Origin: an uncultured Maribacter sp.
GTDB taxonomy: Bacteria > Bacteroidota > Bacteroidia > Flavobacteriales > Flavobacteriaceae
DNA length: 64,000 nt
Assembly (NCBI RefSeq): GCF_947495965.1
Contig: NZ_CANMBB010000007.1
Location: 62,001 to 126,000 of the forward strand
Direction of reading: 5' to 3'
This document shows positions 1-64,000 of this stretch, one piece after another (positions within the stretch are counted from its first letter, which is position 1; the number at the start of each line of letters is the position of its first letter). Below the pieces are notes generated by a model. The model was given only the letters and a program-made list of their open reading frames with translations. It had not been told where the DNA came from and did no database searches. Made by a program: the position numbers and the translations under genes.

Positions 1-843
1 GTTATATGTAGCATTTAAATTATCTACATATTGAAAAATAAATGTCCAACACATAATTTGTGAACCAACACAAGCTGCTTGTGCTACAACACCTCCTAAA
101 TAATTTTTATTAGCAAATAATTTTTTAAAAGATTCTGATAGACTCATCTTATCCTCTTCTGGTGTTTTAGGAATTTTTGTAAAAATTATAATTGCCATAA
201 TTATTAAAACCAAAACGCCTAACGCTATATATGGCAAACTAATTATTCCTAAGTCGTTTTCACGCACAACCGCCAATTCATCAGATGATAGTGCATTATA
301 AGCCTCCGTTGTATAATCATCAGACCTAATTGCGCTTAAAACAAATACTTGTGCAATAACCATACCCGTTAAAGAGCCCACAGGATTAAAAGCTTGTGCT
401 AAATTTAATCTTTGTGTAGAAGTTCTTTTATCTCCTAGAGCAAGTATTAATGGATTTGCTGTAGTTTCTAAAAAAGATAACCCACAGGTAATTACCCACA
501 AAGAGATTAAAAAAAAAATAAAATCTTCATAAGCTGCTGCAGGGTAAAACATAAAGGCTCCTATCGCATATAAAATAAGTCCTAAAATTATTCCTGATTT
601 ATAACTATATTTTCTAATAAACAAAGCAGCTGGCAATGCCATAAAAAAGTAACCAAAATAAAAAGCAGATTGTACTAAGGATGCCTGTAAATTAGATAAC
701 TCTGGCATTACTTTCTTAAAAGCAGAAACCATTGGGTTAGTTAAATCATTAGCTATTCCCCAAAGAGCAAATAAGGAGGTAATTATTATAAAAGGGAAAA
801 GTAATTTTTTGCTTACAATGGCTGGTTGGTTTTCTTTGTTCAT
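1..843 (-). CDS. FucP-like sugar:H+ symporter (MFS), 3' end outside window
   Basis: Inner-membrane major facilitator, partial: translation runs from the ATG at 843 to the window edge without a stop, giving 281 residues. The N-terminus reads ITSLFALWGIANDLTNPMV, very close to the signature of the L-fucose permease FucP. It is followed by repeated hydrophobic spans and LETTANPLILALG, also typical of this subfamily. FucP-family proteins import L-fucose, galactose, glucose or related sugars by proton symport. The gene lies 46 bp downstream of the DUF1552 gene on the same strand, so it is probably the last known member of an operon starting at 6179. The family call is firm; the sugar is not, because FucP relatives in Bacteroidota vary and no fucose isomerase or fuculose kinase is visible here. 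Confidence 0.85.
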   Translation of the reverse strand, partial: MNKENQPAIVSKKLLFPFIIITSLFALWGIANDLTNPMVSAFKKVMPELSNLQASLVQSAFYFGYFFMALPAALFIRKYSYKSGIILGLILYAIGAFMFYPAAAYEDFIFFLISLWVITCGLSFLETTANPLILALGDKRTSTQRLNLAQAFNPVGSLTGMVIAQVFVLSAIRSDDYTTEAYNALSSDELAVVRENDLGIISLPYIALGVLVLIIMAIIIFTKIPKTPEEDKMSLSESFKKLFANKNYLGGVVAQAACVGSQIMCWTFIFQYVDNLNATYN

Positions 844-889
844 TTACTATTAATCTATAATTGTTATTGGTTGCTTATTATTTTTTGCA

Positions 890-2239
890 TTACAAAATGG
901 ATGATAAAGGCCCTGTACTATCTGCAAAACTCTCTACTGGCACTCCTACTTTATTAAGCATACTTACATATAAATTAGATAAGTGTTCTTTTTTTTCATC
1001 AAAAACAGTGTAAGAACCATGTTTTGCTCCTAAATTGGAACCTCCCGCTAATACTAATGGGCAATTAGTTGCATTATGTGTAGAGCTACAAGCACTTCCA
1101 TATAGTACTAGTGTATTGTCTAATAAAGAACCATACTCATCTTGCGTATTTTTCATTTGTTCTAAGAAGTAAGCGTATTGTTTTGTTAACCATTGGTCAT
1201 ACTTGCCCTGTCTTTCAAAGTGTCCTTCTCTTTTATCATGTGTCATTCCATGATGCCCACTAAGTCCTAACGCAAGTTTTGGAAATGCATCTCCAAATCC
1301 CATACCGTCTTCACGTGCCATCATATACGTCATAACACGAGTTAAATCTGTTTGAAAACCTAGCACCATTAAATCCAAAGTAGACCTTAAATAAGATTCT
1401 GGATCTATAGTGGCATCTACACTTAAATTAATTCTAGAAGCATCAAACTCTTTCATAGGAACATCTAACCATTTTTCATTACGGGTTACTTGCTCTTCTA
1501 CCCTATTTAAAGAAGTCATGTATTCATCTAACTTAGACTTATCATTATAACCAAGGCGCTTTTTTAAACGTTTACTATCTTCTAAAACTAAATCCACAAT
1601 TTTTTTTCCTTGCTGTAGACTTTTACGTCTTTCTAAAGTTGTAGCTCCTCCGTTTGGAGAAAAATATCTTTCAAAAATTTCTCTTTGCCTATGTTCTGAA
1701 GGTATTGCTTTTCCTGTATTATCAAAAGAAAGTGTACTTGCTCTAGACTTGTAACCAACACCACCATCTGTAGAAATAGTTAATGAAGGAATACGAGTAT
1801 GTTTACTTAATTTATGAGCCGCTACTTGATCTGCAGAAATAGAATTATTGTACTTATCTCCTCTTAAATCTCCTCCTGTTAAAAAGGTATCTCCTGCCAT
1901 GTGTCCTAAAACACTCCTACTATTTGGATGACTTAGTCCTCCTAAAATAGAAATTTCCTTTTTGTAAGGTTCCAAAACAGACAATGGCTTAGTAAACTTA
2001 TAATCTTTTCCTGTTGCATGCGGAAACCAACTCCAGTCTTTTTCTTTTATATTATTCATACTAGGCATGCTCACACCATTTGGAAAATATAAAAAACAGA
2101 GTCTTTTAGGGGCGTTACTATTGCCTCCATAATCTACAAGTTTTGGCATGCCCATTGCTTCCATATACGGAAGCATACAAGCTGCTCCTAATCCTTTAAT
2201 AAATGTTCTACGATCTAAATGCCATGGTTTTCTACTCAT
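890..2239 (-). CDS. DUF1552 family exported protein
   Basis: A 449-residue protein beginning with a twin-arginine-type leader (DRRTFIKGLG, residues 9-18, then a hydrophobic stretch), so probably exported folded. The body matches DUF1552, a family of unknown biochemical function known mainly from Planctomycetes and Verrucomicrobia. There it almost always sits beside DUF1592/DUF1588 proteins carrying c-type haem motifs. Here the same pairing is kept: the stop of the 1304-residue partner at 2265 lies 25 bp upstream of this start. Visible motifs include GLSGHHGMTHD and LYGSACSSTHNATNCPLVLAGG, the latter an alkaline-phosphatase/sulfatase-like C-terminal pattern. No function can be assigned; the neighbourhood suggests a periplasmic role linked to polysaccharide use. 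Confidence 0.85.
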   Translation of the reverse strand: MSRKPWHLDRRTFIKGLGAACMLPYMEAMGMPKLVDYGGNSNAPKRLCFLYFPNGVSMPSMNNIKEKDWSWFPHATGKDYKFTKPLSVLEPYKKEISILGGLSHPNSRSVLGHMAGDTFLTGGDLRGDKYNNSISADQVAAHKLSKHTRIPSLTISTDGGVGYKSRASTLSFDNTGKAIPSEHRQREIFERYFSPNGGATTLERRKSLQQGKKIVDLVLEDSKRLKKRLGYNDKSKLDEYMTSLNRVEEQVTRNEKWLDVPMKEFDASRINLSVDATIDPESYLRSTLDLMVLGFQTDLTRVMTYMMAREDGMGFGDAFPKLALGLSGHHGMTHDKREGHFERQGKYDQWLTKQYAYFLEQMKNTQDEYGSLLDNTLVLYGSACSSTHNATNCPLVLAGGSNLGAKHGSYTVFDEKKEHLSNLYVSMLNKVGVPVESFADSTGPLSSIL

Positions 2240-2264
2240 AATATTGTTATTTAGTTCTAAACAA

Positions 2265-5200
2265 TTAATTTTTTAAAAACGATTCTGATACTATAATTTG
2301 TTCTAAAACAGATTGAAATTTATAATCTTCCGCAATTACATTTTGAACAATCCCGTCTAGTTCTTTTTCATCTGAAAAACCTATATCTCTGCCTAAAGCA
2401 TAGGCATATAAATGCTCTACCAAAGATTTTGTGAATTCTAATTTCTTTTCATTTAGAATATATTCTTTAATACCCTTTACACCATTTACTTCTGTACCGT
2501 CTGGTAATATAGATTTAGAATCTATTGGCCTATTTTTTGCTAATTTTTGATACCTACCTACAGCATCATAATTTTCAAATACTACTCCGTAAGGGTCTAT
2601 TTTTAAATGACAATCTATACAAGAAGCTTTATTTCTATGTAAATCTAATTGCTCTTTAAGTGTTAACTTATCAAACCCAGGAGTTTCTGGATCCAACTCA
2701 GGAACATTTGGCGGTGGCGGTGGCGGTGGATCACCAAGAATTTTTTCCTTTAACCAAACAGCTCTTTTAATTGGGTGTGCATGCACACCATCTGAATGTC
2801 CTGTTAAAAATGCTCCTTGCGATAATAAGCCTCCTCTATTTTCTTTAGAAGGTAATGCAACTACCCTAAATTCGTTTCCTTTTATGCCTTTAATGCCATA
2901 AAATTCTGCCAAATTCTGATTTAACATAGCAAAATCTGAATCTACAAAGTTTAATATACTTAAATTATCTTCTAAAATATGATGTACAAAGCTATAGGTT
3001 TCTTGCGCCATATCTTCTTTAACAAACCTTGTAAAATCTGGATATAAAGACATATTAGCGCTCATTCCCTTTAACCTATCTATTCGTAACCAATCATAGG
3101 TAAACGCCTCTATCATTTTCCAAATTTTTGGACTTTTAACCATCCTAGGCAGCTCTTTAGATAATTCTTCTTTTAACTTTCCTTGATCAGCAAGTGTTAC
3201 TAATTTTTCATCTGGTGGAGAGTTCCACAAAAAGTAAGACATTTTAGATGCTAGGTAATATTCATCTGTTTTAGTATCTGGAGTAGCTTTTTCTGTTTCT
3301 AATAAATATAAAAAATTTGGTGAGCACAAAATAGCAACTAATACTTCCTTTACACCATCTTCATATCTATCAAAATTATCTTTAGTTTCTTTCCAAAAAC
3401 TTAAGTACCTTTCTAACTCGCCTTCTAAAAGAGGTCTTCTAAATGCATTTTCTATAAACTTACGAAGCACTTCTGCAGTGTATACTTCTTTATTATTCTT
3501 GTTCGGGGAATCAAAAAAGATATTCGTATGGCTTTTTGGTGGCCATACAGGATGATACGGAGCCTCTAACTCTATTGTTTTAATTAATAAAGGAGGTCCT
3601 GTATCCCCTTTACTCTTCACTAGGTTATCATTCCAAAGGCCCACAATCATAGTACTTGCTAATTCCGATTTTTCACTAGGATTATACACTGGAAGTGGTA
3701 AATTCTCTAATCTTCCTTGAAATTCATAGGTAGAAAAGTTCCCTATTTCCGATTTTACTTCTTTACTAACATCATAGGTATCATAATCTAAACCATCATC
3801 TGTTCTAGAGCCAATAAAAGCACGAATTGAAGGAATTGAATTTTTAAATTTCTCTTGATTCACCTCTACTTCTTTTCTTAATTTCTCAGGCAGCGGGTCA
3901 TTCTCTGAAAGAGGCGTAACTCTTATTTCACTAAAGCCTACAAAAAACTTTCCTCCAATAGTGATGTTATACGTTCCTTTTTTAAAAGAGGCCAACGTTA
4001 CTGGCGTTACTATTTCTTCTTTATCTTTTAACTCTTTCCCTAACTTTAATCGCTCTTGTAATCTTTTAAAGTTTCCTATCTGCATTAAAAAAGAAGGCAT
4101 ATTTTCTTCGGAAGAGTACGGATGTACAAAATCTACTTGATAAAAACCATCTTCAGGAATATCTAATTGTAGTTCTACATTTGCATATGCATCTGCCGCT
4201 TCAGCCAGCAACCATTTATCATCTTTAACAATAGTTCTATTAGCTTTTACATTCTCTATTGCCTTTACTATAACTGTTTTAGAAGAAACCTCAGCAGGTA
4301 TATTTTCTCTAAGACTAATAAGTCCCTCTTTATTCTTAATTGCATTTCCTTTAGACGCCTCTACTCTAAAAATAAATGGTCCCTCTGTTGGAAAATCATT
4401 TTTAATTAACATTTTTAAATTAGGAGAAGGTCCTTGCCAAGATCTTGGAGGTACATCTTTATGCGGTAAAGCAGAGTAAAGGAGCATTCCCCCTTCTGTT
4501 ACCTCATAACGGTCGCTCATAGAGCCACGCATTCCAATTCCAATATTTTTTTTAATGTTCTCTGCATTTTCTTTTACTTGCCCATCAGGGGTTAATACTT
4601 CTACTAAAAAATTATCTTTTTTAATTGGTGCCGATTGGAACCCTCCAAATTCTGCTGCTATACTATTAACTCCTATATTTTCTCCAAAAGTAACTTTGTA
4701 CTTCTTTGGTTCTGGCTTTGCTCCAAACACAATAGCCTTATCTAAGGCCTCTCTGGCTATTTTTTGATAATAGTCTATATGTAAAGAAGATATTTGTAAT
4801 ACATTTCCATTATTTGTAAAACCCATTTTAGATTTGCCATCATCTGGTAATACGCTCCCGAAGTTAACGGGTAATTGTAAAAGCTGATTTAACGAATTGG
4901 TATATTGAGATTTAGTTAACCTACGTGTAACTTTCTTGTTTACTCCTCTTTTTGCTTCCGAGGCCTCTTCTAAAGAATTTGTAAGCCAATCTACTAACAT
5001 TCTTCGCTCCCTAGTAGTAAGTTGTTGCTTTTTCTTAGGAGGCATTTCTCCTGCATTAATTTCATTTAAGGCAGAATGCCATTTTTGGGCATCACTACCA
5101 TTAACCATATCCCAATTAAGAACATCTAAACGCATACTTCCCTTTTGTTTTTTTTCGCCATGACAGCTAAAACAATATTTATTTAGAATAGGTCTTATAT

Positions 5201-6179
5201 TATTTACATATTCTGATGCTTTTGGAGATAAGTTAGATGTATTTGTTATTGGCATTGCCATAGCAATTTGCTTTTTTGGCATTTTTTTAACTATACTATC
5301 TAAAACTTCTGGTTTACTCAAAGTTTGTTCTATCCATGTTAATAGCCCATTACGTTCTTCTGTGGTTAGTGGTTCTTCTTCTTCTGGAGGCATATTACCT
5401 TCTGTAACTTCTTCTAGTATTGTTTGCCACTTTTCTACATCTTCAGGTGTACTAACTTTCCAATTAATATTATCTAGTCGTAAATCTCCTTTTTGTTTAT
5501 CTGCATTATGACATTCAAAACAGTTAGCATCCATTATAGGATGCACCGTATTTGCAAAAGCAAGAGCCGTATGGTTTACGGTATCTTTTGCTTGTTCTTT
5601 TATTTGAGAGAGAATAATCTCAGATTCTGTTTTTTTAACACCAAAGAAGTTTTTCATTACTACTGGCATATCTTTAGTTAAATAATCTGAACCATGCGTT
5701 AAAGAGCCTCCATAATGTCCTGCAACAGATAATAGTGTTACAACAAGTATTACAAATACTTTATAGCTTAATTTAAATTGCTTGGATTTTTCTTGCACCC
5801 AAGTTTGATATACCGCTAGCCATATACTAAGTAAAGCAGTACTCCACCCCAACCACTTATGCAAAAAAAGTTTATCTGCATTATACCCTCCAGATGCAGC
5901 AAGAAAAAAACCTAGATACACTGTTGGAATAATACTCAATATAGAAAACCATAGTACAATAGGACTTGCATTAGTTATCTTTAGTTTGGGCTTAAAATAA
6001 TCTACTATTTCTAAAACAGCTAATACTATAAGCGTACCTATTGGAACATGTAATAATAAAGGATGAAAATTACCTAGAAATGCAAAAACACCACCTTCTT
6101 CATTTATTTGCATTGGAATAAATAGCAACCCTACTAAAACTAGAGTAAAAAAGGATGCAACATAAAAAGTTACTTTCAT
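2265..6179 (-). CDS. DUF1592/DUF1588/DUF1587 multi-domain cytochrome-like membrane protein
   Basis: A 1304-residue protein in the planctomycete style. The N-terminus (about residues 1-165) has several membrane spans and a DUF2231-like FHPLLLHVPIG motif. Then come two PSCyt1-type cytochrome segments with CxxCH haem motifs at C220-H224 (CFECH) and C336-H340 (CFSCH), each followed by a KQKG(D/S)(L/M)RLD sequence. After DUF1587 and a large middle region, the C-terminal third carries DUF1595/DUF1592/DUF1588/DUF1585 features, including the poly-proline linker PPPPPPPNVPEL and a third haem motif at C1187-H1191 (CIDCH). Three covalent haems would suit electron transfer in the periplasm. The function is undescribed to my knowledge. 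It pairs with the DUF1552 gene downstream. The domain order is inferred from recognised motifs only. Confidence 0.85.
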   Translation of the reverse strand: MKVTFYVASFFTLVLVGLLFIPMQINEEGGVFAFLGNFHPLLLHVPIGTLIVLAVLEIVDYFKPKLKITNASPIVLWFSILSIIPTVYLGFFLAASGGYNADKLFLHKWLGWSTALLSIWLAVYQTWVQEKSKQFKLSYKVFVILVVTLLSVAGHYGGSLTHGSDYLTKDMPVVMKNFFGVKKTESEIILSQIKEQAKDTVNHTALAFANTVHPIMDANCFECHNADKQKGDLRLDNINWKVSTPEDVEKWQTILEEVTEGNMPPEEEEPLTTEERNGLLTWIEQTLSKPEVLDSIVKKMPKKQIAMAMPITNTSNLSPKASEYVNNIRPILNKYCFSCHGEKKQKGSMRLDVLNWDMVNGSDAQKWHSALNEINAGEMPPKKKQQLTTRERRMLVDWLTNSLEEASEAKRGVNKKVTRRLTKSQYTNSLNQLLQLPVNFGSVLPDDGKSKMGFTNNGNVLQISSLHIDYYQKIAREALDKAIVFGAKPEPKKYKVTFGENIGVNSIAAEFGGFQSAPIKKDNFLVEVLTPDGQVKENAENIKKNIGIGMRGSMSDRYEVTEGGMLLYSALPHKDVPPRSWQGPSPNLKMLIKNDFPTEGPFIFRVEASKGNAIKNKEGLISLRENIPAEVSSKTVIVKAIENVKANRTIVKDDKWLLAEAADAYANVELQLDIPEDGFYQVDFVHPYSSEENMPSFLMQIGNFKRLQERLKLGKELKDKEEIVTPVTLASFKKGTYNITIGGKFFVGFSEIRVTPLSENDPLPEKLRKEVEVNQEKFKNSIPSIRAFIGSRTDDGLDYDTYDVSKEVKSEIGNFSTYEFQGRLENLPLPVYNPSEKSELASTMIVGLWNDNLVKSKGDTGPPLLIKTIELEAPYHPVWPPKSHTNIFFDSPNKNNKEVYTAEVLRKFIENAFRRPLLEGELERYLSFWKETKDNFDRYEDGVKEVLVAILCSPNFLYLLETEKATPDTKTDEYYLASKMSYFLWNSPPDEKLVTLADQGKLKEELSKELPRMVKSPKIWKMIEAFTYDWLRIDRLKGMSANMSLYPDFTRFVKEDMAQETYSFVHHILEDNLSILNFVDSDFAMLNQNLAEFYGIKGIKGNEFRVVALPSKENRGGLLSQGAFLTGHSDGVHAHPIKRAVWLKEKILGDPPPPPPPNVPELDPETPGFDKLTLKEQLDLHRNKASCIDCHLKIDPYGVVFENYDAVGRYQKLAKNRPIDSKSILPDGTEVNGVKGIKEYILNEKKLEFTKSLVEHLYAYALGRDIGFSDEKELDGIVQNVIAEDYKFQSVLEQIIVSESFLKN

Positions 6180-6284
6180 AAATAAGCTTAAATTTATAAC
6201 TATATTCCAAAGTTAATTTTCCTTAATAATTTAATAGGGGGGTAATTATCCAACATTAAGGGGAGTATAGTACAAAATGCCTAT

Positions 6285-9200
6285 TTACATACGTTTTTTA
6301 CGATATTCTGTAGGGGTAAGCTCGTATTTCTTCTTAAATAATTCTCTAAAATATTTAACATCATTATACCCTAACATAAATGTTATTTCGTTAAAAGAAT
6401 AACTACTATTGCATAATAATTCGGCTGCTTTTGCTAACTTAATAGAAGTTATTAATTCATTAATTGACATTCCTGTTAGCTGAGACGTTTTCTTATAAAG
6501 AGAACTTTTAGACATGTTCATTTTAGAAGTAAGTACTGAAATATCTAATTTATTTTCAATAAAATTCTCTTCAATTACTTGCATTAAATTCTTTAAAAAA
6601 ATTGTACCAGAAGATTCTATTTTTTCCTCTTGAGGTTTTAAATTAATTTCTCTTTGAAACCAATCCTTAGTTTGTTTAATAATAGTTAATTGATTTTTGA
6701 TTTTTAACAGTAAACTCTCCGTCTTGAATGGTTTTGTGATATAATCATTAACCCCACTATCTAAAACTTCAATTTCTTTTTTCCCAGATGCAGTAATAAT
6801 AATGGTTGGAATGTGCGATGTTCTAATATCTTCTTTAATTTTTTTACAAAGTTCTATTCCATTTAACTCTGGCATCATTAAATCTGTTAAAACAATATCT
6901 GGCATTTTATTTAAAACTATTTCCAATGCTCTTTTTCCATTATTTGCAACAAAAAGCTTGTATTTTGATGCTAGTTCGTAGGTTAAATATTTTCTAAGCT
7001 CATCATCATCTTCTGCAATTAATATACTGTATTCAAACTCTTGTTTTTCAGTATTTTCTTCCATAGAATTTTCAATTTTTTCCTCTTCGCTCGGAAAGTT
7101 TAAAAGTACTGTAGTTCCTTTTTTATATTCACTTTCTATTTTAACGGTTCCTTCATGTGCTTCTATGTATTCTTTTACAATAGACAAACCTATTCCTTGC
7201 CCTTTAGTATCTGAATTTGATTGAAAAAATCTAGAAAATATATCCTTTAATTTTTCTTTACTTATCCCTTTACCAGTATCTTTTACACTTACTCTTACTA
7301 GTTGATTTTCCTCATCATGCATTACTTTTAATATAATTTCACCACCTTTAGGTGTGTTTTTAAAAGCATTGGATACTATATTATAAAAAACACGTTCTAT
7401 TTTTTCTTTATCTATATATAATGGCAAAGTGGAACTATCTGAATAAAAAATTAAGTTTATATTTTTTTCTTCAGCTTGGTATTTAAAATTATCTAAAAGT
7501 GATTTAAAAAAACTAATACTTTCAATTTTTTGAATATTTAAGGTTAATTCTCCTGTATGTATGGTACTAAAATTAAGAACTTGGTTTATTAATTTAACCA
7601 ATCTATTAGCATTATTGGATGCCGTTTCTAACAAAAATTGCTTCTCCTCTTCTGGTAAAGTAGTTTTTAAAATTTTTTCTAATGGCTCTTTCACCATTGT
7701 TAAAGGTGTTTTTAAATCATGAGAAACATTTGTAAAAAATTTAATTTTTTCTAAATCTGTTTCTCTTAGTTTCTTTTCTAAACTTAACTCCAGATTTAAT
7801 GTCTTTTTCCTAGTTTGTTTAATAATAGAAAATCGTGTAAATAAAATTAATGCCCCTATACCAATTACCGTCCAAAAAGCAATAAACCACCAGGTTAACC
7901 AAAAAGGAGGGTAAATAGTGAATTTTATGGATTGTATTTCTGAGTTCCACTTACCATCTTCATTGGTACATTGCAACCAAATTTTATAATCTCCTTGAGA
8001 TAAATTATTTAGAGTAAACAAATTATCTTTAGCAAATTTAATATTCCATTTGCTGCCTTCTTCATGAATTTTATAACGATATTTTATAGCACTAGGAGAA
8101 ATATAATTTGGAACAGAAACTTGAAAAGTTAAATTATTTTGGTAATGATTTAGAGAATTAAGTTCATTTACCGTATTACCAGAAATACCATTAATTTGAA
8201 CATCTTTAATAAAAACAGTATACTCGTTTTTACTTGGAGAAAACTTTTCTGGATCAAAAGCAATTATTCCTTTATTTACCCCAAAAAGCATTTTTTTCTC
8301 TTTAGTATAATAGGCTATTTTATCTGAAAACCGATTAGAAAAATACCCAAAACCTTTATAATAATTTGTAAACTTTTCTTTAATGTGATTAAATTTATTT
8401 AATCCATTGTGTGTACCTATCCATAAAACACTATCATTTTCGGAAACCAAACTAGACACATAATTATTGGACAAACCATCATGTGTTGTATAGTTATTAC
8501 TAACAATATATTCTCTCTTCTCTTTATTAAACTTTAATTTACTTAACCCTAATGCTGTTGCTGCCCATAAGTTGTCTTTAGTTTTGTAAATCATTTGCAC
8601 AGAGTTACTTCCTAAGTTTTTAGACTGATTTATATTTTTAACATCTACAACCTCATGATTATTATCTAATAAAACCTGAAAAATTCCTTTATTAATAGCA
8701 TTAGTAACAATAGCATTATTAGCTTCATCATATATCACAAAACCAACATTACTCCAACGAGCAACTCTTTCTATCTTTGGTGTATTGGTAGAATAATCTA
8801 TTCTAGATAACCCACCATAATACCCAATCCAACAAACATTCTCCTTACTTTTAACAACAGAAAACACATCTCCAATTGTAATATCTAATTGAAATTGTTT
8901 TAACGTATAATCTTTTAATGAATTGTTATATTTAAATTCATATAGGCCTTTATTTGCTCCTATTAAAAAAAGAGAATCTGTTACACTAGTAATACAAAAA
9001 ATATTTTTTTCTTTTAAATATGTTTTGGTTTCTCCAGTTTCAAAATTCTTTCTAATTAAACCAGAATCTGATGTTCCTAATAACACCGCTCCAGTAAAAT
9101 CTTGAGAAATAGTATTTTTATTTTTAGAATTAAATAATTCTTGAAAATTAGAATCGTGTGCTAAATTTCCTCTAAAGTTTATTTTTATTAAATCATTTGA

Positions 9201-10169
9201 GGTTACCATCCATAAATTACCTTGCTTATCTACAAAGGATTCTGCATTACGTATAAATTTTCTTGAGACTGGTAGTTTAATTACTTCTTTTTCTGAAGAA
9301 CTTAATTCTATATAACTTAACTTAAGATGGCTGGTTACCCAAATTCTATCTCTTTTTTCATCATACTCTAACCAACGAACTCCTCCTTCTATGGTAAACG
9401 GAACTTCCCATTCATTAGTTTCATTATTATATTTATATAATTTATCTCTACCATCTCCTATCCAAACATTATTTTCTGGGTCTACACATATGCTAGTTGC
9501 CTTTACTGGCATATCTACAGTTTTTAGGAGTTTCTCTGCTTTAGAATCAAAAAAAACCATGTACTCACCCGTCACAAACCAAATAAAATTAGATCTACTA
9601 TATCCCAACCTAGAGCCGCCATTTTTATTAGTTATTGGTATTGGTGTAATATTATTAATGTCCAGATTTTTAACAGAAAAATAAAAAGGGGCTCCTCTAC
9701 CAACAAATAACTTAGAATTATTTATGGTCATACTATTAACAAAAGAAGCTGTATTATCCCCTTTAAAAGTAATGTTATGGAGCTTTTTACTCGCTATAAT
9801 ATAACAATGCAAAGTATTGTCTTTGGTTACTAGCCAAATTCTACCATAATCATCAAACTCTATTTTTTTTATACCTCGGAGTGGGAAATCTGGATTGTTA
9901 TTTAAAAAAGCATGTTGCTCATACTTATAACCGTCAAATTTAAATAACCCGTCTTCAGATGTAAACCATATAAATCCTTGTTTATCTTGTCTTACTCTAG
10001 ATACTGTTGTAGTAGGTAAATCTGTTGTTTCAAAAAGAGAGGTGTAATTATATTGTGCAGAGCCAGTAATAGGATACAACAAAAACAAAAGTGCGAATTT
10101 GAAAAAAAATACGAAAAGTCTTTTTTTTTGCATTTTTTTAAAATTCACACTTTTACTCATATAATCCAA
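6285..10169 (-). CDS. hybrid two-component system regulator (HTCS) 1
   Basis: A 1294-residue one-protein sensor and transcription factor of the type that controls PULs in Bacteroidota. In order: a signal anchor (a hydrophobic run ending YPITGSAQ), a periplasmic double beta-propeller of reg_prop repeats (IWLVTKDN, VWIGDGRD, LWIGTHNG and others), a Y_Y_Y domain before one membrane span (about residues 757-780), HisKA with phospho-acceptor H817 (VSHDLKTPLT), HATPase (DTGKGIS, GQGIGLSIV), a receiver with D1096 (VLTDLMMPELNG), and a C-terminal AraC-type HTH (about 1200-1294). HTCS proteins bind an oligosaccharide directly in the periplasm and activate nearby PUL genes. It lies 110 bp downstream of the sulfatase/GH110 operon. 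The first methionine is uncertain: M1, M4 and M13 are all possible. Confidence 0.93.
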   Translation of the reverse strand: MDYMSKSVNFKKMQKKRLFVFFFKFALLFLLYPITGSAQYNYTSLFETTDLPTTTVSRVRQDKQGFIWFTSEDGLFKFDGYKYEQHAFLNNNPDFPLRGIKKIEFDDYGRIWLVTKDNTLHCYIIASKKLHNITFKGDNTASFVNSMTINNSKLFVGRGAPFYFSVKNLDINNITPIPITNKNGGSRLGYSRSNFIWFVTGEYMVFFDSKAEKLLKTVDMPVKATSICVDPENNVWIGDGRDKLYKYNNETNEWEVPFTIEGGVRWLEYDEKRDRIWVTSHLKLSYIELSSSEKEVIKLPVSRKFIRNAESFVDKQGNLWMVTSNDLIKINFRGNLAHDSNFQELFNSKNKNTISQDFTGAVLLGTSDSGLIRKNFETGETKTYLKEKNIFCITSVTDSLFLIGANKGLYEFKYNNSLKDYTLKQFQLDITIGDVFSVVKSKENVCWIGYYGGLSRIDYSTNTPKIERVARWSNVGFVIYDEANNAIVTNAINKGIFQVLLDNNHEVVDVKNINQSKNLGSNSVQMIYKTKDNLWAATALGLSKLKFNKEKREYIVSNNYTTHDGLSNNYVSSLVSENDSVLWIGTHNGLNKFNHIKEKFTNYYKGFGYFSNRFSDKIAYYTKEKKMLFGVNKGIIAFDPEKFSPSKNEYTVFIKDVQINGISGNTVNELNSLNHYQNNLTFQVSVPNYISPSAIKYRYKIHEEGSKWNIKFAKDNLFTLNNLSQGDYKIWLQCTNEDGKWNSEIQSIKFTIYPPFWLTWWFIAFWTVIGIGALILFTRFSIIKQTRKKTLNLELSLEKKLRETDLEKIKFFTNVSHDLKTPLTMVKEPLEKILKTTLPEEEKQFLLETASNNANRLVKLINQVLNFSTIHTGELTLNIQKIESISFFKSLLDNFKYQAEEKNINLIFYSDSSTLPLYIDKEKIERVFYNIVSNAFKNTPKGGEIILKVMHDEENQLVRVSVKDTGKGISKEKLKDIFSRFFQSNSDTKGQGIGLSIVKEYIEAHEGTVKIESEYKKGTTVLLNFPSEEEKIENSMEENTEKQEFEYSILIAEDDDELRKYLTYELASKYKLFVANNGKRALEIVLNKMPDIVLTDLMMPELNGIELCKKIKEDIRTSHIPTIIITASGKKEIEVLDSGVNDYITKPFKTESLLLKIKNQLTIIKQTKDWFQREINLKPQEEKIESSGTIFLKNLMQVIEENFIENKLDISVLTSKMNMSKSSLYKKTSQLTGMSINELITSIKLAKAAELLCNSSYSFNEITFMLGYNDVKYFRELFKKKYELTPTEYRKKRM

Positions 10170-10279
10170 TAATCAATATTGATGTAGAAATATACAACTT
10201 TCCCTTTTTCAAAAAAAAGAAAGTTAACATGCTTAAAACCTTTTAAACACTACTACTCTAAAATTAAATATGCTAAAGC

Positions 10280-11830
10280 TTATTGGTCTAAAGGAGAATT
10301 TGGTGGTAACGGCACTTCATTTTCACCACGCCAAGCTAAAAGTTCATCTAACATATTCTTTGTAACCTCTTCCTCTTGTCCTGCTAAATTACTAGCTTCC
10401 TTTGGATCCTTAACCAGATTATAAAGTTCTACTTTACCCGTTGCTAAAAACTGAATTAACTTGTAATCTCCTTTTCTAATTACAGAACAAGTACCGTGTT
10501 TCCATTGGCTAGCTATATGCCAAAATAAAGGCCTTGCGTTTAAGTCCGAAGTATCTTCTTGAAATAAAGGTGCAATAGAATTTCCGTCTAAAGTTCCTTC
10601 ATAATCATTAATTCCACTCACATCCAAATAGGTTGGAAAAAAATCTAAACAACTTACAGCGGTATTGGTTCTTCTGGCTCTTACTTTTCCAGGCCAGTTA
10701 ACCAACATTGGCACTCGGATTCCTCCTTCATAAATATATCCTTTAGAACCTCTTAATAAATCGTTTTTACTTTGTCCGCCGTTATACCCATTATCCGATG
10801 TTACAATTATCATGGTATTTTCCCTTAAATTGTTTGTATCTAAATAAGAAACAATACGCTTAATATTATCATCTACAGACTCTACCATAGAGGCGTAACC
10901 AGCATAATGTTCTCTTCTTTTTTCATTAGTAGCTATACCTTGTCCTGTTATAGAATCTACAGGTTTATTAAGATATTTCTCTAGTAATTTTGCACTACGA
11001 GCTCTAACAGGAGCGTGTACTGCGTAATAATTAAGGTTAATAAAAAAGGGTTCTTCTTTATGTATATCTATAAATTCAATTGCTTCATCGGTCAACCTAT
11101 CTGTTAACCAATTGTCTGTTGGTTTTTGCTCTATAAAAGGATTACTAAAAGGAGCCCAATAACCACCACTTACACTTTTATAACCACCAACCTCTAATGC
11201 AGGATCTCCTCTATAAGTTCCGGCCACATTTTTTATAAATCCACGACCTTCTGGATAATATTTTTGAACTTCTGGTGTTTTATGCACCGCTGCCCAATCA
11301 TAAGTTCCAGGATCTGGTTGTGTTAATTTTTGTTTTAAAGGAAATTCCATTTTTAATTCCTCTTTAGGGTATGGCCCTACAATATGCCATTTACCAATAT
11401 GTATGGCTTTATAACCGGCTTCGGCTAGTGGTTCTGCATAAATAGGGTGTTTTTTTTCTACTGTCCAACGAGAAAAAATATTTTCCTCTGCGCTTCCTTT
11501 TTCTAAAACAGGAACCGTATAAATTCCTGTTCTAAAAGATTGCTTTCCTGTAAAAATTGCAGTTCTAGAAGGCGAACAAGTTGGGTACATATAGGCATTA
11601 TTAAACACCAAACTTTCTTTAGCTAAAGAATCTAAAGCAGGAGTCTCAAAATAAGTAGAACCATTAAAACCAACATCTGCATATCCCAAATCATCTACCA
11701 AAATAAATATAATATTTGGTTTTTTTTCTTGCGCAACTTTCACTTGTTTTGAAGTTGTTTTACAAGAAGTTAGTATCACTGCTCCTATAATAAAATATAT
11801 AAATTGATTTTTGGAAATTAGATATTTCAT
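10280..11830 (-). CDS. S1-family sulfatase (lipoprotein)
   Basis: Formylglycine-dependent sulfatase of 516 residues. A lipoprotein leader ends at the lipobox cysteine in ILTSCKTT (C23). The metal-site start IIFILVDDLGYADVGFNGS and the maturation motif C85-S-P-S-R are intact, and SDNGYNGG, a GKWH motif and an RKGDYKLI tail motif follow. Cys-type sulfatases need oxidation of the cysteine to formylglycine by a maturase, which is not in this window. The substrate cannot be read from sequence; the operon context (GH110, two other sulfatases, an esterase) suggests sulfate on a galactan. It is the last gene of the run that starts at 17595, with 10 bp separating it from the preceding sulfatase. Confidence 0.93.
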   Translation of the reverse strand: MKYLISKNQFIYFIIGAVILTSCKTTSKQVKVAQEKKPNIIFILVDDLGYADVGFNGSTYFETPALDSLAKESLVFNNAYMYPTCSPSRTAIFTGKQSFRTGIYTVPVLEKGSAEENIFSRWTVEKKHPIYAEPLAEAGYKAIHIGKWHIVGPYPKEELKMEFPLKQKLTQPDPGTYDWAAVHKTPEVQKYYPEGRGFIKNVAGTYRGDPALEVGGYKSVSGGYWAPFSNPFIEQKPTDNWLTDRLTDEAIEFIDIHKEEPFFINLNYYAVHAPVRARSAKLLEKYLNKPVDSITGQGIATNEKRREHYAGYASMVESVDDNIKRIVSYLDTNNLRENTMIIVTSDNGYNGGQSKNDLLRGSKGYIYEGGIRVPMLVNWPGKVRARRTNTAVSCLDFFPTYLDVSGINDYEGTLDGNSIAPLFQEDTSDLNARPLFWHIASQWKHGTCSVIRKGDYKLIQFLATGKVELYNLVKDPKEASNLAGQEEEVTKNMLDELLAWRGENEVPLPPNSPLDQ

Positions 11831-11840
11831 ACACTAAATC

Positions 11841-13367
11841 TTATTTCTTTTTAAATTGGTTATACTCTGGATTAATTTTGGCATCACGGAATCTTGGCCT
11901 GTCTTTCCATAAATCATACGTTGCTTTTAATTGCGTTGCATCTTCTTTATATTGCCCTTTATCATCTGTTCTCTCTATCCAACTTTCTAATTCATTTCTG
12001 TATTCTAAAAGAATAGTAGCATATTCTGAATCTTCTGCCAAATTATGCATCTGGTGCGGGTCTTCTTTTAAATTATAAAGTTCTTCTTTTGGTCGTAAAC
12101 CAAACCAATGTTCTTCTTGGTAAGGAGTTAGCTTTCCTTCTACGTGTAACTTTTTAAAATCTTTTACAATTGGTTTATTATCTCTATATCCCGCTTGTAA
12201 CATTGGTCTTTCTGGAAAATAGTTACGTATGTATCTAAAATCTTTAGAGACTACTGTTCGTATTCTATCAATTGTATAATCGCATCTATCTCTAGCTCCT
12301 ACCATATATTTAGGAGCCTTATAGTTGTTTGCTAACAAATCTTGCCCATCTAAATATTTTGGTAATGGAACACCTCCCATAGCAAGGGTAGTTGCTGAAA
12401 CATCTAAAAGAGAAACCAAATTACTACTTACTGTACCTTCTTGTATTGCAGGATGGTTTCCTTTAATCATTAAAGGAACTAGCATTCCGCCTTCATAACA
12501 AAATTGTTTATGGCGTAAAGAAGAATTGCTTCCATGATCGGAGAAGAAAAATATAATAGTATTCTCTAACTCTCCATCTGCCTTAAGTTGTTTTAAAATC
12601 TTTTCTACAGTAACATCAGAACCCCTGTTGGCATTATAATGCTCTGTCCAAGCTTGTCTTTGCGATGGAATGTCTGGAAAATAAGGTGGTAGAGGTACAT
12701 CATTATCTGCCAACTTTTCACCATCACGAACATATTTAGCATCTTTTTTTCCTCCCATTATTTGTACTTGTCCAAACCATGGTTGGTCTTTATTTTTTCT
12801 AGAGCTCCAAACACCATTAGTAACGGACATATAATTAGCTGCTTTATTTCCCTGCCAACCATTCATTCCGGGTGTATAATTTTTTTCATTTCCTACTTCA
12901 TACAAAGCCTCGCGATTATAATGAAAATTATAATCGTCTTTACCAGAATTAAAAACAAAATACCCCGCATCTTTCATTAGTTCTGGAATAGTTTTTATAC
13001 CCTCAGGAAGGTGTATTCTAAGTTCTTCTGGTACAACAACCCCATCTGTGGTTCTACTAGACCTATGATTATGCGTGCCTGTGGTGGTCTGCATTACCCC
13101 CGTAATTAAGGCCGACCGACTTGCGGAACAAACTGGTGCTGTGGCGTAGGCTCTGGTGAATAAAATTCCATCCTTTGCCAATTTATCTATTATGGGTGTA
13201 TGCCCTGTATTAATAGAATCGCCGTAACATCCCATAAAAGGAGATAAATCTTCTGCAATTATCCAAAGAATATTAGGCTTTTTGGCTTTAATTTTTTCTT
13301 TTGTTTTACATCCTAAAAGCATAATAAGGAAAACTACTACGCATAAAAACGACATCTTTTTTTTCAT
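11841..13367 (-). CDS. S1-family sulfatase (lipoprotein)
   Basis: A 508-residue S1 sulfatase. The leader ends in MLLGCKTK (lipobox C20), predicting an inner- or outer-membrane lipoprotein. The catalytic start is PNILWIIAEDLSPFMGCYGD and the formylglycine motif is C80-S-A-S-R, with alanine in the position where proline is usual; this variant is known in active bacterial sulfatases. FFFSDHGSNSS and the C-terminal EELYNLKEDPHQMHNLAED motif support a complete enzyme. IAEDLSPFMGCYG resembles the heparan-N-sulfatase-like branch (S1_8 and relatives), but in a marine PUL the substrate is more likely a sulfated galactan. It is in one operon with the flanking genes, with gaps of 10 and 20 bp. Confidence 0.92.
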   Translation of the reverse strand: MKKKMSFLCVVVFLIMLLGCKTKEKIKAKKPNILWIIAEDLSPFMGCYGDSINTGHTPIIDKLAKDGILFTRAYATAPVCSASRSALITGVMQTTTGTHNHRSSRTTDGVVVPEELRIHLPEGIKTIPELMKDAGYFVFNSGKDDYNFHYNREALYEVGNEKNYTPGMNGWQGNKAANYMSVTNGVWSSRKNKDQPWFGQVQIMGGKKDAKYVRDGEKLADNDVPLPPYFPDIPSQRQAWTEHYNANRGSDVTVEKILKQLKADGELENTIIFFFSDHGSNSSLRHKQFCYEGGMLVPLMIKGNHPAIQEGTVSSNLVSLLDVSATTLAMGGVPLPKYLDGQDLLANNYKAPKYMVGARDRCDYTIDRIRTVVSKDFRYIRNYFPERPMLQAGYRDNKPIVKDFKKLHVEGKLTPYQEEHWFGLRPKEELYNLKEDPHQMHNLAEDSEYATILLEYRNELESWIERTDDKGQYKEDATQLKATYDLWKDRPRFRDAKINPEYNQFKKK

Positions 13368-13387
13368 TCTATTTACTCTTTATTCTC

Positions 13388-14284
13388 TTATTTTTGTAAT
13401 TCTATCAGTTTTTTAGCAAAAGCAGTTCCTAATCGTAATTGGCCAATAGTATTATAATGCACATTGTCTGTATGTTTTGGATAATCTGAATACGGAGCGT
13501 TCTCTTTTGTTTTTATTACTAAAACTTGCTTATCTGTAGTTTCAACTTCTAAAAAAGCTTCTCTAATTAAACTTGCTCCTCCGGGTTTACCATAATGAGA
13601 ATTTATCTGACCAGCCACAAAAGGCATTTTTTTAGTTTCAAAAACACTTCTATACTTATGAATTAATTTTTTTAAATTTTCAGCATAACTATTTACAGCA
13701 ACTTCTAGAATAGCATCGTTTTCTCCTTGCATCCAAGCCATTCCAAAAAACTGGTAGTTTTTATTTTTTTTGGTAAGTATCTCTAAATTTTCTTTTGTGC
13801 TTTTTATATGTACCTCACTTAAGTTCCAGCTTTGTTTTTTTTCTCCTTTTTCAATTAATTTAGAATTTTCTAGACTCCAATCTGGGTTCCATGCTCCATA
13901 TAGAGCAGTACCTCCTTTAGCTTCTTTTATTAATAAAAATTCTTGATTAGGGTAAGCCTCTGCTAAGGTTAGCCCAATAAATAATTCTGGTCCAAACCTC
14001 TTTTTAAAATTATACTTTTCGCTAGGTTTATTATTATAATAACTTAATGGTTTTTGCAATGTATTAGATTGGCTAATCTTAACTCTATGTGCTACTTTGG
14101 ATATTCTTTCTTTTACATCTTCACTTAGCTCCTCATAATTTCCTGCACCTGCCATATTAGATTGGCCTGCTAACAATACTACTTGCACGTCTGCTTTTGT
14201 ATTAGGCACTTGTGCTTTTTTAACCTTACAACTTTGTAATATTAAAAATCCGAGTACTACTATAAAAGTAACTTTATTTATCAT
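13388..14284 (-). CDS. SGNH / sialate O-acetylesterase-like lipoprotein
   Basis: A 298-residue lipoprotein (lipobox in LILQSCKVKK, C19) of the SASA/DUF303 carbohydrate-esterase group. Block I is VVLLAGQSNMAG with the putative nucleophile S42. KGGTALYGAWN, GMAWMQGEND and, near the C-terminus, HTDNVHYNTIGQ supply the other SGNH blocks, including the Asp-x-x-His pair. Such enzymes remove O-acetyl or similar ester groups from sugars. Placement between a sulfatase and the GH110 gene, 2 bp from the latter's stop, argues for deacylating the same galactan side before hydrolysis. The ester removed cannot be told from the sequence. Confidence 0.85.
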   Translation of the reverse strand: MINKVTFIVVLGFLILQSCKVKKAQVPNTKADVQVVLLAGQSNMAGAGNYEELSEDVKERISKVAHRVKISQSNTLQKPLSYYNNKPSEKYNFKKRFGPELFIGLTLAEAYPNQEFLLIKEAKGGTALYGAWNPDWSLENSKLIEKGEKKQSWNLSEVHIKSTKENLEILTKKNKNYQFFGMAWMQGENDAILEVAVNSYAENLKKLIHKYRSVFETKKMPFVAGQINSHYGKPGGASLIREAFLEVETTDKQVLVIKTKENAPYSDYPKHTDNVHYNTIGQLRLGTAFAKKLIELQK

Positions 14285-14286
14285 TA

Positions 14287-16101
14287 TTAAAATTTTTGAT
14301 TAAACCCTTTATTTCTTTTTACTTTTAATGTTTCTGCAGAAACTTCATCTACTTTAATAGCATTTTCATTAGTACCTTCATAAGTATTTTTACTTATCTC
14401 TATATTTTTACAGTTAATTAAATCGAACATATAAGCGTTAGGGTACTGCGGTTTTTCTGTGTTTGTTTGTTTAATTGTGTTTCCTCTAACAATTAAACCA
14501 TCTAACCTATCTGCCCAGATAATTCTATTATCAAAAGTTTCAATACTATTATTTTCAAAAACAATGTTTCTATCATAAGGAATAGTAACATCAAAAGTTT
14601 TAGCCAATCTTGGAGACACTTTTAATATAGCATGCTCCATTCCTCCGTAAGCGCAATGCTTAAATCTATTGTTTCGGATTATTACATCTTCTACATTACC
14701 AGACTCGAACCAATAAAATGTTTCGCCTCGTAACATGATTGAAGACATCATAGAAGACAAATCGTTATCCTCAATTATGATTTTCTTTGGAGTTTTTATG
14801 ATTATATTTCTTGCCCTATGGTCCCTAATAATATTGCTACGCATAGTAAAATTAGGGTTCCATGTTTTGTTTTCTAAAATATCATCCTTCTTTAGGTCCT
14901 TTGGGATTTCATGTACAAAAGTTAAATCTGAGTAATAATCGTTAATTACCTTAACCTTCTCTACTACATTTGTTTCTTTTCTCCTTGGGTCCGGATTTTT
15001 TATAAACCAAATTTCATCCTTTACACCAGCGAACTCAAAACCCATTTGCTGGTCATGCCCTAATTTTACACGTACCGTTTTAGAGTCTATAATTTTATCT
15101 ACCAATACATAGGTGCCATGTACATTAGTACCATCATCATACATTCCTTCAAAACGACATTTTTCTATTAAAATATCTCCTTTACAATTTGCAAAATGGG
15201 TAGCATCTGCAATAATAGAAATAACCCTGTCGGACCCTTCTCTAATATATATTCCGCTATTTAGAATCTTAATATTTTCTGACCTTTCACATAAAAAACC
15301 CATCCCTAAAGCATGATGAATTATAACGTTATCAAAAATTATATCTTTAGAATTACGCACTAAAAAAGCAGGAGCATAACGATTATTCTTTTTGTCTCCT
15401 TTAGATTGTAAAACAGAACCTACTCTTGGAAAATGTTTTAAATTTTTATCGTAAAAACGAAGATTACCATTAGAAAGTTTTTCTACATAATTTGGCTTTA
15501 ATGATGCGTCCCAAGCACCATAATCTACTGCTTTTGTTTCTTTATTATGTGATAAAGAACTTCCTAAAGAAGTAAAATTAAAATGATTAATTCCAGGAAA
15601 GAGAATCTCTCCGTTAGATAATTTCCATGAAAAACCTTTAGTATAAGGCTTTAAATCATACCATCCTTCTTTCTTATTTGTTGCAATAACATCTCCTTGA
15701 AAACTAAAAGGAATATCCCAATCCAAGGTTAGGTTATGAATGTTTATGTTATTACAACCTTCAAAAACAAAAGGAGCAGTTTGCCCTCTAAAAATAAACT
15801 CAGAACCATTACCTTCTATTTCTACCGAATTAAAATCTTTTAAAGAAAAAATTATTTTTTTAAATCCGTTTCCATGATTGGTAACATATAAATACCTCCC
15901 AATGGCATAGTCCGTTAGAAAGGTATATTTTCCTTTTTCAAAAACTATTTTTACATCTTTTTCTTTAGCATTTTTTATTGCTTTGCGCACAACCATTGTC
16001 ATATCTCCTTCGGCATGTTTAATCTCAATAATTTCAGTTGCAAAAACACTAATTGAACTACTAAGAATAAGAAATAAGGTTGCTATCGTTTTCATTTTCA
16101 T
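14287..16101 (-). CDS. GH110-like alpha-1,3-galactosidase
   Basis: A 604-residue exported right-handed parallel beta-helix protein. The signal peptide ends around SSISVFATE, and repeated strand motifs run throughout (NINIHNLTLDWD, NIKILNSGIYI, DILIEKCRFEG, NIVFENNSIETFD). The core motif DATHFANCKG followed by MYDDGTNVHGTYV (acidic pair D322-D323) is the hallmark I associate with family GH110, and the roughly 600-residue length fits. GH110 enzymes are inverting exo-alpha-1,3-galactosidases; marine members have been linked to carrageenan-type galactans. It lies between an S1 sulfatase (21 bp) and an esterase (2 bp), so it probably acts after desulfation. A generic polygalacturonase-like helix is the alternative, but the GH110 motif makes that less likely. 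Confidence 0.85.
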   Translation of the reverse strand: MKMKTIATLFLILSSSISVFATEIIEIKHAEGDMTMVVRKAIKNAKEKDVKIVFEKGKYTFLTDYAIGRYLYVTNHGNGFKKIIFSLKDFNSVEIEGNGSEFIFRGQTAPFVFEGCNNINIHNLTLDWDIPFSFQGDVIATNKKEGWYDLKPYTKGFSWKLSNGEILFPGINHFNFTSLGSSLSHNKETKAVDYGAWDASLKPNYVEKLSNGNLRFYDKNLKHFPRVGSVLQSKGDKKNNRYAPAFLVRNSKDIIFDNVIIHHALGMGFLCERSENIKILNSGIYIREGSDRVISIIADATHFANCKGDILIEKCRFEGMYDDGTNVHGTYVLVDKIIDSKTVRVKLGHDQQMGFEFAGVKDEIWFIKNPDPRRKETNVVEKVKVINDYYSDLTFVHEIPKDLKKDDILENKTWNPNFTMRSNIIRDHRARNIIIKTPKKIIIEDNDLSSMMSSIMLRGETFYWFESGNVEDVIIRNNRFKHCAYGGMEHAILKVSPRLAKTFDVTIPYDRNIVFENNSIETFDNRIIWADRLDGLIVRGNTIKQTNTEKPQYPNAYMFDLINCKNIEISKNTYEGTNENAIKVDEVSAETLKVKRNKGFNQKF

Positions 16102-16122
16102 ACTTTGTTATCTATTATTATA

Positions 16123-17595
16123 TTAAAGGTTTACCCCAGTTCCCTGAATAGAAGAATCATGATTCCACATTATCATCCATGGGTCTTTTGTTTTTGTTTG
16201 AAAACCTTTGAGTTTGGTTTTTAGAGATTCTAATTTTTCTTCAAAATCCTTATTTCCGACTAAATTGTTTCTTTCTTCTGGGTCTTTAGATAAATCATAC
16301 AACTCAAACTCTGGTCTAAATAAATAATCCTGTACTTTTCTTGGTCCAAAATATTCTATCTTATTTCTGTAAATTCCTTGCCATGTAGAAGATGCCCACA
16401 AGTCTGACGCAAAAGGATATTCTAACCTCCAAGCAATATTCCATATTAACTTATAATCGCCACTACGAACAACACGCATTGGGTAATACATTGTAATTTC
16501 ATGAAATGTATGAGACGCATAAATCTCATTCCAACCTTCTGGGTTTGTTTTGTTTATAATTGCATTAAAAGATTTTCCATGAAATTGTTCTTTTTCAAAA
16601 CTTATATTTGCCATATCTAAAATAGTTGGAGTTAAATCTACCCAAGAGATCATTGCTTCGTTACTTATTCCTTTTGCAGTATTGGTTGGATTTTTTATAA
16701 TACAAGGCAATTTTATACCTGGTTCACTAACTGTAGTTTTTGCTCCAGGAAAAGCCATACCGTTATCCGATATATATATTACTATTGTATTTTTATCTTT
16801 ACCAGTATCTTTTAGCATCTTCATTAACTTACCAAAACCTTGATCTATTCTAGATACACTTTGGTAGTATTGAGCAATCTCTTCTCTACTCTCTTTTGTG
16901 TCTGGCAAAAAACTAGGAACTAAAACATCTTTAGGATTGTACTCTATAGTTTCTACCCCAACATACCCTTCTTTTTTATTGCCAAAACTATTTGGAGTAT
17001 ACCATTGCTCTGGCTCAAAAGGATGTCCTCTATGTGGGTCATCTGTACAGAAATACAAGAAAAATGGTTTTTCTGATGCTAAAACATCTTTACATTTATT
17101 TGCCATCTCTACAGTATTTCTAGGATCCGCTTCCAAAACTGTATTAAAGTGGTACACTTTTTCTGGAGCAACATGGTATTTTCCTATTCTAGCGGTTTCA
17201 TAACCCGCCTTTTCCATTATTACTGGCAAAGAAGTCTCCGTGTCATAAGTACTAAAATGATGATAATCATGCACATGTCCATAAGAACCTGTTGCATGAC
17301 CAAATTTACCTGAAAGAATAACAGATCTACTTGCAGCACAGCTAGCGCTAGTACAATAGGCATTATTAAAAAGTGTTCCTTCTGTAGCTAACTTATCTAG
17401 ATTAGGAGTTTTTATTACAGTGTTCCCATAACAACCAAGAGCATCTGTTCCGTGGTCATCTGCAACAAATAAAATTACATTTGGTTTTAATGCTGTGTTT
17501 TCTTCAATTTTATTTGGCTTCGATGTATTTTCACAACTATAAAAAACTAGTATTAAAAGTGAAAAAATAAGGTGGTTTAAATTAAATATTTTCAT
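16123..17595 (-). CDS. S1-family sulfatase (lipoprotein), first gene of operon
   Basis: A 490-residue S1 sulfatase. The lipoprotein leader ends in LVFYSCENT (C21). The active site shows NVILFVADDHGTDALGCYGN and the maturation motif C86-A-A-S-R, in which both the second and third positions are alanine, a less common variant. YISDNGMAFPGAKTT and the tail motif PEFELYDLSKDPEERNNL indicate a complete protein. It resembles the sulfamidase-like S1_8 branch by its VADDHG start. It opens an operon of five genes running to 10280 (gaps 21, 2, 20 and 10 bp), with 209 bp of upstream sequence holding an inverted repeat. The sulfated sugar it acts on is not known. Confidence 0.92.
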   Translation of the reverse strand: MKIFNLNHLIFSLLILVFYSCENTSKPNKIEENTALKPNVILFVADDHGTDALGCYGNTVIKTPNLDKLATEGTLFNNAYCTSASCAASRSVILSGKFGHATGSYGHVHDYHHFSTYDTETSLPVIMEKAGYETARIGKYHVAPEKVYHFNTVLEADPRNTVEMANKCKDVLASEKPFFLYFCTDDPHRGHPFEPEQWYTPNSFGNKKEGYVGVETIEYNPKDVLVPSFLPDTKESREEIAQYYQSVSRIDQGFGKLMKMLKDTGKDKNTIVIYISDNGMAFPGAKTTVSEPGIKLPCIIKNPTNTAKGISNEAMISWVDLTPTILDMANISFEKEQFHGKSFNAIINKTNPEGWNEIYASHTFHEITMYYPMRVVRSGDYKLIWNIAWRLEYPFASDLWASSTWQGIYRNKIEYFGPRKVQDYLFRPEFELYDLSKDPEERNNLVGNKDFEEKLESLKTKLKGFQTKTKDPWMIMWNHDSSIQGTGVNL

Positions 17596-17663
17596 TTAGT
17601 GTAGTTTGATATTTTATACCACCATAAAATACCAAATTTTTAATGTAAAAAGCGTGTTTAACA

Positions 17664-17688
17664 GTACAGTTTATGTATCTAACCGTAC
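17664..17688. promoter_or_regulatory. inverted repeat upstream of sulfatase/GH110 operon
   Basis: Near-perfect inverted repeat GTACAGTT-N9-AACCGTAC (7 of 8 positions pair) in the 209-bp gap between HTCS2 and the sulfatase at 17595, starting 69 bp upstream of that start. The 17-bp centre spacing suits a dimeric regulator, which could be one of the two HTCS proteins that flank the operon. No other gene shows the same site, so its role is inferred only. The rest of the gap is AT-rich with no ORF or clear terminator. Confidence 0.4.
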
Positions 17689-17804
17689 ATATATAGCATA
17701 TATATAGTTTAAAATACGTTCTTTTACAAAATAACTCTTCTATAAATAAAATAGACTAAGAATTTACGAGCTCCTTTTATAAAGCAATAGAGTATATCTT
17801 ATTT

Positions 17805-20800
17805 TTAATTAATAGCAATAGAACTGGAATATTTCCCTGGAGAAACCCCGTATTTTTCCTTAAAAAGTTTACTAAAATGTGTTCTACTCTTAAAGCCCGT
17901 CATTACATAAACTTCATTAATCGAAACATTTTTATTCAATATTAATTCCCCAGCTTTTTTAAGTCTGTAGGCTTTTAATAATTCAAAAGGAGTTTGGTTT
18001 GTTAAAGATTTTACTTTCTGGAAAAAATGAGTTCTATTAAGATAAAGCTCTTTAGCAAAAGTATTAATATCTAAATTTTGATTATCTAAATTTTCTGCCA
18101 TTAAGTTATATAGTTTTTCTAAAAAAGCATTGTCATTTCTATTATTCTTATTATTCTCTTTATTTAAGGGAATTCCTATTTGGTAACGCTCTCTTAATTG
18201 CTTTCTATTTTCTAATAACATTGCAATTTGTGTTATTAAAAATGGCACACTAAAAGGTTTTGTAATATAAGCATCTGCACCATCTCTTAATCCTTGTATA
18301 TGACCTTCTATTTTTGTAAATGCTGTTAAAAGAATTACCGGAATATGACTGGTTTTCATATCCGACTTTATCTTATTACAAAGTTGCAATCCATTCATTT
18401 CTGGCATATGTACATCACTAAGAATAATATCTGGCCACTCATCTTCCATTGCATTTAAACATTCTTTTCCATTATTAAATGGTTTTACTTTAAAATAAGG
18501 AGTTAAAACATCGGTTACAAAAACACGCATATCTAAATTATCTTCTACAAAATAAACCACAACAGAAGAGTAATCTTCTTTTAAAATAACCTTTTCATGA
18601 GAATTGGTTTTTACTAGTTGATTATTAAATTCAAATTTTTTTTCTTCGGATAAAATTATTTCTACTTTTTCCTTTTGTTCTAATCCACCATCTTGTTTAA
18701 CTACTGGAAGAACCAATTTCATGTCTGTTCCTTTATCTATTTCACTTTCTACAGATATATAACCATAATGCATTTCTACCAATCTCTTTGTAAAAGCTAA
18801 ACCAATTCCAGATCCACCGAGGTTTATATTTTTTTGCCTTTTTGTTTGATAAAATCTTTCAAACACGTGTCCTAAATCTTCTTTATCAATACCTCTCCCG
18901 GTATCTTTTACACTTAGTATTAAATCTTTATCATCACTTTTAAAATCTATGGTTATAGAATCGTTTGGTTCTGTATATTTAAATGCGTTACTAAGTAGGT
19001 TATTTAAAACCTTTTCTAATTTGTTTTTATCTGCAGAAATAAATATTTCATTGCCCGGACTAATGATTGTGAACTTCTTTTTATCACTATCTGCCATGAA
19101 CTTAAAATCTCCTGCTAATTTTTCTATAAACTCATTAAAATTAAATCTAGAATAATTCATTTTTAAAAGATTAGCTTCAGATTTTTGAAAATCATGAACT
19201 TGAGTTACCAACTGTCTAATCTTTCTAGATTGCCTTAAAACTAGCTGAAGTTTATCACTAACATCTTTATTCCCTTTATACCTTTCTAATAAAATATTTA
19301 CAGGACTAGCTATTAATGTTAATGGTGTTTTTAATTCATGAGAAATATTAGAAAAAAAACGAAGTTTTGCTTTATTAATTTCTTTTACATTCTCTATTTC
19401 TAAGTGCTCAATTTCAACTTTATGATTTAGAGATTGTATTTTTAATAGAGTTAATACTACTATATATGAAACTAAAAGTATCCCTAGTAGATATAGTAAA
19501 TACGCCCATAATGTTTTCCAAAATGGTGGCGCAATATTTATTTTAATATTCTTAGGAGTTGTCCAGTCATTTAAAGAATTAGATGCCATTACACTAAGCT
19601 CATACTCTCCTGGCTGAAGGCCATTAAAATATAACGATTTTTGATCCGATGTTGTTTCTATCCACTCCTTATTTGTAGGTAGTAATTTATATTTTAAGTG
19701 ATGATTTTTAGGGTTTAAAAAATGTAGACTTGCTAATTCTATAGAAAAAACATTTTCATCATGATTTAAATTTATTTCCTCTTGTTCATTTAATCTTTTA
19801 TTTAATAAAATCCTACCATTTATAGTATCTCCTGGAATTATTTTTTTATTAAAAACTTTTAAAGATTCTAATTGTAAAATTGGTAAGCTTTCTTTCTTAG
19901 GAAGCTCATCTTTATTAAAGTAACAAAAACCGTTTACTCCTGAAAAGAATAGAGAATTACTATTTACACTTGATGCTACATACCAAAAATCTTCAAAAGG
20001 TAAACCATCAGACATGCTAAAATTTCTAACCACACGATTAGTTACATCTAATTTATTGAGCCCTTTATTTGTTGCTATCCATAAGTTTTCATTATCTGCA
20101 ACTAGTGCTTTTACCACATTATTAGACAAGCCATCTTTTTCTGTAAAAGGAATAAATTTTATATCCGTTGTTTCATTCTCTAACCTACATATGCCACCAC
20201 CTTCTGTTCCCAACCATAATTCCTTATTTGGCAATCTTAAAATAGAAGTAACAAAATTACTAGAGATAGAATTTTCATCTCCTTTTACATTAATATACTG
20301 TTTTACATCTGCATTTTTAAGGGTTTTATCATTTTTAAAATGAACTCTATAAAGACCATCTGCATCTGTGCCAATCCACAAAAAATTTTCTACCGTATCT
20401 ATAAATAATGTTCTAAAGAGAGAGGGTTTATTTTTAGTAAAAAAAGGATTCTCAAAAAGGGACTCAATTTTTAAGATATCTCTATTACTATCCAGATGTA
20501 TTTTATAAATATTCTCTGTGTTTACAATCCAAATATTACCTTCTTCATCCTCTTTAATTAACCTTATGTTTCCAGATGTATTACTATCAATAAGACTACT
20601 TTTTAACTTAACTAGTTTACCATTTTCAACTCTAAATAAACCAGTGCCAGCAATTTTAATCCATATATTTTTTTTAGAATCTACATAAGCATGTGAAGTT
20701 TTTAATAAATAATTTTTAGGAATATAAAAAGGAGTTGGTTCAAATTCTTGTTTTTCTAAATTAAAGAGAACTATACCTCCCCTATTAGCAGTTAACAATA

Positions 20801-21935
20801 CTTTATTATCCTCTAATTTTGCAATAGATGTAACGTTATTAGATAAAGGCCCAAAAGGGTAATTAAGCTTGGTGTGATATTTTTTAAAAGGTGTTTCTCT
20901 TAGATTAAATTTATAAATACCATTATTAAATGTACTAACCCAACAACCACTTTTAATATTAGATGCTATTGCGCTTGTTCTTATAACGTTATCCTTTTCT
21001 TTATAAGTAGCTATCTTATATGGCTTATTATTTAGAAACTTTTCTACATTAGTAATGTGAATAATTCCGTTAGTTAAGGTTCCTAACCACAAATTTCCTA
21101 AAGGGTCTAAAGATGAACTATTAAAGTTTTCGTTTTTAAATTTTCGCTTCTTAAATTTATAACTAACCTCTCCTTTTATATTTCTATCAAAAGTTAAATG
21201 AACTACACCTATGTTAGTGGTAACAATTAAATTACTACTACTTACTTTTACTATTGAATTACAATATTTTATTTTATTTTCTAAAACCTTAGTAAATACA
21301 TTAGTTTTTATATTAAAGGAGTACAAGCCGTTGGAAGTTGTAAGTAAATAGGTTCTTTTATTTATTTTTAATCCATCATAAAAGTCTATCCTAATATTTT
21401 TATCTTCCTTAGGTATTTTATAATGCCCAGAAAATTTATAATCCTCTGTAAAAACTAATACGCCACTCCCTTCAGTTAAACAATAAACTAATTTTTCTTC
21501 TTTATTAACTAATATTTTCCTAATAATAGGTCCCTTAACTCCTTTGTTAATATTCCTATTAGAATAAATTGTAGTGAATTTTTCTTCCAAATAATTGTAT
21601 ACAGATATACCATTATCTGTACCAATCCAAATCTTTTTATTTACATCTTCTGTAATAGTTCTTACTCTATTACTAGCCAAAACTTCTTGACCTACAGAAT
21701 TTTTATATACTTTAAAGGCATAACCATCAAATTTATTAAGCCCCTCATAAGTTCCAAACCATAAGTATCCCCTAGAATCTTCTAGAATAGAAGTTACACC
21801 ATTGTGTTCTAAACCATCTGTAAGGGTGTAATTTTTATCAAACTTTAAACTTGTTTCTTCCTGAGGTGTTACATAATTAAAACTAAGTAGCACTAACCAA
21901 ATAAAACAAAAAAAAGCTTTTTTTACCAAAAACAT
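17805..21935 (-). CDS. hybrid two-component system regulator (HTCS) 2
   Basis: A 1376-residue HTCS with the same architecture as the one at 6285. It has a signal anchor (LSFNYVTPQ), a reg_prop double propeller (YLWFGTYEGLNKFDGYAF, IWIGTDNGISVY, LWLGTEGGGICRL), a Y_Y_Y domain and a membrane span near residues 806-832. HisKA follows with H866 (ISHELKTPLT), then HATPase (DTGRGID, GSGIGLAFTKRL), a receiver with D1174 (ILSDVHMPEMNG) and a C-terminal AraC HTH ending in the typical FKEKYGVSPGKY. It presumably senses a sulfated-galactan oligosaccharide and activates either the sulfatase pair upstream (22038-25227) or the GH110 operon downstream. The two HTCS proteins are diverged paralogues, so they probably recognise different oligosaccharides. 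Confidence 0.93.
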   Translation of the reverse strand: MFLVKKAFFCFIWLVLLSFNYVTPQEETSLKFDKNYTLTDGLEHNGVTSILEDSRGYLWFGTYEGLNKFDGYAFKVYKNSVGQEVLASNRVRTITEDVNKKIWIGTDNGISVYNYLEEKFTTIYSNRNINKGVKGPIIRKILVNKEEKLVYCLTEGSGVLVFTEDYKFSGHYKIPKEDKNIRIDFYDGLKINKRTYLLTTSNGLYSFNIKTNVFTKVLENKIKYCNSIVKVSSSNLIVTTNIGVVHLTFDRNIKGEVSYKFKKRKFKNENFNSSSLDPLGNLWLGTLTNGIIHITNVEKFLNNKPYKIATYKEKDNVIRTSAIASNIKSGCWVSTFNNGIYKFNLRETPFKKYHTKLNYPFGPLSNNVTSIAKLEDNKVLLTANRGGIVLFNLEKQEFEPTPFYIPKNYLLKTSHAYVDSKKNIWIKIAGTGLFRVENGKLVKLKSSLIDSNTSGNIRLIKEDEEGNIWIVNTENIYKIHLDSNRDILKIESLFENPFFTKNKPSLFRTLFIDTVENFLWIGTDADGLYRVHFKNDKTLKNADVKQYINVKGDENSISSNFVTSILRLPNKELWLGTEGGGICRLENETTDIKFIPFTEKDGLSNNVVKALVADNENLWIATNKGLNKLDVTNRVVRNFSMSDGLPFEDFWYVASSVNSNSLFFSGVNGFCYFNKDELPKKESLPILQLESLKVFNKKIIPGDTINGRILLNKRLNEQEEINLNHDENVFSIELASLHFLNPKNHHLKYKLLPTNKEWIETTSDQKSLYFNGLQPGEYELSVMASNSLNDWTTPKNIKINIAPPFWKTLWAYLLYLLGILLVSYIVVLTLLKIQSLNHKVEIEHLEIENVKEINKAKLRFFSNISHELKTPLTLIASPVNILLERYKGNKDVSDKLQLVLRQSRKIRQLVTQVHDFQKSEANLLKMNYSRFNFNEFIEKLAGDFKFMADSDKKKFTIISPGNEIFISADKNKLEKVLNNLLSNAFKYTEPNDSITIDFKSDDKDLILSVKDTGRGIDKEDLGHVFERFYQTKRQKNINLGGSGIGLAFTKRLVEMHYGYISVESEIDKGTDMKLVLPVVKQDGGLEQKEKVEIILSEEKKFEFNNQLVKTNSHEKVILKEDYSSVVVYFVEDNLDMRVFVTDVLTPYFKVKPFNNGKECLNAMEDEWPDIILSDVHMPEMNGLQLCNKIKSDMKTSHIPVILLTAFTKIEGHIQGLRDGADAYITKPFSVPFLITQIAMLLENRKQLRERYQIGIPLNKENNKNNRNDNAFLEKLYNLMAENLDNQNLDINTFAKELYLNRTHFFQKVKSLTNQTPFELLKAYRLKKAGELILNKNVSINEVYVMTGFKSRTHFSKLFKEKYGVSPGKYSSSIAIN

Positions 21936-22037
21936 AAACGAACTATTTGCTTACAATTAATTGTAAAAATAGCTAAACAGATTTAAAAACCATGATCAAG
22001 TTCTCTGGAAGAGACTAAAATGTTATATTGTATAAAC

Positions 22038-23543
22038 TTATTGCTTAGATGCTTTTTGAATCAATTTAGAAATTTCAAAAGTCTCGTTGTAACTAGGCAT
22101 TCTACCATCATTCCACATTTCTTCATCTTGAGCAGAATAAAACCATAATGGGGTAATAAAACTTTGTGTCCACTCTTTTGTTTTAGAAACCATAGCTTCA
22201 AGGCGTTCAGGGTACCTACCTCCCATATTTCTCTTCTCTCCAATATCTGTAGTAATATTGGTTAATTTCCATGGTTCATTACCAACACGTGTAATTTTCC
22301 AATCGCCTTGTCTAGCTCCTACATCACAATGCCCGTGACGGTATCGCAAACAATAAATCATTTCATCTTTATATGGTTCCGTATCTTCTAAAACATTAGG
22401 CATAATATCTTTACCATCAAGTATTTTACCATTTGGCAGTTTTGATTTTGCCAAAGCTGCAAAGGTTGGATATAAATCTAAAGAGGATACTGGATAATCA
22501 AACTTTTTTCCTTTTGCAATTTTATTTGGCCAATGAAAAAACATTGGTACACGATAACCACCTTCCCAAGCATCGCCTTTTGTTCCTTTTAACGGATAAT
22601 TATTAGCTCCATGGTCAAAATTACCTCCGTTATCACTTAAGAAAACAATTAGTGTATTATCATATTGATTTGTTTCTTTTAAAGCTTTTACAATATTTCC
22701 CATACCTCTATCCACAGCATAAACCATAGCGGCATAGGTTCTCCTGTCCTTATCCTTTATATGAGCAAACTTCTTTAAATCTTCCTCTTTGGCTTCTAAT
22801 GGCACATGTGGCGCATTATAGGCCAAATACATAAAAAAAGGTTTTTCTTTTTTTGCTGCCAATTTTATATCATTTACAGCTTCTCTAGACAAAGCATCTG
22901 TTATATATTCTGTTTCCTTAACTTCCTTGTTATTATGTTCTAAGGGCAAATAATAATCTCTAATATTTTTATTACCTTCTTTAAGCTGTTTCTCATATAT
23001 TTTTTGATATTGCTCTGGAAAGTAATTATGACCTCCTCCTAAAAAACCATAATAATTATCAAAACCTCTGTTATTAGGATGAAACTTAGGAGCAGCTCCT
23101 AAATGCCATTTTCCTATTGCACTTGTATAGTAACCAGAATTCTGTAAAACTTTAGACATAAAGATTTCCTTTAAGGGAACTCCCATATTGTCATCATTAT
23201 TTTTACTAGAATTACTATGTAAATTAAATGGTGTTCCTATCACTTGTGAATAACGCCCTGTTAGCAAAGAAGCCCTACTTGGCCCACAAAAAGGATGCGC
23301 AACATAGGCCGATGTAAATACGATTCCATTATTTGCTAAATTATCTAGCTCTGGAGTAGTAATATCCTTAGATCCATTAAAACCTACATCTGCATACCCT
23401 AAATCATCACATAAAACAAGTAAAATATTTGGGTTTTTAGTTTCATTCTTAAAACTTGATTGTGCCTTACAACTACTAACAGTTAGTAATATTACAATTA
23501 ATAGAGCTCTGTTAATATTTTTAAATAGCTTCATTCTTATCAT
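22038..23543 (-). CDS. S1-family sulfatase (lipoprotein)
   Basis: A 501-residue S1 sulfatase with lipobox LTVSSCKAQ (C25), catalytic start NILLVLCDDLGYADVGFNGS and intact maturation motif C86-G-P-S-R. GKWHLGAAPKFHPNNRGFD and YGFLGGGHNYFP resemble the sulfatase encoded at 33889, so the two are probably in the same or neighbouring S1 subfamilies (S1_19-like by overall look, not proven). FLSDNGGNFDHGANN and the tail motif are present. It is the second gene of a two-gene operon: its start is 1 bp from the stop of the sulfatase upstream. The likely role is removing sulfate from galactan oligosaccharides in the periplasm. Confidence 0.92.
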   Translation of the reverse strand: MIRMKLFKNINRALLIVILLTVSSCKAQSSFKNETKNPNILLVLCDDLGYADVGFNGSKDITTPELDNLANNGIVFTSAYVAHPFCGPSRASLLTGRYSQVIGTPFNLHSNSSKNNDDNMGVPLKEIFMSKVLQNSGYYTSAIGKWHLGAAPKFHPNNRGFDNYYGFLGGGHNYFPEQYQKIYEKQLKEGNKNIRDYYLPLEHNNKEVKETEYITDALSREAVNDIKLAAKKEKPFFMYLAYNAPHVPLEAKEEDLKKFAHIKDKDRRTYAAMVYAVDRGMGNIVKALKETNQYDNTLIVFLSDNGGNFDHGANNYPLKGTKGDAWEGGYRVPMFFHWPNKIAKGKKFDYPVSSLDLYPTFAALAKSKLPNGKILDGKDIMPNVLEDTEPYKDEMIYCLRYRHGHCDVGARQGDWKITRVGNEPWKLTNITTDIGEKRNMGGRYPERLEAMVSKTKEWTQSFITPLWFYSAQDEEMWNDGRMPSYNETFEISKLIQKASKQ

Positions 23544-23544
23544 G

Positions 23545-25227
23545 TTATTTTGTTCCTGTTGCCTTATTACCTTTCCAACCTTTATTAAATTGAATTAATA
23601 ACTTTTTTACTAATTCTGGATTTTCTTTGGCAACATTAACGGTTTCTTTAGGGTCTGTTTTATGGTCATATAATTCTACAAACAATGGTTCTTTTTCTGG
23701 TTGTGTATAATCCTTCCAAACAATTAGTCTATACTGTTCTGTACGCATAGCATACCCCATAAGTCTATTTTCAAACAAATCCCTATCCCATTTCTCTTTT
23801 TGTTGGTCTTTAATTTTAGCCTCCACCTCTTCAATTAAAGGTCCAAAATAAGTTTCTCGCATACCCTGAGACAATGGATTTGCAGCCCACTCTCTAAGTG
23901 CTGGTGTAGGGAATTGGGTAAATACTGCAGATTTCCAATTCATTTTTGGATTCTCTAATAATGGAGCAAAACTTTGTCCTTCTAAATGATTTGGCAACTG
24001 TATTCCCGCTAAATCACATAATGTAGGGTACATATCTACCAGCTCTACTAAAGCATTTGTTTTTTTTCCTCTATTTTCTTTAGCCATATCTGGAGTCCAA
24101 ATCATTAATGGCACTCGCGTTCCTATTTCATAATTAGTAGCCTTTCCCCAAATACCCATATCTCCTAAATGCCATCCGTGGTCACTCCAAACAATTATAA
24201 TAGTGTTATCTCTTACACCTGCATCCTCTAAAGCATCTATCATGACACCTATTTGCGCATCAATATAACTTACACAGGCCAAATACGCATGTTTAAGGGT
24301 TCTTGCCATTTCATCATCAATAGGGCCTTTTTTAGGAATTCCATATCTAGCACGTAATTCAAAAGAAGGGTGTAAACCCATTGCTGCACCATCTTTTGGC
24401 CCTTCGGTTTGTGTTGCTAGTGGTATTTGAGATGCATCATACATATCCCAATATTTTTTAGGAGCCATCCAGTTTAAATGTGGTTTTTTCATCCCCATAC
24501 CCAAAAAGAAAGGTTTATCTGGATTCTTTTCTAACATATCTTTAAGGGTTGCTATGGCTAATTCTGCATTATACCCATCTTCATAAAATGAATCTGGAAC
24601 ATCTGCTTTTTCATAAGCAGGACCCTTCCCTAATCCGTTTCTTGGTGCATTTTCTCCGTATTTTGCAATTACCTCTGCTGTACTCTTTTTTGAAAATTCT
24701 TGATTTTCCTTAAGTGCATATCCTCCTGGAGCCTTACTTTTTTCTATGGTCATCTTATCATAAGCAGGTTTTCTGCTCCATGAAAGTTTAGCATCTCCAA
24801 ATTTAGTGTTATGGTATATTTTTCCTGTACTAACCGTTTCGTAACCATTGGCCCAAAAATGTTGTGGTAGGGTTAAAATATCTGGATTTTTATCTCTGAA
24901 ATACGTAAAATTTTCAATTACGTTTATAGTTTCTGGCCTTGCTCCGGTCATTAAACTTGCTCGTGAAGGACTACAAATAGGTTCTTGACAATATGCATTA
25001 TTAAATAACAAACCATCTGCCGCTAACTTATCTAAATTAGGTGTTACGGCTATATCAGAACCATATGCACCAATTTCAGGTCTTAAATCATCAACAGCTA
25101 AAAAAAGAATATTAGACCTACTATTCTTTACCTCTATCGCTTCTTTAGTTTCTTTACACCCAATCACTGTAACTACCATACAAAAAAGTAGTATCGCTCT
25201 AAATTTTAATCTCAATATATCATGCAT
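23545..25227 (-). CDS. S1-family sulfatase, iduronate-2-sulfatase-like (S1_7 type), lipoprotein
   Basis: A 560-residue sulfatase with lipobox VTVIGCKET (C24). The start NILFLAVDDLRPEIGAYGS, maturation motif C85-S-P-S-R and TGARPETINVIENFTYFR track human iduronate-2-sulfatase closely, as expected for subfamily S1_7. S1_7 members also occur in marine galactan loci, so the name does not imply glycosaminoglycan as substrate. IVWSDHGWHLGDMGIWGKATNYE gives the C-terminal half of the active site. It is the first gene of a two-sulfatase operon. Its promoter region carries the weakest of the five 21-bp direct repeats (25321-25348). Confidence 0.92.
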   Translation of the reverse strand: MHDILRLKFRAILLFCMVVTVIGCKETKEAIEVKNSRSNILFLAVDDLRPEIGAYGSDIAVTPNLDKLAADGLLFNNAYCQEPICSPSRASLMTGARPETINVIENFTYFRDKNPDILTLPQHFWANGYETVSTGKIYHNTKFGDAKLSWSRKPAYDKMTIEKSKAPGGYALKENQEFSKKSTAEVIAKYGENAPRNGLGKGPAYEKADVPDSFYEDGYNAELAIATLKDMLEKNPDKPFFLGMGMKKPHLNWMAPKKYWDMYDASQIPLATQTEGPKDGAAMGLHPSFELRARYGIPKKGPIDDEMARTLKHAYLACVSYIDAQIGVMIDALEDAGVRDNTIIIVWSDHGWHLGDMGIWGKATNYEIGTRVPLMIWTPDMAKENRGKKTNALVELVDMYPTLCDLAGIQLPNHLEGQSFAPLLENPKMNWKSAVFTQFPTPALREWAANPLSQGMRETYFGPLIEEVEAKIKDQQKEKWDRDLFENRLMGYAMRTEQYRLIVWKDYTQPEKEPLFVELYDHKTDPKETVNVAKENPELVKKLLIQFNKGWKGNKATGTK

Positions 25228-25283
25228 GATTATAATTTCTTTTGATGTTTATTTGATTACAAAAAATTTGCAACAAGCACCCC

Positions 25284-25348
25284 CAAATTTCCAAACTTTA
25301 GCTTATCTAGGCTTCATTAAAATTACCTTATTATTACAGTATTTTAAC
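25284..25348 (-). promoter_or_regulatory. candidate 21-bp direct-repeat operator with -7 box (sulfatase pair)
   Basis: On the + strand AATTACC (25321-25327) and TTTTAAC (25342-25348) lie exactly 21 bp apart, matching the TTTWACC-N14-TTTWACC repeat seen at four other promoters, with mismatches. A -7-like box (GAAATTTG on the minus strand, 25284-25291) lies 29 bp nearer the gene, the same gap as elsewhere. The sulfatase start is at 25227. This is the least certain of the five sites. Confidence 0.45.
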
Positions 25349-25407
25349 TATAACTTTTATAAGCCAATTTAAACGCATTACCTATAAATAACTTAATATA
25401 CAAAACC

Positions 25408-27588
25408 CTATACTAAGTTAAAATCTTTCAACGGCAAGCTTTTATATCTTTTGCCTGACGCTTTAAAAATTGCATTTACAATCGCTGGCGCTACTACGGG
25501 AACCCCTGGCTCACCAACACCAGTTGGTTTCTCGTTATTTTGAACTATTTCTACATGAATTTTAGGCGCGTCTGGCATTCTTAACATACTATAATCATGA
25601 AAATTGCTTTGTTCTATAGCTCCATCTTTAGCAGTTATTTTCCCATAAAAAGTATGAGACATTCCAAAAATAACAGAACCTTCCATCTGCGCTTTTATAG
25701 TATCTTGATTTACAGCTGTACCGCAATCTATAACCATATACACATTATGAACTTTAACTTTATTTGCTGCCACTGAAACCTCTGCTACACAAGCTACATA
25801 GGACAGAAAACTATAATGAACCGCAAGTCCTAATGCATGACCTTCTGGTAAATCCTGGCCCCAACCTGCATTCTTCGCCACAGACTTTAACACATGTTTT
25901 AAACGTGCAGTATTATATTTATAAGGATTTTTAGTTTCCTCTATTCTATCACTACCTATTAAATCTAACCTAAACTGCAAAGCATCTTTTCTAGCTTTAT
26001 GAGCCAGCTCATCTGCAAATACATTAATTGCAAAACCATGTGGAATATTAATTACAGAACGCAACCATCCTATTCTTACATGCGCCTCAGCTTCAGCCGT
26101 TTCTATTTGCATATTAGGAACCTCAAAAGGAACATCAGCCGCACTTGCTGCCTCCCATCTTGCTGGTTCTTTTGCTCCTGGTTGAAAAGTAGATGTTATA
26201 GATGGTAATGCAAACCTATGCAACCAGCCCGTAACATTTCCTTTTTCATCTAAAGAACCTTTCATGTATTGCGCGGATACCGTATGATAATACCCATGCT
26301 GCACATCGTCTTCTCTAGACCACACAACCTGAACAGGTTCATTTATTGCTTTAGACACAATCACAGCTTCCATTATATAATCTGGTTTAGACTTTCTTCC
26401 AAAGCCTCCTCCTAAAAAAGTAACATTTACCGTTATATTCTCTTCAGCTATTTTAAGAAAATTAGAAACTACTTTTCTTGTTCTTTGTGGTTCTTGTGTA
26501 GGTGCCCAAATTTCGCAGCCCTCTTTATTACACCATGCCACAGCGTTAGGAACTTCCATTGGTGCATGTGCTAAATGTGGCAATTGATATGTACTTTCTA
26601 CTATTTTACTTGCTTTATTAAAAGCATTATCAATAGTACCAATACTTTTCCTAACTTTTCCAGATTTATGAACAGCTTCTGTCATTGCAGACATAAATTT
26701 ATCTGAATTATAAATTTCATTACCTCCTTTATCCCATGTAACCTTTAAAGCATCTCTACCTTTAAACGCTGCCCAAGTATTTTCAGCAACCACAGCAACA
26801 CCTCCTAAAGCTCCAAAAGGTCCTTCTACCCTAGGCACCTCAACAACACGTATAACTCCTTTTATCTTTAATGCTTCTTCCTTATCAATTTTAACAACTG
26901 TCCCAAATGCTACAGGACAGCGTTTTATTGCTGCAAATTTCATGTTAGGAAGCCTAAAATCTAAGCCAAAAACAGCTGTTCCATTTGTAAAATTCCGAAC
27001 ATCTATACTCGGTAATTTTTTACCTATATATTTAAAATCTTTGGGGTCTTTTAATAATACTTCTTTTGGTACTTCTAATGTTTTTGCAATTTCTACTAAA
27101 GATCCAAAAGCTTTCTTTTTTCCACTAGAGTGAACCACAAAATGATTTTCTGCTTCACATTCCGATTCTGGCACTTCCCATATTTGAGCCGCTGCCGAAA
27201 TTAACATTGCTTTGGTCGCTGCACCTAATTGGCGCATGGTTTCATACATTAACCTTATACTTTTTGAACCATCCGTATTTTGGTCTCCATACTTTACATC
27301 ACCAACAGCTTGTTTTACGCTTACTCTACTCCAATCTGCCTCCATTTCATCTGCAATTACAGAAGTTAAAGAAGTTCTTACTCCTTGTCCCATTTCAGAA
27401 CGAGAAGCCAACAAAATTAAACTCCCATCTGAATTTAACTGAACAAACAAATTAGGATTAAAGGCTACTATTTCTTTTGATGTACAACTCTCTAAAATTA
27501 CTGTTGTAGACGCCAACACTAAACCCCCAGAAGCCAAACCAATTCCTTTTATAAAACCTCTACGGCTTATGTTCTTTATATCTCCCAT
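25408..27588 (-). CDS. molybdenum hydroxylase large subunit (IorB-like, xanthine oxidase family)
   Basis: A 726-residue molybdopterin-cytosine-dinucleotide-type subunit. It starts with a twin-arginine-like leader (SRRGFIKGIGLASGG), so it is probably exported folded. The molybdenum cofactor regions are evident: SRSEMGQGVRTSL, FLGGGFGRKSKPD, HVRIGWLRSV, a DCGTAVNQDTI segment, and near the C-terminus TGVGEPGVPVVAPA with the conserved glutamate expected in catalysis. Relatives (isoquinoline 1-oxidoreductase, aldehyde dehydrogenase) hydroxylate aldehydes or N-heterocycles. In this PUL a periplasmic sugar-aldehyde oxidase (aldose to aldonate) is an attractive inference, unproven. It is preceded by its 2Fe-2S subunit with 8 bp between them. 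No cofactor maturation gene is in the window. Confidence 0.88.
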   Translation of the reverse strand: MGDIKNISRRGFIKGIGLASGGLVLASTTVILESCTSKEIVAFNPNLFVQLNSDGSLILLASRSEMGQGVRTSLTSVIADEMEADWSRVSVKQAVGDVKYGDQNTDGSKSIRLMYETMRQLGAATKAMLISAAAQIWEVPESECEAENHFVVHSSGKKKAFGSLVEIAKTLEVPKEVLLKDPKDFKYIGKKLPSIDVRNFTNGTAVFGLDFRLPNMKFAAIKRCPVAFGTVVKIDKEEALKIKGVIRVVEVPRVEGPFGALGGVAVVAENTWAAFKGRDALKVTWDKGGNEIYNSDKFMSAMTEAVHKSGKVRKSIGTIDNAFNKASKIVESTYQLPHLAHAPMEVPNAVAWCNKEGCEIWAPTQEPQRTRKVVSNFLKIAEENITVNVTFLGGGFGRKSKPDYIMEAVIVSKAINEPVQVVWSREDDVQHGYYHTVSAQYMKGSLDEKGNVTGWLHRFALPSITSTFQPGAKEPARWEAASAADVPFEVPNMQIETAEAEAHVRIGWLRSVINIPHGFAINVFADELAHKARKDALQFRLDLIGSDRIEETKNPYKYNTARLKHVLKSVAKNAGWGQDLPEGHALGLAVHYSFLSYVACVAEVSVAANKVKVHNVYMVIDCGTAVNQDTIKAQMEGSVIFGMSHTFYGKITAKDGAIEQSNFHDYSMLRMPDAPKIHVEIVQNNEKPTGVGEPGVPVVAPAIVNAIFKASGKRYKSLPLKDFNLV

Positions 27589-27596
27589 AACCGTAT

Positions 27597-28049
27597 TTAT
27601 TTTGAAGATTCTAGAGTATTATTAATTGCTTCTTTAATTCTGGTATATGTTCCACACCTACATATATTTCTTACCATTGCATTATTAATATCTACTTCGG
27701 ATGGTGCATCATTAGTATTTAAAAGTGCTGTTGCCGTAATTAACTGTCCTGATTGACAAAAACCACATTGTGGAACATTTAATTTTTCCCAAGAATTTTG
27801 TAATTTTCGTAAGTTTTCTGTAGTTCCTTCTATAGTTACAATATCTTTTCCTTCTACTAAAGAGACTTGCAATAAACATGAATTTACAGCATTACCATCT
27901 ACTAAAACCATACAAGCTCCACAAAGGCCTTTTCCACAACCAAATTTTGTCCCAGTATAACCAATAACATCTCGTAAGACCCACAACAACGGCATATCTG
28001 ATTCCACATCTACGCTATGTTTTTCTCCATTAATTTGCAAAGTAACCAT
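27597..28049 (-). CDS. molybdenum hydroxylase 2Fe-2S subunit (IorA-like)
   Basis: A 150-residue small subunit with two 2Fe-2S clusters. The plant-ferredoxin-type N-terminal cluster is built from GCGKGLCGACMVL plus a later NSC cysteine. The C-terminal cluster is CGFCQSGQLI with RNICRCGTYTRI. It has no signal peptide, consistent with export bound to the twin-arginine-bearing large subunit encoded 8 bp downstream. It passes electrons from molybdenum to an acceptor; no dedicated FAD subunit or cytochrome follows. The gap to the GH127 gene upstream is 91 bp with no visible terminator, so it may be co-transcribed with the GH127 operon or have its own promoter. Confidence 0.9.
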   Translation of the reverse strand: MVTLQINGEKHSVDVESDMPLLWVLRDVIGYTGTKFGCGKGLCGACMVLVDGNAVNSCLLQVSLVEGKDIVTIEGTTENLRKLQNSWEKLNVPQCGFCQSGQLITATALLNTNDAPSEVDINNAMVRNICRCGTYTRIKEAINNTLESSK

Positions 28050-28140
28050 ACTATTCTTTTAAAGTTAAAACAATACTATTTCCTTCTATAAAAGAAAAAA
28101 CTTTAATAGAAGTACCATATAACTATAATTTCATAAAATT

Positions 28141-30141
28141 TTAAGACCAAATAACAGGCATAAACACAGTCATTTCGGCTTGCCCCCTATTACTCCATGC
28201 AAAATACGGCACCAGTTGCGTCTTATATGTCTCCAAAACAGGTTTTGTAACCGTTTCATACATTTCATTGTTAGCTTTATCTTTACGCAACAGCAACTCT
28301 GTATTTATAACTGTTACTCCGCCCAAGAATTCTGTTCTATGCTCTGCTTTTAATTTCGAATCTCCTTTAATGTATACATCTAAAATAGAAGTGTCTTCTG
28401 GTAGGTCTGGGCTCTCAATACAGTAAACAATTGGCCCTCTTTTAACAGCTACTTGGTTTCTTACTTCCTCTATTCTATTATTTCCTTCAATTAATTTAAT
28501 TTCCATTGGCATATCTAATACAATTGTATCACCAGCCTTCCACTCTCTATTAATAACAGCAAAAGTTCCTGGCACAACTTTAATACCAGCATCTTCTCCA
28601 TTAACATTTAACACACTCCCTTCTGCCCATTTTGGGATTCTTACTTTTATATCAAAAGATTCGTTTTTACACTCGTCTACAGTAATTTTCACAATTCCTT
28701 TCCAAGGGTAATCCGTATCTTGCGTTAGCTTAATTGCAGATCCATCTAATAAATTTGTATCTAAAGTATTACCCCCAAATAATACTACTGCAACTCCATT
28801 TTCTGACAAAGTATAAGCCCAACCCGAACTCTTACAAATTGTTCTTACTAAGTTGGGTGGACAACAAAAACATTCTAAATAAGCTTGCCTTACTGGACTT
28901 TCTGTAACATCTGCATGAGCTTCATAATCTCTAGAGCCGTTTACCATTCTTAATGGATTAGAATAGAAGTACTCTGTTCCATCTACACTAATACCAGATA
29001 AACCACTATTAAACAATACTAACTCTATTATATCTGCATAACGAGATTCCTCTTTTAATGCCATCATTCTATTACTAAACATGGCATTACATAGGTTTGC
29101 GCAAGTTTCGTTATAAGCTGTCATATTTGGCATCATATACGCATCAATAAAGCCTTCTTCAATCATATCTAAACTTGTAGACGCCCCATAATGTGCTTGC
29201 CCTACGGCTCCTGTAACATACATTTTTTTACCTGTCACATTTTCCCACAACCTATCCAATGCATCAATCAATGACTTTTCCCCAGTTTCGGCATATACAT
29301 CAGCTGCTCCCGCATAATAATACAAAGCTAATACCGCATGCCCTACAGCTTCTTTAGATTCTCTTAATGGTGTGCGTTCTTGCACCATATCTCCAATTGG
29401 GTAATCTTTTGTTGTAGAGTGGTCTTCTATTTTAAATGTTCCTCTTCTATTAATAAACTTCTCCGCTAATTTTAAATATTTTTCATCTCTAACAGTCCTA
29501 TATAATTCAACTAATCCCATTATCTGAGTTTGGTTAAACCCAAAGCGTTGGTAGTGTTGCATCTCTGGCATAAAGTATACGCATAACAAATCTGCTTGTT
29601 TAATAGCAATATCTAAAAAGTTATGTTGACCTGTTAAACGGTAGTGCACACTTGCAGCAATAAACAAATGCCCGTAGTTGTACATCTCATGATACTTTCT
29701 GTTAGAAAAACGTTCAGCACCTTCTGTAATCTGAATGTGTGTATGAATATATCCATCTTCTTCCTGAGCTTTTCCAATCCACTCAATATATTCATCTAAT
29801 TTTTGTAATAACTTTTCATCTTTAGTTAAAGAATAAATATACATACATGCTTCCATGTATTTAAAGAAATCTCCATCATGCCAGTAAAAACCTTTGTGTT
29901 CTCCTTCTTTTTCTCCTGCTGCTATTTTAAAATTGTTTAACCCATGCCCTATATCACCACATAAAACATCCCCCATATAAGGCACCATGATTTGTGCTGC
30001 GGCGTTTTCTTTATCTGCCCAAAATCCATTGCTCCATCTACAATCCCCAAAATTTATACTTTTTAACTTTACATACGGACTTTCTGAAGTATTTGTAATA
30101 GCTTTTTTATGATGATATTTAGTTTTCATTAATTTTAACAA
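28141..30141 (-). CDS. GH127-family glycosidase, cytoplasmic paralogue
   Basis: A 666-residue DUF1680/GH127 protein without a signal peptide (it starts MLKLMKTKYHHKK), hence predicted cytoplasmic. The family's cysteine/zinc signature is intact: NETCAN (E345, C347) and CFCCPP (C424, C426, C427). GH127 includes beta-L-arabinofuranosidases and, in Zobellia, exo-acting 3,6-anhydro-D-galactosidases of carrageenan catabolism. The context (GH129-like, GH2, sulfatases) favours the latter. It is clearly paralogous to the exported GH127 at 31830 over its whole length, and the sugar porter gene lies between them (32 bp gap). I infer that it cleaves di- or oligosaccharides imported by that porter. Confidence 0.88.
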   Translation of the reverse strand: MLKLMKTKYHHKKAITNTSESPYVKLKSINFGDCRWSNGFWADKENAAAQIMVPYMGDVLCGDIGHGLNNFKIAAGEKEGEHKGFYWHDGDFFKYMEACMYIYSLTKDEKLLQKLDEYIEWIGKAQEEDGYIHTHIQITEGAERFSNRKYHEMYNYGHLFIAASVHYRLTGQHNFLDIAIKQADLLCVYFMPEMQHYQRFGFNQTQIMGLVELYRTVRDEKYLKLAEKFINRRGTFKIEDHSTTKDYPIGDMVQERTPLRESKEAVGHAVLALYYYAGAADVYAETGEKSLIDALDRLWENVTGKKMYVTGAVGQAHYGASTSLDMIEEGFIDAYMMPNMTAYNETCANLCNAMFSNRMMALKEESRYADIIELVLFNSGLSGISVDGTEYFYSNPLRMVNGSRDYEAHADVTESPVRQAYLECFCCPPNLVRTICKSSGWAYTLSENGVAVVLFGGNTLDTNLLDGSAIKLTQDTDYPWKGIVKITVDECKNESFDIKVRIPKWAEGSVLNVNGEDAGIKVVPGTFAVINREWKAGDTIVLDMPMEIKLIEGNNRIEEVRNQVAVKRGPIVYCIESPDLPEDTSILDVYIKGDSKLKAEHRTEFLGGVTVINTELLLRKDKANNEMYETVTKPVLETYKTQLVPYFAWSNRGQAEMTVFMPVIWS

Positions 30142-30173
30142 CTATTTAGTTTATTTAATTTCTTTTTTTATTC

Positions 30174-31742
30174 TTACTTTTTTTCCTGAAGTGCAAATTG
30201 AATTTGCTCGATACTTAAATTCTTCGTTTCCACCAAGTAACGGTATAGAATTAGCATTCCTAAAAATACCGTAATAGCATAAAAAAGCAAGGTGTAACTA
30301 ATACCCATAGCTTCTAACTGTGTTGGGAATAATATTTGAACAAAGGAACTAACGGTACTCGTAATAAGCGTAAAAAAAGGAATAGCTATTCCTCGTATTC
30401 CTATAGGAAAAATTTCTGAAAATAATACCCACATTATAGGCCCTATAGAAAAATGAAAAGCTGCAATAAAACTTAATATTCCTATTAAAATTAAAACTGC
30501 ATTCATATCCGCAGATTTTTGAATTAATATGCTAGAATAATTTCTAGCATCTTCTTCTCCTAAAGATTTTACAAGTGCTCCTTTAAATGCTAAATCACTA
30601 TCATATTCAATATCAATAATACTATGCAAACGTTCTTTATTAGATATATCAACAATTTCTGAAATTGCATTTTCAGTAAGCGTATAACGTGCTGTTTGAA
30701 AACCATAAAAAGAAATTCCAAGACTAATTACAATCCACAGCATTCCGCCAATTATTAATGGTTTTCTACCAATTTTATCTACAAGCAAAAGTCCCAAAAT
30801 TGTAAAAATTAGCGCTGTTACTCCTATCCAAATAGCTTGCACAAAAGCAGCATCTGTACCCATTCCTAATTGCTCAAAAACAGTTGGAGCATAAAACAAG
30901 ATAGCATTTATACCAGTTGCCTGTTGTGCTATAGCTAAAGTCATTGCTATAATTGTAGTAACACGCATAGATTTACCAAAAATTTCTTTCACTTGCGCAA
31001 TAGTAGAACGACTATCTGTACTTTTTTCAAGGCTTTTTCCCATTGCTAGTAATTGTGCATCAACATCTTTAACTGGCAATAACTTTAACAATGTCTCCTT
31101 TGCTTCCTCTTTCTTTTGGTTATAAAATAACCAAGCCGGACTACGAGGAACAAAATACAACAATGCCAACCACAATAATGCAGGAAGAATTTCAGAACCT
31201 AACATCCATCTCCAAGTATTTTTATCAATCCCTAAACTACTAACCCAAGAAACATCTGAGCTTCCTAACTGAAGTATTAAATAGTTTATAAAATAAGCTC
31301 CTGATAACCCTAGAACAATGTTTATCTGAATCATAGTTACCAATTTTCCTCTAAGCTTCGGAGGAGCAATTTCACCAATATACATAGAAGCCAATGAAAT
31401 AGAGCTAAATGCCAATCCTCCTAAAAAACGAAAAGATAATAAAGACCAATAATTGGGGGATAAAGCAGAACCTATTGCCGAAATAAGGTAAAGTGCAGCT
31501 ACTATTTGTAATGTTCTTTTTCTTCCAAATTTATTACAAGCATATCCTGCAAAAAACAAAGCTAATAAAACACCAACACTAGGAGCTCCCACAACAATTC
31601 CTAATTGTATTGCATTTAAAGAAAATTCTTGAGATATAAAATTAACTGTACCTGAAATTAGTGCAGCATCTAGCCCAAAAATAAAACCTCCCATTGCAAC
31701 AATGGTAGCATAAATAAATGCATTTTTTTTGTGTAAGCTCAT
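30174..31742 (-). CDS. sugar porter family MFS transporter
   Basis: A 522-residue, 12-span inner-membrane sugar:H+ symporter of the XylE/GLUT-type sugar porter family. Signatures are GFIFGLDAALISGT, NKFGRKRTL, FVPRSPAWLFYNQKKEEA, QQATGINAILFYAP, DKIGRKPLI and LFSEIFPIGIRG. A loop of about 70 polar residues (roughly 350-420, between spans 9 and 10) makes it longer than classical XylE (about 490 residues); similar loops occur in Bacteroidota porters. It lies between two GH127 genes, with 32 bp to the cytoplasmic one and 87 bp from the exported one. It probably imports the trimmed neutral galactan product rather than xylose. Confidence 0.88.
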   Translation of the reverse strand: MSLHKKNAFIYATIVAMGGFIFGLDAALISGTVNFISQEFSLNAIQLGIVVGAPSVGVLLALFFAGYACNKFGRKRTLQIVAALYLISAIGSALSPNYWSLLSFRFLGGLAFSSISLASMYIGEIAPPKLRGKLVTMIQINIVLGLSGAYFINYLILQLGSSDVSWVSSLGIDKNTWRWMLGSEILPALLWLALLYFVPRSPAWLFYNQKKEEAKETLLKLLPVKDVDAQLLAMGKSLEKSTDSRSTIAQVKEIFGKSMRVTTIIAMTLAIAQQATGINAILFYAPTVFEQLGMGTDAAFVQAIWIGVTALIFTILGLLLVDKIGRKPLIIGGMLWIVISLGISFYGFQTARYTLTENAISEIVDISNKERLHSIIDIEYDSDLAFKGALVKSLGEEDARNYSSILIQKSADMNAVLILIGILSFIAAFHFSIGPIMWVLFSEIFPIGIRGIAIPFFTLITSTVSSFVQILFPTQLEAMGISYTLLFYAITVFLGMLILYRYLVETKNLSIEQIQFALQEKK

Positions 31743-31829
31743 ACTATAAAATTAAGTTGGTGATTTATTCTTTCCCTACCAATCTACAAAATGAAAATAA
31801 CAGTTTACATAAATTAGGGGCTAAAAAAA

Positions 31830-33863
31830 TTACTCCCAAATTACAGGTAAGAAAACAGTCATCTCACTTTCTTTTCCGCCATTTCTGTTCGACCAAGCAT
31901 AGTAAGGCACAAAAGTTGTTTTGTACGCTTCCCATGAAGGGCTATTTACTTTATGATACATGCTTTCCCCATCTTGTGTTTTACGAAGTAAAACTTCTCC
32001 TGTAATAGCAGAAACACCACCTAAAAAATCAGAACGATATTCTGCTGTCAATTTTTTTGCATCTCCTTTAATATAAACATCTATTACGCTAGCTTCTTTT
32101 GGCAGATCTGCAGATTCTACACAATAAACTACAGGACCTCTTTTAACCGCAACTTGATTACGAACTTCCTCTATACGAGAGTGACCTTCCACAAAATTTA
32201 TATCCATTGGCATATCTAATCGGATAACGTCTCCTTTTTTCCATTTGCGATTAATTGTAGCAAAAGTTCCTGCTTTAACACTAACGCCTGCATCTTGATC
32301 ATTAACTAATATTTTAGATCCTTCTGCCCATTCCGGAATTCTTAATAAAATATCAAAAGGTTTTCTTTTACTTTTCTGAATAGTAATTTTAACATCCCCA
32401 TCCCAAGGATAAGCAGTTTCTTGTTTTAATTGGATAGAAGAACCATCTAATAATTTTGTGTTCAAAGTATTGCCACCGTATAAATTTACTGCAACACCAT
32501 TATCAGATAAACTATAAGCCCAACCAGAAACTTTTGCTATAGTTCTTACTAAATTAGGTGGACAACAAAAACAATCTAAGTATTCTTGACGCGTAGGAAA
32601 CTCTGTATTCATTTTTTTATAATCTCTAGAACCATGTAAAACGCGCAACGGATTTGCATAATAATACCTGTCGCCATCTAAATTAATACCCGAAAGAGCA
32701 CTATTATAAAGAACCAACTCCATAATATCTGCATATTTAGACTCCCCTTTTAAACCAAGCATACGATAGCTAAACATAGAATTACAAACATTAGCGCAGG
32801 TTTCATTGTAAGCTGTTAAATTAGGCATCATATACCCATCTATAAATCCTTCTTCTATTTTATCTCTATTAGTTGATGCTCCGTAATGTGTTTGCCCAAC
32901 TGCCCCAGTTACATACATTTTTTTTAGAGCAACATTCATCCAAAGTCTATCTAATGCATCTATTAACTCTTGTTCTCCTGTTTCTGCTGCTACATCGGCA
33001 GCTCCTGCATAATAATACAAAGCTAAAACTGCATGACCTACAGCTTCATCTGCTTTACGAATAGGTGTTCTTTCCTGCACCATATCGCCAATTGGGTATC
33101 CTTTTGTTTCTGGAGTTTCCTTTACCTCATAAGCACCTCTATTATTTATAAATTTCTCTGCTAAATCTAAGTATTTTTTCTCCTTTGTAGTTCTATATAA
33201 TTCTACCAATCCCATTATTTGAGTTTGATTAAAACCAAAACGACCATATCTCTCATCATCTGTCATAAAAAGAGACACCAATAAATTAGCATGTTTTATT
33301 GCTACATCTAAAAAATTAGTTTGCCCTGTAATTCTATTATGAATACAAGCACTCGTTAATAAGTGACCAGAATTATACATTTCATGATACTTACGATTGT
33401 CGTAGCGATCTACATTTTCATTTAACTGTATCTGTGTTTGAAGATACCCATCGGCTTCTTGTGCCTTTCCTATAATAGAAATGTATTCATCTAATTCTGC
33501 AAGTAATTTTGGGTCTTTATTTTGCGCATATACATACATAGCTGCCTCCATAAATTTATAAAAATCCCCATCATGCCAACGCATACCTTTATGCTCTCCT
33601 TCTTTTAAACCTGCTGCAATCTTAAAGTTATTTAAAGCATGCCCTGTATCTCCTGTAAGCAAAGAGCGCATATAAGGAATCATCCTTTCTTCGGCTACTT
33701 TAAATTTATCTGCCCAAAAACCATCTGTCCACTGGCAGTCTCCTATATTTATACTTTTAAAAGCAACATGTTCACTATCTGCATTATTAATAATTCCTTT
33801 ATTCTGCGCTTTTACAAGTTGCATCGTTGTAAGTAAAAAAACACCTACTATTATTTTTCTCAT
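31830..33863 (-). CDS. GH127-family glycosidase, exported paralogue
   Basis: A 677-residue GH127/DUF1680 enzyme with a cleavable signal peptide (FLLTTMQLVKAQ), therefore periplasmic. Signature residues are present: NETCAN (E354, C356) and CFCCPP (C431, C433, C434), corresponding to the glutamate and cysteines that bind zinc and act in the arabinofuranosidase HypBA1. It shares long identical blocks with the signal-less copy at 28141 (for example MVQERTP, GHAVLALYYYAGAADV, YVTGAVGQ). The likely activity here is exo-alpha-1,3-(3,6-anhydro)-D-galactosidase by analogy with Zobellia carrageenan enzymes; beta-L-arabinofuranosidase is the alternative. It follows the 33889 sulfatase by 25 bp, implying co-transcription. 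Confidence 0.88.
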   Translation of the reverse strand: MRKIIVGVFLLTTMQLVKAQNKGIINNADSEHVAFKSINIGDCQWTDGFWADKFKVAEERMIPYMRSLLTGDTGHALNNFKIAAGLKEGEHKGMRWHDGDFYKFMEAAMYVYAQNKDPKLLAELDEYISIIGKAQEADGYLQTQIQLNENVDRYDNRKYHEMYNSGHLLTSACIHNRITGQTNFLDVAIKHANLLVSLFMTDDERYGRFGFNQTQIMGLVELYRTTKEKKYLDLAEKFINNRGAYEVKETPETKGYPIGDMVQERTPIRKADEAVGHAVLALYYYAGAADVAAETGEQELIDALDRLWMNVALKKMYVTGAVGQTHYGASTNRDKIEEGFIDGYMMPNLTAYNETCANVCNSMFSYRMLGLKGESKYADIMELVLYNSALSGINLDGDRYYYANPLRVLHGSRDYKKMNTEFPTRQEYLDCFCCPPNLVRTIAKVSGWAYSLSDNGVAVNLYGGNTLNTKLLDGSSIQLKQETAYPWDGDVKITIQKSKRKPFDILLRIPEWAEGSKILVNDQDAGVSVKAGTFATINRKWKKGDVIRLDMPMDINFVEGHSRIEEVRNQVAVKRGPVVYCVESADLPKEASVIDVYIKGDAKKLTAEYRSDFLGGVSAITGEVLLRKTQDGESMYHKVNSPSWEAYKTTFVPYYAWSNRNGGKESEMTVFLPVIWE

Positions 33864-33888
33864 TTTACTATTATTTATTTATTCTCTA

Positions 33889-35283
33889 TTATTCTTTTTC
33901 AATTGGACCACGTCTATAAGTATCCATACGTTCTATATCGTAATTTTCAAAATTTCTTTTTAACATCCATAGAGGGCGTTCCAAAGTAGACTCCCACACA
34001 AACATCTCTTTAAACATTTTTCTCACTTTATCAGGATGTTCTGTTACCAAATCATTTTCTTCCGTAAGGTCTTCTGCCAAATTATATAATTCTGCTGGTC
34101 TATCTGCAAAACGAATTAACTTCCAATCCCCATTCCTATAGGCTAAACGGACTTCTTTTTTCCAAAACATAGTTTGATGTGGTCTTCCCAAATTATCCCC
34201 TTTAACATAAGGCAGAAGATTTACACCATCCACTTCTTTTAAATCTTTTACATCACCTCCGCCAGCAGCATAAAAGGTTGGCAACAAATCCATAGTACTA
34301 ACAGGAAAATCATATTTCTGCTTCTTTTTTATTTGATTTGGCCAACTCATAAGATATGGCACACGTATACCCCCTTCTAAATGGTTAGATTTTGTTCCGC
34401 TTAACGGAAGATTTACAGATGCATTCTTATCTGTAGGACCTCCATTATCATTAGAAAAAACTACAATTGTATTTTTATCTAAACCTAATTCTTTTAGTTT
34501 ATTTAACACCCTTCCGCAAGCGCGATCTAACGCCAATGTCATTGCCGCCAATTCTTTACGTTTCCCTTTTAACTTTGGAAATTTATCTAAATCTTCTTGC
34601 GTAGCTTCCATTGGAGTATGCACAGCATTAAAAGCTAAATATATAAAGAAAGGTTTTTCTTTATTTTTTTCAATAAAACCAGCAGCTTCATCAGCTAAGA
34701 CATCGGTAACATATCCTTTAGGCTCTTCATAAACACCAAAGCCTCTTTCCATTCTAGTATCTTTATGAGCAGAGGAAGACTCTTCATACCCAAAATAACT
34801 ACGTGCACCTCCTCTGAATCCATAAAATTCATCAAAACCTCTATTTAAAGGATGATAACGATCCGCATCTCCTAAATGCCATTTACCGTACATAGCAGAT
34901 GTGTACCCTAATTTTTTAAGATAATCCGCTATTGTAACCTGATCTAAAGGCAAGCCCATATCATCTCCTAGAAATTTTGAATTCTCACTCATATAACCAG
35001 GAACGTTTATCTCTTCATATCCAAAACGCTGTTGATACTTCCCTGTCATTAAACCAGCTCTAGAAGGGCCACAAGTGGCATCAGTAACATAACCTTGCGT
35101 AAAGGTAATTCCCGACTTAGCTAACTTATCCAAATTAGGAGTTATCATTTCCTTACTGCCTTGAAATCCAAAATCTGCATACCCTGCATCATCTGAAAAT
35201 AAAAAAACAATATTCGGCTGTTTTTGTGCAAAACTTTGAAATTGAAAGAGTATTACTACCAAAAAAGAACATATATATTTCAT
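33889..35283 (-). CDS. S1-family sulfatase (periplasmic), first gene of GH127 operon
   Basis: A 464-residue S1 sulfatase with a type I signal peptide (FQFQSFAQ cleavage region, no lipobox). It shows [20 protein letters not shown], the intact maturation motif C71-[35 protein letters not shown] and [10 protein letters not shown]. Its [13 protein letters not shown] segment parallels the sulfatase at 22038, suggesting S1_19-like ancestry; that subfamily contains carrageenan 4-sulfate sulfatases, so removal of galactose-4-sulfate is a reasonable but untested guess. It heads the operon sulfatase, GH127, porter, GH127, and perhaps the molybdenum hydroxylase. Its promoter carries a perfect 21-bp direct repeat. 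Confidence 0.92.
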
Positions 35284-35330
35284 ATAACTAAATTGATATT
35301 TATTGTAAATAAAAATGGTTTAACATCCAA

Positions 35331-35395
35331 CAAAAGAAACACTTATTTAAAAAACTTTTTTTACAAATTTTACCAACTATCAACACTATTTTACC
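35331..35395 (-). promoter_or_regulatory. 21-bp direct-repeat operator with -7 box (GH127 operon)
   Basis: Two identical TTTTACC copies on the + strand, 35368-35374 and 35389-35395, spaced exactly 21 bp (two helical turns). In the direction of transcription this reads GGTAAAA-N14-GGTAAAA. Twenty-nine bases downstream lies a -7-like box, TTCTTTTG (35331-35338), one mismatch from TAnnTTTG, giving a leader of about 40 nt before the sulfatase start at 35283. The geometry is the same at susC, rhaT and gntP. Confidence 0.7.
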
Positions 35396-35427
35396 TCAAA
35401 AAACACCTTAACATATACATAAACACC

Positions 35428-35465
35428 AAAAAAAAGCCGTAATTAGACTATAATTACGGCTTTTT
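35428..35465 (-). terminator. strong rho-independent terminator after sulfatase 35481
   Basis: Perfect 15-bp inverted repeat (AAAAAGCCGTAATTA at 35431-35445 with its complement at 35451-35465, 5-nt loop), followed on the minus strand by a run of eight T (35435 down to 35428). It closes the transporter/enolase/sulfatase transcript and isolates it from the GH127 operon. Confidence 0.85.
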
Positions 35466-35480
35466 ATTAGATATTTAATA

Positions 35481-37313
35481 CTATAAATCTACTCTTAAAA
35501 CATCTACAAATAAAGGTCCTACTGGCAAACGCTCTTCTTTTATATAAGCATGAAAATTTCCTTTTCCTTTGGGTAAATTAACTTTAGAAAATATTACTTT
35601 ATTTTGACCCTTTTTAACAGGCTGTTGTAATAGAACACCTGCATATTTAAAATATGCTACAGCATCTTTTTTTAACTCTGGTAAGTCATATGAAATGTTG
35701 TAAATTCCGGCCTCCGTTTTTACTCGCCAAAATCCCAACTTATTATCTTCAATAACGTGTGGTCCTCCATAATCAAAACGAGATATAACTCGTGGTCCTC
35801 CCCAATCAAAACGAGACAAATTTACATGTAACTGCTCTTTTGTTCCTAGGTGTATTCTTTGAATGCCTTTAGCATTACGTTCTTCTGTTACCGCATCAAA
35901 CCAATTTTCATAATCTAACAATAGTTTCTCTACTATATCTGGATGCTTTTGCGCTAAATTAATTCGTTCACTAGGATCTTTCTCTACATCATATAGTTCT
36001 AAATTTTTTAAAACATTCTTTAATTCATGATCGGTAGGTTGATGCACAATACCATGCGGAAAATCGTGTGGGCCTACTAGTTTATAATTTTGAGTACGTA
36101 CACCAAAATGCATATACTTAAAAGGTGTTGGCCCATAGTGCATCTGTACATAAAAAGACCTATCATCAAGGGCTGAATCTTCTCCTTTTTTCCATAAGGA
36201 CCATAAAGACTTACCATCTAAAGAAACTTTCTTTGGAATATCTATATCGGCAGCCTCTAATATGGTAGGTAAAATATCAATCATAGAACCCATAATATTT
36301 GTAGTTGTTTTTTTGGGTAAATTATTTTTCCATTTTACATAAAAAGGCACTCGTATACCCGCCTCATAAACACTTGTTTTTGTCCCTCGTAAATTAGACC
36401 CCCAGCGTCCAGGATATACATCATTCTTAGACCTTCTAGTTCTAGGTCCATTATCTGACAAGAATAACACTATAGTGTTTTCTTCTATCCCTAAGTCTTT
36501 TAGCTTTTTTAAAACTCTTCCTACATTATAATCTATACTAGAAATCATTCCATATGTAAGTGCATTATCTTCATGTAAACCCATTTTCCTATATGGTTCT
36601 GCTAATTTATCTGGAACCTGAAGTGGAAAATGAGGCAAATTTGTTGCTAGATATGCAAAAAAAGGTTTACCTCCTTTTTTACTAATAAATTCTAATGTTG
36701 CATCTGTAAAAATATCATCACAATACCCTTCGTATTTTTTAGAGACATTATTATGTTCCAAAATAGGGTCAAAATAAGTATTTCCAGCAGGTCCTGCAGC
36801 TTGACCAATTCCTCCCCCTTTATGCACTAAAACTTCTTGAAACCCTTGATCTGAAGGCCTCATGGGATTATTGTCGCCAACATGCCATTTACCAAAAATT
36901 CCAGTTCTATATCCATTATCTTTTAAAATTTCTGCTATAGTTACTTCTGAACTATTCATAAAATGATCTACTTGCGTTACCGCCGTAACACCTGTTCTAT
37001 AAGGATACCTTCCTGTTAATAATGCTGCCCTTGAAGCAGAACAATTAGGATATGAAATAAAAGTAGACATCTCTATACCTTCATTACCAATACTCTCTAT
37101 ATGCGGTGTTTTTAAATACGGATTGCCATGAGCACCAATATCTCCATAGCCTTGATCATCGGTCATCATTATAATAATATTAGGTTTTTTCTCTTGAGCA
37201 ATAATCTTACTCCCAAAAGAAAAAAATAATAGAATAAATAAAACATTTATCTCCCTTATATTAAGCTTACTTTTATTTAAATTTTTCATGCTATATGAAT
37301 TTAATTTATTCAA
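35481..37313 (-). CDS. S1-family sulfatase with C-terminal extension
   Basis: A 610-residue sulfatase. The N-terminus has an internal hydrophobic signal ending GSKIIAQ after a long basic leader; a later methionine such as M9 may be the true start. Catalytic features are NIIIMMTDDQGYGDIGAHGN, maturation motif C91-S-A-S-R (alanine for proline), GKWHVGDNNPMRPSDQGF and FLSDNGPRTRR. After the usual sulfatase end (about residue 490), a 120-residue extension looks like a small beta-sandwich (YNISYDLPEL, VKKGQNKVIFSKVNLPKG). It starts with a tandem duplication, SRFDWGGPRVI then SRFDYGGPHVI (residues 500-521). It is the last gene of the transcript from 39784, ahead of a strong terminator. Confidence 0.9.
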   Translation of the reverse strand: MNKLNSYSMKNLNKSKLNIREINVLFILLFFSFGSKIIAQEKKPNIIIMMTDDQGYGDIGAHGNPYLKTPHIESIGNEGIEMSTFISYPNCSASRAALLTGRYPYRTGVTAVTQVDHFMNSSEVTIAEILKDNGYRTGIFGKWHVGDNNPMRPSDQGFQEVLVHKGGGIGQAAGPAGNTYFDPILEHNNVSKKYEGYCDDIFTDATLEFISKKGGKPFFAYLATNLPHFPLQVPDKLAEPYRKMGLHEDNALTYGMISSIDYNVGRVLKKLKDLGIEENTIVLFLSDNGPRTRRSKNDVYPGRWGSNLRGTKTSVYEAGIRVPFYVKWKNNLPKKTTTNIMGSMIDILPTILEAADIDIPKKVSLDGKSLWSLWKKGEDSALDDRSFYVQMHYGPTPFKYMHFGVRTQNYKLVGPHDFPHGIVHQPTDHELKNVLKNLELYDVEKDPSERINLAQKHPDIVEKLLLDYENWFDAVTEERNAKGIQRIHLGTKEQLHVNLSRFDWGGPRVISRFDYGGPHVIEDNKLGFWRVKTEAGIYNISYDLPELKKDAVAYFKYAGVLLQQPVKKGQNKVIFSKVNLPKGKGNFHAYIKEERLPVGPLFVDVLRVDL

Positions 37314-37319
37314 ATATTC

Positions 37320-38480
37320 TTACCAATTTGTAAAAGATCCATCTTTACGTTTTAACCTAGGAGTCTCAACTGGCTTAAAACCTTCTTTTATTGCTAATTC
37401 CTCATTAAACTCTACCCCTAACCCTGGAACGTCATCTACTTTATAGCGAGAACCTATTAACTTTGGCTGTTTCGTATAATAATTTTCATCATCTAATCCT
37501 GGGTTTTCTACAGGTGTATTCATTTCCTCTAGCCATGTAAAATTTGGTGATGCTGCCGCCAAATGAATTGTTGCTGCTGTACAAATAGGACCTATTGGGT
37601 TATGAGGCAACAAATCTATATAATGAGCCTCTGCCATACTTGCTACTTTCATAGCTTCTGTAATACCCCCAACATTACAAACATCTATTCTTGCAAATTG
37701 TGTAAGTCCTTTTTCTAAATAGGGCATAAATTGCCATTTACTAGCAAATTCTTCTCCTATAGCAAAAGGCACATTAACCATACTTCTTAATGTTTCATAT
37801 GCCTTTGGAGATTCGTCTCTTATTGGTTCTTCTATAAAATCTAATGTACCAACAGGCATACGCTGAATAAAAGAAACTGTTTCTGGAACAGAAAGTCTAT
37901 GATGGTAATCTATACCAATGGTTGGAGCCGATCCGATTACTTTTCGTAATTCTACCAACCAATCTGCTATAATAGCAATAGATTCTCTAGGCTCAAAAGT
38001 AGAGGCATATTTACCTTCTTCATATTCCGCAGGAGCAAGTCGCAGCATTCTCCAACCCTCCTTAATTAAAATTTGCGCTCTTTCTATAAGCTCTGCTTTA
38101 CTACTAAAACGTAAAGAAGCAAAACACTCTATATAATCCCTTTGTTTTCCGCCCAGAAGCTCATAAACAGGAACTCCTAATGCTTTTCCTTTTATATCAT
38201 ACAATGCAATATCTATTGCAGAAATAGCGGCAGTAAGTACTCTGCCACCTTCAAAATATTGGCCTCTATATAAATCTTGCCATATTGCTCCAATTTGCCT
38301 TGGATCCTTCCCTATTAATAAAGGCTTATAATGTTCAATTACCCCTATTACTGCAAACTCTCTTCCTGTTATTCCAGAAGCTCCCCAACCATAAACACCC
38401 GTATTAGTCTCAACTTTAATGTTTAACTGACTTCTTCCTGCTATATTTACTGGATAGGTTTTTATATCTGTTATTTTCAT
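37320..38480 (-). CDS. enolase-superfamily acid-sugar dehydratase, galactonate dehydratase-like
   Basis: A 386-residue mandelate-racemase/galactonate-dehydratase-type enzyme, probably cytoplasmic. IGIDYHHR (D191, H193), DFIEEP (E217/E218), IGEEFAS (E243/E244) and PHNPIGPICTAATIHLAA (H293) match the metal ligands and catalytic histidines of DgoD-type dehydratases, which convert D-galactonate or D-gluconate to the 2-keto-3-deoxy acid. Its length is normal. It sits between an ACS-family acid-sugar transporter (11 bp) and a sulfatase (6 bp), so import and dehydration of an aldonate such as galactonate is the natural reading. A cycloisomerase acting on 3,6-anhydrogalactonate is an alternative within the same superfamily. 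Confidence 0.85.
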   Translation of the reverse strand: MKITDIKTYPVNIAGRSQLNIKVETNTGVYGWGASGITGREFAVIGVIEHYKPLLIGKDPRQIGAIWQDLYRGQYFEGGRVLTAAISAIDIALYDIKGKALGVPVYELLGGKQRDYIECFASLRFSSKAELIERAQILIKEGWRMLRLAPAEYEEGKYASTFEPRESIAIIADWLVELRKVIGSAPTIGIDYHHRLSVPETVSFIQRMPVGTLDFIEEPIRDESPKAYETLRSMVNVPFAIGEEFASKWQFMPYLEKGLTQFARIDVCNVGGITEAMKVASMAEAHYIDLLPHNPIGPICTAATIHLAAASPNFTWLEEMNTPVENPGLDDENYYTKQPKLIGSRYKVDDVPGLGVEFNEELAIKEGFKPVETPRLKRKDGSFTNW

Positions 38481-38491
38481 TATTTGTTTTC

Positions 38492-39784
38492 TTAATTAAT
38501 TTCTATCCTTTTTACTTTACCTACTATAAACAAGAAGGACAAAAAGCCTAATATTGTCATTGCACCTATAAAATATAGAGCAGGACTAAAATCTCCTTCT
38601 TTAACTAATACACCAATTACCACAGGAACCACTACTGCGGATAATCCTCCAATAAGATTAAACACCCCACCAACAAGGCCTATCATATGCTTAGGAGCTG
38701 TTAAAGAAACAAACACCCAAGTTATAGAAGCCAGACCATTACCAAAAAAGGCTATAGTTAAGAATAGAATGATAAAAAATGTACTATCTGTAAAATTTGC
38801 CCCAATAATAGCTACGGATAATAGCATACCACACAAGACTGGTGTTTTTCTGGAAAACTCTTTGGAATATCCTTTTTTAATCAAATAATCTGATGTAAAA
38901 CCTGATAATAAAACCCCAACAAACGCAGCTAAAAAAGGTATAGAAGCTAAAAATCCAGATTTAATAAAATCTAGACCTCTATACTCTACCAGGTATGTTG
39001 GAAACCAAGTTAAAAAGAAGATAGAAACAGAGCCTAAACAAAACTGTCCTAAATATATACCCCAAAGTTTACGGTACTTAAAAGCTTCTAATAAATCTGC
39101 CCAATTAAATTTTGGTTGCTTTTGTTTTTCTTCATCAACTATTAAAGCACCACCTTCACCTATTTTCTCTAATTCTTCTTTTGAAACGGTTTTATGTTGG
39201 TCAGGGTCCCTATAAAATAAATACCAAACAATAGACCATATTATTCCCAAAACTCCGGAAACTATTAACAAGCCTCTCCACCCTACTTTATCTTGCACCC
39301 AAGCTAGCACTGGAAATAAAAATGCTAATCCTATAAACTGCCCCGATGTATAAATAGCAATTGCAGATGCTCTTTCTTCTTCTGGAAACCACTTGGTAAC
39401 AATTGCATTATTTGCAGGATATGATGGTGCTTCAAAAACACCTATACTAGCTCTTAATCCTAATAAAACAGCAAAAGAATTTACAAAGCCTTGTAATAAG
39501 GTTGCTATAGACCATAAAAAAAGCATTGCTGCATATAAGAATCGTAATCTAATTTTATCTACTATAATTCCTCCTGGAATTTGCAAAGCAACGTACGTCC
39601 AACCAAAGGCCGAAAAAATTAAACCCATTTGAACAGTAGTAAGTTCTAAAGATTCACTCATAGCAGAAGCCGCTACAGAAATATTGGTACGATCCAAATA
39701 ATTAACTACAACAGTTCCAAAAATTAAAGCTAATATGTTATAACGTTTTTTATTCATATTCTTTTTATTGTTACTCAAAAGCAA
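38492..39784 (-). CDS. ACS-family MFS transporter (hexuronate/aldonate type)
   Basis: A 430-residue 12-span transporter of the anion:cation symporter family. NYLDRTNISVAASAM in the first span, GWTYVALQIPGGIIVDKI and APSYPANNAIVTKWFP are the marks of ExuT/GarP/DgoT-like proteins, which import hexuronates, glucarate or galactonate with protons. The gene is followed after 11 bp by a galactonate-dehydratase-like gene, fitting aldonate import. It starts 22 bp beyond the T-run of the susCD terminator, so it may depend on read-through from susCD or on a promoter I cannot see. The start could also be M10 (MNKKRYNIL), which looks more natural. Confidence 0.87.
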   Translation of the reverse strand: MLLSNNKKNMNKKRYNILALIFGTVVVNYLDRTNISVAASAMSESLELTTVQMGLIFSAFGWTYVALQIPGGIIVDKIRLRFLYAAMLFLWSIATLLQGFVNSFAVLLGLRASIGVFEAPSYPANNAIVTKWFPEEERASAIAIYTSGQFIGLAFLFPVLAWVQDKVGWRGLLIVSGVLGIIWSIVWYLFYRDPDQHKTVSKEELEKIGEGGALIVDEEKQKQPKFNWADLLEAFKYRKLWGIYLGQFCLGSVSIFFLTWFPTYLVEYRGLDFIKSGFLASIPFLAAFVGVLLSGFTSDYLIKKGYSKEFSRKTPVLCGMLLSVAIIGANFTDSTFFIILFLTIAFFGNGLASITWVFVSLTAPKHMIGLVGGVFNLIGGLSAVVVPVVIGVLVKEGDFSPALYFIGAMTILGFLSFLFIVGKVKRIEIN

Positions 39785-39806
39785 GACTTTACTGGTTTTG
39801 TTATAG

Positions 39807-39836
39807 AAAAAAACCGAGAGGCTCCCCCCTCGGTTT
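39807..39836 (-). terminator. terminator after susD
   Basis: Stem AAACCGAG (39811-39818) with CTCGGTTT (39829-39836), a C-rich loop, and a run of seven T on the minus strand (39813 down to 39807). It follows the susD stop by 43 bp and precedes the MFS start at 39784, so it may act as an attenuator giving high SusCD and lower downstream expression. Confidence 0.75.
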
Positions 39837-39878
39837 AACTAACTCAAAAAAATCTCAATTAAATAAAATTATATGCTA

Positions 39879-41603
39879 CTAATATCCATCATTTTGGATA
39901 AGAGATGCTGTCTTATCAATTTCAGCTTGCGGAATTGGTAAGTAGTACATTCTTTGGAACCAAGGTCTTGTAACAACAGTATACTCCTCATTGGTTACTG
40001 TACCATCTACTTGCGTTGTCCAAGTAAGTCCTTTAATATCCATACCAAGGTGATCTTCATTCATCCAGCGCCTTTCATCAAAGAAATTATGTCCTTCAAA
40101 AGCAAGCTCAATACGTCTTTCTCTTTTTATAGCTTCTAACAAATCCGTTCCAGCTGCAGTAATAGCCGGTTGAAGTCCTCTTGCAACAGATTTATTAACA
40201 AAAGTTAAAGCCTCTGCTTCATTTCCTAAATGATATTGTGCTTCCGCATAGTTTAAATAAATCTCAGCTAACCTGTATAGTATATACGGTCTTCCAGGTG
40301 TAGGGTCTTGAATATTCCCTAAAGATTCGTTTTGAAATTTACGGATATTATACCCTGTCTTAGATGAATGCCTTACATTACCTAAACCTTCAGGAGAATC
40401 ATCTCCATGAGGATACTCATCTGGATTTAAGGATAATGCATAATTTATAGGATTCCCTCTAAACTCTGCTCCTTGAAAATTAAGATTTGCATAATAACGC
40501 ATTTCTCTATTAGCATTAGGGTCTGCTGGATCAAATAAACCATCATCGGTTGTTGTACCATCATTCATATTATACTGCAATGCATAGTTATGCGTAGGAG
40601 AAGATAACGCCCATCCATCATCTCCATTTGGAGATTGAGTTCTATCCCATAATGAATTACCATCTGTTCCAAAAGCAAATATGGTACTACCAAATGGTCT
40701 TGCAAAAATAATATCTTCGTTTACGGATAAAAATAAATCCTGATATCCTTTTGCATCAGCAACAGAAATTAAATCACGAGATCCAACCATGTCAATAACT
40801 GCTTTAGCTGCATCTGATGCATCTTGCCATTTTGTAGCCTTAGAATATGTATAAAAATCTGTATTAGTTGTTTGCGGCGCTAAAGCAGGGTCATGCAAAT
40901 CGCTTGCCGCATACAACAATACTCTAGATTTAACTGCCAAAGCTGCCATTTTAGTTGCTCTTCCAAATTCGTCCTCTGGTCTAGTATCTGGTAATACAGC
41001 CGCAGCAGCATCTAACTCACTTACAATAAAATTAACACATTCTTCGTACGTATTTCTAGGAATATTAAAATCATCATCTAAGCTAGCTGCTGTTTCTAAT
41101 ATAGGAACTCCTCCATAATATCTTATAAGTTTGCTATATAAGTTAGCTCTTAAAAATCTCATTTCTGCTAAAAGAAGATTGACCTTTTCTGGGTCTTGCT
41201 CCATTGCAGGCGACTCCGGAATTTGATCAAAAAATAAGTTAGCCTGTCTTATGTAAGTGTAATATTTAGACCATTGATTTCTAAAAAAACCAGGGTTCCC
41301 AGCTGTCCAACCAGCTCTAACACGTAGTAAATCTAAATTATTAAAATTAAACTTAGACTCAAATGAAGCATTTTCAATATTAAACCTTCTAGACCACCAA
41401 ATGGAATTATCTAATCCCCAATTTTCTGTACTATTGTATGTGGTTAACAATAACAGTTCTACTTGTTCTGGAGTACTAAGAACTAAATCACTCGCAAAAG
41501 AACCAGTTACATCAATATCCAAATCGTCATCACAACTACTCACAGAAAAGAATAGTAGTACTGCAAATAGATATGTTAATTTAAAATTTTTCATATTTCT
41601 CAT
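39879..41603 (-). CDS. SusD/RagB-family outer-membrane glycan-binding lipoprotein
   Basis: A 574-residue SusD homologue. The lipoprotein leader ends in FSVSSCDDDLDID, the acidic stretch after the cysteine being a lipoprotein export signal for surface display. Internal SusD features include NLLLAEMRFLRANLYSKLIRYYGGVP, YILYRLAEIYLNYAEAQYHLG and the C-terminal RRIELAFEGHNFFDERRW with LPIPQAEID. It forms the lid of the SusC channel and binds the oligosaccharide. It begins 9 bp after the susC stop, and the pair ends at the terminator near 39.81 kb. This is the only SusC/D pair in the window. M4 is a possible alternative start. Confidence 0.95.
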   Translation of the reverse strand: MRNMKNFKLTYLFAVLLFFSVSSCDDDLDIDVTGSFASDLVLSTPEQVELLLLTTYNSTENWGLDNSIWWSRRFNIENASFESKFNFNNLDLLRVRAGWTAGNPGFFRNQWSKYYTYIRQANLFFDQIPESPAMEQDPEKVNLLLAEMRFLRANLYSKLIRYYGGVPILETAASLDDDFNIPRNTYEECVNFIVSELDAAAAVLPDTRPEDEFGRATKMAALAVKSRVLLYAASDLHDPALAPQTTNTDFYTYSKATKWQDASDAAKAVIDMVGSRDLISVADAKGYQDLFLSVNEDIIFARPFGSTIFAFGTDGNSLWDRTQSPNGDDGWALSSPTHNYALQYNMNDGTTTDDGLFDPADPNANREMRYYANLNFQGAEFRGNPINYALSLNPDEYPHGDDSPEGLGNVRHSSKTGYNIRKFQNESLGNIQDPTPGRPYILYRLAEIYLNYAEAQYHLGNEAEALTFVNKSVARGLQPAITAAGTDLLEAIKRERRIELAFEGHNFFDERRWMNEDHLGMDIKGLTWTTQVDGTVTNEEYTVVTRPWFQRMYYLPIPQAEIDKTASLIQNDGY

Positions 41604-41612
41604 TTTTTTTTA

Positions 41613-44600
41613 TTAAAAGCTAAAATTAAGACCTATCGTATACGTCTTTAACGGAGTATAAGTTGCATTTCTAAAACTATTGTAACCTGTAGCCTCTGGA
41701 TCTAGACCTAAATCATAAATATCAGAGAACATAGTTAAAAGGTTAAACCCTCTAGCAAATATTTTAATATCACCACCAATTTTTGTTTTTTCATTAGTTA
41801 GTGTATACCCTAGCTCTACTTCTTTAAGTCTTACGAAAGAAGCATCTTGATACCAAAGGTCAGCTCCTTGGAAACCACTATTATTAGTATTTACATTCCC
41901 TTCACTGATAGGTGAGTTTTGTGCATCTCCAGGACCAAAAGCTCTTGGGAAACTTGCATTTCTATTATTAGGAGTCCATCTTTGATTAAATACAAAATCT
42001 GGCGCTGCACCTTGACTTTCTGCAAAATAAACTAGAGTCTCTGCCTCTGCCTGTCCTTGTAACAAAAAGTTTAAGTTAAAAGCCTTATAATTTATACCTC
42101 CATAAATACCATACTGTATTTGTGGAATATTTGAAGAACCTACACGTATTCTGTCCTCTGCATCAATTACACCATCCTCGTTAGAATCTATATAATTAAT
42201 ATCTCCTGGCTGTGGATTACCCCATTTTACATCTGTAGCATCTATTTGTGCTTGATCTCTAAATACACCATTAGTAGCATACATTACATAAGAATCTATT
42301 GGTAAGCCTTGCTGTCTTAGCAATGGAGAAATATTATCTCCTTCTGGTAAAGAAACTACTTCGTTAACAGCTTTAGAGAAATTAGCTCCTATGTTATAGC
42401 CAACTTCACCAATTTTATCTGCCCAAGACAATTCAAACTCCCATCCTGTACTTTTGGTTGCACCAATGTTTTCAGCAGGAATTTGTGAATTTTGAAGTCC
42501 TATAAAATCTGGAAGATTACCCGATCTATTTACTAATATTCCAGATCTTTCTTGATTAAAATAGTTAATATCACCACTTAATTTATTATTAAATAAGGTG
42601 AAATTAACCCCAACGTTTTTCATATCTGCAGTTTCCCAAGTTACATCTGGGTTTGCAATTCTGTTTAAAGTATATGAATTAGATAAATTACCACCTACAC
42701 CAGTTACATAATAGTTAGGAAAGGCTGTGTTTAAGTTATTATTTCCGTAATCATATAAGGATAAAAATTGATTTGGACCAATACGGTCATTACCCATTTC
42801 TGACCAAGAAGCTCTAAATTTCAAAGCATCTAACCAATCTACATTTTCCATGAACTTCTCATTAGCTAGTGACCATGAAACTGCTACACTTGGAAAAGTA
42901 CCAAATCTTTTTCCTGTTCCAAAATTACTAGACCCATCATGACGAATAGTAAAATCTACAAAATATCGTTTCTTGTAGTCATATGATAAAGACCCAAAAT
43001 AATCTTGTCTTTTAAATTCAGAACTTGTCCCGCTTGATAATTGTCTATCGTCATTATTTCCCTGAAATAATTCACCAGAACGTGGATCAGGAAAACCACC
43101 TGTTTTTTCAGCAAAAAATTCACGCGTATTAGAATTTAATCTTTCATGCCCTACAAATGCATTTAAACTATGATCTCCAAAAACTTTTGCATAGTGTAAA
43201 CGTATGTTATACAATTGCTCATCAAACTTCCAAAAAGTCTCACGTAAAATTCTATTAGTTCCTCTTTGGTTAGACCCAATTCCAGGAACATATTCATCTC
43301 CCACTAATTGATAATGCGTCCATGGCGTATACCAATCTTTATCATCTCTATTCAACTTTCTAATACCCACATAACTTTTTATGCTTAATCCTTCAGCAAT
43401 TTTACTTAAATCCCAATCAAATGAGAATTTACTTTGTAAAGTAGTATTTTTTGCTCTTTGAAAACCAGATTCTAAACTAGATGTTAACACAGGGTTACCT
43501 TCGTCTGAACCTCTAGCAGGTAAACCATTAGGATAAACACCAACCTCAATAGGAACTGTATTAAATATTAATTTATATATATTACCAGAAGTTACTCCAG
43601 GCTGTTGTGTATTTCCAAATCTTCCAGATAAATCAACACCCAACTTAATTTTATCTGTTAACATTACATCAATATTAGAACGCACTTGGTATTGTTTAAA
43701 TTTAAGTGCTCCTGACTTAAACATACCTTTTTGGTCTAAGAAATCTCCACTAACAAAATATTTAACTTTTTCGTTTCCACCAGAAATTGAAAGAGAATTT
43801 CTAGATTCTGGAGAAGAGTTTGCAAAAGTTAAATCTGCCCAATTTGTATTTGGGAAATTAATAGGGTCATTACCCGCTGCATAAGCAGCAATATCTTCAT
43901 CAGAATACGGCAATGGATTACCTGCGTAACCAGCAATTTCGTTTTGATACGTTGTCCATTGTTCTGACGACATTAAATTAGGCTGTCTTGTGAAGCTAGA
44001 TATATTATAAGAAGTACTAAAGTTAATTTTTGGCTTACCAGATTTACCTCTTTGCGTAGTAATTAAAATTACACCATTTGCAGCACGTGAACCATAAATT
44101 GCTGCGGCACCATCCTTAAGAATAGTTAAAGAAGCAATATCTTGTGGCGCTAATTGTGAGAATGAACCAGAAGGAATACCATCAATTAAAATTAATGGAG
44201 AGTTATTTCCTAATGTAGATTTACCTCTAATTAATATAGTGGTAGCATCATCATTTGTATTTCCTCCTGCACCATTACCAGCACCAGGATATCCACCACG
44301 GTCATTAATAATAAGTCCTGAAGCTCGTCCTGCTAAAGACTTAGCTACATCTTTACTTGATGTTTGAGCAATAGCCTCACTACTAATAGTACTAACAGAA
44401 CCTGTAAGTTCTCCTCTTTTCTTTGTAGAATAACCTACCACTACAACTTCGTCTAATTTAGAAGTATCCCCTTCTAACACTACATTAAGAGTTGTATTAC
44501 TACCAACGACCACCTCTTTTGTTGCATACCCTATATAAGAGAACACCAATACAGTATCATTACTATCTACTGAAATAGAATAGTTACCATCAAAATCTGT

Positions 44601-44870
44601 TGAAGTCCCAGAAGTAGTTCCTTTAATCATTACTGTTACACCTGCCAAAGGCCCTTCTGCGTCGGAAACGTTACCACTAATTGTTTGTCCTTGATTTACG
44701 CTAATTGCTAACGCATTTAAAGCTGTCGCATCATTAGCGTAAGATATAATTGAAAAACCCATTACTAGGGCACAACTAATCATTTTTAAAACACTAGACA
44801 CAAAACCTTTAGGCTTCCTATAGCCAAAAGAATTTGATGAATAAGCGTTTATTTTACATTTTTTTTTCAT
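41613..44870 (-). CDS. SusC/RagA-family TonB-dependent outer-membrane transporter
   Basis: A 1085-residue TonB-dependent receptor. After a long leader with a hydrophobic core (MISCALVMGFSIISYA) comes a CarboxypepD_reg-like domain (residues 60-135), the TonB-box-like LDEVVVVGY (139-147), a plug (ILIRGKSTLGNNSPLILIDG) and the beta-barrel ending in the aromatic strand TYTIGLNFSF. It imports polymer fragments into the periplasm with energy from TonB/ExbBD, with SusD as the lid. The upstream region is unusually informative: a perfect 21-bp direct repeat, a -7-like box and a leader of roughly 180 nt with a hairpin that looks like a terminator for an opposite-strand RNA. Confidence 0.95.
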   Translation of the reverse strand: MKKKCKINAYSSNSFGYRKPKGFVSSVLKMISCALVMGFSIISYANDATALNALAISVNQGQTISGNVSDAEGPLAGVTVMIKGTTSGTSTDFDGNYSISVDSNDTVLVFSYIGYATKEVVVGSNTTLNVVLEGDTSKLDEVVVVGYSTKKRGELTGSVSTISSEAIAQTSSKDVAKSLAGRASGLIINDRGGYPGAGNGAGGNTNDDATTILIRGKSTLGNNSPLILIDGIPSGSFSQLAPQDIASLTILKDGAAAIYGSRAANGVILITTQRGKSGKPKINFSTSYNISSFTRQPNLMSSEQWTTYQNEIAGYAGNPLPYSDEDIAAYAAGNDPINFPNTNWADLTFANSSPESRNSLSISGGNEKVKYFVSGDFLDQKGMFKSGALKFKQYQVRSNIDVMLTDKIKLGVDLSGRFGNTQQPGVTSGNIYKLIFNTVPIEVGVYPNGLPARGSDEGNPVLTSSLESGFQRAKNTTLQSKFSFDWDLSKIAEGLSIKSYVGIRKLNRDDKDWYTPWTHYQLVGDEYVPGIGSNQRGTNRILRETFWKFDEQLYNIRLHYAKVFGDHSLNAFVGHERLNSNTREFFAEKTGGFPDPRSGELFQGNNDDRQLSSGTSSEFKRQDYFGSLSYDYKKRYFVDFTIRHDGSSNFGTGKRFGTFPSVAVSWSLANEKFMENVDWLDALKFRASWSEMGNDRIGPNQFLSLYDYGNNNLNTAFPNYYVTGVGGNLSNSYTLNRIANPDVTWETADMKNVGVNFTLFNNKLSGDINYFNQERSGILVNRSGNLPDFIGLQNSQIPAENIGATKSTGWEFELSWADKIGEVGYNIGANFSKAVNEVVSLPEGDNISPLLRQQGLPIDSYVMYATNGVFRDQAQIDATDVKWGNPQPGDINYIDSNEDGVIDAEDRIRVGSSNIPQIQYGIYGGINYKAFNLNFLLQGQAEAETLVYFAESQGAAPDFVFNQRWTPNNRNASFPRAFGPGDAQNSPISEGNVNTNNSGFQGADLWYQDASFVRLKEVELGYTLTNEKTKIGGDIKIFARGFNLLTMFSDIYDLGLDPEATGYNSFRNATYTPLKTYTIGLNFSF

Positions 44871-44928
44871 AAGTTTAATAAGTTAGAGTTATTAGAATTT
44901 TTAGTTAGTTCTTGCTCTGCAATTTTCT

Positions 44929-44962
44929 ACAGGGAAGTATGTCCAGTACTTTCCTGTTTTTT
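44929..44962 (+). ncRNA. candidate antisense sRNA 3' end (terminator) in susC leader
   Basis: Hairpin ACAGGGAAGTA (44929-44939), 7-nt loop, TACTTTCCTGT (44947-44957), with one unpaired position, followed on the + strand by six T (44957-44962). On the minus strand it is preceded by A and followed by no T-run, so it would not stop susC transcription. It would stop an RNA made antisense to the susC start. Cis-antisense sRNAs at susC leaders (DonS type) are known from Bacteroides. I found no convincing + strand promoter, so this is only a candidate; a structured leader in the susC mRNA is the alternative. Confidence 0.35.
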
Positions 44963-45055
44963 ATTAATTATCATTTTCTCATTTAAAAGTGTTTTAATTA
45001 TTTAAAATAAAATTTTTGATATCTACAATTGTCAAGGTCACAATTAGCAGTTCTA

Positions 45056-45121
45056 CAAATAAAGCGTAATTTCTAATGTATCTCTTAGCAAAATTTAACC
45101 TACATTAACATTATTTTAACC
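45056..45121 (-). promoter_or_regulatory. 21-bp direct-repeat operator with -7 box (susCD)
   Basis: Two identical TTTAACC copies on the + strand, 45094-45100 and 45115-45121, 21 bp apart. A -7-like box TTTATTTG (45056-45063, minus strand; one mismatch from TAnnTTTG) lies 30 bp nearer to susC. Transcription would begin near 45050, leaving a leader of about 180 nt. The sequence ahead of the distal copy, ACATTAT, is also kept at the other sites. Confidence 0.7.
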
Positions 45122-45282
45122 AAATAGCTTTTATTCTTTAAAAATTACAGAACACTCATTAACAGATAATTAAATATCAATATAGTCTATACAAACTAGA
45201 CAAATTCTAGACAATCTAGTATTTAGATATATTTATAAGCTTATTTACACTTTAATAAAATTATATAGAAAGTAAGTTCTTA

Positions 45283-45322
45283 AAACAAAAAAAAGGTCTT
45301 TTACAATAGTAAAAAACCTTTT
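45283..45322 (-). terminator. terminator after VOC gene
   Basis: Stem of 14 pairs with one mismatch (AAAAGGTCTTTTAC at 45291-45304 with GTAAAAAACCTTTT at 45309-45322, 4-nt loop), followed on the minus strand by a T-rich tail. It ends the long transcript that comes down from 55.5-57 kb and lies 42 bp beyond the VOC stop. Confidence 0.75.
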
Positions 45323-45364
45323 AGTGAATAAACTTAAAATAATGCTTGAGTGAGTAAATTTTTA

Positions 45365-45682
45365 TTATGAAATTTCCATAAATTCTACAGGAGAACCTTT
45401 ATGTACTATAAAAGCAACCTTAACCCCTTCTCCAGGAGAAAAAGTTTCTACTAAAATTTGCCTTCCAACTAATGCCTCTTCAATATCGTTAACCAAATAA
45501 GCTACATGCGGTAGTGTCTTCATCATTTCCGGCATAGGACTATCCTCATCAAATTTGACCCATTCTACTTTATATTCGTCTTTATCAAACTCTGTATAAT
45601 GTATTTTACCTGGCTCATAAAAACCATCCCAATCCTTCTCTTCTGTAGTTGGTATTCCAATATGACTAAATACGTAATCCAT
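45365..45682 (-). CDS. small VOC/glyoxalase-like protein
   Basis: A 105-residue single-domain protein. The start FSHIGIPTTEEKDWDGFYEP, the middle LPHVAYLVNDIEEAL and the end FIVHKGSPVEFMEIS show the beta-alpha-beta pattern of the vicinal-oxygen-chelate superfamily. The expected metal ligands are plausibly H8, a histidine near residue 60 (PHVAY) and the C-terminal glutamate E103. It has no signal peptide, so it acts in the cytoplasm. VOC proteins include glyoxalases, epimerases and isomerases. Sitting 87 bp downstream of the GH2 gene and closed by its own terminator, it may act on an anhydro- or keto-sugar intermediate of the operon, but nothing in the sequence fixes this. Confidence 0.75.
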   Translation of the reverse strand: MDYVFSHIGIPTTEEKDWDGFYEPGKIHYTEFDKDEYKVEWVKFDEDSPMPEMMKTLPHVAYLVNDIEEALVGRQILVETFSPGEGVKVAFIVHKGSPVEFMEIS

Positions 45683-45769
45683 TTTGTGAAATTAATTTAA
45701 TGCAAGTTAGATAGTTAAACCATATTTAAATAATCTCTATTTATCATAAACAAGCATTATATTACCCTT

Positions 45770-49021
<3,252 letters not shown>

Positions 49022-49035
49022 TTATATAAATTATC

Positions 49036-51135
49036 TTAGTTTAAATTAAGGCTTACATTAAAATTACCTTTTTTAACCTCTCCATTTTTCATTGTAATCT
49101 TAAATCCATAGCCTGGAATTACAGTTCCATCCATAATTTTTTGGGACACAGGACCTAAGTTCACAAGCACATTTGTACCACTAGAAAAACGACTTCTTTG
49201 CACCTTAAAATCAGCACTTAAATATTCATGACTTTTTAATTCTGAAAAGAAAGTTTCTCTATGTACTGGGCTAACTAACTCATTTGCCATTTTTATTAAT
49301 GGATGCATACCGTTAAACTCATATGGAGCAAAGAATATAGTAATACCTCTACCATAAAGCATACTTTGAAGGGCTTTAATCCTAAAGTCACCATTTGCAG
49401 TTACCTCATTATCTGGATCTTGAATTTTTCCGAAATTTGCAATAGCTTCATGATATACCAAATTAAATAATGGTGCTTGGTGCGATATTTGAGAAAGAGG
49501 GCGGTCCTCTAAATACGTCATCCCTTCAAACATATCAAAATAAGGAATCCATTGTTCTTGACCATGTTCTGTTCCATTAACAACATTTAAAGAATCAATA
49601 TATTTTGCTAGAGCAAGTCGTCCTTCATTTCCAGTTTCTGGGTACCTACCAAAAGTTATATCCGTAATATCTGCTTGTAAGCCAAGAGCTGCAATTTCTT
49701 TCTCTATACTTTTTTTAGCAAGTCCTAGTTGTAATTTTGGGTCTACTCTTGCCCACCTACTCCCTGTTCTTAATAACTTATTATCATCATCTAATTCCAT
49801 TACATCTGTAGTAAAATCAGGGTCGTTTTCTAGCATAGGTGAGTAAGCATGGTATGAAGAATATAAATACCCATATTTTTTAGTTAAATCTACTGCAGCT
49901 TTCAGTTTAGAAACACCTCCTAAATCTTCACTTATTGGCCAGTTATTAGGCACAAAATTGGAAAAAGTTCCCCATGCATGGAAAAAAGCATTATCTACTT
50001 TTAAATCATCATGTGTTACTCTAATTATTTCTGCCAACTCATCAAAAGTAAAGGCCATTCCAGGCATATTTACATAATGAGGGTAACCACCATAAACTCC
50101 CATATAAATAGAGCCTGGTAGTTTATTTACATTTGGGTCTCTTTTAGCTTTATCTTTAAGCGTTACAAAATAACCTCTTTTTATAGCTTCCTTTTTATAT
50201 ATTTTGGCCATATCTACATAAGTACCATTAGGTATAAAATGATAGCTAATTTGCATTTTACCCTTCTCCTTATCTAGCTGCCAAACAGGGTCTAAAAAAA
50301 CAACACGATTATAAGTAGACATTTTACCTTTTGAATTAAAAAGATATTGACCGTTATTATTAATATTGTACAACATGCTTGGACGAGCAGAAACGTCTAC
50401 AATACCAACTACTGCAGATTTTTCATTATAAGTTCCCCACCAAGGCATGGTTAATCCTGTTCCGTTATTAAACAATTCTAATTCACCAAAAGACTTACCA
50501 TTATAAGTAGCATCATCCCATTTACAAAAACGCCCTCCATTCATTGGAAAAATATAAGATGGACATATAACACCCTGTTTTTGTGGTATTACCGCCGCTC
50601 CTTTATCCACATCTGTTTTTAAACTAAACTGGCGCGCAGGATATCTTAGGCTCGAAATTTTATACTCTCCTTTTTGATGGTTTACAACTTCTATATCTAA
50701 TTTTGATGTTTTAGAACTTAACCGTAGTTCCGTATCAACAACAACTCCCTCTGCATACGTGTTATCTAAAAAAGCTGGAGATTTAAAAGAAATAGAAATT
50801 ACAGAATCATTCTTTTTAGTTACCCCTACCTCTTTACTATTAGAAATATTAAGTGTTTCTTTTTTTCCTTCTGAATTTACAATTTCTAGTAAACCAGCTG
50901 CATTTTCCCAAGGATCTGATTCCCATACTTGTCCTGTAGTTTTTTCTAACACATTAAAACACCCAGTAATATCATTCACAGATACTTTTAATAAGTTATT
51001 TTCTAAAAAAAGGATAGTTGCTTCTTTATTAGAAACACTTGCCTGTTCTTTATTTTCAGCACAATTACTAAAAAACAAAACACTTAAAATTATAAAACCA
51101 AAAATGAATCCTTTGCTTAATTTCATAATATACAT
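49036..51135 (-). CDS. GH129/DUF5696-like glycosidase (candidate 3,6-anhydrogalactosidase)
   Basis: A 699-residue lipoprotein (leader ending LFFSNCAENK). The N-terminal beta-sandwich carries TTGQVWESDPWENAAGLLEI, and the TIM-barrel part has MGVYGGYPHYV, NAFFHAWG, YSSYHAYSP and LQADITDITFG. These fit DUF5696/GH129, a family with an alpha-N-acetylgalactosaminidase from Bifidobacterium and exo-acting 3,6-anhydro-D-galactosidases from Zobellia. The aspartate in the QADITD segment (D489 or D492) is my guess for the nucleophile. It stands between GH2 and the aldolase: the aldolase stop ends where this gene's start lies (1 bp apart). The assignment rests on overall pattern and context and needs a profile search. 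Confidence 0.7.
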   Translation of the reverse strand: MYIMKLSKGFIFGFIILSVLFFSNCAENKEQASVSNKEATILFLENNLLKVSVNDITGCFNVLEKTTGQVWESDPWENAAGLLEIVNSEGKKETLNISNSKEVGVTKKNDSVISISFKSPAFLDNTYAEGVVVDTELRLSSKTSKLDIEVVNHQKGEYKISSLRYPARQFSLKTDVDKGAAVIPQKQGVICPSYIFPMNGGRFCKWDDATYNGKSFGELELFNNGTGLTMPWWGTYNEKSAVVGIVDVSARPSMLYNINNNGQYLFNSKGKMSTYNRVVFLDPVWQLDKEKGKMQISYHFIPNGTYVDMAKIYKKEAIKRGYFVTLKDKAKRDPNVNKLPGSIYMGVYGGYPHYVNMPGMAFTFDELAEIIRVTHDDLKVDNAFFHAWGTFSNFVPNNWPISEDLGGVSKLKAAVDLTKKYGYLYSSYHAYSPMLENDPDFTTDVMELDDDNKLLRTGSRWARVDPKLQLGLAKKSIEKEIAALGLQADITDITFGRYPETGNEGRLALAKYIDSLNVVNGTEHGQEQWIPYFDMFEGMTYLEDRPLSQISHQAPLFNLVYHEAIANFGKIQDPDNEVTANGDFRIKALQSMLYGRGITIFFAPYEFNGMHPLIKMANELVSPVHRETFFSELKSHEYLSADFKVQRSRFSSGTNVLVNLGPVSQKIMDGTVIPGYGFKITMKNGEVKKGNFNVSLNLN

Positions 51136-51921
51136 TTAGTTTGTTTCTAAAGCCGTAGTAATATCTTTAAAAGCATTCATTACAATACCCACATCTACAG
51201 AATACGAAAGATATTGCACTCCTATGTCTGACCATTTTTTAGCATCTTCTGGAGTTTCTACAAAGGTACCAATTGCTTTACCATTTTGCTTTGCTAAAAG
51301 CACTGCTTCTTCCATACGGTTTACAACTTTTTCATGATGTACCTGTCCAGGCACTCCACAAGATTGAGATAAATCATAAGGTCCTAAAAAAATCACATCA
51401 ATATCCGTCTTTACTATTTCAGAAAGATTTTCAATTCCCTCTAAGCCCTCTATATGAACAATAGAAAGTATGGCGTCATTAGAACTTCCAAAATACTGAG
51501 TTTTTTCTACATTAGTATACTCTGCAGCGCGAACATACCTACACATTCCTCGTTCTCCCTTTGGATGAAATAATGTAGCATTTACAACTTTTTCTGCATC
51601 TTCTTTCTTCCCTACTTGTGGTACTTGTATACATTGTACACCAATATCTAAAGTTCTTAATATTAAGGTTTCTCTATTTTCAGTAACTCGTACAACTGGT
51701 GTTATTCCTTTTGCTTCTGCCGCCCTAACCATTTGCTGCGCCCCTTCTATACTAAAAGGGCCATGTTCCATGTCTATTATTATAAAATCGAAACCTGCTA
51801 ATGCAGCTAATTCTACTATTGCTGGGTCTTGCATTTTACAAAACGGACCAACCACGGTTTTACCCTGCGCTAAAGCTTCTTTTAAATTATTCTTTCTCAT
51901 TCTAATACCTTCATCAATCAT
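51136..51921 (-). CDS. HpcH/HpaI class II aldolase (2-keto-3-deoxy acid aldolase)
   Basis: A 261-residue metal-dependent pyruvate aldolase. FIIIDMEHGPFSIE contains the catalytic H53, and TPVVRV holds the pyruvate-binding arginine. VPQVGKKEDAEKVV, CRYVRAAEY, HIEGLEG and FLGPYDLSQS complete the family pattern seen in 2-keto-3-deoxy-L-rhamnonate aldolase (YfaU/RhmA) and HpaI. It cleaves an unphosphorylated 2-keto-3-deoxy acid to pyruvate and an aldehyde. The start abuts the stop of the aldehyde dehydrogenase (51922), with no spacer, suggesting coupled translation; M8 is an alternative start. With the ALDH and enolase-superfamily genes upstream it completes a three-step route from an aldose to pyruvate. 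Confidence 0.9.
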   Translation of the reverse strand: MIDEGIRMRKNNLKEALAQGKTVVGPFCKMQDPAIVELAALAGFDFIIIDMEHGPFSIEGAQQMVRAAEAKGITPVVRVTENRETLILRTLDIGVQCIQVPQVGKKEDAEKVVNATLFHPKGERGMCRYVRAAEYTNVEKTQYFGSSNDAILSIVHIEGLEGIENLSEIVKTDIDVIFLGPYDLSQSCGVPGQVHHEKVVNRMEEAVLLAKQNGKAIGTFVETPEDAKKWSDIGVQYLSYSVDVGIVMNAFKDITTALETN

Positions 51922-53358
51922 TTATACTAAAGCCTTGGTAACTCTCTTTTTTACCAAATAATCATCTAATGCATAAGTAGAACAGTCTACCCCAATACCA
52001 CTATTTTTTACACCTCCATGCGGCAAATAAATATCATACTTAACTCCATTTAGTTGCACTTCACCAAACTCTAAATTGGTTGCAAAATAATTAAGCGTTT
52101 CTTCGTTTTTTGAGAATACATAAGAAGCCAAACCAGCATCTGTATTGTTAGATAACTCTAGTGCTTCTTCTTTTGTTTTAAATGGAACCACTATTGCAAC
52201 AGGTCCAAAAATCTCATGTTGTAAAATTTCTGCATTTGGATTATCCATCGTTATTAAAGTTGGTTCATAATAATGCCCTACTCTATCTATAACAGAACCA
52301 CCTGTAATTACTTTACCTCCCTGCTTTTGCGCCTCTTTAACTATACCATCAACTTTTATTACAGATGCTGCGTTAGCAAGAGGCCCCATATCTGGTTTAT
52401 TTTCTCTACCAAAACCAATCTTAGCATTTTCAAATTTATTTTTTAAACCATCCACAAATTCATCCATCACAGATTCATGAATGTAAAATCTATTAGGTGC
52501 AACACATATTTGCCCTGTGTTTCCAATTTTTAAAGCAGCACCAATGTTTATAGCTAATTCCATATCTGCATCTGCACTAACAATAAAAGGTGCATTACCA
52601 CCACACTCCATACTATATCTTTTAATAGAAGTTCTACTGCTTTGTTCTATTAATTTTTGTGCAGTTTCTGTAGAACCTATCATAGTAATTAATCTTGGAA
52701 TTTTACTCTCACACAGAGGAATACCAACATTTTCTCTTTTACCTGAAATAACAGTAACTACACCTTTCGGGAAATTAATCTCGTGACACAACTCTCCTAT
52801 TATATGTGCAGAAAGAGGAGAAAACTCTGATGCTTTTAAAATTATACTACATCCGGCAGCTAAAGCAGGACCTAGTTTAAAACCTAGATTTAATAAAGGA
52901 AAATTATACGCTAAAAAAGCTACTGCAACACCAAGAGGTTGTGAAACCATTCTATGTTCGTGAGTACCTTCTTTATCTTCTATTTCTATATCTGTACGTT
53001 TTACAATTTCTTCTGAATAGTATTGTAATGAATTAGTTATACTAGTAAGGTCTTCTTCACTGCCCTCCCAAGTTTTACCCATCTCGTGCATTATACTATT
53101 TCTAAGAAGATCACTATTCTCTATTATCTTATTTCTAAGTTTATCTATCCAAACTAATCTTTCTTTTAAAGGTAATTTTGACCAAGACTCAAAACCTTCT
53201 TGTGCTGTTTTTAAGGCTCTTTCCGTATCTTCTAAAGTACCTGAAGCAATTGTTGCAACCTCTTTTTCTGTAGCTGGAGAAATTAGTTTAAAAGATTCTC
53301 CATTAGAAGCATCTACAAGCTCCCCGTTTATATATAATTTTTTATGTCCAAAATTCAT
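51922..53358 (-). CDS. NAD(P)-dependent aldehyde dehydrogenase
   Basis: A 478-residue cytoplasmic ALDH with all catalytic residues: N152 (YNFP), K175 (ILKASE), E251 (MECGGNAP) and nucleophile C285 (TGQICVAPNR). EIFGPVAIV and GVKNSGIG are typical of the succinate-semialdehyde/lactaldehyde branch. In this operon it could oxidise 3,6-anhydrogalactose to its aldonate, the first cytoplasmic step of anhydrosugar catabolism, or oxidise the aldehyde left by the aldolase (glyceraldehyde or lactaldehyde). Its start codon lies inside the end of the upstream enolase-superfamily gene (17-bp overlap) and its stop abuts the aldolase start, so the three are tightly coupled. Confidence 0.9.
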   Translation of the reverse strand: MNFGHKKLYINGELVDASNGESFKLISPATEKEVATIASGTLEDTERALKTAQEGFESWSKLPLKERLVWIDKLRNKIIENSDLLRNSIMHEMGKTWEGSEEDLTSITNSLQYYSEEIVKRTDIEIEDKEGTHEHRMVSQPLGVAVAFLAYNFPLLNLGFKLGPALAAGCSIILKASEFSPLSAHIIGELCHEINFPKGVVTVISGKRENVGIPLCESKIPRLITMIGSTETAQKLIEQSSRTSIKRYSMECGGNAPFIVSADADMELAINIGAALKIGNTGQICVAPNRFYIHESVMDEFVDGLKNKFENAKIGFGRENKPDMGPLANAASVIKVDGIVKEAQKQGGKVITGGSVIDRVGHYYEPTLITMDNPNAEILQHEIFGPVAIVVPFKTKEEALELSNNTDAGLASYVFSKNEETLNYFATNLEFGEVQLNGVKYDIYLPHGGVKNSGIGVDCSTYALDDYLVKKRVTKALV

Positions 53359-54493
53359 GATTCTTTTTTTCTTTATATTTTTCTAAAGCGTCTTCATTAA
53401 ACTCAAAACCTAAGCCTGGATCATCGGAAATTTTAATCTCCCCATCCTTACAGACCATTTTTGTTGTTATTAATTCATCCCTTAATCCATTTTCTGTTCT
53501 ATCATATTCTATATGACAAGGAGAAGGTTTCATTCTTCCCGGAAGATCATCCAAATTACTTATAAAATGCAATGCTGCAGAAATTGCAATACCTGTTCCC
53601 CATGTATGCGGAACAACCTCTGCACCATACACAGATGCCAAAGTGGCTATTTTTTTAGCTTCTGTAAGCCCTCCTGTTGCACAAATATCTGGTTGTACAA
53701 TATCTACAGAGTTAGATTTTAATAATCTTTGAAATCCATAACGTAAATACTCACACTCTCCACCAGAGATTGGAATTGTAGTTTTACTCCTTAACTCTGC
53801 ATATTGATCATAATATTCTGGAGAAATTGGTTCTTCAAACCAAGAAATATTATATTTTTCTACTGCATTTGCTAACTCAATTGCTTCACGCAAATTATAG
53901 GCATGATTAGCATCAATCATTAACTTAACTTTTGAACCTATAGCTTCTCTAATTTGCTTTACATTTTCAATATCTTCCTCTATAGTTAACCCAACTTTCA
54001 TTTTCATAGCCTTGTACCCTTTTTTAACATAGGTCTTAGCTTCTTCGGCTAGCTTTTTTGGCATATCACCACCATGAGTAAAATACATTCCTGTTGCATA
54101 TGGCTGAATATTATCCCTTTTTTTTCCACCAAGTAACATATGCACTGGTTGCTCTAAAATTTTTCCTTTTAAATCCCAAAGAGCAACATCTATTGCACTA
54201 ATAGCAGATACCAAAACACCACTTCTTGCAAAATCTAAAGACCTTCTATACATGGTACTCCAGATTGTTTCTGTTTCTAATGGATTTTGCCCAACAACAA
54301 AAGGAGTTAAATGCTCTATACCTGCTTTTATGATACTTGCAGGACCATACCCTTCTCCATAACCAACATGTCCCGTAGTACTTGTTACCTTAACTATACA
54401 TATTCTTCTTTCCGAATATTCCCATTGCGAAAAGTAAAAACTCTCTTTTAACTTATCTGCAAGAATAAAACTCTCTATAGATTTTATTTTCAT
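53342..54493 (-). CDS. enolase-superfamily (mandelate racemase group) enzyme, candidate anhydrogalactonate cycloisomerase
   Basis: A 383-residue enzyme with a full mandelate-racemase-type active site: the KxK lysine pair K164/K166 (MKMKVG), metal ligands D194 (MIDANHAY), E220/E221 (WFEEP) and E246 (SGGE), and H296 (VVPHTWGTG). It differs clearly from the DgoD-like enzyme at 37320, which lacks the KxK motif. Known members of this group dehydrate aldonates or cycloisomerise 3,6-anhydrogalactonate to 2-keto-3-deoxygalactonate. The downstream ALDH and aldolase and the carrageenan-like context favour the latter; fuconate or rhamnonate dehydratase remain possible. It overlaps the ALDH gene by 17 bp and follows rhaT by 36 bp. 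Confidence 0.82.
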   Translation of the reverse strand: MKIKSIESFILADKLKESFYFSQWEYSERRICIVKVTSTTGHVGYGEGYGPASIIKAGIEHLTPFVVGQNPLETETIWSTMYRRSLDFARSGVLVSAISAIDVALWDLKGKILEQPVHMLLGGKKRDNIQPYATGMYFTHGGDMPKKLAEEAKTYVKKGYKAMKMKVGLTIEEDIENVKQIREAIGSKVKLMIDANHAYNLREAIELANAVEKYNISWFEEPISPEYYDQYAELRSKTTIPISGGECEYLRYGFQRLLKSNSVDIVQPDICATGGLTEAKKIATLASVYGAEVVPHTWGTGIAISAALHFISNLDDLPGRMKPSPCHIEYDRTENGLRDELITTKMVCKDGEIKISDDPGLGFEFNEDALEKYKEKKNHEFWT

Positions 54494-54529
54494 GTTTATA
54501 TTTATATAAAATGATTCTTATTACCTTTT

Positions 54530-55546
54530 TTATACGACACTATTTGAATACCCTAATACTATCGTTGCTACGATTAAAACAGCAAGACCAGCTATTAACC
54601 AACTAAAAGCTTTTGACGCTCCAGCCCATTCTTTATTCATATAAGCCCAAATATTACTTACTACTAAAGACACTCCAAGCAAAATTGGCCAACCTATTAC
54701 TGGCCCCATTTTACCCATTAGTGTTGCTCCCTGCCCATAAACTCCTAAAGCTCCAAACCACAACAAACTAGCGCCAATTGCCCATGCATATGCTTTACCA
54801 GAATTAGGAACTGAAAAAGAACTCCAAGTTTTATTCTTTGTTAATAAAAAAATTGCATAACCAGCATTCATAAGAAAGCCTCCAAATAAAACAACAACCC
54901 AAATAGCTAAGCTACTATTACGAGAAATTGCTCCTGCAGCTTCTGCCGCAACACCTACTGGTTGCGCTCCAACAAAACCTAAATTTAAAAACGCAGATAA
55001 TATTCCACTAAGCACCGCAATAATTAAACCCATTTTTAAGTTTACTTTTACCCCTTCACCTTCCCCAGTGTTAATTACCTTATCTCTTTGTATTCCAGCA
55101 TATGCGGTGATTGCAACCCCTATTAACATGATAAAAACACCTAACATTACGTAAGGAAAAGCCGGAAGTGAAGACGCATTTTCTATTTGAAAGAATGGAA
55201 TTAATCCGCCTACCGCAGAACAAACTCCCATTACAATACCATATGTTAAAGATATTCCTATATAAGGTATACTTTTCCCAAACATTATTCCTCCAATTCC
55301 CCAAAGCAGACCAAAAAACATACCCACCAACAAGACACTAACAGGCGTATTAAATATTACATTGAACAAATCTGGAACAACTATTAATGCCCAAACCAAC
55401 GGAATTAAAACCATAGCTACAGCAGCATGAACTAGCCACCAAGCTTCCCATTTAAGAGGTGCCATAAATTTCATCCCAAGCCCAAAAGAACCTTGAAAAA
55501 TACTGGCTATTAAAACTATAACTAGAGGTAAAAATGCAAATTCCAT
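54530..55546 (-). CDS. RhaT-type sugar:H+ symporter
   Basis: A 338-residue, 10-span inner-membrane protein of the L-rhamnose:proton symporter family. Key stretches are FQGSFGLGMKFMAPLKWEAWWLVHA, GLLWGIGGIMFGKSIPYIGISLTYGIVMG and the C-terminal GPVIGWPILLGVSLVVSNIWAYMNKEW, matching RhaT. No rhamnose isomerase, kinase or rhamnulose-phosphate aldolase lies in the window, so either rhamnose feeds the oxidative ALDH/dehydratase/aldolase route or the transporter carries another sugar such as anhydrogalactose. It is the first gene of the catabolic operon running down to 45365, and its promoter has the 21-bp direct repeat 56 bp upstream of the start. Confidence 0.87.
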   Translation of the reverse strand: MEFAFLPLVIVLIASIFQGSFGLGMKFMAPLKWEAWWLVHAAVAMVLIPLVWALIVVPDLFNVIFNTPVSVLLVGMFFGLLWGIGGIMFGKSIPYIGISLTYGIVMGVCSAVGGLIPFFQIENASSLPAFPYVMLGVFIMLIGVAITAYAGIQRDKVINTGEGEGVKVNLKMGLIIAVLSGILSAFLNLGFVGAQPVGVAAEAAGAISRNSSLAIWVVVLFGGFLMNAGYAIFLLTKNKTWSSFSVPNSGKAYAWAIGASLLWFGALGVYGQGATLMGKMGPVIGWPILLGVSLVVSNIWAYMNKEWAGASKAFSWLIAGLAVLIVATIVLGYSNSVV

Positions 55547-55563
55547 AATAAATTGTGTTTCTA

Positions 55564-55629
55564 CAAATTAACTAAAACGCAGAAAAAAATAACAGTTCTA
55601 ATTTATCCTGACCTTACATTATCTTAACC
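55564..55629 (-). promoter_or_regulatory. 21-bp direct-repeat operator with -7 box (rhaT/catabolic operon)
   Basis: TTTATCC (55602-55608) and CTTAACC (55623-55629) on the + strand, 21 bp apart, each one change from TTTWACC, with the conserved ACATTAT just before the distal copy. The -7-like box TTAATTTG (55564-55571, minus strand; one mismatch from TAnnTTTG) lies 30 bp downstream, leaving a very short leader before the rhaT start at 55546. Confidence 0.62.
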
Positions 55630-55652
55630 TATATAAATCTACCTAAAAGACA

Positions 55653-56960
55653 TTATATACTTTTAATAAAATATATAATAACCACCATTAATCCTCCCGA
55701 AAAAGCTACAATTGCAGTTAAAAGACTTAACGATTTGAGTAATTTAGACACTCCTACATTATGCACTTCTTTAAATAACCAAAAGAAACTACTATTAACA
55801 TGAACTACACCTAAAGAACCAGCTCCTATTGCAGCTGCTGTTAATTCTGGATAAAAAGCCCCAGAACTTATTAAAGGCGCTACTATGGATGATGTAGTTA
55901 TTAACGAAACCGTTATGGAGCCCGTTACTGTTGTAAATAAGAAACTTAATAAAAAGGGAATTATAACCGTTAGCACAGTTAAATTACCACCACCAATCTC
56001 AGTAAAAAGTGAATTTACTATTTCCGTATCTTTTATTACTTGCCCAAACGCTCCCCCTACCCCAGTGATTAATATGACTATTGCAGATTTTGAGCCCGAC
56101 TCATTAAAATAATTATTTAATTCAGATGCAAAATTCTTCATTGGCATTAATGGCAGTGTCAAAACTACTCCAATCATTAATGCCCAAACTGGGTTACTAA
56201 CAAAAGCAATGAATGGATTGGTACTAGAAAAAATTGCCCCTAAAGACATACACAATAAAGGCACAAGTAATGACGCGTAGGGCAAGGCTTTTTTAAATCC
56301 TTGAATTTCTATTTTATTTTCAACAGTCTCTTCTTTAGGTTTTTCTATGACAGTACTAAATCTCTGGGTGTTTATTTTTATCCATATTAAACCTCCAACA
56401 ATAGCTGCAATAGCAACTAAAACATTTAAAGGTATTATTTTACCAACTTGTAAATTAAGAATAGATGCAACCGCTAACGGTCCAGGTGTTGGCGGTATTA
56501 AAGCATGAGCAACAGTTAAACTCATTGTTAAAGATAAACCCAAAACTAAAACAGAATGTCCAGATTTTCTTGATAAGACTAATATTGTAGGAAGCAATGT
56601 TAAATATGCAACATCCATAAATACAGGTATCCCTATTAAAAAGCCAATAACCGCCATAGATACAGGCAAGTATTTTACACCAAATAAATTAATTATGCTA
56701 TTTGCTATGACATCGGCACCACCAGTTTTAGCTAATATTTCACCTAATAGTGTACCAAATAAGATAACTAAACCAATCCATTTTAAAGTATTCCCAAAAC
56801 CACTTAACAAACTCTCTGTTACTACACCAACTGTACTACCAGTTGCTAAGCCTAATATTAAACCCGAAACTAATAGTGCAGGTATAGGATGCACTTTAAA
56901 GACCGTAACCGCAACAATAAGCAAAACAATACAAGAAATTAAAGCAACTAAACCTAACAT
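55653..56960 (-). CDS. GntP-family aldonate:H+ symporter
   Basis: A 435-residue 12-span-type permease. KWIGLVILFGTLLGEILAKTGGADVIA, LIGIPVFMDVAYLTLLPTI, HALIPPTPGPLAVA and HVNSSFFWL are the GntP (gluconate:H+ symporter) signatures. Members carry gluconate, galactonate, idonate and similar acids. Here it could bring in aldonates made outside the inner membrane, for example by the molybdenum hydroxylase. It lies 106 bp upstream of rhaT in the same direction, but rhaT has its own operator, and gntP has another at 57042-57106. No kinase for the imported acid is visible; the two enolase-superfamily dehydratases could take it instead. Confidence 0.9.
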   Translation of the reverse strand: MLGLVALISCIVLLIVAVTVFKVHPIPALLVSGLILGLATGSTVGVVTESLLSGFGNTLKWIGLVILFGTLLGEILAKTGGADVIANSIINLFGVKYLPVSMAVIGFLIGIPVFMDVAYLTLLPTILVLSRKSGHSVLVLGLSLTMSLTVAHALIPPTPGPLAVASILNLQVGKIIPLNVLVAIAAIVGGLIWIKINTQRFSTVIEKPKEETVENKIEIQGFKKALPYASLLVPLLCMSLGAIFSSTNPFIAFVSNPVWALMIGVVLTLPLMPMKNFASELNNYFNESGSKSAIVILITGVGGAFGQVIKDTEIVNSLFTEIGGGNLTVLTVIIPFLLSFLFTTVTGSITVSLITTSSIVAPLISSGAFYPELTAAAIGAGSLGVVHVNSSFFWLFKEVHNVGVSKLLKSLSLLTAIVAFSGGLMVVIIYFIKSI

Positions 56961-57041
56961 AAAATTTATTTTTAATAAAGACAGAACAATAAGCTCAGGA
57001 TAAACCTCAAAGTTTTTAAATTTTAACTATCGAGTAAAAAT

Positions 57042-57106
57042 CAAAACTATTAATTTAAGCAATAGTTACTTTTATATAAGCTACCTCTCTATAGCACTAT
57101 TTTACC
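57042..57106 (-). promoter_or_regulatory. 21-bp direct-repeat operator with -7 box (gntP)
   Basis: AGCTACC (57079-57085) and TTTTACC (57100-57106) on the + strand, 21 bp apart, with CACTA before the distal copy exactly as at the 35.4 kb site (12 shared bases, CACTATTTTACC). A perfect -7 box TAGTTTTG (57042-57049, minus strand) lies 29 bp downstream; the gntP start is 82 bp further. Confidence 0.65.
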
Positions 57107-57128
57107 CAAGAAATATATTAAAATACAA

Positions 57129-58013
57129 CTAAGCAACTACTTGGTCTTTCTTATATTTCTCCATATACTCTGATGGAGTTACATTCATTAAGCCTTTAAA
57201 CTGCCTATTAAAATTGGTAAGTGTATTAAAACCAGATTGGTAACATATTGCAGATATTTGCAACTCCCCTTCTATTAATAATTTGCAAGCATGACGCAAA
57301 CGTATTTCATTAAGGTATTGTGTAAAAGACTTATGAGTTCTTTTCTTAAAATAACGACAAAAAGCATTTGGTGTCATATAAGCTATAGAAGCTACTTTCT
57401 CTAATTCAATTTTCTTTTCAAAGTTTTCTGTTAAATACAAAATAACCCTAGCCATTCTCTCTTTTTCATTCTTATTAAATGTATTTGTAATAACTTCTGA
57501 ACATAGTGGCTCATAGTTTTCGCTTATAGACAAAATATCTAAAACATTTAATAACCCAATTACACTAGACAAACCATTACTACCAACTAAACCAACCATA
57601 TAGCTATGCACCAAGTAAGTAACTGCCTTAGAAAACTTAAGTCCTCTGTCTGCTTTTTGGAATAACTGTTGTAATCTTTTTGACTCTGTTAAATTTAAAA
57701 AAGCATCTCCTAAAAAGCTTTTTTCAAACTTAACTACAATAAGATCTACAGCCCCTGCTACATTTTCATCTTCATAATATTCTTTATGATTTTTAAATAA
57801 ATGTGGCACATTACTACCTATTAGGTATAATTCACCTGGACCAAAATTACCTATTGAATTACCTACATAACGTGTACCAGTACTTTTCATAAAATAGATT
57901 AACTCTAGTTCCTTATGAAAATGCCAATCTTGTTCAATACAGGGTAATGTATCTTGTCTTGCTAAAAAAGAATTTTCTGGTTTTCTTTCTGTCTGCTTAT
58001 ATGTTAATTTCAT
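57129..58013 (-). CDS. AraC-family transcriptional regulator with cupin sensor
   Basis: A 294-residue regulator when read from the ATG at 58013 (MKLTYKQ). An in-frame ATG at 58058 would add 15 residues that do not look conserved. The N-terminal half is an AraC_binding cupin (DWHFHKELELIYF, GPGELYLIGSNVPHLF). The C-terminal half has two helix-turn-helix motifs (LEKVASIAYMTPNAFCRYFKKRTHKSFTQYLNEIR and ISAICYQSGFNTLTNFNRQFKGLMNVTPSEY). It lies just upstream of gntP and its operator. AraC proteins bind direct repeats about 21 bp apart, so this is the best candidate for the factor reading the five direct repeats. An AraC regulator is likewise required for carrageenan use in Zobellia, as I recall. 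Confidence 0.88.
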   Translation of the reverse strand: MKLTYKQTERKPENSFLARQDTLPCIEQDWHFHKELELIYFMKSTGTRYVGNSIGNFGPGELYLIGSNVPHLFKNHKEYYEDENVAGAVDLIVVKFEKSFLGDAFLNLTESKRLQQLFQKADRGLKFSKAVTYLVHSYMVGLVGSNGLSSVIGLLNVLDILSISENYEPLCSEVITNTFNKNEKERMARVILYLTENFEKKIELEKVASIAYMTPNAFCRYFKKRTHKSFTQYLNEIRLRHACKLLIEGELQISAICYQSGFNTLTNFNRQFKGLMNVTPSEYMEKYKKDQVVA

Positions 58014-58125
58014 AGTTAATATTGTATTAGTGTATTTTACACGCTTACAAAAACGCATAAAGCATCTTTAAATTTATAAAAATTACCACAAAAACAATAA
58101 AAAATACACAATCATGATAAAATAG

Positions 58126-58145
58126 TGCTAGTTAAAAAACTAGCA
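58126..58145. terminator. hairpin between AraC gene and aldose epimerase, possible terminator
   Basis: Perfect 8-bp inverted repeat TGCTAGTT-AAAA-AACTAGCA, 42 bp downstream of the epimerase stop and 112 bp upstream of the AraC start. The T-run after it on the minus strand is poor (CTATTTTAT), so it may be a weak terminator or a palindromic operator for the AraC gene. Confidence 0.4.
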
Positions 58146-58187
58146 AATACTCATTTTACCAATAGCGAAAAGTATTTTTTTTTTAAA

Positions 58188-59351
58188 CTATTCTACCAAA
58201 AACTTATAAATACATACAGAAGAATATGTTTCATTTGGATTTAAAATAGTGGAAGGAAATTTAGATTGGTTAGGAGAATCTGGATAATGTTGCGTCTCTA
58301 TACATACAGCCCCTCTCTTAACGTATGGTTTACCACTTTTTCCTACAACAGAACCATCTAAAAAATTTGAAGTATATAATTGCATTCCCGGCTCATTCGT
58401 ATAGACTTCCATTACTCTTCCTGAAACAGGTTCTACAACTCTTGCCGCAAAATAAATTCCTGCAGGATTCTTTTTAGAGGAATCTATTATAAAATTATGA
58501 TCGTAACCATTACCTAAAATTAGCTGTTCATGAGAATTGTTTATCTCCTTACCAATTTCTTTAGGGGTTGTAAAATCAAAAGGAGTACCTTTTACGTCTA
58601 TTATTTCACCTGTAGGAATCTGATTTTTATTCAATGCCGTAAACGCATCTGAATTAAGGGTTAACACATGATCCAATACATCTCCTTGTCCTTCCCCTTT
58701 TAAATTAAAAAAAGAATGGTGCGTAAGATTAATTGGCGTTGCCTTATCTGTGGTTGCAGTATACTGTATTTTTAACTCATTAGCATCCGTTAGCTTGTAA
58801 TTTACAGCAACTTCTACGTTACCAGGATACCCTTCTTCCATATCCGGAGAAGTTCTTGAAAATTCTACTTCGCTAGAACTTATACTTTTTGTTTTCCATA
58901 CAACATCATTAAAACCTGTTACTCCTCCATGTAAATGATTTTCTCCATTATTTTTAACTAAAGTATATTCAGTTTCATTTAGAGTAAACTTTCCGTTAGC
59001 AATTCTATTTCCGTAACGCCCTATTACGGCACCAAAATAACCTCCTTTTGGTCCAGTATACTCTTTTATAGAAGAAAGACCCAATACTATATCCGAAAAA
59101 CTACCATCTTTATCTGGAACATATAATGCAACAAGGCGTTGCCCATAGTTTGTAAAAACAGCCTCTAAACCATTTTTATTTTTAAGTTTATATAAACCAA
59201 CTTCTTCTCCATTTATAGTATCCTTAAAACTCCCCTCTTTAATCATATGTTTTTTTTCTTTAGCAACCTTTTTCACTTTATTATCCTGCTTACATTGCAC
59301 AAATAAAAAAGTAGAAGCTAAAATAACACCTAAACACTTTATACTATTCAT
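58188..59351 (-). CDS. galM: aldose 1-epimerase (galactose mutarotase), lipoprotein
   Basis: A 387-residue GalM-family enzyme with a lipoprotein leader (STFLFVQCKQD), so periplasmic or membrane-attached rather than cytoplasmic as in E. coli. FTNYGQRLVALYVPDKDG, GAVIGRYGNRIANGKF, NGENHLHGG, PINLTHHSFFNLKG (containing the catalytic histidine) and the C-terminal GAVCIETQHYPDSPNQ (catalytic glutamate) are intact. It interconverts alpha and beta anomers of galactose or related sugars released by the periplasmic GH2 and GH110 enzymes, helping uptake. It is transcribed divergently from the LacI-type gene, with 159 bp between the two starts. Confidence 0.92.
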   Translation of the reverse strand: MNSIKCLGVILASTFLFVQCKQDNKVKKVAKEKKHMIKEGSFKDTINGEEVGLYKLKNKNGLEAVFTNYGQRLVALYVPDKDGSFSDIVLGLSSIKEYTGPKGGYFGAVIGRYGNRIANGKFTLNETEYTLVKNNGENHLHGGVTGFNDVVWKTKSISSSEVEFSRTSPDMEEGYPGNVEVAVNYKLTDANELKIQYTATTDKATPINLTHHSFFNLKGEGQGDVLDHVLTLNSDAFTALNKNQIPTGEIIDVKGTPFDFTTPKEIGKEINNSHEQLILGNGYDHNFIIDSSKKNPAGIYFAARVVEPVSGRVMEVYTNEPGMQLYTSNFLDGSVVGKSGKPYVKRGAVCIETQHYPDSPNQSKFPSTILNPNETYSSVCIYKFLVE

Positions 59352-59510
59352 TCTTAAAAATTAATTTTTCCAGATTGCTTAAAAATAACAAAAAGTATAG
59401 CATTCCAATTAATTATAGTGTAAATAGGTAAGTATAACCTACATTAATAACTGTAAATTCCTTTTTTTAATCCTATTTTTACAATTACAAATTAGTTATT
59501 TTCTTAAAAC

Positions 59511-60542
59511 ATGGGAATAAAACAAATTGCAAAACTCGCAAATGTATCTATTGGAACAGTAGACCGTGTTATTCATAAAAGACCTGGTGTTTCTAAAGAA
59601 ACAGAAAAAAAGATTCTTAAAATTATTAAAGAAACTGGGTATACAAAAAACACTACTGCTAGCAGGCTTAAGCTTGCCTCTATAAAAAAAATAAAATTTG
59701 CAGTTTTGTTGCCCGAGACTAAAAAAGAATGGAACTACTGGAAATTACCAATACAAGGTATTAACAATGCCGTTAGTGAATTAAAGGAGATGGGAGTTGC
59801 GGTAGACTTTTTACATTTTAAGGACTCTAAAACCTATAGAAAAGAAATAGAATCTATTTTTTTAAAAGAATACAATGCTATTATTACCGTTCCTTTTTTT
59901 AAAACAGAAAGTAATATTCTATTGCAAAAAGCTGCTAAAAAACAAACCTCTGTTGTTTTTTTAGATACTGAAATAGATTTAGAAGATAATGCTCATTTTA
60001 TTAGACAAAACTCCCATCAAGCTGGTATGGTTGCTGGCAGATTGCTTTACGGTCTTGTTGGCACAGATGGGGAATATCTAATTATAAATAAACAAAATGA
60101 TAAAGGAACTTTAGTTAACAACTTACAAAGAGAAGGTGGCTTTAAAGAGTTTATAAAAACTGTTGCCTATAAAAAAGAAATACTCTCTAAATCTTACTTT
60201 TTAAAAAATGACTATAAATTAAGCCCTGAACTAATTACATGGCTAAAAACAGAATCTCCAAAAGGGATTTTTGTAACAAATTCTAAATCTCATATTATAG
60301 CAAAAGCCTTAAAGAAAGAAAAGGTGACCAATACGCAAATAATTGGATTTGATTTAAATGAAGAAAATATTAACTGCTTAAAAAATGAAGAAATAAGCTT
60401 CTTAATTAATCAGCAACCTGTATTGCAAGGATATATGGCCATTAAAAACTTATTTAACCATATTGCCAAGCAGGAAACTTTAAAAACAAACTACAATATT
60501 CCTATAGATATTATCCTAAAAGAAAACCTTTTAACTTCTTAA
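59511..60542 (+). CDS. LacI-family transcriptional regulator
   Basis: A 343-residue regulator and the only + strand protein gene of the window. The N-terminal HTH (IKQIAKLANVSIGTVDRVIHKRPGVS, with the hinge helix TASRLKLAS) is followed by a periplasmic-binding-protein-like sensor (KFAVLLPETKKEWNYW, DNAHFIRQNSHQAGMVAGRLLYG, IIGFDLNEENINCL). The VDRVIHKR variant of the HTH is common in Bacteroidota LacI proteins that sense a sugar. It faces the aldose epimerase gene across a 159-bp divergent promoter region that contains TAGGT-N7-ACCTA (59425-59441), a possible binding site. Its other targets are unknown. Confidence 0.9.
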   Translation: MGIKQIAKLANVSIGTVDRVIHKRPGVSKETEKKILKIIKETGYTKNTTASRLKLASIKKIKFAVLLPETKKEWNYWKLPIQGINNAVSELKEMGVAVDFLHFKDSKTYRKEIESIFLKEYNAIITVPFFKTESNILLQKAAKKQTSVVFLDTEIDLEDNAHFIRQNSHQAGMVAGRLLYGLVGTDGEYLIINKQNDKGTLVNNLQREGGFKEFIKTVAYKKEILSKSYFLKNDYKLSPELITWLKTESPKGIFVTNSKSHIIAKALKKEKVTNTQIIGFDLNEENINCLKNEEISFLINQQPVLQGYMAIKNLFNHIAKQETLKTNYNIPIDIILKENLLTS

Positions 60543-60584
60543 AAACAAAACTCTAAATTAATTTTTAGTTACCCACTAGCTTTA

Positions 60585-60592
60585 TATATTTG
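60585..60592 (+). promoter_or_regulatory. -7 box of tRNA-Leu promoter
   Basis: TATATTTG, a perfect match to the Bacteroidota TAnnTTTG -7 element, 13 bp before the mature tRNA start. The -33 region (TTTTTAG near 60562-60568) is weak. Confidence 0.6.
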
Positions 60593-60605
60593 CGCTTTAC
60601 TTTAT

Positions 60606-60689
60606 GCCCACGTGGCGGAATTGGTAGACGTGCTACCTTGAGGGGGTAGTGTTCTTATGGACGTGCTGGTTCGACTCCAGTCGTGGGCA
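60606..60689 (+). tRNA. tRNA-Leu (anticodon GAG)
   Basis: Class II tRNA of 84 nt. The 7-bp acceptor stem GCCCACG/CGTGGGC is perfect with discriminator A at 60689. The D-loop region is GCGGAATTGGTAGAC, and the anticodon stem CTACC/GGTAG encloses TTGAGGG with anticodon GAG. A long variable arm (TGTTCTTATGGACG) and the T-arm (CTGGTTCGACTCCAG) follow. The CCA end is not encoded. It marks the border between the PUL and core genes. Confidence 0.95.
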
Positions 60690-60690
60690 C

Positions 60691-60723
60691 AAAACGCTTT
60701 TTTACTATGTAAAAAAGCGTTTT
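60691..60723. terminator. bidirectional terminator between tRNA-Leu and TlpA gene
   Basis: Perfect 15-bp stem (60691-60705 with 60709-60723, 3-nt loop), AAAACGCTTTTTTAC and its complement, with T on the + strand continuing to 60725 and A/T-rich arms that serve both directions. It ends the tRNA transcript on the + strand and the thioredoxin operon on the minus strand, touching the stop codon of the latter. Confidence 0.85.
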
Positions 60724-61287
60724 TTATTTCGCAACAATAAGTCCGTCTATTAATTTCCTAGTTTTATCGCTATTCCAATCTGCGGCACCTATTTTGGCTA
60801 CTACAATTTCTCCTCTTTTATTAATTATATAGGTTGTTGGTATGCTATTAGATAAAAAAGCTTCTGGCGCTTTAGAATACTCATAATACACAGGAAAAGT
60901 AAAATTATTCTCTTGCAAATAAGCACTTACTTTTTCAGGAGCATCTTGTGCTATAAATAAGAATATAACATCTTTATTATAGGCTGCATACAATTCTTGT
61001 AAACCTGGCATTTCTGCAACGCAAGGAGGGCACCAAGTAGCCCAAACATTTATTAATACTACCTTACCCTTAGCTTCTCTTAAGTTTATATGTTCCAATT
61101 TAGAAGTACGTAACTGCCAATTATAATCCTTAATTACAACCCGCTCTTCTGCTTTCACCATAGACGGACTAAAAGATATTAACCTATTTACATACACTTT
61201 TATAGAAAAGCCTAAGGGAGTAAATAACAAAATAACTAGTAGCGTAACAAACAGTATATTACCAATTAGTTTCTTGGTTATTTTCAT
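60724..61287 (-). CDS. TlpA-family thiol:disulfide oxidoreductase
   Basis: A 187-residue membrane-anchored thioredoxin-fold protein. One N-terminal span (IGNILFVTLLVILLFTPLGF) is followed by a TlpA/AhpC-TSA domain with the redox motif W-C86-P-P-C89 (NVWATWCPPCVAEMPGLQ) and the cis-proline SIPTTYIINKRGEIV. It acts in the periplasm, reducing disulfides or serving cytochrome c maturation. It is the second of two paralogous genes, 1 bp apart, and ends at a bidirectional terminator. It appears unrelated to the PUL. Confidence 0.92.
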   Translation of the reverse strand: MKITKKLIGNILFVTLLVILLFTPLGFSIKVYVNRLISFSPSMVKAEERVVIKDYNWQLRTSKLEHINLREAKGKVVLINVWATWCPPCVAEMPGLQELYAAYNKDVIFLFIAQDAPEKVSAYLQENNFTFPVYYEYSKAPEAFLSNSIPTTYIINKRGEIVVAKIGAADWNSDKTRKLIDGLIVAK

Positions 61288-61288
61288 C

Positions 61289-61843
61289 TTACTCCTTTAT
61301 CAAATCTTGCAACAAAGTATCTATTGTATTATTATCCCAATCTGCAATATCAAATTCTTTAATAACAATCTCTCCTTTTTTATTTAAAAGATAAGATGCC
61401 GGTGCCTCTAAAATTTCTAATGGCGATTTTTTTCCTATAAATAGATAGGTTACAGGAAATGTGAATTTATTTTTTATCATAAATTCTTCCACTGGAGCCC
61501 TTTCCTCATTGGTTATAATATAAAAGTCTACTGTATTCTTATATTTATTATATACTTCTTGAATTTCTTGTAACTCTGCTGCACAAGGCAAACGCCATGA
61601 AGCCCAAAAATTAATAAAAACAACTTTCCCTTTAGATTTATTAAAATTAAAAACATTCCAATTAGGGTCTTTTAATTCCCATTCATAATCTTTAATTTTT
61701 TGTCTATTCTCTACTGCAATAACGTTTGGTGTTTTAGCAAATATTTTATTTAACCATACCTTACCATAATAGCCCACTGGGGTAACAAAAAAAGAGGCTA
61801 CTGCAACTATTAATACTACGTTTACTATTGTTTTTTTACTCAT
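61289..61843 (-). CDS. TlpA-like thioredoxin-fold protein with degenerate redox motif
   Basis: A 184-residue paralogue of the next gene, with one N-terminal span (TIVNVVLIVAVASFFVTPVGY). The redox site reads W-R84-L-P-C87 (NFWASWRLPCAAELQEIQ): the first, normally reactive cysteine is arginine, leaving only the resolving cysteine. The cis-proline region is APASYLLNKKGEIV, also altered. The rest of the fold is intact and the reading frame open, so this is a diverged protein rather than a decayed gene. It probably has no dithiol redox activity and may bind or chaperone a partner of the active paralogue. Confidence 0.88.
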   Translation of the reverse strand: MSKKTIVNVVLIVAVASFFVTPVGYYGKVWLNKIFAKTPNVIAVENRQKIKDYEWELKDPNWNVFNFNKSKGKVVFINFWASWRLPCAAELQEIQEVYNKYKNTVDFYIITNEERAPVEEFMIKNKFTFPVTYLFIGKKSPLEILEAPASYLLNKKGEIVIKEFDIADWDNNTIDTLLQDLIKE

Positions 61844-61859
61844 ATGTACTCCAAAACTA

Positions 61860-61889
61860 AAAAACTCCTGAAGAAAATCAGGAGTTTTT
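61860..61889 (-). terminator. terminator after aconitase
   Basis: Perfect 12-bp stem AAAAACTCCTGA (61860-61871) with TCAGGAGTTTTT (61878-61889) and a 6-nt loop, followed by T on the minus strand. It lies 23 bp beyond the aconitase stop and just ahead of the TlpA-like start at 61843. Confidence 0.85.
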
Positions 61890-61912
61890 TATTAAATATT
61901 TACAACTAGCAA

Positions 61913-64000
61913 TTAGTTAGCATTTTCCATTTTTATAACATTTAAAGCAGAACCTTTTCTGTACCACTCTATTTGCGCATCGTTATAGGTGTGGTTAGCC
62001 ATAATAACATCTTTACTTCCGTCTGCATGAACAATTTCAATTGTTAATTGCTTATCCGGAGCAAACTCAGAAATATCTATAAAATTAAACGTATCATCTT
62101 CTTGAATTAGATCATAATCATTCTCATTTGCAAACGTTAATCCTAACATACCTTGTTTTTTAAGGTTTGTTTCATGAATACGAGCAAAAGATTTTACAAT
62201 AACTGCTGCAACCCCTAAATGTCTAGGCTCCATTGCGGCATGCTCACGAGAAGAACCTTCTCCGTAATTATGGTCTCCAACTACAATACTTCTTATTCCA
62301 GCAGCCTTATATGCACGTGCGGTATCTGGAACACCACCAAAGTCTCCTGTTAATTGATTTTTTACAAAATTAGTTTTCTTACCAAAAGCATTTACAGCAC
62401 CTATTAAACAATTATTAGAAATATTATCTAAATGTCCACGGAAGCGCAACCAAGGCCCAGCCATAGAAATATGATCTGTTGTACATTTACCAAATGCTTT
62501 TATTAATAATTTAGCACCAAGTAAGCTCTCATCTTTTATAGGAGTAAAAGGCTCTAGCAATTGCAACCTTTCAGAATCTGGAGACACTTTAACCACAACA
62601 CCAGAACCATCTTCATCTGGAGCTAAAAAGCCTGCATCTTTTACCTCAAATCCTTTTGGAGGTAATTCCCATCCTGTTGGCTCATCAAACATTACTTCTT
62701 CCCCATCCTTATTAATCAACGTATCCGTAATTGGATTAAAATCTAATCTTCCTGCAATAGCAATAGCTGCCGTAATTTCTGGAGAAGCTACAAAAGCATG
62801 TGTATTAGGGTTACCATCTGCACGTTTAGCAAAGTTTCTATTAAAAGAGTGCACAATACTATTTTTAGGAGCATTCTTAGGGTCACTATATCTTGCCCAT
62901 TGCCCTATACATGGCCCGCAGGCATTTGTAAAAATTTTAGCATCTAGGTTTTCAAATATTCCTAGAATACCATCTCGCTCAGCAGTATAACGCACTTGTT
63001 CCGAACCAGGGTTAATACCCAATTCTGCTTTCATTTTTATTCCTTTATCAATAGCTTGTTGTGCTATGGAAGACGCTCTAGATAAATCTTCATAAGAAGA
63101 GTTAGTACAAGAACCTATTAATCCCCACTCTACTGCTATAGGCCAATCATTCTCTGTAGCCTTTACATTCATATCTGTACCAACTTTGGTAGATAAATCT
63201 GGCGTAAAAGGGCCATTTAATAATGGGGTTAACTCTGATAAATTAATTTCTATAACCTCATCAAAATAGTCTTCTGGATTTGCATAAACTTCTGCATCGC
63301 CAGTTAAATATTCCTTAACCTCATTGGCTGCATCTGCAATATCTGCTCTATCTGTAGCTCTTAAATAACGTTCCATTGCATCGTCATAACCAAATGTAGA
63401 GGTTGTTGCCCCTATTTCTGCCCCCATATTACAAATAGTTCCTTTTCCTGTACAAGATAGAGATATAGCCCCAGGTCCAAAATATTCCACTATAGCACCT
63501 GTTCCTCCTTTTGCAGTTAAAATTTCTGCAACTTTTAAAATAACATCTTTAGGAGCTGTCCAACCAGAAATTGTTCCTGTTAACTTAACTCCTATTAATT
63601 TAGGAAACTTTAATTCCCAAGCCATTCCTGCCATAACATCTACAGCATCTGCACCACCAACACCAATAGCTACCATTCCTAAACCACCAGCATTTACAGT
63701 GTGCGAATCGGTTCCAATCATCATCCCTCCTGGAAATGCATAATTTTCTAATACTACCTGATGAATAATACCTGCTCCTGGTTTCCAAAAACCAATTCCG
63801 TATTTATTAGAAACCGACTCTAAAAAATCAAAAACTTCTGCACTTGTAGTATTTGCTGATTTTAAATCTGCTAATGCTCCGTCTTTTGCTTGTATTAAGT
63901 GATCACAATGCACTGTGGTTGGTACTGCTACTTTAGTCTTCCCCGCCTGCATAAATTGTAATAGTGCCATTTGTGCCGTTGCATCTTGGCACGCAATACG
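61913..64000 (-). CDS. aconitate hydratase, 5' part outside window
   Basis: Partial aconitase of the TCA cycle: 695 C-terminal residues, with the reading frame open to the window edge ([16 protein letters not shown] continues upstream of the first internal methionine). The iron-sulfur ligands are visible as SCTNSSYED (first cysteine) and ACGPCIGQW (the other two). [22 protein letters not shown] and [18 protein letters not shown] form the active site and swivel domain. It follows the mitochondrial-type aconitase usual in Flavobacteriia. It converts citrate to isocitrate in the cytoplasm. Core metabolism, not part of the PUL. Confidence 0.96.

Follow-up and report, generated by a model that had tools for sequence, protein, structure and literature searches.

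The question raised by this locus is whether a repeated element in front of several of its operons is a genuine control site and, if so, which regulator reads it. The window (the whole stretch of DNA that was analysed, 64,000 nucleotides from an uncultured Maribacter sp.) encodes sulfatases, GH127 enzymes, a GH2 beta-galactosidase, a SusCD pair, RhaT-like and GntP-like transporters, an aldehyde dehydrogenase, two mandelate-racemase-type enzymes and an AraC regulator. These genes match those of Zobellia galactanivorans, named according to Table 1 of PMC5698469 and placed by position: cgsA (70% identity), ZGAL_181/cgsB2 (72%), a GH127 gene (69%), cgsC (72%), dagB (72%) and cgtA/cgtB (63/59%), together with a cluster that has the same order in both organisms and comprises dauA (75%), a dauB-like gene (58%), rhaT (ZGAL_3157, 57%), gntP (ZGAL_3158, 71%) and the gene of the AraC protein, which is 80% identical to CgrA (ZGAL_3159). 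On account of these matches, the window is identified as a Maribacter-like carrageenan PUL and the AraC gene (57129-58013) as the ortholog of Z. galactanivorans CgrA. The substrate, described in the first-pass annotation as galactan, can now be narrowed to carrageenan. None of the window's proteins exceeded 45% identity in the comparison with the dauC/dauD stretch; where Zobellia has dauC/dauD after dauA, the window has a gene for an HpcH/HpaI-type aldolase (51136-51921, minus strand), which suggests a non-phosphorylating end of the anhydrogalactose pathway here. Between susD and an MFS transporter gene, within an apparent single operon, lies a strong terminator-like hairpin (39811-39836, minus strand) that may lower expression of the genes beyond it, and the susC leader contains a stem-loop-like sequence (44929-44957) that is well conserved in Maribacter vaceletii.

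The orthologs of CgrA align from the methionine at 58013, the start codon assumed previously. The C-terminal double helix-turn-helix of CgrA scores 75.9 bits with HTH_18 (cut-off 33.6), and its profile matches the solved domains of AraC and MarA. The N-terminal part has no Pfam match; a weak model of it (AlphaFold mean pLDDT 67.5, with the other four models at 40-45) resembles RhaR (5u93) and AraC (2arc). At 294-309 aa, CgrA is a one-component protein and not the membrane hybrid two-component regulator that characterizes an HTCS regulon. Deletion of cgrA in Z. galactanivorans resulted in a lag and reduced growth on carrageenans (PMC5698469).

The element had been delineated as a 21-bp direct repeat, TTTWACC-N14-TTTWACC, written on the plus strand, with the genes concerned on the minus strand. 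Copies of the corresponding 28-mer are present: exact at 45094 and 35368, with two mismatches at 55602, with three at 57079 (where "near-perfect" was a generous description of the gntP copy) and with three at 25321. Nevertheless, the literal repeat is hardly beyond chance. Allowing up to three mismatches, it occurs 98 times in the window versus 77.4 +/- 9.3 times in shuffled sequences (2 of 100 shuffles reach 98), and allowing one mismatch, 50 times in the genome versus 81 times for the reversed pattern. The repeat is therefore the wrong unit, and the signal is carried by a longer element beneath it. When the five noted sites are read on the minus strand, which is the coding strand, and aligned on their TA steps, they have TAA(A/G)ATAnTGY in common, with a G two bases ahead of it; in all five, a G-n-TA recurs after a step of exactly 21 bp. 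The selective element that underlies the literal repeat has the consensus GGnTAAAATARTGYY-N6-GGnTAAAAT. According to the site profile, the second half-site keeps GGnTAA and has mostly lost the ATARTGY part, as might be expected if the downstream subunit of the regulator were to grip the DNA by one helix-turn-helix. The ATARTGY part of the first half-site corresponds to the ACAnTA or CACTA that had been seen before the distal copy of the repeat.

A matrix of 32 columns was built from 24 gntP and rhaT sites of 13 loci belonging to other genera, with no Maribacter among them. The training regions (n=25) excluded M. vaceletii and the loci L069 and L072, the latter two on account of their differing gene order, and one region, from Cytophaga sp. 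FL35, has no site by the expression used. That regular expression, a corrected version, finds 12 of 13 gntP-side and 12 of 12 rhaT-side sites in the relatives; the first version, which found only 2 of 13 gntP-side sites along with 12 of 12 rhaT-side sites, was discarded, and a loose 23-mer with two mismatches (2811 matches versus 2701 for its control) was useless. In these training loci a site precedes rhaT in all 12 non-Maribacter loci examined and follows cgrA in 12 of 13, lying before gntP in 11 and before a dauB-like gene in one (Aquimarina).

In the window, the six highest matrix scores are at 45118, 35393, 45764, 55626, 57104 and 25346, in descending order, all intergenic and on the coding strand; the next-best score is 9.7. 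All five sites of the first-pass annotation are thus among the top six, one site between them had been missed (45738-45767), and the statement that the GH110-like operon and the HTCS genes lack the site holds, as no further window position exceeds 9.7. The sites and associated features are listed in the table.

Table. Predicted operators, -7 boxes and associated features of the window
Feature	Coordinates	Strand	Evidence or remark
Predicted CgrA-type operator upstream of susC	45092..45121	-	Score 27.3, best in window
-7 box of susC promoter, TTTATTTG	45056..45063	-	TTTG at +59 from first TA
Predicted operator, sulfatase (33889-35283) heading GH127 operon	35367..35396	-	Score 23.8
-7 box of GH127-operon sulfatase, TTCTTTTG	35331..35338	-	Site alignment
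Predicted operator upstream of RhaT/DMT symporter gene, ZGAL_3157 ortholog	55600..55629	-	Score 16.0
-7 box of rhaT, TTAATTTG	55564..55571	-	Site alignment
Predicted operator upstream of GntP-like transporter gene, ZGAL_3158 ortholog	57078..57107	-	Score 15.5
-7 box of gntP, TAGTTTTG	57042..57049	-	Site alignment
Predicted operator upstream of sulfatase 23545-25227	25320..25349	-	Score 12.7, weakest of six
-7 box of sulfatase 23545-25227, GAAATTTG; TTTG kept, TA lost	25284..25291	-	Site alignment
Sixth site, 82 bp upstream of unlisted 105-aa ORF	45738..45767	-	Score 18.3
Box of TAnnTTGY form at same distance from sixth site, TAACTTGC	45702..45709	-	SM5 form (PMC9723704)
105-aa ORF between GH2 gene and susC	45365..45682	-	Conserved in M. 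vaceletii
cgrA, AraC-family regulator; likely start M16 of 309-aa ORF	57129..58013	-	HTH_18
Single inverted first half-site in cgrA promoter, ATGATAAAATAGTGCTA	58114..58130	+	Half-matrix score 20.2

The 105-aa ORF that follows the sixth site has no Pfam match, and a terminator-like hairpin (45322-45291) lies after it. Of 16 relatives, 12 also have an inverted half-site with a score of 9 or more in the cgrA promoter, at distances of 112-115 within Cellulophaga and 150-152 within Zobellia, and the one in Aquimarina belongs to a complete site that serves a divergent susC; negative autoregulation or looping would be a guess at its function.

Over 2.59 million positions comprising the window and the loci, 101 matrix scores of at least 14 were found, versus one for the reversed matrix and zero to one for each of ten column-permuted matrices. 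After merging, these represent 100 distinct sites, none of which overlaps an ORF of at least 150 aa on either strand. The controls scan the same sequence; because many of the loci were chosen for strict matches, the number of hits is not an estimate of density. Sixteen loci found in one scan encode proteins 60-98% identical to CgrA (two others, L077 and L078, at 24% and 41% identity, were set aside), and every one of the 16 has a site scoring at least 14, although 13 of them supplied the training sites and only L061, L069 and L072 are independent. The repeated element is a genuine control site that has been conserved in several seaweed-associated genera of marine bacteria.

The position of the element relative to the promoter is equally constant. 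In all five noted window sites, a TTTG stands exactly 59 nt after the first TA, so that the gap to the -7 box, formerly given as 29 or 30 bp, becomes one single spacing once the register is corrected. The same distance was found at 82 of 96 sites (59 of 72 without the training sites) and at 36 of 45 in a non-redundant set, in which sites at least 70% alike over 63 nt were merged, compared with 20 of 3015 background positions; a T precedes the TTTG by four bases at 94 of 97 sites. The -7 region took no part in selection of these sites. Among 16 exceptions, several have TTTA, one is displaced by one base, and three have TAnnTTGY, namely the sixth site of the window and the sites at susC in L069 and L072. 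In the start-site study of Flavobacterium psychrophilum, TAnnTTTG is the ordinary sigma-A -7 box and TAnnTTGY (SM5) is a variant -7 motif at the same position, -12 to -5 (PMC9723704). Setting the predicted -7 boxes at -12 to -5 would place the repeat at about -70 to -40, and a feature of class II AraC-type activation, a direct repeat at a fixed distance beside the core promoter, is present.

In an alignment with M. vaceletii, the region upstream of susC is 77% identical, with not a single change in the 49 bp from ATTTGGTTAAAATAATG to GCTAAGAGATACA. Further sites in M. vaceletii lie at the ortholog (86% identity) of the GH127-operon sulfatase (score 28.6), at rhaT (22.1), at gntP (by strict match only) and at the ortholog (80%) of the 25.3-kb sulfatase (15.4), and a site is absent upstream of the ORF homologous to the 105-aa ORF (best score -6.8). 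The idea that the repeats arose by chance in AT-rich intergenic DNA, which could appeal to the literal repeat being no commoner in the genome than its reversed control and to two other exact copies elsewhere in the genome, is considered refuted by the 101 matrix hits versus one or none in the controls, the spacing to the -7 box and the unchanged block within an otherwise diverged alignment.

The fixed distance to the -7 box would also be expected if the conserved block were an extended promoter for an alternative sigma factor. However, according to the site profile, most of the -7 boxes under the sites are TAnnTTTG or close to it, the ordinary sigma-A form (PMC9723704), and the block is a 21-bp direct repeat, placed at about -70 to -40, that tracks AraC genes. 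A dedicated sigma factor is accordingly very improbable.

For searches of whole genomes, a strict pattern was derived from the training sites and relaxed at two positions so as to include the rhaT and 25.3-kb sites of the window. In the window's own genome it has seven matches (six in the window and one at C1:495489) and its control has none; because of this relaxation, the new information is confined to the sixth site and C1:495489. The latter lies upstream of another SusCD pair, and M. vaceletii has a corresponding site; the regulon, proposed as PUL-wide, would thus extend to at least one distal susCD pair. A longer pattern, which takes in the -7 box and tolerates one mismatch, has seven matches in this genome, two of which, C5:280462 and window position 40566 (plus strand), with one mismatch each, look like chance. 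About 9 kb outside the window is a homolog of GH82 iota-carrageenase (C7:51741-52799), near which no site was found (the best score is 8.2 at C7:57431). The expectation that further matches would fall at carrageenase genes thus fails in this genome and is borne out in Z. galactanivorans at one of the four carrageenase genes located there: the GH82 gene at 2298591 has a site, whereas the genes at 4980695 and 2520394 and the GH16 gene at 290674 have none. A group of susC genes with alike protein starts was noted under the operator in both Maribacter and six Zobellia genomes (L109:5992, L110:5977, L114:5127, L117:7322, L121:4996, L166:6409, L169:6618, L170:6441), with 336-606 nt between the first TA and the start codon.

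Published expression data allow the predicted sites to be compared with gene induction. A genome with a single Zobellia contig (G077) that contains the CgrA cluster, a kappa-carrageenase and a DauB-type enzyme, with matches to PDB entries 5ocr and 5olc, was taken as that of Z. galactanivorans; locus tags were given to its genes according to their position and a comparison of the proteins, and the units headed by sites were drawn from ORF strand and order. The strict pattern has seven matches in this genome (none for the control), all seven with TTTG at 59, and the units that they head are assigned as ZGAL_181, ZGAL_1973, ZGAL_3147-3145, ZGAL_3150-3148, ZGAL_3157-3151, ZGAL_3158 and ZGAL_3581-3580. 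An S1-type sulfatase gene is in the place of ZGAL_181, which is also the best match, among the Z. galactanivorans stretches compared, of the window sulfatase at 23545-25227; the susC gene taken as ZGAL_3581 (63% identity) has a site like its window counterpart; and an iota-carrageenase-like gene (match to PDB 1h80) is in the place of ZGAL_1973. At that place (L131:7521-9503, minus strand), a 329-aa ORF is followed by a 294-aa ORF, and the first was the one compared with solved structures.

In Table 1 of PMC5698469, the first gene of all seven units is induced on both carrageenans, by 3.0 to 9.6 log2 units. That table is the authors' selection of genes; among 29 genes in it, induction by anhydrogalactose (D-AnG) was found for 13 of the 18 in site-headed units and 0 of the 11 outside (Fisher P = 1.3e-4). 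The correspondence has exceptions: ZGAL_1973 bears a site and is not induced by D-AnG (log2 0.1), and the response of ZGAL_3151-3154, which are downstream of a site, is not significant (PMC5698469). The kappa-carrageenase gene cgkA, the iota-carrageenase gene cgiA1 and PUL 3629-3638 are strongly induced by carrageenan in the same table (PMC5698469) and have no strict site in their vicinity. No match above 8 occurs around cgkA or in most of the 3629-3638 place, and the last stretch of that place has no site of at least 14; upstream of cgiA1 there is no match above 8, and the one such match nearby (11.6 at 4975691) lies 5 kb away from the gene and not in front of it. Because these genes respond to carrageenan without a strict site, other regulation exists.

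Across genomes, strict matches accompany cgrA. Eighteen genomes with a CgrA ortholog contain 98 strict matches versus 18 for the reversed control, whereas 14 genomes without CgrA contain 7 versus 14. Six of the latter belong to the same genus and have 7-30 AraC matches each but no strict match at all. At least eight of the 98 matches look like chance: those of L113, L127 and L128 (scores 4.2, 4.4 and -1.2, that of L128 inside an ORF) and those of L149, L150, L152, L153 and L164, where there is no site of at least 14. A Cellulophaga site at L125:6772 (minus strand) scores 22.2 and has no TTTG at 59 and no downstream ORF of at least 150 aa in the stretch examined. In nine Zobellia genomes, several of them shared with the set of 18, there are 62 strict matches versus 9 for the control.

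The reader of the site could be another regulator of the window, namely one of the two HTCS proteins, which also have AraC-type domains, or the product of the LacI-type gene at 59511. The motifs of Bacteroides HTCS proteins are long direct repeats, for example 16+5 and 12+9 bp (PMC3878776), and the M. vaceletii PUL has HTCS genes as well. On the other hand, all 16 CgrA loci (12.7-21 kb around cgrA) carry cgrA together with sites, and none of the 16 has a match to the window's HTCS genes, a match to the LacI-type gene was found only in M. vaceletii, and the HTCS-linked operons of the window have no site. Only the AraC gene, out of the window's four regulator genes, is present in all 16 loci, and a reader among the window's HTCS and LacI-type proteins is considered unlikely.

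A draw of 219 genomes of the family, searched with the longer pattern, showed a wider distribution. Four genomes with CgrA (E 1e-90 or better) have 22 matches and none for the control, while 215 without CgrA have 73 versus 20; because this count exceeds the control, the element is not exclusive to CgrA. Sixty regions from the 73 matches, holding 63 matches, were examined. The first 20 were picked by eye for resemblance, and 15 of these contain a CgrA-like gene; the match in one genome (G032) was known beforehand to be beside an AraC gene. Overall, 29 of 52 non-coding matches are within 500 bp of a CgrA-like AraC gene, versus 0 of 11 coding matches, and 27 of the 29 are divergent from it. Since the longer pattern included the -7 box, these genomes are not an independent test of its spacing. 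By eye, 22 of the 27 divergent sites face a gene whose protein start resembles that of a DHDPS-family protein encoded at L187. The L187 operon, the one that was checked, encodes a 4-hydroxyproline epimerase above the curated cut-off, along with DHDPS-like, semialdehyde-dehydrogenase-like and D-amino-acid-dehydrogenase-like proteins below theirs. Thus CgrA-like paralogs at hydroxyproline operons appear to use the same kind of operator. It is mainly because this operator plan accompanies AraC genes in two separate settings that CgrA is named as the binder.

The same finding raises the possibility that several CgrA-like AraC paralogs read the site and that signals from more than one sugar converge on the regulon. 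In other genomes, operators built to this plan adjoin CgrA-like paralogs, the presumed recognition helices (AFCRYFK and NFNR-F-K) are nearly the same in CgrA and the paralogs, the window's own genome has 25 matches to CgrA including itself (E 0.001 or better), and the lack of a D-AnG response by ZGAL_1973 (PMC5698469), despite its site, would be explained. Against this, two positions of the element tend to differ: of the 27 divergent paralog sites, 25 have T at position 3 and 19 have A at position 9, compared with mostly A and G, respectively, in CgrA sites. Furthermore, the AraC matches of the six same-genus genomes that lack CgrA occur without any strict match. Shared reading by paralogs therefore has a modest chance of being correct, well below that of CgrA as the principal reader.

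The conserved element, its fixed geometry, the genes that it heads, its co-occurrence with cgrA and its agreement with published induction are best accounted for if it is the activating operator of CgrA, governing an anhydrogalactose-signalled carrageenan regulon and bound by a dimer at about -70 to -40, a reading that is very likely to be right. Two CgrA subunits would occupy the direct repeat on one face of the DNA, a step of 21 bp apart. The upstream subunit would read GGnTA and ATARTGY in two major grooves, and the downstream subunit mainly GGnTAA. Since the repeat at about -70 to -40 touches the -33 region, bound CgrA would recruit RNA polymerase, i.e. class II activation. During digestion of carrageenan, 3,6-anhydro-D-galactose or something made from it would activate CgrA, which would then raise expression of the genes of the SusCD importer, desulfation, anhydrogalactosidase, sugar transporters and the anhydrogalactose pathway together, unlinked operons included. 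The earlier proposal that one AraC-type factor, the protein encoded at 57129-58013, switches on import, trimming and sugar catabolism is therefore supported, as an inference, by the co-occurrence of sites with cgrA, by the induction data of Z. galactanivorans and by the paralog sites beside AraC genes. Counting against a simple form of this picture, deletion of cgrA slows growth and does not abolish it (PMC5698469).

The carrageenan system is a leading example of a PUL with scattered parts. These are dispersed around the genome and have been tied together by co-expression and one deletion phenotype (PMC5698469). The operator predicts the scattered member genes from DNA alone, allows the regulon to be read in relatives of which nothing but sequence is known, and makes the direct targets, the inducer and the division into two layers testable; it might also serve as a promoter part for seaweed-sugar sensing. 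AraC-type operators with direct repeats and direct-repeat HTCS motifs were already known (PMC3878776). The CgrA operator, its link to anhydrogalactose-responsive genes and the plan shared with hydroxyproline operons were not found in the literature searched, which consisted of main texts, few of them from subscription journals. With a little better than even confidence, the findings may be generalized as a previously undescribed operator code for a soluble AraC subfamily across Flavobacteriaceae, in which a rigid module (the 21-bp repeat and the -7 box at a fixed distance) would replace the -33 element and positions 3 and 9 would help to set the regulator. The carrageenan version of the module would mark an anhydrogalactose-responsive core, gained by unlinked operons, apart from a site-less polymer-responsive layer (kappa-carrageenase, cgiA1 and PUL 3629-3638).

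In Escherichia coli, AraC at araBAD (I1-I2) binds two half-sites in direct orientation, about two helical turns from each other and immediately ahead of the promoter. CgrA is likewise an AraC-type protein, its predicted half-sites have a similar arrangement, and the model of its N-terminal part weakly resembles the AraC/RhaR sensor domains, albeit with the low confidence noted above; the predicted operator has another sequence and accompanies another sigma/-7 signal. The HTCS proteins of Bacteroides thetaiotaomicron also combine AraC-type domains with direct repeats of a 20-21 bp step, approximately, at PUL promoters (PMC3878776), but they are membrane-bound hybrid sensors, whereas the candidate regulator here has a single component and is some 300 residues long.

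The CgrA regulon of Z. galactanivorans has an orthologous regulator, the same kind of PUL and orthologous susCD genes, and its induction data agree with the sites (PMC5698469). The main-text parts covered of that study (PMC5698469) describe no operator; it is defined here. It splits the genes of the published table into a group with the site, most of which respond to anhydrogalactose, and a group without it. The operator plan is shared with the CgrA-like regulators of the hydroxyproline type (L171-L230, Flavobacteriaceae), whose sites are usually divergent from the AraC gene. These regulators differ in that their sites are mostly TAATATARTAY instead of TAAAATARTGY, their proteins are 28-38% identical to CgrA, and the operon that was checked is for catabolism of an amino acid, not a sugar. 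Through their kinship with CgrA, site choice by the AraC proteins of Bacteroidota can be put to a natural test.
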